Assembly: GCA_017545595.1 (NCBI GenBank)
Contig: JAFWLO010000008.1
Span: forward strand, 1 to 44,285
Direction: 5' to 3'
Length of the DNA: 44,285 nt
Source: Candidatus Saccharimonadota bacterium
GTDB taxonomy: Bacteria; Patescibacteriota; Saccharimonadia; Saccharimonadales; Saccharimonadaceae
Position numbers and translations under genes: made by a program
In this document: piece by piece, positions 1 to 44,285 of the stretch
Position numbering within the stretch: position 1 is the first letter of the stretch
Layout of the letters: the number at the start of each line of letters is the position of its first letter
Notes under the pieces: model-generated
What the model saw: only the letters and a program-made list of their open reading frames with translations
Databases searched by the model: none
Told to the model about the DNA's origin: nothing

Positions 1-260
1 AGATAGAGGAAATTATTTGGAGTACTTAGGGTTGAAAGAGAAGGGAAAGTGTGAGAAAATGGGAGATTTGGAGAAAATTATAGGGGTGGAGGGGAGAAAA
101 AGAGGGAGTGTGCCATATAGTCGAAAAGGGTAGTGCTTTTAATTTATGTAAAAATGTGTTGTAGTATGTAGTAAAAATTTCCGCGTTGCTATAAAAGTAC
201 ATAGTTAAAGTAAAATTATTTGTTATTATTTTCTTTATTATGAGGCTCGCTTGCGGTCGA
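1..260. other. AT-rich intergenic region at the left edge
   Basis: I see no convincing gene here. The first 120 bases are purine-rich on the + strand (runs such as gagaagggaaag), and the remainder is AT-rich. A TTGCTATAAA box at about 186-195 could be a + strand -10 element directed toward the structured GC-rich stretch that follows, but no -35 box is evident. Confidence 0.4.
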
Positions 261-358
261 CAGGTTTTTTACAGGACCGGTGTCCTTCGCGCCCGTCGTT
301 ACGGGGCTTCGGCACCTTCATCCTCGGTCGTAACCTCCGGACATCCTGTAAAAATCTG
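261..358. other. GC-rich inverted-repeat element, possible structured RNA
   Basis: A GC-rich island lies in AT-rich surroundings. The outer arms TTTTTTACAGGA (265-276) and TCCTGTAAAAA (344-354) are complementary, and CAG/CTG triplets outside them can extend the stem. Inside, GTTACG (298-303) pairs with CGTAAC (329-334), giving a nested hairpin. No credible protein is encoded on either strand. It could be a small structured RNA, a long terminator-like or cruciform element downstream of the FISUMP gene, or part of a mobile sequence. The strand is unknown; a + strand transcript would run into a T-rich tract. Confidence 0.45.
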
Positions 359-362
359 TCTT

Positions 363-468
363 CCCGCTCGCCCCTTTTCTCTCTTTTTTCTTCTCTTTTT
401 TATTTGTTATTATTCTTTTCTCGTTTTTTGTTTCTCTTTTTTGTTTCTTTTTCTTTCTCTTTGTCGGG
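363..468. repeat. Pyrimidine tract, almost pure C/T on the + strand
   Basis: About 100 bases consist almost only of T and C on the + strand (runs of tttctctttt type), so the minus strand is almost pure purine. It lies between the inverted-repeat element and the 3' end of the FISUMP fragment. Such tracts can form unusual DNA structures or act as a U-rich transcript end; I see no coding role. Confidence 0.6.
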
Positions 469-522
469 ATGCTAAACATCTGGGGGAGGGGGACAGAAGC
501 GAAGGGCAAAGAGGAAGCCCTG

Positions 523-1008
523 CTAGCGAGCCACGCAACGGACTGCGAACCCGTAGCCCTTGCGGCCCCCATGCTGAGGACCGAAGTACGTAGAGGCGAA
601 GCCCTGGCCGTGAGAGCCCGCGGAAGAGTAAGTATGCGAAGACCAGTAGTAGCCGCTCGAACTCCTATTGTTAAGGCCAGTAGAGTTCCAGTAATAGGTG
701 CCACTACGAGGAAACGCAAACGGTTCGGAGAGAATACTGGAATCGGCTCTGGTTAAGTTGCTTCCTACATTCATAGAAAGCGTTGAGTCGAAGAGGTTGG
801 AGAAACTGTTGGTGCCGGAGTTTCTAGGTAATTGCCAACCGAGAGGGCAGATGGAGTCTACGGCATCCTCATTACTCCAGTTTGTTATGGTGGAGCCGGC
901 GGTGGCGGCGTAGAAGTTATACCAGTTGCCGTCGACTTGAGAGGAGGCGAGCGGAGAGGAGGAAATAAAAGAAGATTTGATGGTTAAAATAACAGATATA
1001 CTTGGCAA
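523..1008 (-). pseudogene. FISUMP (Fib_succ_major) surface-domain protein, 5'-truncated fragment
   Basis: The frame encodes the C-terminal part of a Fibrobacter-succinogenes-major-paralogue domain. Visible hallmarks are NWYNFYAATAG, CPLGWQLP, GYYWSSHTYSS and the closing GFAVRCVAR. These domains occur on exported surface proteins, many with a C-type-lectin-like fold. Here there is no signal peptide and the first half of the domain is missing. The frame opens only with a TTG inside the 23-bp repeat array, so the native 5' end appears to have been lost or replaced at the repeat. GC content is higher than in neighbouring genes. A frame of about 160 residues is open, so a short expressed product cannot be excluded. 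The variable-looking C-terminus resembles targets of diversity-generating retroelements, but no such machinery is visible. Confidence 0.7.
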
Positions 1009-1061
1009 TTTGGCGGAAATATTTTTGGCACTTTGGCGGGATTTTTCTTGGCGGTTTGGCG
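994..1061. repeat. Left 23-bp repeat array flanking the ATPase gene
   Basis: After a lead-in AGATATACTTGGCAA (994-1008) come two 23-bp units (1009-1031 and 1032-1054) and a partial third, each starting TTTGGCGG and ending near TTGGC. The same lead-in and units recur in the same orientation at 2376-2470. The array lies between the ATPase stop codon and the truncated FISUMP gene. Confidence 0.85.
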
Positions 1062-1066
1062 AAAGG

Positions 1067-2341
1067 CTATGGTTTTAAGCAACCTATCGGGACGACAAAG
1101 ACCCCGTCTTTTCTTTCGTAAGCGTATCTTGCGTCTCCGGATAAAATCATGAGAAAAGCGGGGGATTTCATGACGGAGGTGTCGATTTGGGCGGAGAAGG
1201 CACGGAGGGAGGCGGAGGCGGATTCGATTGTTTCTTCGGCGGAGCCGAGTTTTATCTCGACGGCGCCCCAGCTCCCGTCAAAAAGATGGACGATTGCGTC
1301 GCATTCGAGGCCGTTTTTATCACGATAATAGAAAAGTTCACCGCCGAGCGATTCGGAATATACTCTCAAATCGCGAAGGGCGAGGGATTCGAAAATTTGG
1401 CCGAATGTTCCGGCGTCGGAAAGGAGATCGTTTTCGCTAGCATAGAGCGAAGCGACGGCGAGGGACGGGTCGACGAAGAAGCGTTTTTTTGTGGTTCGGA
1501 TGTCGGTTTTACTGCGGAGTTTAGGCGTCCAAGACTCGACGTCTTCGAGAAGATAGAGTTGTTCGAGGATGGAGATGTAGTTCGAAACGGTGACGTCGGT
1601 GATTTTTGTGCCGGTGTTTTCTATGATGTCGGTGACGGTCGTCGCGATTCGGACGGGGGTCGCGGTTTTTCTCGCAAGAGACCTGAGGAGGGCTTTCATG
1701 CGACCGGGACTGTAGTATTCTAGAGAACTGAAGCTTTCTTCTCTGTTTATGACGGTTTTGAGGTATTCTTTAGGGAGGAGAAGGGGGTTTGAGGGTTTTC
1801 GAGCGACGCTGATGGGCCAACCTCCGCGGGCGCAGAGGTGAGCGATGTCGCCGAGGCGATGAGGAGATTCGCCTTCGACTTTAACTTGGGGCGCGAAGAG
1901 GGATTTAAGAGAGACGGAGCCGTTAGAATCACCAGATTCGAAGAGAGTCATGGGTCGCATTTTTACGTCCGCGAAACGACCGGCGCCAGAGTGTTTGGGT
2001 TTTCTTTTTCTAGGGGTCGAGGAGCCGGTTAAGATGTATTGTGCGACTTCTCCGGTTCGATCAACGTCGTATCGAACGGCGTCCCAGATTTCTGGGATGT
2101 CCTGCCATTCGTCGATAAGACGAGGGCGAGGGCCTTTTAGGGCGAGGTTCGGTTCGCTTTCGATAAGGGGAATAGACTTGTCGTTCGGGTCTTGGAGTTC
2201 GATGAAGGATTTCGCGAATTCTTTTGCGGTTCGGGTTTTTCCACACCATTTACAACCGACGACGTTGACGGCGCCAAAATTGTCGAGTTTTTCTCGAAGT
2301 TCTTTGTCAATTAAGCGGGGAATATAATCGTTTGTTGTCAT
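1067..2341 (-). CDS. AAA-family ATPase with C-terminal DUF4143 domain
   Basis: This 424-residue protein has the AAA_14 plus DUF4143 layout. A P-loop GCKWCGKT lies near residue 30, a Walker-B-like stretch LIDEWQDIPEIWD near residues 75-90, and the sensor-like ILTGSS follows. Its C-terminal part contains FGQIFESLALRDL and a PD-(D/E)XK-like pattern (E-x-D-A then EIKLGS), as is usual in DUF4143 proteins. The function of this family is not established; members are often scattered singly and vary between strains. The gene stands alone and is flanked on both sides by the same 23-bp repeat, which suggests movement or duplication as a unit. The start ATG lies 10 nt after a TATAAT box, with AGGA in between. 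Confidence 0.85.
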   Translation of the reverse strand: MTTNDYIPRLIDKELREKLDNFGAVNVVGCKWCGKTRTAKEFAKSFIELQDPNDKSIPLIESEPNLALKGPRPRLIDEWQDIPEIWDAVRYDVDRTGEVAQYILTGSSTPRKRKPKHSGAGRFADVKMRPMTLFESGDSNGSVSLKSLFAPQVKVEGESPHRLGDIAHLCARGGWPISVARKPSNPLLLPKEYLKTVINREESFSSLEYYSPGRMKALLRSLARKTATPVRIATTVTDIIENTGTKITDVTVSNYISILEQLYLLEDVESWTPKLRSKTDIRTTKKRFFVDPSLAVASLYASENDLLSDAGTFGQIFESLALRDLRVYSESLGGELFYYRDKNGLECDAIVHLFDGSWGAVEIKLGSAEETIESASASLRAFSAQIDTSVMKSPAFLMILSGDARYAYERKDGVFVVPIGCLKP

Positions 2342-2351
2342 ATTAAATCCT

Positions 2352-2357
2352 ATTATA
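2352..2357 (-). promoter_or_regulatory. -10 box of the ATPase gene
   Basis: The minus strand reads TATAAT with 10 nt to the ATG at 2341. No clear -35 box is seen because the repeat array lies immediately upstream. The predicted transcript would have a leader of only a few bases. Confidence 0.5.
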
Positions 2358-2375
2358 GTACAAGTTTATTATAAA

Positions 2376-2470
2376 AGATATACTTTGCAGTTTGGCGGGA
2401 AAATATTTGGCAGTTTGGCGGGAAAATATTTGGCATTTTGGCGGGATTTTTCTTGGCAGTTTGGCGGGGC
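2376..2470. repeat. Right 23-bp repeat array flanking the ATPase gene
   Basis: After the lead-in AGATATACTTTGCAG (2376-2390) come three exact-length 23-bp units (2391-2413, 2414-2436, 2437-2459) and a partial fourth. The consensus begins TTTGGCGGGA and ends TTGGCA. The last full unit, with GGGATTTTTCTTGGC, is almost identical to the second unit of the left array. There are no unique spacers, so this is not CRISPR. Confidence 0.9.
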
Positions 2471-2496
2471 GGAGTTTGGGATATTTTTTAGATTTA

Positions 2497-2505
2497 TGGT
2501 AAAAT
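2497..2505 (+). promoter_or_regulatory. Extended -10 promoter of gpsA
   Basis: TGG followed by TAAAAT lies 8 nt before the ATG at 2514, and no Shine-Dalgarno sequence lies between. A leaderless or nearly leaderless mRNA is predicted. Confidence 0.5.
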
Positions 2506-2513
2506 AATAGTAT

Positions 2514-3479
2514 ATGAAAATAGGGATTTTAGGGGCAGGAGAGTTTGGGAGAGCGCTTGGGGTCGTTGCGCGAAAAAATGGACACGTAACGTATTTTTAT
2601 GATCCGTTTATATATCCTGAGAGAACGCTTAGGGATATTGTTGAGTTTTCTGATATGCTGGTTCTTGCGACGCCGTCGAAGGCGGTTTGCGAAATCTTTT
2701 CGTTGTTCCCCGCTGAGGCGTTTTATAAGCCACTAGTTGTTGCGACGAAGGGTGTTTTGAACTTTAATTTGTATCCGAAATTTGAGGAATTTGAGATTTT
2801 GTCTGGGCCGGGGTTTGCGAAAGATTTAGAGGATGGAAGGAAAATTAAGTTGACTGTCGCGAAAGAGAGAATTCTTGAGAGCGGGAGGACGTTTTCTGAG
2901 AAAGCTTTCGGATCGAAAACGCTGAGTTTTGATAAGACTGACGACGTTGCGGGGGTGATGATGCTTGGGGCGCTAAAGAACATTTTTGCTATTGAGTCGG
3001 GAAGAAGGGGGCTTGTTGTGAAGACTGAGGAGTTTAAGGAATTTATGGTGACGGCGCTTGGGGAGGCGCAAAAATTCCTCATTTATAACGGCGGGTTTTT
3101 AGAGACGATTCGGCTTTCGGCGGGGATTGGGGACTTTGTTTTGACCTGCGGGAGCGACAGGAGCAGAAACTATAGGTTCGGAAGGAGGCTCAGGGGGGCG
3201 AGGAAAACTGGGAAAATTAGGAGTTTGGACGGGATTTTAAGGGGAGAAAAAGTGATTTCTGGTGGGTTTTCTGGGAAAAATGGGGGGATTTTAGCGAAAA
3301 ATGGCGGATTTTTGATAAAAAATAACTGGTTTTTGACTAAAAGTCGAAAAAATCAAAAAATAGAGACGATTGAGGGGGTTTCTGCGGTCGAAGAAATCGA
3401 GACGGAAGGACTGTTTGTTCCGAGAGAGCTGGAAATTTTGCCGGATATCATGAGGAGAATAAAAAATGCCACTAAATAA
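2514..3479 (+). CDS. gpsA: NAD(P)-dependent glycerol-3-phosphate dehydrogenase
   Basis: The predicted reaction interconverts dihydroxyacetone phosphate and sn-glycerol 3-phosphate, the phospholipid backbone. The N-terminus has the Rossmann motif GILGAGEFGRAL; then come ATKG, the family signature SGPGFAKDL, GALKNIFAI and the C-terminal LSAGIGDFVLTCGSDRSRN. All are GpsA landmarks, and 321 residues is close to the usual length. About residues 241-282 form an extra Gly/Lys/Asn-rich stretch with repeats like KNGG between the conserved RFGRRL and IETIEGV regions, which most GpsA proteins lack. The 3' end overlaps the helicase gene by 14 bp, so the two genes are translationally coupled. The start directly follows a -10 box without a Shine-Dalgarno sequence. 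Confidence 0.88.
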   Translation: MKIGILGAGEFGRALGVVARKNGHVTYFYDPFIYPERTLRDIVEFSDMLVLATPSKAVCEIFSLFPAEAFYKPLVVATKGVLNFNLYPKFEEFEILSGPGFAKDLEDGRKIKLTVAKERILESGRTFSEKAFGSKTLSFDKTDDVAGVMMLGALKNIFAIESGRRGLVVKTEEFKEFMVTALGEAQKFLIYNGGFLETIRLSAGIGDFVLTCGSDRSRNYRFGRRLRGARKTGKIRSLDGILRGEKVISGGFSGKNGGILAKNGGFLIKNNWFLTKSRKNQKIETIEGVSAVEEIETEGLFVPRELEILPDIMRRIKNATK

Positions 3480-6400
3480 GAGACAACAAGAAGCTGTAGA
3501 TTATCTCGAGGGACCGTTGCTTGTTCTCGCGGGGCCTGGAACAGGAAAAACACATCTTCTTTCGGCGAGAGTTAAGAGCATTTTAGAGAAAACCGACACG
3601 AACCCTGAGAATATTCTTTGTTTGACGTTCACGGAGAGTGGAGCGTCGAATATGAGAGAGAGGTTAATTTCTACGGTTCGGGACGCGGCGAGGAGGGTGG
3701 AAATCCACACGTATCATTCGTTTGGGGCGGACCTCCTCGGAGAGTATAAAAATTTTGCGGAGACGTTCGACAGAAATCTTGAGACGCCGATTTCTGATGT
3801 GAAGAAATATAAGGTTGTGAAGAGAATTTTGGAGGATTTGCCAGTCTCTAACATTCTTAGACGAGCTAAGGTTAAAGACGTTATCGATACGATTTCTAGC
3901 GCGAAGGCGGCGAGATTGACTGGTGACGATCTCAAGAAAATTGCTAATGCAAATATAGAGATGAGCGCGGAGATTAGCCGAGAAGTCGCGCCGATTTTTG
4001 CTTCGGCGAAAAAGGGACTGAGGTTTTATCTGGCTCGCGATAATGTTTATTATCCGGTTCTCGAGGCGCTTGTGAAATTTATTTCTAAAGACAAAATTCT
4101 TAAAGATGTTGAACCTGTCGCAAATCCGCTCGCGAGGTCGCTTCAAGAAATCATCGAAGAAGAGAATGCGAAAGAAAAGCCCTCTTCGAAAGCGTTGACG
4201 GATTGGAGAAATAAGAATTTTGAGGTGGACGAGAACGGTCTTTTCCGACTAAAAGATAGAATTTCTAACAAAAAACTTCTTGCGCTTGGGAATGTAATGA
4301 ACGAATATGTGAGAATTCTCGAGGACGAGGAGATGTTTGACTTTGACGACATGATTCAGGAGGCGATAAAATATCTCCAGAATGATGAAGCATTCAGGCG
4401 GACGTGTCAGGAGAGGTTCCAGTATATTTTGCTTGATGAGTTCCAGGATACGAACCCGAGCCAGGCGGAAATTATCCGACTCCTTACGGATTATGAAAAG
4501 CCGAACGTGATGGCGGTTGGGGATGACGATCAGGCTATTTTTGAGTTTCAAGGGGCAGACGCCTCGAATCTTATAAATTTCCAGGAGCAATACGCGGCGA
4601 AAGTTATAAATCTTGAGGAGAACTTTCGTTCGAGACAGGAAATTTTGGATTTTTCTCGAAAGATTGCGGATCAGATTCCGGATAGTTTCGCGAAAAAACA
4701 GGGAGTTCCGAAGAATTTGACTGCGCACTTTGGGGGCGGGGGAAAGATAGAAAGACACGAATTTTTGACGGCGGAGCAGGAATATCAGTTTGTTGCGGAA
4801 GAAGTTAAAAGATTGATAGCTTCGGGAGAAAAACAGAGCGAGATAGCAGTGATTTGTCCGAAGCACGCGTATTTTAAGGAGCTTGTCCCGTTTTTGAAGG
4901 CACAAGAAGGGGTGAATATTGCGTATGAGAAGCGAGACAACCTTCTTGAAGACCCGAGGCTTTCTGAGTTGATTCGGCTCGGGAAATTTGTTTATGCACT
5001 TTCAAAAGGAGAAGAAGTTGGGCCGATGATTCTCGAGATTTTGTCGTTTCCTTTCTGGGGGATTTCTGCGAGCGACGCATTAAAAACCATTTCTAAGGCA
5101 TTTAAGGAGAGAAAATCTGGGCTCGAGTGTATTTTGGAGTCGGAAAGTGAGAAAATACGGGAACTTGGGGAGTTTTTCTCGGGGCTTGCAATGGCTTCGT
5201 TCGATTCTTCGATTGAACTTTTGTTCGATTATTTCGTCGGGTCGGCGCCGCTTGGGGAGTTTCGTTCGCCGTTTTTGGAGTTTTATGCAAAAGAATTGGG
5301 GGAATACGAGAAATTTGAGTTGTATGAGAACTTGTCGGTCTTAAAGTCGGCGATTAGAGAGTATTCTCAAGAGAGGAATTTGAAGCTAAAGGACTTTGTT
5401 GAGATGGTTGCGGATTATGAGGACGCAGGCATGGCGCTCACGAACACTTCGCCATACAGGGATTCGAGCGACGCAGTTCAAGTTGTTACTGCGCACAAGT
5501 CGAAGGGGCTCGAATATAAGCATGTTTTCTTGATTTCTGCGGATAATTTGAACTGGGGGAAGGCTAAGGGGAACAATAACGAGCTGTCGCTTCCGACAAA
5601 CTTGCAACATATTCGGCATACGGGGGCTTCGGACGAAGAAAGACTCAGACTTTTGTTCGTTGCGATTACGCGGGCAAAGGACCATGTTGTGATGACTAAT
5701 TCTCTTTCTGGATTTTCTGGGAAGAAAGTTGCGAGACTAGGGTATCTTGGAGAATATGAAGATAAAGACGAAAATGGAGAGCTGGCGGTTTTTTCTCCGT
5801 ATATCCCTGAGAAGGCCGGAGGACAGAAAGTTAAGCTTCATTATAAAGATTTGTTAGAGATTCGGAAGGATGTTGACCTTCAGAGAAGTTGGGGGGCGAC
5901 ATACGCGAGGTTTAATCCGGAACTGAGGCCGATTTTAGAGGAGCGAATGGCGAATTATAGGCTTACGGCGACGGATTTGACGCATTTTGTTGATATTGCT
6001 TGGGGTGGACCAGTGAAATTTTATGAGGAAAAGGTTCTTCGTTCGATTCGACCTCCTTTGACGGATAATGTGATTTTTGGGATTTTGGTTCACGAAGTTT
6101 TCGAGAAGGTGACAAATGAGAAAATATCTGACGAAGAGGCGCTTGAAGAGTTCAGAAAGCTCGTTGAAGAGGGCGGATATACTGCGAAGCAAAAAACTGA
6201 TTTCTTTGAAGGCGGAGAAATGACACTCAAGGCTTCTCTTGAGAAGTTTGGAGAACTTTTAAGGAAGGAAGGTTCGAAGGCAGAGGTCGACTTTTCTCGA
6301 GAACATATTTTTTACGGAGATACTCCAATAACTGGAAAAATTGACCATATTTCGATTGACGAGGAGAATAGCGAGATTGAGATTATTGACTTTAAGACGA

Positions 6401-6756
6401 GGAAAAATATCGACGGAGGTTGGTTGTCTAAGCCGGCACTTCTTAAATATTCGATGCAACTTTGGTTTTATAAGCTTCTCCTTAATATGTCGAAAAAATA
6501 TAGAAATTATGACGTTAAAAAAGGACATATTTTGTTTGTTTCGCCGGATGATAATGGAGAAGTCATCGATAAAGTGCTTGATCTTGAAAAATTTGAGGTT
6601 GAGTATGGAGCGAAGCTTGGGAAATTGTGTTCGGAGGTGCATCGGTTAATCTTTACCTTGGAATTTGTGGATGATGAGAAGATTTTTATTGACCCTGATG
6701 AGAGCAGAAGCGTGAAGGATATTAGAGATTTTATTGATTTGATTATTGGGGCGTAG
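3466..6756 (+). CDS. UvrD/Rep-type helicase with C-terminal RecB-like nuclease domain
   Basis: This is a superfamily 1A 3'-5' DNA helicase of 1,096 residues. Motif I is AGPGTGKT (residues 22-29), motif II LLDEFQDTN (from about 322), motif III VGDDDQAIFEFQGAD, motif IV LEENFRS, motif V VVTAHKSKGLEY and motif VI LFVAITRAKDH. From about residue 860 there is a PD-(D/E)XK exonuclease domain: LVHEVFEK near 875, then GKIDHI and IIDFKTRK near 975. This places it near the AddA/AddB and RecB-type helicase-nucleases of recombinational repair, rather than plain UvrD or PcrA (about 700 residues). No second AddAB or RecBCD subunit is nearby, so it may act alone. The gene overlaps gpsA by 14 bp. Confidence 0.9.
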   Translation: MPLNKRQQEAVDYLEGPLLVLAGPGTGKTHLLSARVKSILEKTDTNPENILCLTFTESGASNMRERLISTVRDAARRVEIHTYHSFGADLLGEYKNFAETFDRNLETPISDVKKYKVVKRILEDLPVSNILRRAKVKDVIDTISSAKAARLTGDDLKKIANANIEMSAEISREVAPIFASAKKGLRFYLARDNVYYPVLEALVKFISKDKILKDVEPVANPLARSLQEIIEEENAKEKPSSKALTDWRNKNFEVDENGLFRLKDRISNKKLLALGNVMNEYVRILEDEEMFDFDDMIQEAIKYLQNDEAFRRTCQERFQYILLDEFQDTNPSQAEIIRLLTDYEKPNVMAVGDDDQAIFEFQGADASNLINFQEQYAAKVINLEENFRSRQEILDFSRKIADQIPDSFAKKQGVPKNLTAHFGGGGKIERHEFLTAEQEYQFVAEEVKRLIASGEKQSEIAVICPKHAYFKELVPFLKAQEGVNIAYEKRDNLLEDPRLSELIRLGKFVYALSKGEEVGPMILEILSFPFWGISASDALKTISKAFKERKSGLECILESESEKIRELGEFFSGLAMASFDSSIELLFDYFVGSAPLGEFRSPFLEFYAKELGEYEKFELYENLSVLKSAIREYSQERNLKLKDFVEMVADYEDAGMALTNTSPYRDSSDAVQVVTAHKSKGLEYKHVFLISADNLNWGKAKGNNNELSLPTNLQHIRHTGASDEERLRLLFVAITRAKDHVVMTNSLSGFSGKKVARLGYLGEYEDKDENGELAVFSPYIPEKAGGQKVKLHYKDLLEIRKDVDLQRSWGATYARFNPELRPILEERMANYRLTATDLTHFVDIAWGGPVKFYEEKVLRSIRPPLTDNVIFGILVHEVFEKVTNEKISDEEALEEFRKLVEEGGYTAKQKTDFFEGGEMTLKASLEKFGELLRKEGSKAEVDFSREHIFYGDTPITGKIDHISIDEENSEIEIIDFKTRKNIDGGWLSKPALLKYSMQLWFYKLLLNMSKKYRNYDVKKGHILFVSPDDNGEVIDKVLDLEKFEVEYGAKLGKLCSEVHRLIFTLEFVDDEKIFIDPDESRSVKDIRDFIDLIIGA

Positions 6757-6798
6757 TAAAAAATTAGTTTCGATTTTGGTTTTAGGGCGTCTTGTTTT

Positions 6799-7101
6799 TT
6801 GTTTTTTGTGGTTTTGCTTTTGCTTGATTTTTTGAGAGAATTTGATTTAATTAAAGTGATTCCACGGAAAAAGGGGGTGAAAAATGTGGGATGGTTGTTT
6901 CCGGATAAATATTGTTTAAGAGACTCAAAAACTGGTGTTTCTGAAAGTTTTGACACTGTTGAGGAAGCTGCCCTGTTTCTGAAAATGCACGGAGCGAATA
7001 CGATTGACGCCGGCGGGACAAGAACGCTTGAGGCTTTGTCGAGAGCTGGTTACGACACTAAAGGTGAAAAACACGGAACACTCGGGATTTTTGGACTTTG
7101 A
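6799..7101 (+). CDS. Small hypothetical protein
   Basis: An open frame of up to 100 residues lies between the helicase gene and a strong terminator. From the ATG at 6799 the product starts with a hydrophobic stretch (FFVVLLLLDFL). An alternative GTG at 6886, preceded by AGGGGGTG, would give about 71 soluble residues that include FDTVEEAALFLKMHG. I do not recognise the family. The terminator just after the stop codon supports a transcribed unit, but codon content is not decisive and the start is uncertain. Confidence 0.4.
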   Translation: MFFVVLLLLDFLREFDLIKVIPRKKGVKNVGWLFPDKYCLRDSKTGVSESFDTVEEAALFLKMHGANTIDAGGTRTLEALSRAGYDTKGEKHGTLGIFGL

Positions 7102-7121
7102 CAATATTTATAAACTGAATA

Positions 7122-7146
7122 AAGCCCCGGCTCGGGGCTTTTTGCT
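7122..7146 (+). terminator. Rho-independent terminator
   Basis: AAGCCCCG (7122-7129), the loop GCT, and CGGGGCTT (7133-7140) followed by T residues form a perfect 8-bp GC-rich stem. It ends the helicase-side + strand transcripts and lies between convergent genes, so it may also stop minus-strand readthrough from iscU (a weaker T run on that side). Confidence 0.9.
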
Positions 7147-7218
7147 AGCGTGGTTTTGTTTTGTGAAAAAGTTGATTTCACGAAAACTGTTGATTTGTCA
7201 AGAAATTTCACAGAGTTT

Positions 7219-7632
7219 TCACGATTTTTTCTCTGTTATTTTCGATTTGTAATTTTCTATGGCTTTTTTTAGGGCCTGATGACCGAGGACGGAACAGTGA
7301 AACTTTTGTTTTGGGAGACCACCTAGAAAGTCGCAGATTTCTTCGGCGGAGATTTTTTCGGCATCGGAGAGGGTTCTTCCCTTTGCAAGCTCGGAGAGGG
7401 CGGAAGTTGAGGCAATCGCGCTCGCGCAGCCGTAAGTTTTCCAGCCTATGTCGGAGATTTTCCCGTCTTTAACTTTGATTTTTACGAGCATTTGGTCGCC
7501 GCAGATGGGGTTTCCGACAATGCCTTCGCCGTCGGCTTTGAAGTTTTCTTCGTCGCCCATGATATAGTTTCGGGGGTTTAGAAAGTGGTCTTTGACGATT
7601 TCGGTGTAGGCCCAGTCGATTTTTTCTGACAT
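7219..7632 (-). CDS. iscU: Iron-sulfur cluster scaffold protein (IscU/SufU/NifU-N type)
   Basis: This 137-residue scaffold receives sulfur from the cysteine desulfurase encoded just upstream and assembles Fe-S clusters. The three ligand cysteines are present: Cys44 in NPICGD (with the conserved Asp46), Cys69 in TYGCASAIAS and Cys113 in HCSVLG. The N-terminus (YTEIVKDHFLNPRN) is typical of the family. It lies 55 bp after iscS on the same strand and has its own AAAGGA ribosome-binding site, so both are probably one operon driven from the iscS promoter. No other Fe-S assembly genes are seen in the window. Confidence 0.93.
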   Translation of the reverse strand: MSEKIDWAYTEIVKDHFLNPRNYIMGDEENFKADGEGIVGNPICGDQMLVKIKVKDGKISDIGWKTYGCASAIASTSALSELAKGRTLSDAEKISAEEICDFLGGLPKQKFHCSVLGHQALKKAIENYKSKITEKKS

Positions 7633-7687
7633 GATTTCCTTTCGGGGTTGTTAGTTTTAGCGAAGTTGTTTTTTTGGTTTTGTTATT

Positions 7688-8980
7688 TTAAGGATTTTTG
7701 AGTTTTTTCTGAATGGTTGGTTTTAGAGTTGAGAGGTCTTCGAGGCGGGAGATTATCGGGGGGAGTTTTTCGAGGAGGGTTTCTATATCGGATTTTTTTG
7801 TGTCGAGACCGAGGGAGAAGCGGACGGAATCGTGGGCGATTTCAGGATCGGAAGTTATTGCCATGATGACGTGGGAGGGGGCGATATCGCCAGAGGCGCA
7901 GGCGGAGCCTGTCGAGACAGCAATTTTTTCGAGGTCTAGGTAGAGCTGGGTTGATTCACCTTCTACGGAAGAGATGGAGACGTTTAAGATGTTTGGGAGG
8001 GAGAGTTCGGGCGAGGAGGGGGTCAAAACTCGGAGATTTTTGTGGAGTTTTTTAAGTTCGGATTCGAGATAGGATTTTAGGGGGCGGACGGAGGCCTCAA
8101 AAAGGAGAGGAGTGTTCTTTTCTTTTGCGATTCGCGCTGCTTCGCCAAAACCGGAGGCGAGGAGGATGTTCGAAGTTCCGGCGCGACGCTTTTTTTCTTG
8201 TGCTCCGCCGAAGATAAGGGGAGAGAACGGGGCGGAATTTCGAGCAAAGAGTGCACCGATTCCGACGGGACCGCCGATTTTATGACTGGAACAGGTTAGA
8301 TAATCGACTTTAAGTTCTTGAAGATTGATGTCGATTTTTCCGAGAGCTTGGGTTGCGTCGGCGTGGAGAAAAACAGGGAGGCCTTGATTTCGGTATTTTT
8401 CTACTAGGTTAGTTAGTTCGGAGATAGGTTCGAGAACGCCTGTTTCGTTGTTTGCAAGCATGACGGAAATGAGGATTTTTTTAGGGGGTTCAACGGGATT
8501 TTGAGTGTTTTTCTTATGGTTTTTGAGGTTTTTTTGCGTTTGTTCGGTTTTTTGGCGGTTTTGTTCGGTTTTTGAATGGAGATAGGTTTTGAGGTGTTTT
8601 TCGACGAAATCGATGTTGATTCGGCCTAAATTATCGACCGGAATCGCCAAAAATGGGCCTCCGAACCTTTTTGCAGGTTCTAAAACGGAAGGATGTTCGA
8701 TTTCTGAGGCAAGGATAGGGGAGTTTTCGAAAGAGCGGATGACAGTGTTGTTCGATTCGCTTCCGCCAGAGGTGAAAATTATTTCTTCGGGGGAGCAATT
8801 TAAGAGAGAAGCAACCTGCTCTCTAGCGGTTTCTAAGAGGTTTTTCGAAAAAACCCCAGCGGAATGAAGAGAGGAAGGGTTTCCGAGTCGTCCTTCGACG
8901 GAAGCGTCGATTATTTCTTTCATTTTTTCGGCGACAGAGGGTAGGAGTGGCGAGGTCGCGGAATAATCGAGGTATATCAT
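7688..8980 (-). CDS. iscS: Cysteine desulfurase (NifS/IscS family)
   Basis: A PLP enzyme that removes sulfur from cysteine and passes it to the IscU scaffold encoded downstream. The N-terminus IYLDYSATSP, the GNPSSLHSAG segment, the PLP-lysine region SSHKIGGPVGIGALF, GTSNILLASGF and the catalytic-loop cysteine in VSTGSACASGD are all visible. At 430 residues it is longer than usual (about 390) because of a Lys/Gln/Asn-rich insertion of roughly 35 residues (HSKTEQNRQKTEQ onward) before ILISVMLANNETG. The DNA of that insertion carries two copies of a 13-mer also found near rplA. The ATG follows TGCTATAAT by 6 nt, so a leaderless mRNA is likely. Confidence 0.93.
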   Translation of the reverse strand: MIYLDYSATSPLLPSVAEKMKEIIDASVEGRLGNPSSLHSAGVFSKNLLETAREQVASLLNCSPEEIIFTSGGSESNNTVIRSFENSPILASEIEHPSVLEPAKRFGGPFLAIPVDNLGRINIDFVEKHLKTYLHSKTEQNRQKTEQTQKNLKNHKKNTQNPVEPPKKILISVMLANNETGVLEPISELTNLVEKYRNQGLPVFLHADATQALGKIDINLQELKVDYLTCSSHKIGGPVGIGALFARNSAPFSPLIFGGAQEKKRRAGTSNILLASGFGEAARIAKEKNTPLLFEASVRPLKSYLESELKKLHKNLRVLTPSSPELSLPNILNVSISSVEGESTQLYLDLEKIAVSTGSACASGDIAPSHVIMAITSDPEIAHDSVRFSLGLDTKKSDIETLLEKLPPIISRLEDLSTLKPTIQKKLKNP

Positions 8981-8986
8981 GAGGAA

Positions 8987-8995
8987 ATTATAGCA
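8987..8995 (-). promoter_or_regulatory. Extended -10 promoter of iscS-iscU
   Basis: The minus strand reads TGCTATAAT, then 6 nt (TTCCTC), then the iscS ATG. No -35 match is evident, as is common for extended -10 promoters. Confidence 0.7.
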
Positions 8996-9087
8996 GAAAC
9001 AAGAGGAAGTGGACGGATTTTAGGGGTCTTTTGAGAGGTTTAAGGCTGAGGCTTGAGAAGGTTTCGGTTTTTAGGTTTTTATGGTTC

Positions 9088-9876
9088 TTAGATTTTTGAA
9101 GGCTCAAAATCTTTGGCTTTAGAGAAGCCGTCGTAGTAATTTGTTTTTATCTTTGGGTGGCCGATTTTGTTGGCGGCTTCGACGATTTCTTCGACGGAGT
9201 CGGTCAATTTGTAGATTTTTCGGTCTTCGGGCTTGATGGTTCTTAGACCGGTCATTTTCGTGGCATAAAAGCGGTCGAGAGGACGCCAGAAGGACTTTCC
9301 GAAGAGAAACATGGGCATTTTGGGCATTTTTCCTTCTTGCATAAGGATAAGGATTTCGGAAAATTCGTCCATCGTTCCGAAGCCTCCAGGGAAAAAGACG
9401 TAAACTTTCGCAGACATGGCGAGCATGACCTTTCGGGCAAAGAAGTATTTAAATTCGAGCATATCGGTCAGATAGGGGTTTGGGTGTTGTTCGTGGGAGA
9501 GGGTGATGTTGAGGCCAATCGAGCGGCCGCCATATTCGAAGGCGCCGCGGTTTGCGGCCTCCATGATACCTGGGCCACCTCCGGTTATGGTCGCATGGCC
9601 GTTTTCGGCAAGAAGTTGGCCGAGTTCGCGGGCTTTTTTGTAATATGTGCTGGTTTCCTTTAGCCTGGCTGAACCGAAAATTGTTACACCTTGGGGGAAA
9701 GTACGGACGATGCGTAGGCCGGAGAGGAGGTCTTTTGCGTAAGCTTGGGCGCGTTCGTAATCGGCAGATTCGAGGTTTTTAAGAACTTCTTCGAAGCGCT
9801 TTCGGTCGGCCTCGGTTTTCCGGGTTTTTTCGGGATTTTCGGGGATGTTTGAGGGTTTTTTAGGGGTTTCTTGCAT
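9088..9876 (-). CDS. LOG-family Rossmann-fold protein (TIGR00730 type)
   Basis: This 262-residue protein belongs to the LOG family, whose studied members release adenine-type bases from nucleoside monophosphates (phosphoribohydrolases); many bacterial ones are misnamed lysine decarboxylases. It shows VTIFGSARL, TGGGPGIMEAANRGA and the signature PGGFGTMDE with the conserved Arg-Lys pair in FFARKVMLAM. The N-terminus has about 30 extra charged residues. It is the last gene of the sugar-phosphate operon, 9 bp after the PfkB gene. Its link to that pathway may be ribose 5-phosphate release from nucleotides, which is an inference. Confidence 0.88.
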   Translation of the reverse strand: MQETPKKPSNIPENPEKTRKTEADRKRFEEVLKNLESADYERAQAYAKDLLSGLRIVRTFPQGVTIFGSARLKETSTYYKKARELGQLLAENGHATITGGGPGIMEAANRGAFEYGGRSIGLNITLSHEQHPNPYLTDMLEFKYFFARKVMLAMSAKVYVFFPGGFGTMDEFSEILILMQEGKMPKMPMFLFGKSFWRPLDRFYATKMTGLRTIKPEDRKIYKLTDSVEEIVEAANKIGHPKIKTNYYDGFSKAKDFEPSKI

Positions 9877-9885
9877 GGTTGTCCT

Positions 9886-10851
9886 TTATTTTATGAGTTG
9901 GATGGGCATGGGGTGGAGGTCGATGTCTCCAGAGAGGATACCGTTTTTAGCGCCGCGGTGTTGGATGGTTGAGGTTGAATTTGCGCTGGCGAAGATGAGG
10001 GCTTGTTTGAAAGTTTTTCCTTTTGCGTAGGCGGCGAGGAAGCCGGAGCCAAAAGCGTCGCCGGCGCCTGTCGAATCGACGGTTTTTACGTCTTCATAAA
10101 TTCCGAAACGATAGGTTTTTTCGCCGTTCGTGGCGATCCCGCCCATCGGACCGTCGGTTATAATGACGGTTTTGACATAATTTTTAAGGCGTTCGAGCTG
10201 TTCGGAGAGGAGCGTTCCGCCGACAAGGAGGGCGGCTTCCTGTTTGTTCAATAGGAGAATGTCAACGTCTTGAAGTAGGCCGAGGAGTTGTTTTGAGTTT
10301 TTAAGTTCGAGCTCGCCGGGATTAAACATAACTTTCGTCCCGAGTTTTTTCGCGGTTTCGAGAAAGTCGAGAATAGTTCCCATGTCTCCGCGGAGAGTTG
10401 TGATGTAAAGCCAGTCAGGGGAGATGTATTCGAGGTCGGATGAGCTCAAATTTTGGAACTTAGAGGAGGCGCCACGATAGGTTAGGACGGTTCTATTGCC
10501 GGTTTTTGAATCGAGGAGAATGATAGAGGTGCCGGTTTTGAGGCGAGGGAGGAAGTTGACGTAAGAAGAGTCGATTCCTTCTTCATCGAGAAGTTTTAAG
10601 ACGGCTTCGCCGGCAGGATCGTGGCCGATGTTCCCGAAATAAATGACTTCGTGACCGGAGCGGGCGAGAGTAACGGCGCTGTTTGTTCCGCCTCCGCCGA
10701 TGAAGAAGTCGATTTTGTCCATGTCGTATTTTGAGCCGATTTCGAGGGATTTGAACATGGATTTTTGTTGGTATTCTATTGAACCGAAATCGTCGCGGTC
10801 GATGAGATAGATGTCTTCAAGGGCAGAGCCAAGGGTGACTATTCTTGACAT
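9886..10851 (-). CDS. PfkB-family sugar or nucleoside kinase
   Basis: A 321-residue ribokinase-fold kinase. The N-terminal GGGGTNSAVTLARSG and FGNIGHDPAGE form the substrate lid region, and the C-terminal DSTGAGDAFGSGFLAAYAKG is the PfkB signature with the catalytic Asp in the GAGD motif. The substrate cannot be read from the sequence; ribose, a nucleoside or a sugar phosphate are all possible. Its place in an operon with ribose-5-phosphate isomerase, an epimerase and GAPDH favours pentose or ribonucleoside use. Its start overlaps the end of the epimerase gene by 1 bp (ATG/TGA-type junction). Confidence 0.88.
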   Translation of the reverse strand: MSRIVTLGSALEDIYLIDRDDFGSIEYQQKSMFKSLEIGSKYDMDKIDFFIGGGGTNSAVTLARSGHEVIYFGNIGHDPAGEAVLKLLDEEGIDSSYVNFLPRLKTGTSIILLDSKTGNRTVLTYRGASSKFQNLSSSDLEYISPDWLYITTLRGDMGTILDFLETAKKLGTKVMFNPGELELKNSKQLLGLLQDVDILLLNKQEAALLVGGTLLSEQLERLKNYVKTVIITDGPMGGIATNGEKTYRFGIYEDVKTVDSTGAGDAFGSGFLAAYAKGKTFKQALIFASANSTSTIQHRGAKNGILSGDIDLHPMPIQLIK

Positions 10852-11501
10852 TAGATTACGACTCCTCTCTTTTCGATTTCTTCGGAGAGTTCGGTGAAGG
10901 TTTTTTTCGGGTCGGGGGATTTTGAGAGAGCGGAACCGACATTGATGATGTCGATGTCGGAGTGAGCGAGGGCGCGGACGTTAGACATATTTGCTCCGCC
11001 ATCCCAGCCGATTTCGAGGTTGGGGTTTATGGCGCGGATGATGGGGACTTTTTCTATCTGAAGCATATCGGCTTTTCCTCCCTGCTGACCGAGAGAGCCG
11101 GCGAAAATTAGACAGTGGTCAACTTCTTTAAGATAGGCAGAGATTTTCCCGGGGTATGTCTGTTTAAGGATGGCGACGCCGGTTCGGATATTGAGTTGTT
11201 TTAGTTGGCGAAAAATCGGTAGGAGATTTTCGTTTGTTTCGGCGTGAAAAATAACGAGAGAAGGGGCGATTTTCGGGATAATCGGGAGGTAATTTGACGG
11301 ATCCATGACCATCATGTGGAGGTCGAGCTTTGCCCAGTTGGCCTCTCGCCAAGCGTTTGAGACGTCCATGGTTTGGGTTTGGGTGAAGATTCCGTCACAA
11401 ATGTCAAGTTGGATGCGCTTTGCGAAGGAGGAATAAAGCTCGTATTGCTTGCGGTAGGCGTTTTTGTCGGCGGTTAGAATGGCGGGGACGATTTCTGCCA
11501 T
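10851..11501 (-). CDS. rpe: Ribulose-phosphate 3-epimerase family protein
   Basis: This 216-residue TIM-barrel protein would interconvert ribulose 5-phosphate and xylulose 5-phosphate. Conserved landmarks are PAILTAD, LDICDG, LDLHMMV and IGWDGGANMSNV near the phosphate site. The first metal histidine of the usual H-x-D-x-M-D-G motif appears as Gln (IQLDICDG), while the other His and both Asp ligands remain. The loop usually reading PGFGGQ is SLGQQGGK. It is therefore a divergent member that may have altered metal use or substrate. It lies 1 bp after rpiB. Confidence 0.82.
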   Translation of the reverse strand: MAEIVPAILTADKNAYRKQYELYSSFAKRIQLDICDGIFTQTQTMDVSNAWREANWAKLDLHMMVMDPSNYLPIIPKIAPSLVIFHAETNENLLPIFRQLKQLNIRTGVAILKQTYPGKISAYLKEVDHCLIFAGSLGQQGGKADMLQIEKVPIIRAINPNLEIGWDGGANMSNVRALAHSDIDIINVGSALSKSPDPKKTFTELSEEIEKRGVVI

Positions 11502-11502
11502 G

Positions 11503-11970
11503 TTAGAGCTCCTCGTCTAGTTTTTTAATTCGACGGACATGGCGGGGCTCGTTCGAAAAGTCGGTTTCTAGAAAGGCATTTACAACGGCGGAGACGTCTT
11601 CGAGGGCTTTTTCGGATTCGAGAGGGTCTTTAGAATCCGAAATTTTGTCGCTCGAGAGGCAGAGAATGTTTGCGTCGTTGTGTTCGCGGGTTTTTATTGC
11701 GGAATCAAGGTCGGAAACGACGGCGGCGCGAACACCTTTGTGGCGATTCGCCTGGATAGAGACGCCGATAGCGGAACCACAGATGAGAATGCCTTTAGAG
11801 CCTGGGGTTTCTAGGACTTTTTTCGCGACGGCGTTTGCGGAATCGTTATAATCGTCGTTTGGATTAAGCTCGGAAGGGCCGAGATCAATAAAATCGGGGT
11901 GCTCGAGTTTTAGCTTGTTTTTTAAGCTAAACCCTCGATGATCTGAAGCAATAAAAACCGGTTGGGGCAT
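11503..11970 (-). CDS. rpiB: Ribose-5-phosphate isomerase B
   Basis: A 155-residue RpiB/LacAB-type isomerase converting ribose 5-phosphate to ribulose 5-phosphate. It has IASDHRGFSLKN, the active-site cysteine and anion-hole region GILICGSAIGVSIQANR, and TREHNDANILCLSS. Length and motif order match the family. It lies between gap (1-bp overlap) and the epimerase gene, forming a compact non-oxidative pentose-phosphate cluster. Confidence 0.93.
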   Translation of the reverse strand: MPQPVFIASDHRGFSLKNKLKLEHPDFIDLGPSELNPNDDYNDSANAVAKKVLETPGSKGILICGSAIGVSIQANRHKGVRAAVVSDLDSAIKTREHNDANILCLSSDKISDSKDPLESEKALEDVSAVVNAFLETDFSNEPRHVRRIKKLDEEL

Positions 11971-12974
11971 TATTTTCCTTTCCCAAAATCAACAGCGAGT
12001 TCGACGAGACGATTGGAATAACCCCATTCGTTATCATACCAGGCGACGACTTTGATTAGATTTCCATCAACGACGTCGGTTAGGGGGAGATCGACGACGG
12101 CGCTATGAGGGTTTCCGCGGAAGTCGGACGAGACGAGTTCTTCTTCGGTTACGCCGATGATGCCTTCATAGAAAGGCTCTTTCGAGGCACGTTTTAGGAC
12201 GCGATTTAGCTCTTCTTTTGTGGTGTTTTTCTTGATAACGGCGGTGATGTCGGCAAGAGAGACAACTGGGGTCGGGACGCGAACGGAGAGACCGTTAAAC
12301 TTTCCCTTTAGGGAAGGGATTGTGAGTGCAGCGGCTTTTGAGGCTCCGGTTGTTGTCGGGACGATATTCTCGGCGGCTGCGCGTGCTTCGCGGAGATCCT
12401 TTGCGGGTGCATCTTGAAGGCGTTGGGAAGCGGTGTAGGAATGGACAGTTGTCATCATGGCTTTTTCTATTCCGAAGTTATCTTCAAGGACTTTCATGAC
12501 AGGAGCAATGCAGTTTGTTGTGCAGGAGGCATTGGAAATGATGACGTCTTTTTCGGTTATTTCGTTTTCGTTGACGCCGATGACGATGGTCTTAGCGCCT
12601 TCGCCTTTCGCTGGAGCAGAAATGACGACTTTTTTAGCGCCAGCAGTGAGATGCATTTTGGCTTTTTCTGGATCCGTGAAGAGACCTGTTGATTCTATGA
12701 CGACATCAACACCCATTTCTTTCCAGGGGAGGCGCTTCGGGTCCATCTCGGCGAGGGCACGAATTTTGCGTGAACCGATAATGAGATTTCTTTCGTCATA
12801 TGTAACTTTTCGGTCGTAAATGCCGTAGGAAGAATCGTATTGAAGGAGTTTTGCGAGGGTTTTTGTGTCTGTTAAGTCGTTAATCGCGACGACTTGAACA
12901 TCTCGTCTTTCGAGAAGGATTTTAAGGGCGTTTCTGCCAATTCTGCCGAAACCGTTGATTGCTAGTTTTATCAT
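11970..12974 (-). CDS. gap: Glyceraldehyde-3-phosphate dehydrogenase
   Basis: Glycolytic GAPDH of 334 residues, the usual length. It shows the NAD-binding start LAINGFGRIGRNALK, the catalytic cysteine motif SNASCTTNCIAP near residue 150, TVHSYTASQ with the catalytic His, and the C-terminal VAWYDNEWGYSNRL. It is the first gene of the operon gap-rpiB-rpe-pfkB-LOG. A strong AGGAGG ribosome-binding site precedes the ATG. Upstream lies a near-consensus promoter whose spacer carries a sequence complementary to that ribosome-binding site. Confidence 0.97.
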   Translation of the reverse strand: MIKLAINGFGRIGRNALKILLERRDVQVVAINDLTDTKTLAKLLQYDSSYGIYDRKVTYDERNLIIGSRKIRALAEMDPKRLPWKEMGVDVVIESTGLFTDPEKAKMHLTAGAKKVVISAPAKGEGAKTIVIGVNENEITEKDVIISNASCTTNCIAPVMKVLEDNFGIEKAMMTTVHSYTASQRLQDAPAKDLREARAAAENIVPTTTGASKAAALTIPSLKGKFNGLSVRVPTPVVSLADITAVIKKNTTKEELNRVLKRASKEPFYEGIIGVTEEELVSSDFRGNPHSAVVDLPLTDVVDGNLIKVVAWYDNEWGYSNRLVELAVDFGKGK

Positions 12975-12981
12975 AAAAATA

Positions 12982-13019
12982 CCTCCTGAATATAGTTATG
13001 TTAATTATATATCAGGAGG
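12982..13019 (-). promoter_or_regulatory. Inverted repeat covering the gap ribosome-binding site
   Basis: On the mRNA strand TCAGGAGG (the gap Shine-Dalgarno, 12989-12982) is complementary to CCTCCTGA (13019-13012), with TATA stretches that can lengthen the stem across a bulge. The upstream arm lies inside the spacer of the gap promoter, so only transcripts reading through from trigger factor would contain both arms. Confidence 0.7.
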
Positions 13020-13032
13020 ATGATTTTTGCAA
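13004..13032 (-). promoter_or_regulatory. Promoter of the gap operon
   Basis: The minus strand has -35 TTGCAA (13032-13027), a 17-bp spacer and a perfect -10 TATAAT (13009-13004). The expected transcription start is about 10-15 nt upstream of AGGAGG, giving a short leader with an exposed ribosome-binding site. Confidence 0.85.
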
Positions 13033-13050
13033 GAAAACTAGGTTTTTAAG

Positions 13051-14361
13051 CTATTTTTTCTCGGTTTTTTCTGGTTTTTCACTCTTTTCGTTAGTCGAGA
13101 CAAGAAAATCGAGGGTTTTTTCGATCGTCATGCGATTTTTGATGTCCATTTTTACGCGAGGATCTTTGAGATTTTTAAGAGCTTCGGGGGATTTTTTATA
13201 GACGTCGCGAAGTTCGGCGATTTTAGCAAGGACTTCATCCTCAGAAACGGAGATTTTTTCGTCACGAGCGAGAATTTGGAGGACAAGAGAGGCTTTTACG
13301 CGCTTTTCGGCGACTTCTTTGGACTTTTTCTCCCATTCCTTGTCGGTCATTCCGTTCGCTTTTAGGTAATCTTCAAATTTCATTCCGGCGGACATGGCGT
13401 TTCGCTCCATGTCGTTTTTGATTAGATTGAGTTGGTCGGAGATGAGGATTTCGGGGGCGGAGACGGTCGAGTTTTTAACGAATTCTTCGACGAGGTCGTC
13501 TTTGTATTTTTCTAGGATTTTATGTTCGTTTTGGAGTTTGAGGTTTTTCTCGATATCAGTGCGAAGCTCGTCCATGTTTTTAAACGGGCCGCATTTTTTA
13601 GCGAAATCATCGTTAAGCTCGGGGAGGGTAATCTTATTAACTTGTTTTACGAGGATTTCAAAAACGACTTTTTCGCCAGCGAGGGATTTTTCTCCGTAAT
13701 CTTTAGGGAAGGTGAGGGGAAGGTCGAACTTATCTCCAGATTCTTTTCTGACAATGCCGTCTTCGAAGCCTGGAATGAAGGAATTTGAGCCGAGGGTGAG
13801 GGGATAATCTTTAGCGGAGCCACCACGAAAGGGCTCGCCGTCTTTCTTTCCGACAAAATCAATAATAACTTCGTCGCCTTTTTCGGCCTTTTTCTTTTCG
13901 GTCTTTTTCTCGGCATAGGCTTTTTGGATGTTAGATACGACTTCGTCGATTTCGGATTTGGAGACTTTATTCTCCTCTTTTTTAGCTTTTAAATCTTTGT
14001 AATTTCCGAGTTTGACTTCAGGGAGAATGTCGGCAGTGGCGGTGTATTCGGCGGATTCACCAGGGACGTATTTCGTGACATTGACGTTGGGAATGACGAG
14101 GGGGGATTTTTCGGCCTGTTCGAAGGCAGAAGGGACGGTCGTTCGGACTGCTATGTCGATTGTTTCGGCGTTGACGTCGTTGGGGTTTAGGGCTTTTTCT
14201 GCAAGTTCTTTCGGAGCTTTTCCCTTGCGGAAGCCTTCGAGCTTTACTTCGCGCGAGAGACGAGCGACGGCCTTTTCTCGGGCCTTTTCAAGATCTTCTT
14301 TTTCGAGCGTGACTTTAATTTCTACGCGGGTGTCGGATAATTTCTTTGATTTTACTTTCAT
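13051..14361 (-). CDS. tig: Trigger factor, ribosome-bound chaperone
   Basis: A 436-residue trigger factor that meets nascent chains at the ribosome exit. The N-terminal ribosome-binding domain includes the signature GFRKGKAP near residues 44-51. A central FKBP-type prolyl isomerase domain (about 155-240) has IDFVGKKDGEPF and FIPGFEDGI. A long helical C-terminal chaperone domain follows. The C-terminus ends in a Lys/Glu-rich tail (EKPEKTEKK). The gene stands alone: its ATG is 6 nt after TGCTATAAT, predicting a leaderless mRNA, and the gap promoter follows its stop codon. Confidence 0.95.
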   Translation of the reverse strand: MKVKSKKLSDTRVEIKVTLEKEDLEKAREKAVARLSREVKLEGFRKGKAPKELAEKALNPNDVNAETIDIAVRTTVPSAFEQAEKSPLVIPNVNVTKYVPGESAEYTATADILPEVKLGNYKDLKAKKEENKVSKSEIDEVVSNIQKAYAEKKTEKKKAEKGDEVIIDFVGKKDGEPFRGGSAKDYPLTLGSNSFIPGFEDGIVRKESGDKFDLPLTFPKDYGEKSLAGEKVVFEILVKQVNKITLPELNDDFAKKCGPFKNMDELRTDIEKNLKLQNEHKILEKYKDDLVEEFVKNSTVSAPEILISDQLNLIKNDMERNAMSAGMKFEDYLKANGMTDKEWEKKSKEVAEKRVKASLVLQILARDEKISVSEDEVLAKIAELRDVYKKSPEALKNLKDPRVKMDIKNRMTIEKTLDFLVSTNEKSEKPEKTEKK

Positions 14362-14367
14362 GGGAAT

Positions 14368-14376
14368 ATTATAGCA
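14368..14376 (-). promoter_or_regulatory. Extended -10 promoter of tig
   Basis: The minus strand reads TGCTATAAT, then 6 nt (ATTCCC), then ATG. It is the same box as upstream of iscS. No Shine-Dalgarno sequence lies between box and start. Confidence 0.75.
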
Positions 14377-14385
14377 TATTCTTAG

Positions 14386-15978
14386 CTATTTTATAATTCC
14401 AGAGAGGGTTTCTGTGCGTAAGCTACGAACAGCAGAACGTGTGTCGTAATTTGTTTTTGTTTCTGGGGCGAAGATGTTGTTTGGGTCGAAAATGTCTTTA
14501 ACTTCGGCGTATAAATCTTTAAGGGGTTTTTCTAGTTCGGGGTAAATAACTATGGACTTAAGGCGACCTTCGGGGAGACCTCCGGCGAGAGCGCCTCCGG
14601 TTTTATTCAAAAGGTCATTTATGTCTCTCATGAGAGTCATTGCGGTTCTGCGTTCGTCGACTTTTTTGAGGTCGAAGCTTGGACGGAGAGAGAAAATTTC
14701 GGTCGAGAAGTTTCCGAATAGTTCGAGGGGCTTTTTTGAGGATTTTTCGAAGGATTTTATGGCCTTCAAGAACTCGGAGAGAGATTTTCGGGGCAAATAG
14801 AAATCGTTTAAGAGATTTCCGCGTTCGGACTTTGTTTCGTCGTTTAGGAACATTTTTATGCTAGTTTCGAAATCGTCGAAATCGGCGGAATTTTGGACGG
14901 TTTCTATAGTGATTTTCCCGAGAGATGAGCATTTTTTCTCGATTTTTCGAACTTTGTTGCGGGATTTTTTGGATTTGTCGTTGAAGGAAACAAGAACTAT
15001 GTAGCCTTTTTCGAGATTTTTTTCTAGCAGATCGGGCTTTTTCCCGTATTCGTCGAGGTTTTCGAAGATTTTGTTATCGAAGATTTCGGCATAGAGAGGG
15101 GTGAATTTTGCGCATAAATCATAAAATTCGAGAGCTTCTATTTCGGATTTGAAGACGCCAAAGAGGCGATGAGGGCGAGGAGAGATGGTTTCGAGCCGAA
15201 GGATGACTTCGGTAATAATGCCGAGATTCCCTTCGGCGCCGAAGAAGGCGGGGAGAATATCAAAAACTCGGCCGTTGTTGCGACGGATGTGTTTTAGGGC
15301 GGGGTAGCCGAGGGATTTTTGGTCTTTTTCTAAGAGTTCGGAATTTGACTTTAGAGTTTCGTCGAGTTTTTTGTAGATTTTGGACTCGAAGGACTTTCCG
15401 GATTGTTTCTTTTTTAAAGCACCTTTTCCGAGACGTGAAGTTTGAAGGATGTCTCCGCTAGAGAGGACGATTTCGGCGCGGTCGATATAGTTCATGATTC
15501 CGCCGTATTTTCCGGAATAACGATCTTTAGGGCAGTTTGAGATGAGGGAGCCGATTGTTTCTTCGGGCTCGGCAAAAACAGGGAGAGTCAAACCATAAGG
15601 GGCGAGGACGGCGTTCAGCTTTCCGAGGGTGATTCCGGCTTGAACGTGGACGAGATGGTCGTGGGCGTCGAGCTCGCGGACGTGATTGAGTCGTTCGGTC
15701 GAGAGGACGATGCCCTTCGAGAGGTCGGCGCCGGACTTAGAGAGGCCGGAACCTCGAACGGAAATCGGGAGATCATATTTTTTTTCGGCGAGTTGGTTGA
15801 CGAATTTGACGAGTTTTCTCACGTCGGAGGTCGATTCGGGGAGGGCGACAAAGCGGGGCTTTACTTTTAAGAGAGACATATCGGTAGAATAAGCCTCGAG
15901 AATCGAGTCTTTGTCGTAGATATTCCCAGTTAGATGGCGGTTTAGATAGATAGCGATTTTATTCACTTTGCCCACCAA
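14386..15978 (-). CDS. FAD-linked oxidase (GlcD / D-lactate dehydrogenase-like)
   Basis: A 530-residue flavoprotein of the vanillyl-alcohol-oxidase superfamily. The FAD-binding half shows PISVRGSGLSKSGADLSKG, VHVQAGITLGKLNAVLAPYG and EPEETIGSLISNCPKD. The C-terminal cap domain ends with IFDPNNIFAPE, the usual end signature of GlcD and D-lactate dehydrogenases. The substrate is unknown; lactate, glycolate or another 2-hydroxy acid is likely. There is no Cys-rich Fe-S domain, so electrons must pass to a separate partner. The start is uncertain: TTG at 15978 or GTG at 15975, both immediately after a TATAAA box at 15980-15985. It follows tmk by 39 bp. Confidence 0.85.
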   Translation of the reverse strand: MVGKVNKIAIYLNRHLTGNIYDKDSILEAYSTDMSLLKVKPRFVALPESTSDVRKLVKFVNQLAEKKYDLPISVRGSGLSKSGADLSKGIVLSTERLNHVRELDAHDHLVHVQAGITLGKLNAVLAPYGLTLPVFAEPEETIGSLISNCPKDRYSGKYGGIMNYIDRAEIVLSSGDILQTSRLGKGALKKKQSGKSFESKIYKKLDETLKSNSELLEKDQKSLGYPALKHIRRNNGRVFDILPAFFGAEGNLGIITEVILRLETISPRPHRLFGVFKSEIEALEFYDLCAKFTPLYAEIFDNKIFENLDEYGKKPDLLEKNLEKGYIVLVSFNDKSKKSRNKVRKIEKKCSSLGKITIETVQNSADFDDFETSIKMFLNDETKSERGNLLNDFYLPRKSLSEFLKAIKSFEKSSKKPLELFGNFSTEIFSLRPSFDLKKVDERRTAMTLMRDINDLLNKTGGALAGGLPEGRLKSIVIYPELEKPLKDLYAEVKDIFDPNNIFAPETKTNYDTRSAVRSLRTETLSGIIK

Positions 15979-16017
15979 ATTTATAACCCATATGCTTATA
16001 ATTTTATCGCATTTATT

Positions 16018-16632
16018 TTAAATTTTGAAGAGTTTTTTTAACTTTTCGAAAACCTCTTCGGGAGTCCCGGTTGAGTCAAGAGTTTCTATACTATAGTCTT
16101 TTGCGACTTCTAGATAAGCTTTGTTGATTTTTTTCTGAAACTCGAAATCTTTTGTTTTGAAAAATTCCTCCGAACGCTTTCCCTGGGAGAGAAGACGCTT
16201 TTTTCTCTCTTCGTCAGATAGAGTCAAAATTACGATTTTGTCTGGGTTGAAATACTTTTCGGGCATGAGGTCGTGATGGATTTTTTTGATAAAACTTTTT
16301 GAGACGCCTGTGCCGTAGCCTTCGTAAATTAAGGTAGAAAACCAGTTTCTGGTGATAATGACGGTTTTTCCGTCCTTCAGAGCGGGTTCTGCTAATTTTT
16401 TCCATTGTTCGTAGCGATTTACGAGATATAGGAGAACCCGAGTTTTTTTGTCAATTCCGTAGTCGGACTTGTAGTTTAAGCTGGCAATTTTTTGGACAAA
16501 TTCGTCGGAAGAACCGGTCCCGGATTCGGAATAGTGGACGACTTCTTCTCCGGAGATTTCAAGGTAGTTTTTAAGAAGAGCTGCTTCGGTGTCCTTTCCG
16601 GTTGCGTCTTGACCTTCGATGATGATTAGCAT
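16018..16632 (-). CDS. tmk: Thymidylate kinase (dTMP kinase family)
   Basis: The start chosen is the ATG at 16632, which has AAAGGAG 8 nt upstream; the longer frame extends meaninglessly into tdk. The resulting 205 residues match dTMP kinases. The P-loop IIEGQDATGKD lies at residues 4-14, and a lid-like Lys/Arg-rich stretch SDEERKKRLLSQGKRSEE follows later. The usual DR(Y/H/S) motif reads TRNWFST here, with Asp replaced by Thr, which may shift base or sugar specificity. It overlaps the tdk stop codon by 7 bp, so thymidine is probably phosphorylated twice by coupled products. Confidence 0.85.
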   Translation of the reverse strand: MLIIIEGQDATGKDTEAALLKNYLEISGEEVVHYSESGTGSSDEFVQKIASLNYKSDYGIDKKTRVLLYLVNRYEQWKKLAEPALKDGKTVIITRNWFSTLIYEGYGTGVSKSFIKKIHHDLMPEKYFNPDKIVILTLSDEERKKRLLSQGKRSEEFFKTKDFEFQKKINKAYLEVAKDYSIETLDSTGTPEEVFEKLKKLFKI

Positions 16633-17222
16633 TTTTCGGACTCCTTTCGATATTTCGAAACGCAGGCGGGGCAGAGGGCGCGATATTCGATTTTTGTCGT
16701 TCCGTCGTCGATAAGAACATCGGGGCCGTCCATGACAAATTTTCCGTTCAAGAAACGACAGTTGCAGGTGGCTTTTCGGCCACATTCGCAAATGGTTTTT
16801 ATTTCTTCGATGTCGTGCGCGATTTGGAGGAGGCGAGTTGCTCCTTCGAAACCTCCGTCTTTTTGGCGGAAGTTTAGCCGAAGCCCGTAGGCCATAACAG
16901 GGATGTCTAGTTGGATGGTGATTTCCATGAGCTGGTCGGCTTGTTCAGGAGTTAAAAACTGGGACTCATCGACGAGAACACAGGCGACTCCGGCGTAATT
17001 TTCCGCGACGGCGGAAAAGAGGTCGGTTTTTTTGTCAAAACAGAGGTCGGTTTCGCGTTCGGGGCCGATTCTAGTTAGGAGTTTTTGACCATTTTTTGTG
17101 TCGGTTTTTGGTTTCATGACGCAGACTTGGTGACCGCGCTCTTCGTAATTAAATGCGACTTGGAGGAGTTGCATGGTTTTTCCGCAACCCATTGCGCCGT
17201 AGCGAAAATATAACTTTGCCAT
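16626..17222 (-). CDS. tdk: Thymidine kinase, type II
   Basis: A 198-residue TK1-type enzyme phosphorylating salvaged thymidine. It has the P-loop FRYGAMGCGKTMQL near residues 6-19, the Walker-B-like CVLVDESQFL, and the zinc site formed by CECGRKATCNC and CPACVSKY. It is translationally coupled to tmk. Its first 74 bp overlap the 3' end of the surface-protein gene. The -10 box TGATACAAT lies 9 nt before the ATG, inside that gene, so tdk-tmk can be transcribed alone from a nearly leaderless start. Confidence 0.95.
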   Translation of the reverse strand: MAKLYFRYGAMGCGKTMQLLQVAFNYEERGHQVCVMKPKTDTKNGQKLLTRIGPERETDLCFDKKTDLFSAVAENYAGVACVLVDESQFLTPEQADQLMEITIQLDIPVMAYGLRLNFRQKDGGFEGATRLLQIAHDIEEIKTICECGRKATCNCRFLNGKFVMDGPDVLIDDGTTKIEYRALCPACVSKYRKESEKC

Positions 17223-18900
17223 AATAAGTTAATTGTATCACGAAACTTAAAACAGCGATGGCGGAGAAAGCGAGAATTTGAGGAGATGAGGATGTTTCTG
17301 GGTTTTTAGGAGAGTTGGAGGTTTTTTCTGGGACTGATTCTGCGACGGTTTCGAGAGAATCGGGTTCTTCGAGAGGAGTTTCTTTGACTGGCTCGGGTTC
17401 TGCGGGAGCTGGTTCTGGCTCTGGTTTTGCAGGGTTTTCTGGGGTTTCTGGGTCTTCGGAAGCTGGTTCGGGATTGTCGGGTTCTTCGATTGGTTCGGGT
17501 TCTGGTTCGGGTTCAGGTTCTTCTTCGCCCCTGACAACCGTTATAGGGATGCGAAACCAGATTTTTGAGCCATCCTCGGAACGTCCGACGAAGTCTTTTG
17601 GCTGATAGAGGAAACTTTCTCCATTTAAGACCGCGATTCCGTAGGGAGCGGTGGTTGTATAGGGGAGTACGCGGTCGGAGACTGTCGTTTTGAAACTGAT
17701 AATAAAGTTGTAGGAATTTTCTAGGGAGATTTTTGAGCGATCGGAGGGGTTTGAGACGTTTTCGAGGACAGAATCTTCGGGGTTTGGCTCGATGTAGGCG
17801 GTGCGACAACCATAGTCAGCACAGACTTCCTCGATGATTTTATCGGATTTTTGCATAGACTCGCGGAGTTTTTGTTCCTCCTCTTCGAAGTTTTTTCCGC
17901 TAGTGATTTCTTGGGAAACAGAGACGCTTGTTCCGGTTGTCGCGGGGATAAGACGGAATTCGCCGAGGGTTTCGGATTTTACGTGAGAGAAGGAATACTG
18001 GTCACTGTTTACGAAAACTTTTTCCATCGGGGAGTTTAATATCTCAAAATCGTTACCTTCGATGACGTCGCCGACGCCGTTTGTAATTTTGTGTGTGAAA
18101 GTATTTCTGGCGTAGCAGGGGGCGTCGTTCCAGCGATTGTTTACGATGGGTTCGTAACATCCGCCCATGAAGGTACGGAGTAGAAGACGATCCGCGGAGA
18201 CGGAATAATTCCCTGTTGGATTGTTTATTGTCAGATAATTAGAGTGATGAATGTTCAAACGGCCGTTTTTCTTGATGGTTATGCCGGTCAGCTCGGGGCC
18301 GGTTATTTCATCTGGTGAGGCGGTGGAATTTACGTTGACTTCGAGATGTCCACCCGGGCCTTCTATTTCTAGATTACCTTCATTTAAGAGAATCCCGTTT
18401 GCGCGAGAAGTGGTTGAATTAACATTTATAGTGAGGGAGGAATCTTCGGTCGCTGGAGTGAGGTAAAGCATGGAGTGGGGGTAGTTTTCGTTGTAAATTC
18501 CGTATTCGGAGGTTGAATTTATAACGTTTTCTCCGCTATAGAATATCCTTATGTCACGATATGATTGGTTTGTGACGTATATTTCTGGGCCGGTGTAGTT
18601 TACGAGGTTTAGGCGGTAAGTAAGGTACTGCTCAGTGAGATTGAAAAATACAGAGCAACCGTCGATGCCTAGTTCGCAAAATTCGACAGGTTCGGAACCG
18701 TTCCAATACATTTTTTCTTTGTTTAATTCTTTCCCGTTGATGATGACGTGGGGCGGAACGTAAACGTAGTCGGATTCTTCGTCGGTTTCGCTATCTTCAG
18801 CGTAAACTAGGGTCGCCGGAGCGATATTTAGAGTTAAAACTGATGCTAAAATTAGAGTGATGATGGTTTTGGACTTTTTCTTCATGGTTTTCTTCTTCAT
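17149..18900 (-). CDS. Secreted surface protein with putative class B sortase signal
   Basis: A 583-residue exported protein of unknown fold. After a basic start (MKKKTMKKKSK) comes a signal peptide, TIITLILASVLTLNIAPA, probably cut near VYA-ED. The body is rich in Asn, Ser, Thr and beta-prone stretches, with several Cys residues. Residues about 450-515 form a Pro/Glu-rich stalk (EPEPEPEPIEEP). Near residue 533 NPETS is followed by a hydrophobic segment (ILAFSAIAVLSFVIQL) and a basic tail (SLRRNGLRKN). This order is that of a cell-wall sorting signal, and NPxT(N/S/G) motifs belong to class B sortases, one of which is encoded at 39844-40674. The last 74 bp overlap tdk. The start follows -35 TTGCAA and -10 TATCAT by 6 nt. 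Confidence 0.8.
   Translation of the reverse strand: MKKKTMKKKSKTIITLILASVLTLNIAPATLVYAEDSETDEESDYVYVPPHVIINGKELNKEKMYWNGSEPVEFCELGIDGCSVFFNLTEQYLTYRLNLVNYTGPEIYVTNQSYRDIRIFYSGENVINSTSEYGIYNENYPHSMLYLTPATEDSSLTINVNSTTSRANGILLNEGNLEIEGPGGHLEVNVNSTASPDEITGPELTGITIKKNGRLNIHHSNYLTINNPTGNYSVSADRLLLRTFMGGCYEPIVNNRWNDAPCYARNTFTHKITNGVGDVIEGNDFEILNSPMEKVFVNSDQYSFSHVKSETLGEFRLIPATTGTSVSVSQEITSGKNFEEEEQKLRESMQKSDKIIEEVCADYGCRTAYIEPNPEDSVLENVSNPSDRSKISLENSYNFIISFKTTVSDRVLPYTTTAPYGIAVLNGESFLYQPKDFVGRSEDGSKIWFRIPITVVRGEEEPEPEPEPEPIEEPDNPEPASEDPETPENPAKPEPEPAPAEPEPVKETPLEEPDSLETVAESVPEKTSNSPKNPETSSSPQILAFSAIAVLSFVIQLTYYGKVIFSLRRNGLRKNHATPPSRI
17232..17240 (-). promoter_or_regulatory. Extended -10 promoter of tdk-tmk
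   Basis: The minus strand reads TGATACAAT with 9 nt to the tdk ATG. It lies within the coding end of the surface-protein gene. The same nine bases occur upstream of the ABC gene at 22485-22493. Confidence 0.6.
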
Positions 18901-18906
18901 GAAGGA

Positions 18907-18935
18907 ATGATACTCGAGAAAAAGCTCGTTTGCAA
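18907..18935 (-). promoter_or_regulatory. Promoter of the surface-protein gene
   Basis: -35 TTGCAA (18935-18930), a 17-bp spacer and -10 TATCAT (18912-18907) are followed by 6 nt (TCCTTC) and the ATG. The -35 box is identical to that of gap, but here the mRNA should be leaderless. Confidence 0.75.
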
Positions 18936-18952
18936 AGTTAAGCGGATTCGGG

Positions 18953-20740
18953 CTAGGAGTTTGCGAATTGGGAGTTGTAGAGTTCAGCGTAGAAACCGTT
19001 CTTTTTGAGAAGAGAATTGTGGTTTCCTTGCTCGACGATAGAACCGTCTTTAAGAACTAAAATGAGGTCGGCGTTGCGGATGGTCGAGAGTCGGTGAGCT
19101 ATGATGAAGGTGGTTCGGCCCTTTGTTAGTTTGTTGAAGGCCTCTTGAATGAGTTCTTCGGCGCGAGTGTCGACATTTGAAGTCGCTTCGTCGAGAATCA
19201 TCATCGGGGGGTTGTTTACGAGAGCGCGAGTGATAGTTAAGAGTTGTTTCTCTCCGGCGGAAATGTTATCGGAATCTTCGTTGATTTCCGTAGTGTAGCC
19301 TTCTGGCATGGATTCGATAAGGTGGTCGATTCCGGCGGTTTTTGCTGCGTGCTGAATTTCGTTAATTGAGGCGGAGGGTTTTCCATAAGAGAGATTATCT
19401 TTTATGGAACCAGAGAAAAGCCAGGTATCTTGCAGAACCATTCCGAAAAGCTTTCGAACGTTTGAGCGGTTCATTTCTTTGGTTGGGACGCCGTCAATTG
19501 TGATATAGCCGGAGTCGGGGTCGTAGAAGCGCATGAGAAGGTTTATGATGGTGGTTTTTCCGGCGCCGGTCGGGCCGACGATGGCGACTTGTTCGCCTGG
19601 TTTTACGCTTAAATTGAAGTTTTTGATGATTTGTTTGTCTTTTTCGTAGCCGAAGCAAATGTTATGGAATTCGACGGCGCCTTTGACTGTTTCGATTAGC
19701 TTAGGTTTTTCGGGGTCGGGAGATTCTTCTGGTTCGTTTAGGAAGTTATCTATACGTTCGAAGGCGGCAAGAGTTTGTTGAAGGGTAGCCATGATTTGAG
19801 AGAGGCTAGTTAGGGGTTGGTTGAACTTTGCGAGATACTGGATGAAAGCTTGAATGTTGCCGATGAGAAGCTTGCCTTTTAGAGCGAGAGTCGCGCCGAG
19901 GACACAGATGCCGATGTAGCCGAGGTTCGTGAAGAAGTGGACAAGCGGAAAGGCGAGACTGCCGAGAAATTGGGCTTTCCAGGAATCTTCGTAGAGTTTT
20001 TCGCTCGAGGTTTTGAAGGCTTCGAGTGACTGAGCTTCGTGGGAGTTGGATTTTATAATAAGCGCACCCGAGTAATCTTCTTCAATATGAGAGTTGAGCT
20101 TTCCGAGGACGGAGCGTTGCGAAGCAAAATGAGATTGGGATTTTTTTGCGATTTCAGAGATAGAGAAGACGGAAATTGGGACGACGATAACGGCGACTAA
20201 GGCGAGTTCGGGGGAAATGACAAACATCATGACGAGACAACCGAGCAGCGTTGTGAGATTGGTCAAGATTTGGACGAGTTCTTCGGAGAGAGAGCCAGCG
20301 ATAATATCAACGTCGTTTGTGAGGACGCTTAGAATGTCGCCGTTTTGGTGTTTGTCAAAGAAGGAAACAGGGAGTGCGGAGATTTTTCTGATTATCTTAG
20401 AGCGGAGGGATTTTGTGTAATTTGCGGTCATTTTTGATAGGAGGAAACTTTGGAAATACCCGAGGACGGCAGAGGCGAGGTAAATGAGGATAACATGGAG
20501 AGCGAGAGGCTTGATTTCTTCGAGATTGAGAGAACCTGCTTTATTTACAGATTCGACGGCGAGATTGGTGATGTTTCCGAGGATTTTAGGGGAGAAAAGG
20601 CTTAGAATTATGCTTGCAATTGCGCAAAAAATGGCAAAAATGATAATCGGAAAGAATGGTTTTAACGAATGAAGGAGGGATTTTAGGGTCTTTTTCGGGT
20701 TTTTGGCGCGCTTTTCTGGCATTTTTCCTTTACCGTGCAT
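18953..20740 (-). CDS. ABC exporter subunit with consensus ATPase site (LmrD/TM288-like)
   Basis: A 595-residue half-transporter with an N-terminal six-helix membrane domain and a C-terminal ATPase. The Walker A is GPTGAGKTT, the Walker B with catalytic Glu is MMILDEATSNVD, and the switch His is in FIIAHRLSTI. Its signature motif is altered (ISAGEKQLL instead of LSGGQ). It overlaps the neighbouring ABC gene by 11 bp. The pair fits a heterodimeric exporter in which this subunit supplies the catalytic Walker residues and a poor signature. The cargo is unknown; drugs, lipids or peptides are all possible. Confidence 0.92.
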   Translation of the reverse strand: MHGKGKMPEKRAKNPKKTLKSLLHSLKPFFPIIIFAIFCAIASIILSLFSPKILGNITNLAVESVNKAGSLNLEEIKPLALHVILIYLASAVLGYFQSFLLSKMTANYTKSLRSKIIRKISALPVSFFDKHQNGDILSVLTNDVDIIAGSLSEELVQILTNLTTLLGCLVMMFVISPELALVAVIVVPISVFSISEIAKKSQSHFASQRSVLGKLNSHIEEDYSGALIIKSNSHEAQSLEAFKTSSEKLYEDSWKAQFLGSLAFPLVHFFTNLGYIGICVLGATLALKGKLLIGNIQAFIQYLAKFNQPLTSLSQIMATLQQTLAAFERIDNFLNEPEESPDPEKPKLIETVKGAVEFHNICFGYEKDKQIIKNFNLSVKPGEQVAIVGPTGAGKTTIINLLMRFYDPDSGYITIDGVPTKEMNRSNVRKLFGMVLQDTWLFSGSIKDNLSYGKPSASINEIQHAAKTAGIDHLIESMPEGYTTEINEDSDNISAGEKQLLTITRALVNNPPMMILDEATSNVDTRAEELIQEAFNKLTKGRTTFIIAHRLSTIRNADLILVLKDGSIVEQGNHNSLLKKNGFYAELYNSQFANS

Positions 20741-22478
20741 TTTCTAACTCCTTTTTGAATTCTTTTTCTGAAACTTGGCTTTTTACTATTTCTTGGTAGA
20801 GTTTACAGGATTTTAAGAGAGATTTATGTGTTCCTTTTCCTGCGACTTTTCCGCGATTGAGGACGATGATTTGGTCGGCGGATTTTATGGTGCTGATACG
20901 TTGCGCGACGATGAGGACGACAGAATCGGTCGTTTCGGGTTTTAGGGCGGAGCGGAGGTTTTTATCGGTTTTCATGTCGAGGGCGGAGAAACTGTCGTCG
21001 AAGATGAAGATTTCGGGGCGTTTCGCTATGGCGCGAGCGATAGAGAGGCGCTGTTTTTGACCTCCGGAGACGTTCGTCCCGCCTTGGGAGATGTGAGAGT
21101 CGAAAGATTTTTCGAGTTTTTTGATGAATTCGGAAGATTGGGAGATTTCGGCGGATTTTTCTAGGAGTTCGGAGTCGGCTTCGGGGTTTCCGAAGGAAAT
21201 GTTGGATTTTATGTCACCTTCGAAGAGAACACCTTTTTGGGGGACATATCCGATTTTTTTCATAAGGTCGGACTGGCTGTAATTTTTTATGTTTAGGCCG
21301 TTGATTTTTATTTCGCCTTCGGTTGCGTCGTAAAAACGAGGGATGAGAGAAATGAGGGTGGATTTCCCGGAGCCTGTCGAGCCGATGAATGCGGTAGTTT
21401 CGCCGGCTTTTGCTTCGAAAGAGATATTGTCGAGGATTTTTTCTTCGGCGTCGGGATATTTGAAGCTGACTTTCTTGAAAACGACGCTAGGAGCTACTTC
21501 GGGAGTTCCCTTGGTTTTTTCAGGCCAGGAGATTTTTGATTTGGTTTTTAAAACTTCGTTTATTCTTCCGGCGGAGATGTTTGCACGTGGTATGATGACA
21601 AAGAGGATAGTAAGCATCAAGAACGCTATGATGACGTCGGCGGAATATTGAACGAAAGCCATCATGTTGCCGAGGTAAGAGATGTCGGTCTCTAGTTTTT
21701 GGACGCCAATCCAGATGACGAGAAGGCTGGTTCCGTTAAAAACGAGGCCAATAAGGGGATCTTGAAGAGAAAAAATTCGATTTACGTATAAAATAGTGTC
21801 GGTTAATTTTTTGTTCGTGTGTTCGAATTTGGTTTGTTCGTGTTTTTCGTTGTTGAAGGCGCGAATAACGCGGAGGCCGGTTAAGTTTTCTCGGGCAATA
21901 AGGGTGATTTTATCGAGAAGGGTTTGAAAGACTTTGAATTTTGGCATCACGAGGGAGATAATGAGAACTGAGAGGCTGAAAATCGTCACGACGCCGAGGG
22001 CAATAATCCAGGTCATGTCGGGAGCGACTTGGAAAGCTTGGAAAATAGCGCCGACGCCCATGAGAATTGCGCGAAGCATCATCGTGAGCATCATCATGAC
22101 GGCGTTTTGAACTTGAGAGATGTCGTTCGTGGTGCGGGTTATGAGGGAAGCGGTTGTGAATTTGTCTATGTCGCTAACGGAGAAGCTGAGGACTTTTTTG
22201 TAGAAGTCTTCGCGAAGGTCGCGGGAGAAACCGGCACCGATTTTCGCGGAGAGGAAATGGTTGCCGATTGAAGCGAGAATTGCGACAAGAGTGAACCCGA
22301 GCATCTTTAGGCCGGAAGAGAAAGTGTAATTTATGTCGCCTTTCGTGATTCCGTTGTTGACGATGCTCGCCATAATGGTCGGAAGTTGGAGAGAGCACCA
22401 AATTTGGAGCGCTAGGAAGGCAATAAGAAAAAAGCACTGGAATTTATACCGTTTTAGATAGTTCAGAAGTTTAAGCAT
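20730..22478 (-). CDS. ABC exporter subunit with degenerate ATPase site (LmrC/TM287-like)
   Basis: A 582-residue half-transporter, first gene of the exporter pair. The membrane domain is followed by Walker A GSTGSGKST and the canonical signature VSGGQKQRLS. The catalytic Glu after Walker B is Asp (IFIFDDSFSALD) and the switch His is Gln (LIVAQRISTI). Both changes are the hallmark of the degenerate-site subunit in heterodimeric exporters such as TM287/288 and LmrCD. The ATG lies 6 nt after TGATACAAT, so the operon mRNA is probably leaderless. Confidence 0.93.
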   Translation of the reverse strand: MLKLLNYLKRYKFQCFFLIAFLALQIWCSLQLPTIMASIVNNGITKGDINYTFSSGLKMLGFTLVAILASIGNHFLSAKIGAGFSRDLREDFYKKVLSFSVSDIDKFTTASLITRTTNDISQVQNAVMMMLTMMLRAILMGVGAIFQAFQVAPDMTWIIALGVVTIFSLSVLIISLVMPKFKVFQTLLDKITLIARENLTGLRVIRAFNNEKHEQTKFEHTNKKLTDTILYVNRIFSLQDPLIGLVFNGTSLLVIWIGVQKLETDISYLGNMMAFVQYSADVIIAFLMLTILFVIIPRANISAGRINEVLKTKSKISWPEKTKGTPEVAPSVVFKKVSFKYPDAEEKILDNISFEAKAGETTAFIGSTGSGKSTLISLIPRFYDATEGEIKINGLNIKNYSQSDLMKKIGYVPQKGVLFEGDIKSNISFGNPEADSELLEKSAEISQSSEFIKKLEKSFDSHISQGGTNVSGGQKQRLSIARAIAKRPEIFIFDDSFSALDMKTDKNLRSALKPETTDSVVLIVAQRISTIKSADQIIVLNRGKVAGKGTHKSLLKSCKLYQEIVKSQVSEKEFKKELENAR

Positions 22479-22484
22479 TTAACT

Positions 22485-22493
22485 ATTGTATCA
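22485..22493 (-). promoter_or_regulatory. Extended -10 promoter of the ABC exporter operon
   Basis: The minus strand reads TGATACAAT, then 6 nt (AGTTAA), then ATG. It lies just before the end of the upstream FemAB gene (22499), so there is almost no intergenic space. Confidence 0.65.
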
Positions 22494-22498
22494 CAAAA

Positions 22499-23530
22499 TT
22501 AGACATGTCGGCGTTTTTTTCTTGCTGTTTCTATGACTTTTGTCAAAAGATAGCGAGGTTTGTCGATGACAAGGTCGTGAGCAGGGGTGTATTTTAACTC
22601 GGAACAGCCGAAGCTGCGTTTGAATTCGGAGACGCCGTAAAAGCGGTGGGATTTTTCTTCTAGGCCGACAATTCCCCAGAGATTATAACGTTCAATTCCT
22701 CGAGAGCGGGCATCTTTCATGGCTTCCATATGAAGGAGAGGGGCGGCGGAATATTTTGTTCCGAGGTCGGACGATACGCCGTAGTGGTAGCTAGCTTCGT
22801 TCCCGTAAAAAATCATGAAGTTTTCTGCGAGGATCTCTCCTTCTTTGGTTTTAGCGATGTAGAGCTTCGCTTCGTCGTTTTTAGCGAAGGCTTCGAACTG
22901 TTTTTTTAGGAAAGATTCGGAAAAAGCGAAGAATTTGTTTCGTTTTGCGGTTTCGAGTTGGATTTTATAGAATGTCGATATTTCTTCGGGATCGGAAGAA
23001 GTCGAAACGACTATTTCGTTCTTTTTTGCTTTGCGGAGTTTTCGGCGGAAGCCTTGAGAAGCTCCGGCGAGGATTTCTTCTTCGGGCTTTTTAAGGTCTA
23101 GAATTCCGGCATATTCGACTGAAAGATACATCGGGGCGCGAACGAGGCCGAGATTATTCATAAGGGCAAGAGAGGCGTCGGAGAGCTCAAGTTGAGGGCG
23201 GACGCGCGCGAAAACGCAGTGGTTTCTTGAGGTCTCCCCTTTAATGTCTTCGAAAATTTTTTTAACGAGAGACTTATTTTTCCAGTCGAGAATTGGGCCG
23301 CCAGCGATAGCGAGATGTTTTCCGCGTTTTGCTGTCTCGATAACTCCGGCGTAGGCGCCGATTATTTCCCCTTCTTCGTTTATGGCAATTTTTCTAACAA
23401 CTTTTTTTCCTCTGTTTTCGTGAAAAACATAAAAATCCCAACTTTGGAGGAAGTTTGAGGATTTATCGGATTTTATGAATTTATCCCAGTTTTCTCTGTT
23501 TCCTGCGTCGATTATTGCTATTTTTGGCAT
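22499..23530 (-). CDS. FemAB-family peptidoglycan cross-bridge aminoacyltransferase (copy 2)
   Basis: A 343-residue protein of the FemABX family, which uses aminoacyl-tRNA to add amino acids to the lipid-linked peptidoglycan stem. Family features are SNFLQSWDFYVFHENRGKKV at the start, IAGGPILDWK, a basic stretch FRRKLRKAKKNEI, and the C-terminal GNEASYHYGVSSDL and RYNLWGIVG of the GNAT-like fold. It is paralogous to the gene just upstream (1-bp gap), so the two may add successive residues, as FemA and FemB do. It is the last gene of the envelope operon. Confidence 0.9.
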   Translation of the reverse strand: MPKIAIIDAGNRENWDKFIKSDKSSNFLQSWDFYVFHENRGKKVVRKIAINEEGEIIGAYAGVIETAKRGKHLAIAGGPILDWKNKSLVKKIFEDIKGETSRNHCVFARVRPQLELSDASLALMNNLGLVRAPMYLSVEYAGILDLKKPEEEILAGASQGFRRKLRKAKKNEIVVSTSSDPEEISTFYKIQLETAKRNKFFAFSESFLKKQFEAFAKNDEAKLYIAKTKEGEILAENFMIFYGNEASYHYGVSSDLGTKYSAAPLLHMEAMKDARSRGIERYNLWGIVGLEEKSHRFYGVSEFKRSFGCSELKYTPAHDLVIDKPRYLLTKVIETARKKRRHV

Positions 23531-23531
23531 T

Positions 23532-24533
23532 TTAGAGGTTCCTTTTTTTCTTTCGGTTGTTTTCTATGATTAAGTCGAGTTTATAGAGGAGTTTGTTAAT
23601 AACTATATCTTCGGCGGGGATAAAATCTACGATTTCTCCGCCAAAACCGGTTTTGAAGGTTGTTACGCCAGAATAGCGGTGATTTTTAGCGCCAGAAGGG
23701 GCAATCCCCCAGAGGTTGAAGCGTTCTAAGCCTTCGGCTTTCATGTCGCGAATTGCGCGCCAGAGGAGAGCGTATGCTCCAGGGAGCTTTCGGTTGAGTT
23801 CGGTAGAGGCAGCTTCGAAATATTCGGCTTCTTTTCCGTAGAAGAGGATAAGTCCGAAGGCTATGTCTTCTCCGTTGGCAGACTTTGCGGAATAGAGTTT
23901 AAGGTTGTCTGGAGAGAAGGCGGTTCGTTCAGCGAGAAGGTCTTTTTCGGACGGAGGGATAAAGTTTTGACGCTTCGCTGTTTCGGCTTGGATTTTGTGG
24001 AATTTTTTGAAGGCGGACTCGCTAGAATCTTCGGAAACGGTGATGCCGAGTTTTTCTGAGCGACGGACTTCGTAACGGGTTTGGCGACGCATTCCCATAA
24101 GGAGGTCTTCTTCGGATTTTTTGAGGTCGAGAATGACGGTGTTTTGAGCGTGAAGGTGCATTGGGGCAGGGCGAAAATCTAGACTGGTCATGGATTTTAA
24201 GTTTTTAATAAGTATACGATTTTCTTCGGTGTTGTTAAGTTGAGGACGGAAACGGACGAAGACGCATTTTTCTCGTTTTGCTTCTTCAAAAATAGATTCG
24301 AAAACTTTTTTAAGGAGGGATTCGTCGGACCAGTCGAGAATTGGGCCACCTGGGATTTCTAGATAGCGACCGCGTTTAGCGTCCTTGACGATTCCGAGAT
24401 AAAGGGCTTTATCTTCGAAAGTTCGGACGATGAGTTTATGCCCGATGAGTTTGTTTGTTTCGGCCCAGAGGGGGCTTTGGAGAAAATTTGACTCGGGATG
24501 GGTTTTTAAGATTTTCGACCAAGATTCTTCCAT
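23532..24533 (-). CDS. FemAB-family peptidoglycan cross-bridge aminoacyltransferase (copy 1)
   Basis: A 333-residue paralogue of the downstream FemAB protein with the same landmarks: SNFLQSPLWAE, IPGGPILDW, MRRQTRYEVRRSEKLGI, FYGKEAEYFEAASTEL and RFNLWGIAPSG. The short coiled-coil arm that FemA uses to bind tRNA is not obvious. It lies 2 bp after the aminotransferase gene. The acceptor and added residue cannot be read from sequence. Confidence 0.9.
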   Translation of the reverse strand: MEESWSKILKTHPESNFLQSPLWAETNKLIGHKLIVRTFEDKALYLGIVKDAKRGRYLEIPGGPILDWSDESLLKKVFESIFEEAKREKCVFVRFRPQLNNTEENRILIKNLKSMTSLDFRPAPMHLHAQNTVILDLKKSEEDLLMGMRRQTRYEVRRSEKLGITVSEDSSESAFKKFHKIQAETAKRQNFIPPSEKDLLAERTAFSPDNLKLYSAKSANGEDIAFGLILFYGKEAEYFEAASTELNRKLPGAYALLWRAIRDMKAEGLERFNLWGIAPSGAKNHRYSGVTTFKTGFGGEIVDFIPAEDIVINKLLYKLDLIIENNRKKKRNL

Positions 24534-24535
24534 AT

Positions 24536-25735
24536 TTAGTCCTTTATTTCGTATTTTTTTATTATTTTTCGGGCGAGAGCTAGCTCTTTTTTGTGCTTTT
24601 TATCGGAATACCAAGTCGGGAGGTTTATGATGGAGTTTGCGACGAAAATGGAGTTTTTATGGGATTTTTCGGGGAATTTGACTGATTTGTAATATCTTTT
24701 TGGGGCGACAGGGGTGTCGTACCAGAGTTCTTCAAGGCGAAAACCGTGTTTTTTGAGTTCTTCGAGACAAATTTCACGATTTTTCACGAAATAGATTTCA
24801 CGCAATGGGGAGTTTTTAAGGTTTTTAAGCTTTTTAAGGATTAGTTTTGCTTGCCAATTTGTTATAGTTCGAGTCGGGTCGAGGCGCGTGTCGGCGGAAC
24901 GTTCGATCCAGCGGAATTTAAGAAGGAGGGCGAGGAAGGGTTTTTCGAGATGTACATGGGCGAGACCGCGGGCGATTGCTCCAAAAACAGGATACCAGCC
25001 GGCACGCATCGAGTCGGCGATTTTAGGCTTTTTAAGGTTTTCTTTTTTGAAGGAATCTGGGAAGGAGAGGGAGGGGTTACGCAAGATTACGGCGCCGCCG
25101 TTGATGACGTCGAGGGCTTTTCCCTTCCCGAAGGAGAGACAGGTTGCGTCGCCGACAGTGCCGATTTCTCGGCCGTCGGAGTATTTTCTTCCGGCGCAGT
25201 GAGCGAGGTCTTCGAGCATGAAAAGACCGTGTTTTTTCTTGATTTTTTCAAATTTTATCACGTCAACAGGGATTCCGAAGGAATTTTGGATGATAAAAAT
25301 CTTGATTTTTTTGTCTTTTTTCAGGAGAGATTCGAGGGTTTCTGGGGTGTAGTCGGGGGAGAATTTTTCTACTTCGGCGAAGACGGGAACGAGACCGGCT
25401 TTTTGGATAGCTTCGACGACTGCTTTGCAGGTGAAGCCGTTAACGAGGACGTGGTCGCCGTTTTTGACCTTTTTCGTGGATTTCATAGCTTCAAGAGCGA
25501 GGAAAATTGCGGTTCGGCCGGAATAAACGATAGAAGTCCGGTCGAGAGCGTCAGTATAGGGGCTTAATGATGATTTGTCTCGGTTTTTGGTGGGTTTGGT
25601 GGATTCTTCTTGTGTTCCGTATTTTCTGGCAAAAACCTCTTCGAGAGTTTGATAATCTTTGTCCGAGCCGAGAGTGAGGGCATGGGAAAGAATGTCCTTT
25701 GCGGAATAGTTCGAGGCGAGGCCGAGAAAAAGCAT
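24536..25735 (-). CDS. DegT/DnrJ/EryC1-type PLP aminotransferase-like protein
   Basis: A 399-residue fold-type I PLP protein. The segment SGRTAIFLALEAM starts the cofactor domain; GDHVLVNGFTCKAVVEAI, FIIQNSFGIPVD and MLEDLAHCAG follow, and the PLP lysine is probably in SFGKGKALDVINGGAV. Relatives make amino sugars on nucleotide sugars or lipid carriers. Its position inside an operon with a Mur-type ligase and two FemAB proteins suggests it makes an amino-containing precursor for the envelope, which is an inference. It overlaps the hydrolase gene by 1 bp. Confidence 0.82.
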   Translation of the reverse strand: MLFLGLASNYSAKDILSHALTLGSDKDYQTLEEVFARKYGTQEESTKPTKNRDKSSLSPYTDALDRTSIVYSGRTAIFLALEAMKSTKKVKNGDHVLVNGFTCKAVVEAIQKAGLVPVFAEVEKFSPDYTPETLESLLKKDKKIKIFIIQNSFGIPVDVIKFEKIKKKHGLFMLEDLAHCAGRKYSDGREIGTVGDATCLSFGKGKALDVINGGAVILRNPSLSFPDSFKKENLKKPKIADSMRAGWYPVFGAIARGLAHVHLEKPFLALLLKFRWIERSADTRLDPTRTITNWQAKLILKKLKNLKNSPLREIYFVKNREICLEELKKHGFRLEELWYDTPVAPKRYYKSVKFPEKSHKNSIFVANSIINLPTWYSDKKHKKELALARKIIKKYEIKD

Positions 25736-26430
25736 TAGATTTTCTCCTTTAGGGCGGATTCTATCGCGTCGGCAAGGGAGGCGGGAGAGGAAATATAGGG
25801 GGCGTGGGTCCAGTCGGGGATGAATTTTAGAGTGGAGTTTTTTAGCTTCTCATGAAGAATTTTTGCTTGGCGAGGAGGGGTAACGGTATCTTTTTCTCCC
25901 CAGAGAATCGAGCAGGGGGTTGTGACTTTTTCCAGAGAAAGCGATTTGTCGGAGTCGAGCATATTTGAGAGAGTCTTTTTCATATTTTCGGGGGCATGAG
26001 CGTAGTCGGAGGCGCCGATTAACTTATGATAAGCTTTCGCAAGGAAGGGGAGTTTTTTAAGAGGAGCGCCGAGTTTAGATATGACACGGAGGATGTCGCG
26101 TTTCTTGGACTTTTCGTAAACGCCGGCGGAATCGAGGAGGATAAGATGAGATAGCTTTTCTGGAGTTTTAGAGCAGAGATTTAGGAGGATGCGACCTCCG
26201 TTGGAATGTCCTAGGGCTATTGAACCTTCAGGAATGTTTTTGTTTGCCCACTCGACATATTCTTCTATCGTCCAGATTTTTTCGCTTGGCTCCGTCAGGC
26301 CGGGAACGTGGAGCATTTTGTATTTTATTCCTTTTTCTTTGAGGAGTTTTAAGGTTTTTTGCCAGGGCTCGACAGAATAAGCCCAACCGTGGATGATGTA
26401 AAGGGTTTTTGAAGTTTTTTTAGACTTCAT
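25735..26430 (-). CDS. Alpha/beta hydrolase
   Basis: A 231-residue alpha/beta-hydrolase. The oxyanion-loop motif HGWAYS follows strand 3, the nucleophile elbow is GHSNGG (Ser), the acid is the Asp in LWGEKDTVTPP, and the His is in DWTHAPY. It has no signal peptide, so it acts in the cytoplasm. The substrate is unknown. It is tightly packed between the Mur-type ligase (2-bp gap) and the aminotransferase (1-bp overlap), which suggests a role in the same envelope pathway, for example removing an ester or acyl group. Confidence 0.85.
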   Translation of the reverse strand: MKSKKTSKTLYIIHGWAYSVEPWQKTLKLLKEKGIKYKMLHVPGLTEPSEKIWTIEEYVEWANKNIPEGSIALGHSNGGRILLNLCSKTPEKLSHLILLDSAGVYEKSKKRDILRVISKLGAPLKKLPFLAKAYHKLIGASDYAHAPENMKKTLSNMLDSDKSLSLEKVTTPCSILWGEKDTVTPPRQAKILHEKLKNSTLKFIPDWTHAPYISSPASLADAIESALKEKI

Positions 26431-26432
26431 AG

Positions 26433-27704
26433 CTAGTTTAACCCCCGTTTTTCTCGACGTTTTTTCGCTGCGGGCTCGCGACGACAGAGGAGCTTTTCAT
26501 CCTCGGGATTTTCTAGAAGTTTTTCGATAATCCACTCGAGATATTGGGAGCCTTTGAAAATTAATGTCTCGCGACCTTCGGTGTGTTTTTCTATGTAGGC
26601 GAGGGCTTTTTTAGGTTCGAGGGTAGTTTTAGGGGAAAAACCGAGTTTTTTAAGCCGGGGGGCGGTGAATTCTTTTGTTCGGCGCCCAATGAGAATGATT
26701 TCTTCGGGGCGGACTTCAGCGATCATATCGGCGAGCTTTCTGTGTTCTTCTCCTTCTATCTCGCCTTGTTCGACGATGTCGCCGATAATGAGCCATTTGT
26801 GGCTTGCACGGAGGGATTTCGCCATGTCGAGGATGCTTTTCATGGAGATGAGATGGGCGTTATAGCTGGAATCGATGATTTTGATTCCCTTTTTTCCGTA
26901 GAAAAAGCTCGAACGGCCGGGCGGGAGGGGCATACCGGAAAAATCGGTTTTTAGGGGGATTTTAAGGTATTTTGTCAGGTCTTTTAACATGAGGAGTTGG
27001 ATAGAAATGTCTTTTGGCTGGGGGGAGTTGAAGTGGAAATTGGAGTTTATCGTCCCGAAATCCGTCCTCGTCGGATAGACGACGTATTTTTTCATGTCGG
27101 ATTTTCTGTATTTTAGGACTTTAGCATGAATGTTTTTGGTCGTTTCGACCATGAGCTGATTGTCGCCGTCAATAAAAACAAGGGATTTTGTATTTTCGGG
27201 GAGTTTCGCGAATTCGTCGGCGATTGCTTCGTCGAGGGAGGCGAACTTTCCGGACTTAACTTCTTGTTCAAATTGAATGGCATGAGAGCGACCTAGAGAA
27301 ATCCAGAGGGTGATTTCGGGCTTAAGCCAGCTGGCGAGAAATTCGGTTTCGAAGGGGCGTTCACCGTCGATTTCTACTACGTAGAGAGGTTCGGAATGTT
27401 TATAATAGAGGGCGCGGATAGGGGCGGCGAAGATGAGAAAAATCCAACGAAGTTTAGAACCTTTAATTCCTTTTAGACCCAAAATGTCGAAGGCGATGCC
27501 AAAGGCGGAATTTGCGTCGTGGGAGTAATGCGCTTCGCTTCCTAGCTCGTATTCTATCATGTGGAGCATGGTCGTTTTTCCGGCGGAGCCGGTGAGGGCG
27601 ATAATTCGGGGGTTCCAGCGACGAAGGGAGAAGTTAGCAAAAAAACGGAAGTATCTCGCTACAATAAAATAAAAACGCTTTTTAAGAAGGCGAGTTTTTG
27701 ACAT
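26433..27704 (-). CDS. MurF-like Mur ligase lacking the N-terminal UDP-binding domain
   Basis: A 423-residue Mur ligase. The ATP loop LTGSAGKTT lies at about residue 40, much earlier than in MurF (about 110), so the usual N-terminal domain that grips UDP-MurNAc is missing. In its place are about 35 residues, basic and partly hydrophobic (FYFIVARYFRFFANF). The central domain has VEIDGERPFE and LWISLGRSHAIQFE. The C-terminal domain matches MurF: IIDSSYNAHLISMKSIL, IGDIVEQGEIEGEEH and FKGSQYLEWI. It may act on a lipid-linked or non-UDP substrate. It is the first gene of the five-gene envelope operon, and its ATG is 6 nt after TGATATAAT. Confidence 0.8.
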   Translation of the reverse strand: MSKTRLLKKRFYFIVARYFRFFANFSLRRWNPRIIALTGSAGKTTMLHMIEYELGSEAHYSHDANSAFGIAFDILGLKGIKGSKLRWIFLIFAAPIRALYYKHSEPLYVVEIDGERPFETEFLASWLKPEITLWISLGRSHAIQFEQEVKSGKFASLDEAIADEFAKLPENTKSLVFIDGDNQLMVETTKNIHAKVLKYRKSDMKKYVVYPTRTDFGTINSNFHFNSPQPKDISIQLLMLKDLTKYLKIPLKTDFSGMPLPPGRSSFFYGKKGIKIIDSSYNAHLISMKSILDMAKSLRASHKWLIIGDIVEQGEIEGEEHRKLADMIAEVRPEEIILIGRRTKEFTAPRLKKLGFSPKTTLEPKKALAYIEKHTEGRETLIFKGSQYLEWIIEKLLENPEDEKLLCRREPAAKKRREKRGLN

Positions 27705-27710
27705 ATATTT

Positions 27711-27719
27711 ATTATATCA
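27711..27719 (-). promoter_or_regulatory. Extended -10 promoter of the envelope operon
   Basis: The minus strand reads TGATATAAT, then 6 nt (AAATAT), then ATG. A weak -35-like TTTCCA lies 17 bp upstream. A leaderless mRNA is predicted. Confidence 0.7.
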
Positions 27720-27744
27720 CATGAAAGTTTTTATGGAAAACCTA

Positions 27745-27773
27745 AGAAAAATCGCCCTTTTTAGGGGCGATTT
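27745..27773 (-). terminator. Rho-independent terminator of rpsJ
   Basis: On the minus strand ATCGCCCC and GGGCGAT form a stem with a TAAAAA loop, followed by TTTTTCTT. It separates rpsJ from the envelope operon promoter. Confidence 0.85.
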
Positions 27774-27817
27774 AGGGGTTTGCTGATTTTTAGAGTTTTT
27801 AAGTTCTAGCTTAGAAG

Positions 27818-28147
27818 CTACATTCGGATTTCTGCGTCTACTCCAGCGGGGAGAGCGAGGTTTTGAAGGGATTCGATGGTCTTTGGCGTAGCCTTAGAGA
27901 TGTCGATAAGGCGTTTGTGAACCTTCATTTCGAAAGCTTCTCCTCCGGTTTTGTAAACGTGTGGGGATTTAACGACGGTGAAGGTCGAGCGTTTCGTCGG
28001 GAGAGGAACTGGACCCGAGACGGAAGCGCCGGTTCGGATGGCCGTATCGACGATTTGTTTAGCGCTTTGGTCGATGACACGGTGGTCGTAGGCGCGGAGG
28101 CGGATACGGATTTTTAGACCTTCGTCTTTGTCGGATTTTTCTGACAT
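27818..28147 (-). CDS. rpsJ: 30S ribosomal protein S10
   Basis: A 109-residue S10, part of the 30S head and also the NusE antitermination factor. Conserved segments are [47 protein letters not shown] and the C-terminal [14 protein letters not shown] short charged N-terminal addition ([10 protein letters not shown]) precedes the core. It stands alone with its own promoter and terminator, rather than heading the large S10 operon as in many bacteria. The AAAGGA ribosome-binding site is well placed. Confidence 0.96.
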
Positions 28148-28167
28148 TTTGTCCTTTCTTTTCTATA

Positions 28168-28198
28168 ACTTCGGATTTTCGGGGAAGAAACCGAAAGT
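28168..28198 (-). promoter_or_regulatory. Possible hairpin in the rpsJ leader
   Basis: TTTCGG (28177-28182) and CCGAAA (28191-28196) can form a stem, with an outer ACTT/AAGT extension across a bulge. It lies in the approximately 95-nt leader between the rpsJ promoter and its ribosome-binding site. A regulatory role is a guess. Confidence 0.35.
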
Positions 28199-28247
28199 CG
28201 ACGAGTTTTTAGAAAAATGGTTAAATAATGATTTTTTTGTAATTTAT

Positions 28248-28275
28248 ATTATACTCTAAATCTCAAAAAGTTCAA
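28248..28275 (-). promoter_or_regulatory. Promoter of rpsJ
   Basis: The minus strand has -35 TTGAAC (28275-28270), a 16-bp spacer and a perfect -10 TATAAT (28253-28248). Unlike the leaderless genes it gives a leader of nearly 100 nt. Confidence 0.85.
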
Positions 28276-28278
28276 GTG

Positions 28279-28307
28279 TTGATAAAAAAACTTTAGCTTG
28301 ATAAAAT
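28279..28307 (+). promoter_or_regulatory. Promoter of the giant surface-protein gene
   Basis: -35 TTGATA (28279-28284), a 17-bp spacer and -10 TAAAAT (28302-28307). Its -35 box is only 3 bp from the -35 box of the divergent rpsJ promoter. Confidence 0.75.
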
Positions 28308-28335
28308 TAAAATAATTATGTTTCTAGGAGGTCTA

Positions 28336-31300
28336 ATGTGCAAAAAATATAAGTTTTTATGCTTTCTTGTTGTTATTTTTTCTGTTTTTTGTGCGTTAGG
28401 AGGAGAGAGGGCGTTTGCGGCTGGTGATATTTATGCCGGTGGTGGTAATTATCCTGGTCCTGGCGGTTCGGGGCAGTTTTATAATCACGGGTACTGGGCT
28501 TTTTACAAGATTAGTGGCAATCCTGGTGTCGTTAGTTTTCCTGATTTGTCTGGTTCTGGAGGGTTTTACGGTGGAATTAAGGGTATTAATACTTCTAAAT
28601 GTCTTGATATGGGTGGCATATATATTTTACATTTTGCAGGATCTACCGATCCAGGATACAATACATTCTTTGGCGTAAGAGATACGATTTCTAATTACTT
28701 TGCAAATAGAAATGAATCTCGTTTTGAGACTAATGAACGTACGCAATATATCTCTGGTTCTTTCCCTGGCCCTACTGTGAATGCTATTCCTTCTGGCTTA
28801 ACTTATGTTAAATTAAAAAGTGGGCTAAGCGAGAGTGAAGCTTATGATGAATATAAGACCTTTTATCTTGCGGCTGGTTCACCTGCGAAGCTTTTAACAC
28901 CCGACCAAGCTTTTTATCCTAGTAGTAGTCTTGAAGGAACTCCTGGTCTTTCTTATTTTTGTGGATATAATGTTGAGCCTGAACCTGATCCAGACCCGCC
29001 TGAGCCAACAATCGAATATGCGAAAACTACTCATAAAACTGTTTTAGAAACCCTTGGTGTTACTGATTCGACTGGCAAAGATTGTGTTTTGTCGGATGGT
29101 GTTTATCTTTGTGATAATACTGGGATTTTTAAAGCGAATTTCAGGTTTGTTACTACTAGAACCGATTCTAATAATCCCCCCAAGAATGCTTATTTGTATC
29201 ATCGTGTTGTTCTTTCATTGGAGGATGCTGATGGGGCGACAATTAAAACTGAATCTACGAATCATGCCAAGTTTTCCTCTGCGCAACAAAAAGGAAACGA
29301 TTATAGTAAATCTATGGATTTGACTTATTATGATTCCGCTGGTGACGTTATTGTTAATCCCGATGGAACTGAGACTGTTGTTTGTGCTAAGGTGATAACT
29401 TCTAATTCGAGATATGAGATTAATGATGGCCATGCTACTTTAGTTGGGAGGATTAACACTGGTCAAAATATTAAGGAAAATTGTCTTACTGTAAAATATT
29501 CTCATGATATAGCTAGTACTACTTTTGTAGGCACAATGAATTTTCGTACTAGCAATTCTGAAGATGTAAATAATCTCCCCACTTTAACTAAAAAAAGTGC
29601 TTCTAATTTTGAGGGAGATGGAATTCACACTAGGTTTTATCTTTCTTCGTATCTGCAAGTTACTCGAAAAAATAATGGTCTTTCTATCGCGTCTGCTCCT
29701 TTTAAGTATAAATTATTAACTGGGAAGCATACTGATAAGAATGATTTTACTGGATTAGCTTTAGGTTCAGGTACTTCAACCTTTGTTGCCCCAACTAAGT
29801 ATAAAAACCGATATTTATTTACTGGAGGCGATGTTGCTGCTGGAAGTTGCTCGTATAATATGAATGGAGCAAAGGAAGGGTATATTGATATTCCTTTTGG
29901 TTCTTCTTGTACTGTTTGTACGAGTGGGGCATTTACTGGAAAGGTTACGGTCGATGTTTCTCCTAGTGGCACTAGTTATAATTATGCAAATAAAACAGTA
30001 GCATGGACTTGTGCTAAGTTTACGAATCCGCGGAAGTCTATTGTTACTACTTATGATCGAAATAGTCATTCGATTACTCCTGATGATCTTTTGACTAGTT
30101 CTGGGGGCGGGGTTTATTCGGGACTTGGTTTCCCTACGACATATAAAATCCAGTATAGGTTTAGAAATAAGCGAACCGATACCGAGTCGAATGTGTCGAG
30201 TGGAAAAATGAATTATACTGTTCAGTATAGGCTTAAAGATGAAAACGGAACAGTTACGAAAGCGTGGACTACGCTGAATACTGGATCGGAGAGTCTTGGA
30301 AACAATAGTCTTGCGCCGTGGAGAAATTCTAGTGTTCTTGATGTCCCTATGGATAGGAATGAAGTTGTCCAAGTTTGTTTTAGAGAGAAAATGACTTCTT
30401 CTGTAGAATATGGACCGGATGCGAGCGGTGCTTTTACTCAAAGACTTGATGACACTGAGGTTATTTCTAATAAGAGTGAACTATGTATTACAATAAATAA
30501 TGCCGAGAGGTTTTTCTACGCTGATTTTACAGGAGACATTGGTTTTAACTGGGACCCTTTGATTAGAAGTATTGGTGGAGTTTATTCTGGAGATGGAATT
30601 CATGTTAAATATGACATTGGAGGTGTGTTTTCAATAAGAAGAAAGAGCGTGCCTTCTTCCTTGGCTGATTTTGAACTTCCTATCGGAGCTAAAGGAGGAC
30701 TTACGCCTTGTTTAACTACTTCATCCGATTATTCTTGTGATAGCAGAAAAAATACTACATCGGCGTTGAATGTTGGTGATTCTCAGAATTGGAATTATGG
30801 CAATACTATTACTATTCCATATAACCAGGTTACTCCTATTTGTTTCTATACTGATGACAGAACTAGTCGAAGAGAATATTTGCAGACTGGCGAGAATACT
30901 TATACGTTAAAGGCTACTTCTGTGACTAATCAGATGAAGTGCGTTGATGTTAAGAATCCGCAAAAGAAGTATGTTGCGGAGTATTCGGCGAATAGTTCGG
31001 GGAAGATTAATCAATATACTGAGGGCGGAAAGAATTGGATTAGTTTGAGTGATGGAGATACGGTCGGGACGATTAATAATGCCGAGAGAAATGATGATGA
31101 ATCTTGGAGATATGTTTATCCGAATAATAATACGTATCAGGCGACATTCACGCATGTTATAAAGAGGGATTCTTCAAGACTTGTGACTGGCGAGGGAACG
31201 AGCGATGAAACTTCTCAAAATACTAATATAGTTCCTTCGAGTTTGAGGGTTGACGGCGAGCAGGGCTCGAGAGCTAGGTGGAAAATACAGCATAGTATAG

Positions 31301-33816
31301 ACGGAGGAACAAACTGGGAAGATTTGACGGATTATTCTATCGCTAATTTTACCTCAAACAACAGTCAGACGGTTTCGTCCGGAGCTGTTGATATTCCTCA
31401 AACATTCGACCTTTCTAATAAGGGTAGATTCATAAACTATTGTCAGAGATTGTATTATTCTATTAAGACACAGCATTATTTTGAGGCAGATGATAGCGCG
31501 GCGGACGGAAGAAAGCTGGTTGCGCCGAAATATAATTATATTGAAGGGCCAATGGCTTGCGTTCTCCTTAAAAATCCTGAATATCAGGAGAAGATTACGC
31601 CGGATTGGACGGATGAAGATGATGAGGGGGATTGGGAAGCGCAAACACTTAAAGAAAACAGGACTTCGACAGTTAGTTTGAATTTAACACCGAAGTTTAG
31701 TGGGGAGTTCGCTGGAGGGTTGAACGACCTTAAGAGCAGTAATAATATTGGAGAAAGTGCGGCGAAGTATGTTGATGGGGTTTATAAGATGAAGCTCTTA
31801 GAGGCGACCCCGGTGTTTGATCATAGTTTAGCTTTCGGACAGAGCGGGTTTGATGAGGCGGTTGGATTTGATGTTGTTTCGGGAGTGAATATTCGATTCT
31901 CTAAAGTTAATGGCTCTATGTATAAAAATGAGAATTTTAATCTAAATACTGACTTTTCTGCGAACGAAACCATAAGAGGAACTACAGCGACGCTTTATCC
32001 ATTTCCGAACACGAATAGTCCGTACGGAATTAATGGAGTGAGGATTAATAGCTTTAATTCATTTGATCCGGCAGTTTGGAATTCTAACTCTGGGAATAAT
32101 GGATATGGAAGGACGGCTAGTACGTTTGATGGGAACGCAGGGGATGATAATATTCATAGAGTGATGGCCGGGGAGACTGTTCAAGTTTGCGAGAAGACTG
32201 TTGCGGAACCGGGAAAATGGGTTGTTAAGTATGTTGATATTATGAGGAGAGAATATTATAGGAATGCCGACGGAACGAAGAGCGAATTTACGACGCCATA
32301 TAACTATGATAGGACTCAACTTTATTCTACGGAAAGTGAAGCTGTTGATGGGGCTATCGAAACGCCAGAGGCGAAAAGGGCTTGTATTAGCTTGAAACGT
32401 GAGAGGAACTATAAGGTTGATTCTGCGGAGCCGAAGAATCCGGATGGAGACCCGGTGAAACCTGGAGGACAACTTGTCGATCCGACGTTTGAGGTTACGA
32501 TAACGGATGATAACGATGGCTGGAAGGAAGTTGATGGAATTGATGATAGGCAGTATGTAACAGATCCGGATTCAGAGTATCATCTAGTTTGGTATGTGCT
32601 TTCTCCTGAAGTTGATAAAGATAGAGGAGTCGAGGCGACGAGGTCTAGAGTTGAGGAAAGCGACAATTTACAGGTTATTTTGAATAATGATCTCTATAAC
32701 GGTAAATATGGAACCATCGAGGCGGAGGCCTATGAGCGCAACGGTGACGGGGTTTATGAGAAAAAAGATTATACCTTTGATGTTAAGGCGAAAGATGCTG
32801 TCCTTATCCCTACAGATATTCCTGTTGGAGCGAAGTTCTGTTATAGATTGCAGATTTCTAGGTATTCGAGTACGAGCAGTAGTTATTATTATGGGCAGGC
32901 GATTTGTACGAATGTCAGCAAGAATCCAACGATGCACGTTCTCGGAGCTGGGGTCGGGACGAACGGAGGTGTCGTAACATCTTCGACAGAATCATTGATT
33001 GGAGATGTAACCAATTATATCGGATCTTGGACTGATCTTGAAACGATTGCAAATACAGGGACAATTAGGAAGTTTTCTTCCGGAAAGAGTTTGCTTGCGA
33101 AGAGAACAGAAACGTCTCCGATTAGCGAGTGCAAAGTTTTCCCTCTTACTATCGCAAATGATAAGTGTAATACGGAGCATAAACTTGGCGAATCGGGAAT
33201 TAGTTTGAGCGGAGAAATGATTAGTAAGTTGCTTGCAAGGTATAGGGGAGTATCGGGGACGGTTAACCTTGGAGATAAGAGCGTTGTTGAGGCGGCTGAT
33301 GTCGCGGGTGCTGAAGTCGAGCAAGGAGACGAGACTCCGACAGTTCACAAGTTGCAAGGAACTACGTTCATTTATTCTGAGACTGGGCGTGATATTACGA
33401 TAAATACCAATATATATGTTGGGAACAGCGGAGTTCAGTTTAGTAACGGAGTTTTGCCACAGGTTATTATTGTGAACTCGGGCGGAAATATCAACATAGC
33501 CGAGGGAGTGACACATTTAGACGCCTGGATTATTGCGAGTGGGACGGTGAATACTTGTACGACGAGTACTGGCGGAAGTATTGATTTGAGCGCCGATACT
33601 TGCGCGAATCAGCTAACGATTACCGGACCGGTTGTTGGAGCTAATATCAGACCGAGAAGGACTTATGGGGCGGATACTGAAGACTTCAGTAAATTTATCG
33701 ATGGAGCGGAGATATTTGATCTTAACCCAGGAGCGTATATTTTCGGAGCGAATGAAGGCGCGGGGACGATTCAGCCGAGAATAACTTACCTTAAGAGTAT
33801 GCCGGCGAGGTTCTAG
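28336..33816 (+). CDS. Giant secreted multi-repeat surface protein
   Basis: The start at 28336 is preferred because AGGAGG (28326-28331) lies just before it; an upstream ATG at 28318 is in frame. The 1,826 residues begin with a signal peptide (KKYKFLCFLVVIFSVFCALGG, about to AFA). After a Gly-rich head and a Pro/Asp/Glu spacer (EPEPDPDPPEP) come about six diverged repeats of roughly 150-200 residues. Typical repeat parts are GGVYSGDGIHVKY, VVQVCFREK-like strands, and a boundary C-x-(3)-N-(P/A)-x-(3)-Y; each repeat keeps at least two Cys, suggesting internal disulfides. The end has an Asn/Gly-rich beta-helix-like region and finishes ITYLKSMPARF. There is no transmembrane anchor or sorting motif. 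It may be a fibre or adhesin for host contact. Function is not established. Confidence 0.8.
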   Translation: MCKKYKFLCFLVVIFSVFCALGGERAFAAGDIYAGGGNYPGPGGSGQFYNHGYWAFYKISGNPGVVSFPDLSGSGGFYGGIKGINTSKCLDMGGIYILHFAGSTDPGYNTFFGVRDTISNYFANRNESRFETNERTQYISGSFPGPTVNAIPSGLTYVKLKSGLSESEAYDEYKTFYLAAGSPAKLLTPDQAFYPSSSLEGTPGLSYFCGYNVEPEPDPDPPEPTIEYAKTTHKTVLETLGVTDSTGKDCVLSDGVYLCDNTGIFKANFRFVTTRTDSNNPPKNAYLYHRVVLSLEDADGATIKTESTNHAKFSSAQQKGNDYSKSMDLTYYDSAGDVIVNPDGTETVVCAKVITSNSRYEINDGHATLVGRINTGQNIKENCLTVKYSHDIASTTFVGTMNFRTSNSEDVNNLPTLTKKSASNFEGDGIHTRFYLSSYLQVTRKNNGLSIASAPFKYKLLTGKHTDKNDFTGLALGSGTSTFVAPTKYKNRYLFTGGDVAAGSCSYNMNGAKEGYIDIPFGSSCTVCTSGAFTGKVTVDVSPSGTSYNYANKTVAWTCAKFTNPRKSIVTTYDRNSHSITPDDLLTSSGGGVYSGLGFPTTYKIQYRFRNKRTDTESNVSSGKMNYTVQYRLKDENGTVTKAWTTLNTGSESLGNNSLAPWRNSSVLDVPMDRNEVVQVCFREKMTSSVEYGPDASGAFTQRLDDTEVISNKSELCITINNAERFFYADFTGDIGFNWDPLIRSIGGVYSGDGIHVKYDIGGVFSIRRKSVPSSLADFELPIGAKGGLTPCLTTSSDYSCDSRKNTTSALNVGDSQNWNYGNTITIPYNQVTPICFYTDDRTSRREYLQTGENTYTLKATSVTNQMKCVDVKNPQKKYVAEYSANSSGKINQYTEGGKNWISLSDGDTVGTINNAERNDDESWRYVYPNNNTYQATFTHVIKRDSSRLVTGEGTSDETSQNTNIVPSSLRVDGEQGSRARWKIQHSIDGGTNWEDLTDYSIANFTSNNSQTVSSGAVDIPQTFDLSNKGRFINYCQRLYYSIKTQHYFEADDSAADGRKLVAPKYNYIEGPMACVLLKNPEYQEKITPDWTDEDDEGDWEAQTLKENRTSTVSLNLTPKFSGEFAGGLNDLKSSNNIGESAAKYVDGVYKMKLLEATPVFDHSLAFGQSGFDEAVGFDVVSGVNIRFSKVNGSMYKNENFNLNTDFSANETIRGTTATLYPFPNTNSPYGINGVRINSFNSFDPAVWNSNSGNNGYGRTASTFDGNAGDDNIHRVMAGETVQVCEKTVAEPGKWVVKYVDIMRREYYRNADGTKSEFTTPYNYDRTQLYSTESEAVDGAIETPEAKRACISLKRERNYKVDSAEPKNPDGDPVKPGGQLVDPTFEVTITDDNDGWKEVDGIDDRQYVTDPDSEYHLVWYVLSPEVDKDRGVEATRSRVEESDNLQVILNNDLYNGKYGTIEAEAYERNGDGVYEKKDYTFDVKAKDAVLIPTDIPVGAKFCYRLQISRYSSTSSSYYYGQAICTNVSKNPTMHVLGAGVGTNGGVVTSSTESLIGDVTNYIGSWTDLETIANTGTIRKFSSGKSLLAKRTETSPISECKVFPLTIANDKCNTEHKLGESGISLSGEMISKLLARYRGVSGTVNLGDKSVVEAADVAGAEVEQGDETPTVHKLQGTTFIYSETGRDITINTNIYVGNSGVQFSNGVLPQVIIVNSGGNINIAEGVTHLDAWIIASGTVNTCTTSTGGSIDLSADTCANQLTITGPVVGANIRPRRTYGADTEDFSKFIDGAEIFDLNPGAYIFGANEGAGTIQPRITYLKSMPARF

Positions 33817-33836
33817 AGAGAACTTCAGGATAATGC

Positions 33837-33864
33837 AAAAACTTCCTGAAAATGGGAAGTTTTT
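33837..33864 (+). terminator. Terminator of the giant surface-protein gene
   Basis: AAAAACTTCC (33837-33846) pairs with GGAAGTTTTT (33855-33864) across an 8-nt loop, ending in a T run 20 bp after the stop codon. Confidence 0.8.
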
Positions 33865-33925
33865 GCTATCGAGGAGATAATTACAGGGGTGAGGCGTTGC
33901 ACGAAAAGACCGAAAAACGGGAAGA

Positions 33926-33946
33926 TTTTGTAGTAAGGCTACAAAA
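33926..33946. repeat. Short inverted repeat between convergent genes
   Basis: TTTTGTAG (33926-33933) and CTACAAAA (33939-33946) form an 8-bp stem with a TAAGG loop. It lies downstream of both convergent genes. There is no proper T tract on either side, so a terminator role is uncertain. Confidence 0.4.
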
Positions 33947-33974
33947 AATATATAGTTAGAGGTAGAGTGTTAGG

Positions 33975-34778
33975 TTATTTCGAAGTTAATACCCCTGCGA
34001 GGAGCGATTCGAGAGGTAGGTTTGGGTTTATCATTCGGAAAACAGAGATATTAGAGGCGAGTTCTCCAGACCAGAGACCGATTGGAGAGAAGTTTGTCTC
34101 GGAGATTGGGATGGTGACGATTTTTCCGGAATTTGCGCAGACTATATTTTCTTCGTGGAAGGTTAAAATCGAGACGGGGAAACTTAGAGTGAATTTATGG
34201 AGAGTTTCTAGGACTGGAAGGAGAGGCTGGGAGAGGAGGAGGACTTTAGGATAGTAGAGAGCGCGGAAGAGATTTTGGAGCTGAACCATGGAGGCGACGA
34301 TTGTTAGATTTTCTCGGGAGATGAAAGATTCGGCTTCGTTTTGAATGAGGTCGATCGTGTCGCGAGTGAGGAGGATTGGAGTTTCTGGGGAGGATTTTAT
34401 TACATCGGCAACAGCGAGGGCGGTTTCTGAGTTTTTTGAGAAGTCGCCGAGAAAGAGGGCGAAATTTGAACCGGAGAGAGAATTGCGGAAGTCGAGAGAA
34501 CGTTTAAACGAGCCAGATTCGGTTGATTCGAAGAATTCGAGATTTTCTAGGGACGGAAGTTGCTTTTTGAGAGAGTCGGGAAAAAGGTTTTTTATGGATT
34601 TTATGAAAGGAAAGGATTTTTGAAGATGTTCGGCGATGCGAATTTCCGTCGAAAAAGAGCCGGAGTTTCCTCCGATAATAGAGAGAACTCCTTGTTTTTG
34701 TTCGGGAAAGTTCCAGGGGAGTTCCTGAGCGTTTTTTATAGATTTTCCGGATTTATCCCAGAAAGAGGGGGTTTGCAT
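33975..34778 (-). CDS. Divergent ribokinase-fold protein, possibly NAD(P)HX-dehydratase-like
   Basis: A 267-residue protein that I place tentatively near the YjeF C-terminal / NNRD family, which repairs hydrated NAD(P)H. Order and spacing resemble it: GVLSIIGGNSGSFSTEIRIAEHL at the start, FALFLGDFSKNSETA, PILLTRDTIDLI, LTIVASMVQLQNLFRAL, then a C-terminal NPNLPLESLLAGV. The key GTGD motif is not visible (IGLWSGELASNIS stands at that place), so catalysis is doubtful. It is the third gene after smpB and exoIII, with a 2-bp gap. It could also be an unrelated Rossmann-like protein. Confidence 0.45.
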   Translation of the reverse strand: MQTPSFWDKSGKSIKNAQELPWNFPEQKQGVLSIIGGNSGSFSTEIRIAEHLQKSFPFIKSIKNLFPDSLKKQLPSLENLEFFESTESGSFKRSLDFRNSLSGSNFALFLGDFSKNSETALAVADVIKSSPETPILLTRDTIDLIQNEAESFISRENLTIVASMVQLQNLFRALYYPKVLLLSQPLLPVLETLHKFTLSFPVSILTFHEENIVCANSGKIVTIPISETNFSPIGLWSGELASNISVFRMINPNLPLESLLAGVLTSK

Positions 34779-34780
34779 GG

Positions 34781-35569
34781 TTATTCCTTTATTGTTATCG
34801 AAATTGGGCAGTGGTCGGAGCCAAGGACGGAGTCGAGGATTTCTGCGGAAACGAGGGACGGTTCAAGGGAATTTGGGATGAAAAAGTAATCGATGCGCCA
34901 GCCGACGTTGTTTTTTCTTGCACCGGAGCGGTTCGACCACCAAGTGTATTGAATTTTGTCTGGATGTTTCTTGCGGAAAGTGTCGATAAAGCCAGCTGAG
35001 AGGAGGTCGGTGATTCCCTGTCGTTCGGGGTCGGTGAAGCCGGCGTGATTATGATTTGTGTCGGGGCGGGCGAGGTCGATTTCTTCGTGGGCGGAGTTGA
35101 AATCTCCGCAAGTTATCACCGGCTTGTCTTTTTCTAAGGATTTTAGGAAGGCTCTGAACTCAGGATCCCAGCTATTTTCTCGGAGGGAGAGGCGAGAGAG
35201 ATCTTGTTTTGAGTTCGGAGTATAGACGTTAACGAGATAAAAATTTTCGAGGTCTAGTGTGAGGACTCGACCTTCTTCTTTTCCGAGGTCTCCGGGATAA
35301 TCGATAGTTTTTATGGAGTTTTTGTCAAATTTTGAGGATTTTAAGAGGATCATTGTTCCGGAATAGCCCGGACGAGAGGCGGAGTTCCAAAAGAGAATAT
35401 AATTTTTTTCCAGAGATAATTTGTCAAGAGGTAGAAGCTGAGACTCTTGACATTTGATTTCTTGAAGACAGAGAATGTCTGGGGACTCTTTTTCTATAAA
35501 ATCCTGCAAATTTCCCTTTTTGAGGACTGCGCGGAGGCCGTTTATGTTCCAAGAATATAGACTTAGCAT
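34781..35569 (-). CDS. xth: Exodeoxyribonuclease III / AP endonuclease
   Basis: A 262-residue EEP-family nuclease that cuts at abasic sites in base-excision repair. It has YSWNINGLRAVL, ILCLQEIKCQ with the metal Glu, YTPNSKQDLSRL, TCGDFNSAHEEIDLARP (catalytic Asp and Asn), and the C-terminal GWRIDYFFIP and LGSDHCPISI with the catalytic Asp-His pair. Length matches the family. It lies between smpB (1-bp gap) and the ribokinase-fold gene. Confidence 0.95.
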   Translation of the reverse strand: MLSLYSWNINGLRAVLKKGNLQDFIEKESPDILCLQEIKCQESQLLPLDKLSLEKNYILFWNSASRPGYSGTMILLKSSKFDKNSIKTIDYPGDLGKEEGRVLTLDLENFYLVNVYTPNSKQDLSRLSLRENSWDPEFRAFLKSLEKDKPVITCGDFNSAHEEIDLARPDTNHNHAGFTDPERQGITDLLSAGFIDTFRKKHPDKIQYTWWSNRSGARKNNVGWRIDYFFIPNSLEPSLVSAEILDSVLGSDHCPISITIKE

Positions 35570-35570
35570 T

Positions 35571-35984
35571 TTAAAATCTCCCGCGGTCTAGGTCGCGTTT
35601 TTTGATGGTTTCTCGTTTGTCGTATTTTTTCTTTCCTTTCCCGAGGGCGATTACGAGTTTTATTGTCCTGCCTCCCGCGAGGAGTTTTGTCGGAACGATG
35701 GTCGAGCCAGTGACTTTTTCTCGTTCAAGAGAAGAAATTTGTTTTTTTGTCGCGAGGAGTTTTATGTTGCGTGCGGTTTCTGCGCCGAGAGTCAAGTTGT
35801 TAAGCCAGAGTTCGGAATTTCTGATTGTGACGAAGGAGCCTTTGAGCTGGACGTGATGATCGCGGATTTTGCGAACTTCGTCGCCTGTCAAACTCATTCC
35901 GCAAACAAGCTCGTCTCCGAGGGTGTAATCAAAGCGAGCGCGACGGTTTACCGTGACGGTTTCTGGCTTTTTGGGCTTTTTCAT
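35571..35984 (-). CDS. smpB: SsrA-binding protein SmpB
   Basis: The start is set at the ATG at 35984, giving 137 residues. The longer open frame adds a 73-residue stretch with no SmpB features. SmpB delivers tmRNA to stalled ribosomes. Conserved parts are RRARFDYTL, LVCGMSLTGDEVRKIRDHHVQLKGSFV, NLTLGAETARNIKLLATKKQI, and the basic C-terminal tail GKGKKKYDKRETIKKRD that lies in the mRNA channel. The ATG follows TATAAT by exactly 6 nt, so the smpB-xth operon is likely leaderless. No tmRNA gene is seen in the window. Confidence 0.93.
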   Translation of the reverse strand: MKKPKKPETVTVNRRARFDYTLGDELVCGMSLTGDEVRKIRDHHVQLKGSFVTIRNSELWLNNLTLGAETARNIKLLATKKQISSLEREKVTGSTIVPTKLLAGGRTIKLVIALGKGKKKYDKRETIKKRDLDRGRF

Positions 35985-35990
35985 GAGTAT

Positions 35991-36019
35991 ATTATACACC
36001 AACGGGCGATTTAGTTCAG
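35991..36019 (-). promoter_or_regulatory. Promoter of the smpB operon
   Basis: -35-like CTGAAC (36019-36014), a 17-bp spacer and -10 TATAAT (35996-35991), then 6 nt (ATACTC) to the smpB ATG. It fixes the smpB start and sits between smpB and the end of the HNH gene. Confidence 0.75.
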
Positions 36020-36049
36020 GTTTCTCTTGTTTTGTAGTTTTTAAACGTA

Positions 36050-36904
36050 TTAAACGCCGACGGCTGGTTCGTTCGGACAGGATTTTAGGACGGTTTCCAT
36101 CGCGGATTTTTCGGCGGAGGTCACCCAGAGAGAGTATTTGAACTTCACTGAGATTTGACGGGCAATATAAGCGCAGCGAAAGGACTTGTTCGGAGGGAGC
36201 CAAGTCGCGGCGTCGCCGTCGGATTTGGACTGGTTTGCGCTTCCGTTCACGGCGAGAAGATTAAGAGGATCGGTTGCGAGCTCATATCGACGTACTTTTG
36301 TGAGTTTTTGGGCTCCCTTTTGCCAGGCATCGGAGAGAGCGACGACGTGGTCGATTTGGATGCCTTTCGTTAGGTCGGCGCGTTCGTAGAAGATCATGTG
36401 GGCTCCGGTGTAGGGTTCGGTAAATTCGCCAGAGATAACAGTGCAGTTATCTTCGGAGGAAATGACGGCGGAGGAGCCTAGTTCGCGTTTTATGATGCGC
36501 TGACGGAGCGAGCAACCGTCAATGGATGGCCAAGAATTATAAAATTCGGTTCGAGCGTATCCGGATTTTGAGGCGCGGCCTTTGACTTTTAGGCTTTCTA
36601 GGACTTTTAGAGCGGATTTCTCGGAGATTTCTTCTTCGTTCTCTGGATTTTCTGCGGTATTTGAGGCGGTTCCGGACCTGTTCGCAGACTCACCGAGAGG
36701 CTCTGCAGTCGAATCGGAAGAATTTTTTGAGGAGTTCTCTACTGGTTCGAGGGCAGTTGAGGTGGGAGAGTCAGAAAAATCGGATTTTTCTAGGGAAGTT
36801 TCGAAAGAGTTGGGGTTTATGAGGACGAGAAGAATAGCGAGGATGGTAAAAACTAGGGCCGAGAGGACTTTTCGCGATTTTAATTTCTTCTTCTTGTTTT
36901 GCAT
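36050..36904 (-). CDS. Membrane-anchored or secreted HNH nuclease (DUF1524-type)
   Basis: A 284-residue protein with a basic N-terminus (MQNKKKKLKSRK) and one hydrophobic segment (VLSALVFTILAILLVLI) that serves as signal anchor or signal peptide. A Ser/Glu/Asn-rich linker to about residue 95 follows. The C-terminal domain is an HNH nuclease: the catalytic His is in GIQIDHVVALSDAW near residue 184, followed by the conserved DPLNLLAVNGSANQSK. Related exported nucleases are common in Actinobacteria, the usual hosts of Saccharibacteria. A likely role is breaking down outside DNA for nucleotide salvage, which is an inference. The ATG is 6 nt after TGTTATAAT. Confidence 0.85.
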   Translation of the reverse strand: MQNKKKKLKSRKVLSALVFTILAILLVLINPNSFETSLEKSDFSDSPTSTALEPVENSSKNSSDSTAEPLGESANRSGTASNTAENPENEEEISEKSALKVLESLKVKGRASKSGYARTEFYNSWPSIDGCSLRQRIIKRELGSSAVISSEDNCTVISGEFTEPYTGAHMIFYERADLTKGIQIDHVVALSDAWQKGAQKLTKVRRYELATDPLNLLAVNGSANQSKSDGDAATWLPPNKSFRCAYIARQISVKFKYSLWVTSAEKSAMETVLKSCPNEPAVGV

Positions 36905-36910
36905 AAGCTT

Positions 36911-36919
36911 ATTATAACA
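36911..36919 (-). promoter_or_regulatory. Extended -10 promoter of the HNH nuclease gene
   Basis: The minus strand reads TGTTATAAT, then 6 nt (AAGCTT), then ATG. No -35 match is seen. Confidence 0.7.
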
Positions 36920-36981
36920 TTTTTTTGTTATCTGCTTATGATTTAGTATTCTGTTTTAGTTTTTGTAATTTAGATTATTAA

Positions 36982-37006
36982 CAAAAATCTCCGATTTCTC
37001 GGAGAT
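36982..37006 (-). terminator. Terminator of the secE-nusG-rplK-rplA cluster
   Basis: On the minus strand ATCTCCGA, the loop GAAA and TCGGAGAT form a perfect 8-bp stem, followed by TTTTTGTT. It lies about 65 bp after the rplA stop codon. Confidence 0.9.
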
Positions 37007-37070
37007 AATTGTTCTTTTTTGAATCTGTTTTCGAAATTTTTGAGTTTTATGTTTCGAAAATTGAGACTAT

Positions 37071-38006
37071 CTAGCTGTAGATGTTTTCGACAGGGATGGA
37101 TGGGCCCATAGTTGTCGTGATGAAAACGGACTTGACATAATTCCCTTTTAGAGAGGCGGGCTTCTGAGACTTTAGAGAATCAAAGAAGACATTCGCGTTC
37201 TCGAGAAGTTTTTCTGCTCCGAAAGATGTTTTTCCGAGGCCAATGTGGACGATGGCTTGTTTGTCGACGCGGTATTCGACCTTTCCGGCTTTAGCTTCTT
37301 TTACGGCTTTCTCGAGATCGGTCGTGACGGTTCCGGCCTTAGGGTTCGGCATAAGACCTTTAGGGCCGAGGAAGCGAGCGAATTTTCCGAGTTTAGGCAT
37401 ATAAGCAGGGGTGGAGATAAGAACGTCGAATTCGATCTCTCCTTTTTCGAGGCGTTTCAAGAATTCTTCATCTTCCGCGATGTCTGCGCCGGCGGATTTA
37501 GCTTTTTTAGCTTCGTCGAGAGGCGCAAAAACAGCGACACGGACAGTTTTTCCGTTTCCGTTCGGGAGAACGACGGTTGTGCGGATGTTTTGGTCAGCCT
37601 GACGAGGATCTACTCCGAGACGAACGTGTGCTTCGACGGTTGCGTCAAATTTGGACGGGTTTGTTTCGAGAGCGAGTTTAAGCGCATCTTCAAGAGAATA
37701 AACTTTTTCCTTTTCGATTTTTTTATGCGCTTCTTGGTATTTTTTTCCTCGGCGTTCAATGAGAGGGCGAGTAACAGGAGCGGCACCTTTGGGCTTCGAA
37801 GCTTCTTCGGCTTCTTGTTCGGCGCGCTCGAGCTTTCGTGCTTGGCGCTCTTCTTCGGCTTTTACCTCTTCGATGTGTTTTTTGGATTTTTTCCCGGATT
37901 TTGCGAATTTTTCTTCTGTTTCGGGAGCTTGAGCTTCTGTCGTTTCTTCGACACTCGTTTCGAGGATTTCCTCAGTTTTTTCTAGATTTTCGGCTTTTTC
38001 TGCCAT
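37071..38006 (-). CDS. rplA: 50S ribosomal protein L1 with long N-terminal extension
   Basis: L1 forms the mobile stalk near the ribosomal E site. The core (about residues 85-311) is typical: VYSLEDALKLALE, FDATVEAHVRLGVDPRQADQ, ARFLGPKGLMPNPKAGTVT and the C-terminal YVKSVFITTTMGPSIPV. The protein has 311 residues against about 230 normally. The extra 80 N-terminal residues are very rich in Glu, Lys and Ala (EEVKAEEERQARKLERAEQE), likely a charged helix or coiled coil. The ATG has an AGAAAGGA ribosome-binding site. It follows rplK after 146 bp, a spacing wide enough for its own promoter. Confidence 0.95.
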   Translation of the reverse strand: MAEKAENLEKTEEILETSVEETTEAQAPETEEKFAKSGKKSKKHIEEVKAEEERQARKLERAEQEAEEASKPKGAAPVTRPLIERRGKKYQEAHKKIEKEKVYSLEDALKLALETNPSKFDATVEAHVRLGVDPRQADQNIRTTVVLPNGNGKTVRVAVFAPLDEAKKAKSAGADIAEDEEFLKRLEKGEIEFDVLISTPAYMPKLGKFARFLGPKGLMPNPKAGTVTTDLEKAVKEAKAGKVEYRVDKQAIVHIGLGKTSFGAEKLLENANVFFDSLKSQKPASLKGNYVKSVFITTTMGPSIPVENIYS

Positions 38007-38047
38007 AATTTCCTTTCTGTGGTTCTTGCGGACTAATGTCCTCCCAC

Positions 38048-38088
38048 ATTTTAAGCTTTCTTTAAGATTATTTTAAGCTAATTTTAAG
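38048..38088. repeat. Four imperfect tandem TTTTAAG repeats upstream of rplA
   Basis: TTTTAAGC, TTTAAGA, TTTTAAGC and TTTTAAGG occur at 10-11 bp intervals. On the coding strand they read CTTAAAA, spaced by about one helical turn. They may form an AT-rich upstream promoter element or a bent DNA stretch. No proof of promoter activity is visible. Confidence 0.55.
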
Positions 38089-38090
38089 GT

Positions 38091-38140
38091 TTTGTTCGGT
38101 TTTACAGGGGTCGAGTTTGGAAAAGCGTTTGTTCGGTTTT
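38091..38140. repeat. Pair of 13-mer repeats TTTGTTCGGTTTT
   Basis: The 13-mer occurs at 38091-38103 and 38128-38140 in the rplK-rplA spacer. The same 13-mer occurs as another pair at 8539-8551 and 8560-8572 inside the low-complexity insertion of iscS. Confidence 0.75.
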
Positions 38141-38152
38141 CGAAAAATTCTT

Positions 38153-38578
38153 CTATTCGACGACTTCGACACCCATGGAACGTGCGGTTCCGGCGACGAT
38201 TTTTACTGCGCCTTCGAGGTCAATTGCGTTGAGCTGGGACATCTTTTTCTGGGCGATTTCTTCGAGCTGAGCGCGAGTAATTTTTCCGACCTTTTCGGTG
38301 TTTGGTTTTCCAGAACCCTTCGGAAGTTTAATTGCTTCGCGGATGAGGTCGTCAACGGGTTGACCGAGACAGTTCCAGTCGAAGGTTCGATCTTCGTAAA
38401 CGCGGATGTGAACGATGACGTTCTTTCCCATGTATTCTTTCGTGGCCTCATTGAAAGGGTTAATGAACTCCATCATATTGAGGCCCCACTGACCGAGGGT
38501 CGAGCCAACTGGAGGTCCGGCGGTAGCTTTTCCGCCTGGAACACGTAATTTAAGATTTCCTATTACTTTCTTTGCCAT
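38153..38578 (-). CDS. rplK: 50S ribosomal protein L11
   Basis: A 141-residue L11, part of the GTPase-associated centre. Conserved regions are GKATAGPPVGSTLGQWGLN (where many species have PPVGPALGQ), MEFINPFNEAT, and the RNA-binding C-terminal domain with KVGKITRAQLEEIAQKK and AGTARSMGVEV. Length is normal. It has its own promoter (TTTACA, 17 bp, TATAAT) in the nusG-rplK gap and an AAAGGA ribosome-binding site. Confidence 0.97.
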   Translation of the reverse strand: MAKKVIGNLKLRVPGGKATAGPPVGSTLGQWGLNMMEFINPFNEATKEYMGKNVIVHIRVYEDRTFDWNCLGQPVDDLIREAIKLPKGSGKPNTEKVGKITRAQLEEIAQKKMSQLNAIDLEGAVKIVAGTARSMGVEVVE

Positions 38579-38618
38579 GTTTTTCCTTTGAAAAGTTTAT
38601 TCGTGCGTAACGGGGATA

Positions 38619-38647
38619 ATTATACTAAATTTTCGGGAATTTGTAAA
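38619..38647 (-). promoter_or_regulatory. Promoter of rplK-rplA
   Basis: -35 TTTACA (38647-38642), a 17-bp spacer and -10 TATAAT (38624-38619). The leader is about 35 nt and holds AAAGGA before the rplK ATG. Confidence 0.88.
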
Positions 38648-38718
38648 GCGACTGAATCTGCTATTTATTTTGCTCTTTCTACTGAAATTTTGGATTTATA
38701 TTTCGGATTTCTCGGGGT

Positions 38719-39264
38719 TTAGAGTTTTGAGACTTGGAGCGCGTCGAGTTCGACTGGGGTTTCTCGGCCGAACATAGAGACCATAACTTTCAGCTTTCCC
38801 TTTTGGCCGTCGATTTCTGAGACTGTTCCGTCGAAACCTTTGAACGGTCCGTCGGTGATTGAGACAACTTCGCCGACTTCGTAGTTTACGGAATATTTCG
38901 GGTCTTCGACGCCCATGCGTTTCTTGATTTTTGTGATTTCTTTTTCCGAAACAGGGGTCGGTTGAGTTCCGTTCCCGATAAAACCGGTTACGCCGGGGGT
39001 GTTGCGGATGATATACCAGGTTTCGTCGGAAAGTTTCATTTCGACGAGGACGTAACCTTGGAAAATCTTTTTATCAACGACTTTTCGTTTTCCGTTTTTA
39101 ATCTCGATTTGTTTTTCTTTCGGGACGATTGCGTCGAAAATTTTGTCGGCGAATTCGATTGAGTTGATTCTCTGACGAATTGAATCTGCGACCTTGTCTT
39201 CGTAGCCGCCGTAGGTGGAAATTGCGTACCACGCTCGGGTGTCATCATATCTGTTTACTGCCAT
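38719..39264 (-). CDS. nusG: Transcription elongation/termination factor NusG
   Basis: A 181-residue NusG that binds RNA polymerase and couples it to ribosomes or Rho. The NGN domain has WYAISTYGGYEDKVADSI, the segment IFQGYVLVEMKL and WYIIRNTPGVTGFIG. The C-terminal KOW domain has VSITDGPFKGFDGTV. It follows secE by 16 bp in the classic secE-nusG-rplK-rplA order. Confidence 0.96.
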   Translation of the reverse strand: MAVNRYDDTRAWYAISTYGGYEDKVADSIRQRINSIEFADKIFDAIVPKEKQIEIKNGKRKVVDKKIFQGYVLVEMKLSDETWYIIRNTPGVTGFIGNGTQPTPVSEKEITKIKKRMGVEDPKYSVNYEVGEVVSITDGPFKGFDGTVSEIDGQKGKLKVMVSMFGRETPVELDALQVSKL

Positions 39265-39280
39265 TTTTCTCTCCTTTTGT

Positions 39281-39742
39281 TTATCCTAACAGTTTACTAA
39301 ATATAAAATCGAATAAGATGTCGAGAAGAACGAGAAAGCCCGTGAAAAGTATAGTATAGACGAAAATTGCGAGGACCATTTTCCAGGTTGCTTTTCGGTT
39401 TGGCCAGCGGACCTGGCGAAGTTCGAGCCACGAATTTTTAATGTAACGACCGAGAGCTATGAACGGTCGGAAAAGAATGAAGGTTTTTCTGTTTTTTCTC
39501 GCTTCTTTTCTCTGTTTTTTCTTTTCGAGACGCTCGAGTTTTTTGTTTGTCTCCTTTACGAGCTGTAGGTCCTTTTTAGACGGGGAGTCTTTTGAGGAGG
39601 CGTTTACAAGCGGTTTCTCGGATTTTTTCTCTGAAGATTTCCTTGTGGTTTTTTCGGAGGGTTTTCCAGAGGAAGTTTGGGAAGTTTCCTTCGGTTTTTG
39701 GGGATCTGAGGCCTTTATGCGGGTGATTTTCGTTTTCGACAT
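39281..39742 (-). CDS. secE: Preprotein translocase subunit SecE with charged N-terminal extension
   Basis: SecE of 153 residues; the conserved part is the last 60 or so, with FIALGRYIKNSWLELRQVRWPNRKA (in part) before the single membrane helix MVLAIFVYTILFTGFLVLL. Minimal bacterial SecE is about 60-70 residues. The additional 90 N-terminal residues are Lys/Ser/Glu-rich and look disordered, like the extension on L1 in the same cluster. AAAGGGAATT precedes the ATG. A terminator-like hairpin lies in its leader. Confidence 0.93.
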   Translation of the reverse strand: MSKTKITRIKASDPQKPKETSQTSSGKPSEKTTRKSSEKKSEKPLVNASSKDSPSKKDLQLVKETNKKLERLEKKKQRKEARKNRKTFILFRPFIALGRYIKNSWLELRQVRWPNRKATWKMVLAIFVYTILFTGFLVLLDILFDFIFSKLLG

Positions 39743-39761
39743 AATTCCCTTTCTTTCTATA

Positions 39762-39784
39762 AAAAAATAGTCTGTTACCAGACT
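39762..39784 (-). terminator. Terminator-like hairpin in the secE leader
   Basis: On the minus strand AGTCTG, loop GTAA and CAGACT are followed by ATTTTTTTAT. It lies after the secE promoter and before the secE ribosome-binding site. It may end sortase transcripts, attenuate secE-nusG, or both. Confidence 0.7.
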
Positions 39785-39793
39785 GTCAAGAGT

Positions 39794-39822
39794 ATTTTAG
39801 CATATTTTTGCTTTTTTGTGAA
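39794..39822 (-). promoter_or_regulatory. Promoter of secE-nusG
   Basis: -35 TTCACA (39822-39817), a 17-bp spacer and extended -10 TGCTAAAAT (-10 box at 39799-39794). Predicted transcription starts within a few bases of the leader hairpin. Confidence 0.7.
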
Positions 39823-39843
39823 GAATTGTAGGATTTTTCGTTT

Positions 39844-40674
39844 TTAGGCTTCTGAGTTTGATGAATTCGGGGTTTCTTGTGACTTCAAGAGTTTAGCATG
39901 AACTACCATACGGCTAGTATCGTCATAGCAGGTTGAGAGAGTAAGGATTTTGTCCGAAGGAGACAAACTTACTCCGAAATTGTGGTTAGAACGGGATTTT
40001 AAGGTGTTTAGGAAATAATATTTTTCTTCTATGGAAGAAAATGAGGTTTGGAGGTAGTCGGAAGTTGTCGGAATGATGTAGATTGAAAAAATTTGCCAAA
40101 CGCTCGAGGAAGTTTCGGTTTTTGTGCGGATTAGGTAGTTGTCAGGGTTTTCTAGCCAGTTGGATTTTGTGAGGTTTCGGAGGGAGCCGAACATTGTGTT
40201 GTCGAGACGGCCGTGTGCGTAGATTATATTGTTGTCATCGGTTAAATCTTGGGAGTTTCGGTAGTCGAGAAAAACCCAGCCTGCGGAGTTTCTTGAGCCG
40301 TCGAAAGATGTATAGAGGTAAAAATCGTTGTTGTAGGCTTGTACAAAGGGGTAGTTAATGTTTGTCCCGAGAACTTGAAGCCAGCCAACTGTGTCGGGGT
40401 TTTCTTGTTTAAGGGCTGAGATATTCGCCGAGAGGAAGGGGGTTTTAAGGTATTTCCAATATTGATCATCACAGGGATGACCTTCTATTTCGCAAGTTTC
40501 GTTTTCTGAATCCTCTTCCGATTCGGAAAGTTCGGCGATTTCTGTGATGTTTTCGAGGATTTTTTCGGTTTTTTCGGATTCGAGTTTATATTCGAGGAGT
40601 TTGTAACTTGAAAAAACTAGACAGAACAGGGAGAAAATGAAGATTATGCCTAAGATGAGTTTTTTCTTGTTCAT
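39844..40674 (-). CDS. Class B sortase
   Basis: A 276-residue membrane-anchored transpeptidase. Residues about 4-27 form the N-terminal membrane anchor. The catalytic domain follows class B sortases: TNINYPFVQAYNNDFYLYT, WVFLDYRNSQDL, the catalytic His in IIYAHGRLDNTMFGSL, the catalytic Cys in ILTLSTCYDD, and the Arg in SRMVVHAKLL. The enzyme cuts a sorting signal and links the protein to peptidoglycan. A candidate substrate with NPETS is encoded at 17149-18900, and two FemAB proteins that could shape the acceptor bridge are encoded at 22499-24533. The ATG is 8 nt after TGTTATAAT. Confidence 0.92.
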   Translation of the reverse strand: MNKKKLILGIIFIFSLFCLVFSSYKLLEYKLESEKTEKILENITEIAELSESEEDSENETCEIEGHPCDDQYWKYLKTPFLSANISALKQENPDTVGWLQVLGTNINYPFVQAYNNDFYLYTSFDGSRNSAGWVFLDYRNSQDLTDDNNIIYAHGRLDNTMFGSLRNLTKSNWLENPDNYLIRTKTETSSSVWQIFSIYIIPTTSDYLQTSFSSIEEKYYFLNTLKSRSNHNFGVSLSPSDKILTLSTCYDDTSRMVVHAKLLKSQETPNSSNSEA

Positions 40675-42485
40675 GAAATTATATTATAACATAAAAAGTT
40701 CGGTTGAAAAAGAGAATGGAGAGTGGTATAATTGAGGTAAGTTGGGGATTCGCCAAGTGGTAAGGCAGTGGGTTCTGGTCCCACCATTCGGGGGTTCGAA
40801 TCCCTCATCCCCAGCCAGACGCTGTATAAATCGTTTTTAGCCCCAATTTCCCCCTGTAAGGCATTGGTAAGTCCCTTACTCAAAATTGGGGCTAATTTTT
40901 TTGACGATTTTTCTAAAAATTCGAGCCATGGGTATGGCTTGACCTCTATAAATTTGGCGGTTAAGTCCCTACCATTAGCCGACTTCCCGATTTTTCGTTC
41001 AACAACCAAAACATTTGGTCCGATTGACTGTAAGATTGCTCTCTTTTCGCCAACATCCATAGCTGCGTCCATTTTAGCTTTCGGGTCTTTTAGGTTTTCT
41101 AGCGTCCTACCCACTATTTCATACCAGTTACGGTCTAAGTCTTGTGCCGCCTTATTTGCCTGCTTAGTTTTCTCAATTAAATCGTCTAATTCCTTATTCT
41201 TTGCTTCAAATACATCCTCTTTAACCATGCCTTTAACATACATGTCAATTAATCGGTCTTTACACCTTTCATATTCAGTTAGGGTAGTATGTTGCATATT
41301 AGCAATGTCGTAGCGATTTTCGATTTCTTCTCTATGGATTCGTTCGATAATCTTCTTAGACCATTCGTATAGCACTGGGTGGATAGTGTACTTATCCAAT
41401 AGCTCGTATATCTGTCTAAATGCTTCTTCTTCTTTTATACTGCCATGCATTTGACATTTCCTATATGGACTCTTTTGGGTACATTTATAGTAAATGTGTC
41501 TTCTGGTGCCACCATTTGCTAATTTCTTATCGTGGGCTTCTGCTACAATCGAGCAACCGCAACTAGCACATCTCATCAAGCCTTTTAATTCAAAGTTAGC
41601 AGAGTCTACTTTAACTTTCGGTTTAAGATTATGTACAATTGCAAATTCGCTCTTCATTCGTTGGATACGATAATACTGCTCCTCTGTAATAATTGGCTCC
41701 CAACTGCCATCGTGCAAAATATTCGGGTCGTCCATATCCCTAATTTTGCCCATATAAAAAGGATTCTCAAACATACGGTTAACAGTAGACGGCATTAAAG
41801 GGTTACCACCAGTTTTTAGGCGTTTAAGGGTCCTATAGCCATACACATTGTTAGCGATACTAGTGATTTCTGGTACGGAGTAATGGCCTGTTAAGTATAA
41901 TTCAAATAGTTTTTTAACTATATGCCAACGGTCTGGATCTTTTATTACAATTCGCTTATGGGTTAAAGGGTCTTCAGCATTTAAGTAGCCTTGTGGAGCA
42001 ACTCCTGTACAGCCGCCATTTTTATTCTTTGACCTAATACCACGACTAACTACACGAGATAGGTTTCTAGAGTATTCTGCATTCATACTAGCTTCAACGC
42101 CAAACATAATACCAGAGTCTTTTGGTGTATATTTACTGTCTGACGTATGGATTAACTGTATTTTACCGTCAAATAATAATTGTTGGACTAGACCGCTCTC
42201 TAAAGGGTTCCTTGCTAAACGGTTAGTGTGCCAACAAATAATGGCGTTTGCCTCGCCATTTTCAATTAGTTTAACCATCTTATCAAACTCCGGACGATTG
42301 TGAACCTTGCTAGCTGAGGCTGATTCTTCAAACCTAGCTACTACTTTGTAATGGTTTTCCTTTACGACTTTTTTAGCAAATTCTTTTTGGTCTGGGATAG
42401 AAGCCACCTGTCGCTCCGAGCCTTCCGAAGACTTTCGGGCATAGATGACAAATTTAAGTTTTTCCGGATTGGCTTTTCTTGCCAT
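40671..42485 (-). CDS. Large serine recombinase (integrase), reading frame running through tRNA-Gln
   Basis: A 604-residue site-specific recombinase. The catalytic domain has the nucleophile Ser19 in YARKSSE, RQVASIPDQ, and Arg89/Arg92 in CWHTNRLARNP. The Recombinase domain includes GVAPQGYLN and NPFYMGKIRD, then a zinc ribbon (CASCGC and a later CTQ...C pair) and a coiled-coil stretch. The last 47 residues (from LGMRDSNPR) are translated antisense through the tRNA-Gln gene and its promoter. The stop codon overlaps the sortase ATG. These residues come from chromosomal DNA and cannot be native to the circular element, so the C-terminus probably changes on integration. The gene abuts its attachment site, as integrases do. 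Confidence 0.92.
   Translation of the reverse strand: MARKANPEKLKFVIYARKSSEGSERQVASIPDQKEFAKKVVKENHYKVVARFEESASASKVHNRPEFDKMVKLIENGEANAIICWHTNRLARNPLESGLVQQLLFDGKIQLIHTSDSKYTPKDSGIMFGVEASMNAEYSRNLSRVVSRGIRSKNKNGGCTGVAPQGYLNAEDPLTHKRIVIKDPDRWHIVKKLFELYLTGHYSVPEITSIANNVYGYRTLKRLKTGGNPLMPSTVNRMFENPFYMGKIRDMDDPNILHDGSWEPIITEEQYYRIQRMKSEFAIVHNLKPKVKVDSANFELKGLMRCASCGCSIVAEAHDKKLANGGTRRHIYYKCTQKSPYRKCQMHGSIKEEEAFRQIYELLDKYTIHPVLYEWSKKIIERIHREEIENRYDIANMQHTTLTEYERCKDRLIDMYVKGMVKEDVFEAKNKELDDLIEKTKQANKAAQDLDRNWYEIVGRTLENLKDPKAKMDAAMDVGEKRAILQSIGPNVLVVERKIGKSANGRDLTAKFIEVKPYPWLEFLEKSSKKLAPILSKGLTNALQGEIGAKNDLYSVWLGMRDSNPRMVGPEPTALPLGESPTYLNYTTLHSLFQPNFLCYNIIS
40683..40691 (-). promoter_or_regulatory. 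Extended -10 promoter of the sortase gene
   Basis: The minus strand reads TGTTATAAT with 8 nt to the ATG. It lies back-to-back with the tRNA-Gln promoter; its spacer runs into the -35 box of that promoter. Confidence 0.6.
40704..40732 (+). promoter_or_regulatory. Promoter of tRNA-Gln
   Basis: -35 TTGAAA (40704-40709), a 17-bp spacer and a perfect -10 TATAAT (40727-40732), about 10 bp before the mature tRNA start. Confidence 0.88.
40743..40817 (+). tRNA. tRNA-Gln, anticodon CUG, CCA encoded
   Basis: The cloverleaf folds completely: acceptor TGGGGAT with ATCCCCA, D-stem GCC/GGC, anticodon stem GTGGG/CCCAC with loop TTCTGGT (anticodon CTG), T-arm with GTTCGAATC, discriminator G and an encoded CCA. 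The U1-A72 pair is typical of glutamine tRNAs. Its 3' end is the junction with the integrated element. Confidence 0.96.
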
Positions 42486-42526
42486 ATTATTCTCCTAACG
42501 TTAATTATTTTTCTAAATGACTAAAA

Positions 42527-42562
42527 AATAAACCCCCTTTATGGCTTACAAGAGGGCTTATT
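42527..42562 (-). terminator. Terminator between the two recombinase genes
   Basis: On the minus strand AATAAGCCCTCTT pairs with AAGGGGGTTTATT (13 bp with two G-U pairs) across a 10-nt loop, followed by T residues. It would limit readthrough from the short recombinase gene into the integrase gene. Confidence 0.8.
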
Positions 42563-42590
42563 ATTAGTGGAAGATTTGGCTAAACGCCGT

Positions 42591-43466
42591 TTATGACGTT
42601 TTGCCGTTTGGCTTTTTGCTAGAAGCCTTTAAAATCATCTGAATTTTTTCAAATTCTCTTTCTGTAATCATTGGTTCCCAAGCTCCATCATGCATAACGT
42701 TTGGGTCATCTAAATCCCTAATTTTGCCCATATAAAAAGGATTTTTAAGCATTTGATGTAATGTAGTAAGCCTTAGCGGATGTCCGCCTATCCTCTGCCT
42801 TTTTTTAGTTAGATAATGATTATCGTTGTTGATGTAGCTAAGTAGTTCCGGTACACTATAGCAGCCAGTCAAATACAACTTAAATGCATTTTTGATGATG
42901 TAAAACCTTTTAAGGTCAGGAATGATAATGGGTTGATTATTCTTATCCCTTGAGTTTAAGTACCCTTGAGGTGCCATGCAACTAGGTTTTCCTTGCTTAT
43001 TCTTCAACCTAATGCCACGTTTAATAACCTCACTTAACTTCTTTGAATATTCAGTAGCCATCCTCATCGTAATGTCAGGAAGTGAAAAATAATCTTCGGG
43101 ATAATAAATCTTTTGGTCGTTAGTGCGGATAACTTTGATTTTATGGTCAAAAAGTAATTGCTGAATGATACCGTTTTCTAGTGGATTACGAGCAAGACAG
43201 CTTGTGTGCCAACATAGAATTGCGTTAGCCTTACCGTCTTCAATCATCTTTACCATTTCATCGAACTTTGGGCGATTATGTGCTTTACGTGCAGACGCTG
43301 ACTCTCGGAAGGTTTTAATAACCTTGTAGTTATTTTGCTTAGCAATTTCTTTTGCGAATTTATACTGAGTATCGAGCAAGGGTGAATGATCATTAGTATC
43401 ATCGGTGGACTTCCTCGCATAGATAATATATTTTAACGATTGTTCGCTAGTGATTTCTTTCGTCAT
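42591..43466 (-). CDS. Short serine recombinase paralogue, probably inactive
   Basis: A 291-residue paralogue of the adjacent integrase, similar along its whole length (HNRPKFDEMVKMIEDGKANA, CMAPQGYLNSRD, NPFYMGKIRDLDDPN). The nucleophile Ser20 in YARKST is kept. The Arg equivalent to Arg68 of gamma-delta resolvase is Cys90 (HTSCLAR against HTNRLAR), and the R-Q-x-x-S segment is changed (DHSPLLDTQ). It ends after the Recombinase domain, without zinc ribbon or coiled coil. The frame is intact with AGGAGAA 6 nt upstream, so it is likely expressed. It could be a decoy, a regulator of the integrase, or a decaying copy. Confidence 0.85.
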   Translation of the reverse strand: MTKEITSEQSLKYIIYARKSTDDTNDHSPLLDTQYKFAKEIAKQNNYKVIKTFRESASARKAHNRPKFDEMVKMIEDGKANAILCWHTSCLARNPLENGIIQQLLFDHKIKVIRTNDQKIYYPEDYFSLPDITMRMATEYSKKLSEVIKRGIRLKNKQGKPSCMAPQGYLNSRDKNNQPIIIPDLKRFYIIKNAFKLYLTGCYSVPELLSYINNDNHYLTKKRQRIGGHPLRLTTLHQMLKNPFYMGKIRDLDDPNVMHDGAWEPMITEREFEKIQMILKASSKKPNGKTS

Positions 43467-43492
43467 AATAAAAATTCTCCTGGTTTTAGTTA

Positions 43493-44092
43493 TTAAAATG
43501 GAATCCGGCTTGGGTCGATTTCGGGGTCGGCTGGCGGATTCGCTGTATTGTTAGAAGGTTTCTCTTCGCTATTAGTAGAAGGCTCGTCGGCAGTAGCTTC
43601 GCCGCTTTCAGCTTTGTGCTCTTTAGCTAGGCGATCTGCTCGCATTTTTGCGATATGTTCGAGATTGGTTTGTGTACGATTTTTTGGCTCGTAAACAACT
43701 ATCATTTCTAGTGGTCGTGAAATACCTGAGCGTCCTTCGTATTCGTATGGTACTGCTCTAGCAACTAATCCAACTCTCGCACCTTTTACGAGTTCGTCTT
43801 TCGAAACCTTTTTACCATCTAGGTCGATAATCTTAGTTTGAGCAGTGATTTTAAAGTAGAAAGGTATATATTTGTTGTCAGTGTACTTGTCAGTTAACAC
43901 TTTCGTACCGTTCGTTCCACGTTCATCACCGTTATGCTTTAGCCAAGTATCAATCTTGTTTTCATCGCTCTCTGGATTATTAGGGTCATCAAAAATGTCG
44001 ATTGATAAAGCTTCGCCGTATTTACTGTTTTTATCGAAGTAGCTGAGGACATAAGCATTGTCCAGCTCTAAGATATCGTTATTGTTTTCCAT
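43493..44092 (-). CDS. SSB-like single-stranded DNA-binding protein of the element
   Basis: A 199-residue soluble protein I recognise only by general features. The N-terminal 130 residues are beta-rich (PFYFKITAQTKIIDLDG, GARVGLVARAVPYEYEG), consistent with an OB-fold of phage single-strand-binding proteins. The C-terminal 60 residues are Ser/Asn/Glu/Pro-rich and disordered, ending DPSRIPF. A flexible tail with an acidic tip ending IPF or PF is the protein-docking hallmark of SSB. It has a strong AAGGAGAA ribosome-binding site and precedes the short recombinase by 26 bp. The assignment rests on this architecture. Confidence 0.55.
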   Translation of the reverse strand: MENNNDILELDNAYVLSYFDKNSKYGEALSIDIFDDPNNPESDENKIDTWLKHNGDERGTNGTKVLTDKYTDNKYIPFYFKITAQTKIIDLDGKKVSKDELVKGARVGLVARAVPYEYEGRSGISRPLEMIVVYEPKNRTQTNLEHIAKMRADRLAKEHKAESGEATADEPSTNSEEKPSNNTANPPADPEIDPSRIPF

Positions 44093-44122
44093 AATTTGTT
44101 CTCCTTATTAGTAGTTAATTTG

Positions 44123-44284
44123 TTAAAATGGGCAGACAATTTCATTGTCTTGCGGTTTTTCGTTGGATTTAATCCAACCGTAGTCTTTAAGAGTAATCCA
44201 TCTTGCTCCGTCCTTATAAACGTCTTTGCCATCTCGACTGTGTTCTATAATGATTCCGAGAGAACGCAGGGTAGATTCGGCACG
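44123..44284 (-). CDS. C-terminal part of an unknown element protein (cut by the window edge)
   Basis: An open frame enters from the right edge and ends with TAA at 44123, giving at least 53 residues: it begins RAESTLRSLGIIIEHSRDG, then KDVYKDGARWITLKDYGW, and ends DNEIVCPF. It is too short to identify. It lies 30 bp upstream of the SSB-like gene on the same strand and is probably in its operon. Confidence 0.6.
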   Translation of the reverse strand, partial: RAESTLRSLGIIIEHSRDGKDVYKDGARWITLKDYGWIKSNEKPQDNEIVCPF

Positions 44285-44285
44285 A

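Follow-up and report, generated by a model that had tools for sequence, protein, structure and literature searches.

The window (the whole stretch of 44,285 nucleotides that was analysed) carries the gene of a large serine integrase, which matches the PHROG 95 integrase with E=2e-68 and whose reading frame continues antisense through a tRNA-Gln gene and its promoter as far as a neighbouring chromosomal sortase gene (Table 1). The host of the element is a tiny parasitic bacterium. The half-length recombinase that adjoins the integrase has the catalytic and recombinase domains and is without the zinc ribbon; at the equivalent position, the elements of two relatives, G057 and G042, carry a shorter partial paralogue.

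Table 1. Features of the integrase, tRNA-Gln and sortase locus, with positions in the window
Feature	Position	Strand	Remarks
Chromosomal sortase gene	39844..40674	-	Neighbour of the element, outside it; ATG overlaps the stop codon of the integrated integrase
Large serine integrase ORF, integrated form	40671..42485	-	604 aa; Resolvase + Recombinase + Zn_ribbon_recom (Pfam)
Host-derived end of the integrase frame, past the core	40671..40809	-	Antisense tRNA-Gln, tRNA promoter, sortase leader
TATAAT, probable -10 box of the tRNA promoter, within the integrase frame	40727..40732	+	From the sequence
tRNA-Gln(CTG), attB gene, intact at attL	40743..40817	+	Identical in many relatives
attL core CCCAGCCA, last 8 nt of the tRNA	40810..40817	.	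Common to attR at the C13 end (L111)
Element-supplied hairpin + T-run inside integrase codons, opposite strand	40839..40902	+	-26 kcal/mol, z -3.7
Half-length serine recombinase, element gene	42591..43466	-	291 aa; 53% identical to the N-terminal half of the integrase
Element ORF	43493..44092	-	199 aa; the G023 element has a weak homologue; contig ends soon after

A sequence-only reading of this DNA had placed the last 47 codons of the integrase in the tRNA-Gln, its promoter and the sortase leader; the location proved correct, but the stretch comprises 48 sense codons and then the stop codon. The same reading had the stop codon overlapping the sortase ATG, and the TGA (40671-40673) and the ATG (40672-40674) do share an ATGA. 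This arrangement is probably a coincidence, because an in-phase frame that reaches the sortase ATGA must stop there (approximately 1 in 3), and we saw no sign that the overlap between integrase and sortase is conserved; translational coupling of the two genes was rejected as coincidence. The orientation of the genes would permit read-through from the integrase into the sortase, and the sole strong terminator-like hairpin found at the locus sits on the tRNA strand.

The contig of the window (C5) stops 3.5 kb into the element and a direct search of the window's genome for a long duplicate of the tRNA found none, so that synteny was needed to locate the far attachment site. In the relative G030, tRNA-Gln lies divergent from secE/nusG and is followed by a large ORF, and contig C13 of the window's genome has a matching flank. 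The end of C13 (L111) reads ...CTGCTTAATTTTG-CCCAGCCA-TTTTAGTTTAGACCTTTTAGGTCTTTTTTTG, i.e. 366 bp of element, the common 8-bp core (6-19 bp in relatives) and then the native hairpin terminator of tRNA-Gln and the conserved flank. Joining the two element ends gives the attP junction TTTTGCCCAGCCAGACG and a circle in which the integrase has 584 residues and ends ...SV-WLG-KIKQALTIYKEDIRQRLEDYDPESK, compared with 604 residues and ...SV-WLG-MRDSNPRMVGPEPTALPLGESPTYLNYTTLHSLFQPNFLCYNIIS (MRDSNPRMVG...NIIS) in the provirus, each followed by the stop codon. The host-derived end of the frame is absent from the circle, the far site carrying a different sequence to the left of the core. Provided that the ends of C5 and C13, between which the middle of the element is missing from the assembly, belong to one element, as synteny supports, the predicted C-terminus of the integrase is changed by integration. 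These data bear out the expectation of a different C-terminus in the circle: the codons downstream of the far site, which might have been identical, differ, KIKQALTIYKEDIRQRLEDYDPESK replacing the antisense-tRNA tail, and the crossover lies at the 3' end of the tRNA rather than far from it.

Throughout, the only far attachment sites used were those for which a terminator, synteny or homology of the tail gave support, and candidates defined by 9-10 bp matches alone, which are mostly chance, were rejected. Querying viral contigs with only the integrase turned up no close circular element, and an alignment-based scan returned 16 distant loci, none with a clear circular attP; no circular overlap was seen at the contig ends of L201, L154, L189 and L206.

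Integration parts tRNA-Gln from its own terminator, which is now at C13, and the 3' end of the integrase gene appears to encode, on its other strand, a candidate replacement. Across the elements, a hairpin with a T-run occurs just 3' of the tRNA in 28 of 52, compared with 25 of 312 control stretches drawn from those loci.

The overlap between the 3' ends of integrase and tRNA is real and beyond chance: among 58 integrases at least 500 aa long in the sequence stretches retrieved from relatives, the stop codon lies inside or beyond the tRNA gene in 52, always antisense and across 21 kinds of tRNA gene. The integrated tails of these relatives are 3 to 63 codons long, antisense tRNA-Gln is open in the same frame in other copies (L101, L180, L187 and L210), and the read-through length at the window is not special. 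As their sequence depends on the tRNA, the integrated tails look passive. The antisense-tRNA tail shows no sign of function, and we rejected it as a functional peptide since it follows the tRNA and not the integrase; the conserved tail is the one found in the circle only. A second, distant integrase lineage is present at the same tRNA-Gln (L098, L099 and L151) and ends approximately four codons inside it (NGWG and a stop codon).

The integrase family is common among 100 related genomes, mostly of Candidatus Saccharibacteria. The far attachment sites of the window's clade share tails of the form W[WYL][TG]-x-[VI]-[KQN]-[EQ]-[VA]..., namely KVQQALPVYLEENSEKHQ (G023), EVKQVVTQIKEDLLNGVNVDFAFSC (G005), LVKEVATMLKEDLMGGNCPSYLLFSH (G055), VVKEVATMLKEDLMAGICSSYLVFSH (G007), TINEVRTLIIDDLLEGKPVSFVYDQTLIGH (G057) and TVQEVRTAIEDELLNGNPIYFAYDRSSFIYRIN (G042), and a hairpin terminator follows the core at the far sites of G023, G005, G007 and G042. 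Because some of these tails were first located by the tail pattern, each was scored against every CCA site of its region; the attachment-site tail ranks first of 215-833 such sites in five of six comparisons (e.g. a score of 107 against 27 for the next) and second of 533 in that of G023 with the window. The only homologues of the window's own tail are the distant ones in G023 and G005, and the constraint on it is accordingly drawn from relatives. A minority of elements seem to be without a swappable tail, such as that of G082, whose integrase stops inside the core. Six further sites (L269, L272, L274, L276, L277 and L278) have conserved tail codons with no matching integrase listed alongside and are probably solo far-end relics; several of the six adjoin tRNA-like or terminator sequence. 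Inspected by eye, the cargo of the L077 and L081 elements includes a restriction-like methyltransferase/helicase pair with a Fic-like protein (G005) and a subtilase-like surface protein (G055), and no capsid genes were recognized in it.

The way in which these tails diverge points to constraint at the protein level. Two elements in Trp-tRNA genes, the 3.8-kb element of UBA1050 and that of G065, have the tails DIQDLFRNRTLPVLEFNLPLAKDILERHALAYDIE and DIQDLFRNRTLPILDFNLPLAKDILQRHALAYDLE, of which the first 26 nt are identical, followed by 15 synonymous compared with four conservative non-synonymous codon changes (p=3e-5), and their similarity collapses past the stop codon. Among eleven Arg-type tails, 23 of 43 changes fall in third positions (p=0.005); further codon-position tests on single pairs gave p values of 0.05-0.5, none significant alone. 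The conserved span amounts to 20-40 codons in several lineages and across different target tRNAs. In addition, the C-terminus of the integrase is contiguous with the tail in the intact integrase of L201, and decayed fusions of integrase and tail were found at L252, L265, L267 and L268 (genomes G340, G465, G386 and G006). When 393 genomes were searched with a composite of the uninterrupted Trp-type gene, a single contiguous case was returned, the decayed remnant of G340. Taken together, these comparisons point to conservation of the circular tail at the protein level among related elements, and since it is so constrained it would have to act in the circular, pre-integration form.

A similar picture emerged from the Bacteroidales loci of the same scan, in which the integrase frame enters a tRNA gene (His, Leu, Pro, Met or Asn) in antisense orientation. 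Seven far-end sequences share the tail ...LFSxxFLxDLxxIWALRxxIPxP..., with 27 of 46 changes in third positions (p=4e-4); two of these far ends, L212 (tRNA-His) and L229 (tRNA-Leu), were first located by the core itself and each is followed by a terminator. As the His and Leu targets have this tail in common, its sequence is not determined by the tRNA. Related elements that have the attachment site inside the integrase gene are found in two bacterial phyla or more. The integrase family also runs antisense into tRNA genes in L202-L232, which comprise Bacteroidales, an alphaproteobacterial bin and Dependentiae.

Where the crossover falls in the folded enzyme was assessed with an AlphaFold model of the integrase of L201, a natural homologue of that of the window. 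The model has a complete fold up to approximately residue 496, including helices at 352-399 and 405-456 that may form the long coiled-coil insertion expected in the C-terminal half of such enzymes, and the crossover tryptophan is residue 500, so integration should not break the enzyme core. The tail itself is modelled with low confidence, from an alignment with almost no tail rows and only one carrying the tail intact. The recognized domains all fall on the integrase side of the crossover.

We therefore consider it fairly likely that attP lies inside the element's own large serine integrase gene, approximately 25 codons before the true stop codon, and that integration swaps a conserved tail and so alters the enzyme. 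By this reconstruction, integration at tRNA-Gln recombines within the 8-bp core at its 3' end, leaves the catalytic, recombinase and zinc regions and the predicted coiled coil intact and exchanges the KIKQALTIYKEDIRQRLEDYDPESK tail for antisense-tRNA sequence; the severed tail codons remain at the element's other end. The other strand of the integrase 3' codons would supply the terminator lost by the tRNA. The tail most likely promotes the attP x attB integration reaction, which it might aid in synapsis, through contacts between subunits or by stabilizing the enzyme on attP. The enzyme expressed from the circle would then be integration-competent, and the tail-less enzyme made from the provirus would be weaker at integration or altered in direction, so that integration would automatically alter the enzyme and favour one-way insertion. 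More tentatively, and with somewhat less than even confidence, we suggest a widespread class of tRNA-targeting large serine integrases of Patescibacteria and Bacteroidales in which the tail is needed for attP x attB and its loss locks the product or shifts the enzyme to an excision mode, a directionality switch by which the enzyme would record the chromosomal state.

Three other accounts of the same geometry were weighed. The integrase gene may simply be packed against attP, its C-terminus changing without consequence and everything past the folded core being dispensable; the random sequence and length of the integrated tails, the completion of the L201 core before the crossover and the apparently tail-less G082 would all agree with such a passive overlap, but it sits badly with a circular tail that keeps its protein sequence over 20-40 codons, in several lineages and at different tRNAs, with an excess of third-position changes, and we judge it unlikely. 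A little less likely still is a tail that works as a degron, or as a tag that sets the stability of the circular form, such that integration would stabilize the integrase as it does the repressor of mycobacteriophage BPs (PMC4557955, PMC9262239). The geometry is the same in the two cases; however, the tails here do not end in an LAA-like manner (...PESK, ...LFSH, ...YDIE and ...TVTI) and are conserved along their whole length, not at the end alone.

It is also conceivable that the far-end codons are conserved as the DNA of an attP half-site only and not as protein. Within families, the first approximately 26 nt hardly vary, which fits the 25-bp half-site of serine integrases (PMC3783163). We nevertheless find this account very improbable, as the conservation extends approximately 80 bp past the half-site, is codon-structured and bounded by the stop codon, and is kept between elements with different cores.

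No description of a serine integrase with attP inside its gene, or with a tRNA target in such a layout, was found in the open-access literature. To our knowledge, attP lies outside the integrase gene in phiC31, Bxb1, A118 and LI, and the product is unchanged by integration. These classical enzymes share with this class the Resolvase, Recombinase and zinc ribbon domains and the short attachment core, and have a coiled coil whose probable counterpart here is the helix pair of the L201 model (PMC3783163). The suicidal integrases of the archaeal elements SSV1, pTN3 and pT26-2 likewise have attP inside the integrase gene, which is broken on integration into the target, and a review has called self-gene-disrupting integrases exclusive to archaea (PMC8371274). 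Those enzymes, however, are of the tyrosine family and are split into two inactive halves, whereas the window integrase has serine recombinase domains with no such separation of the catalytic from other essential domains; what was held to be an archaeal tyrosine peculiarity would here have a counterpart in a bacterial large serine class that keeps its whole folded core and exchanges a conserved C-terminal tail.

Since provirus-derived sequences of this class are without the true C-terminus, databases would hold wrong integrase ends (e.g. ...GMRDSNPR...), and enzymes mined from genomes as DNA insertion tools would lack a conserved part. The class offers a direct test of one-way integration by serine integrases, and, if the switch reading is true, the enzyme itself marks whether the element is chromosomal.

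The other close precedent is the integration-dependent immunity of BPs, in which attP lies inside an ORF and overlaps a tRNA target and integration removes the C-terminal 33 residues (PMC4557955, PMC9262239). In BPs a tyrosine integrase cuts the repressor gene, and the segment removed bears an ssrA-like tag, whereas here the integrase itself is altered; no ssrA-like (LAA-like) ending was present among the circular tail ends inspected, and no repressor was identified in the element stretch examined, in which attP sits in the integrase gene. In G082 (L070 and L071), the tRNA-Gly 3' end is present in two far-end copies 0.8 kb apart, at approximately 15.2 and 16.0 kb from the end on the tRNA side, and at the position of the integrase stop codon one reads TGA and the other CGA, which recalls the host-made stop codon of BPs.
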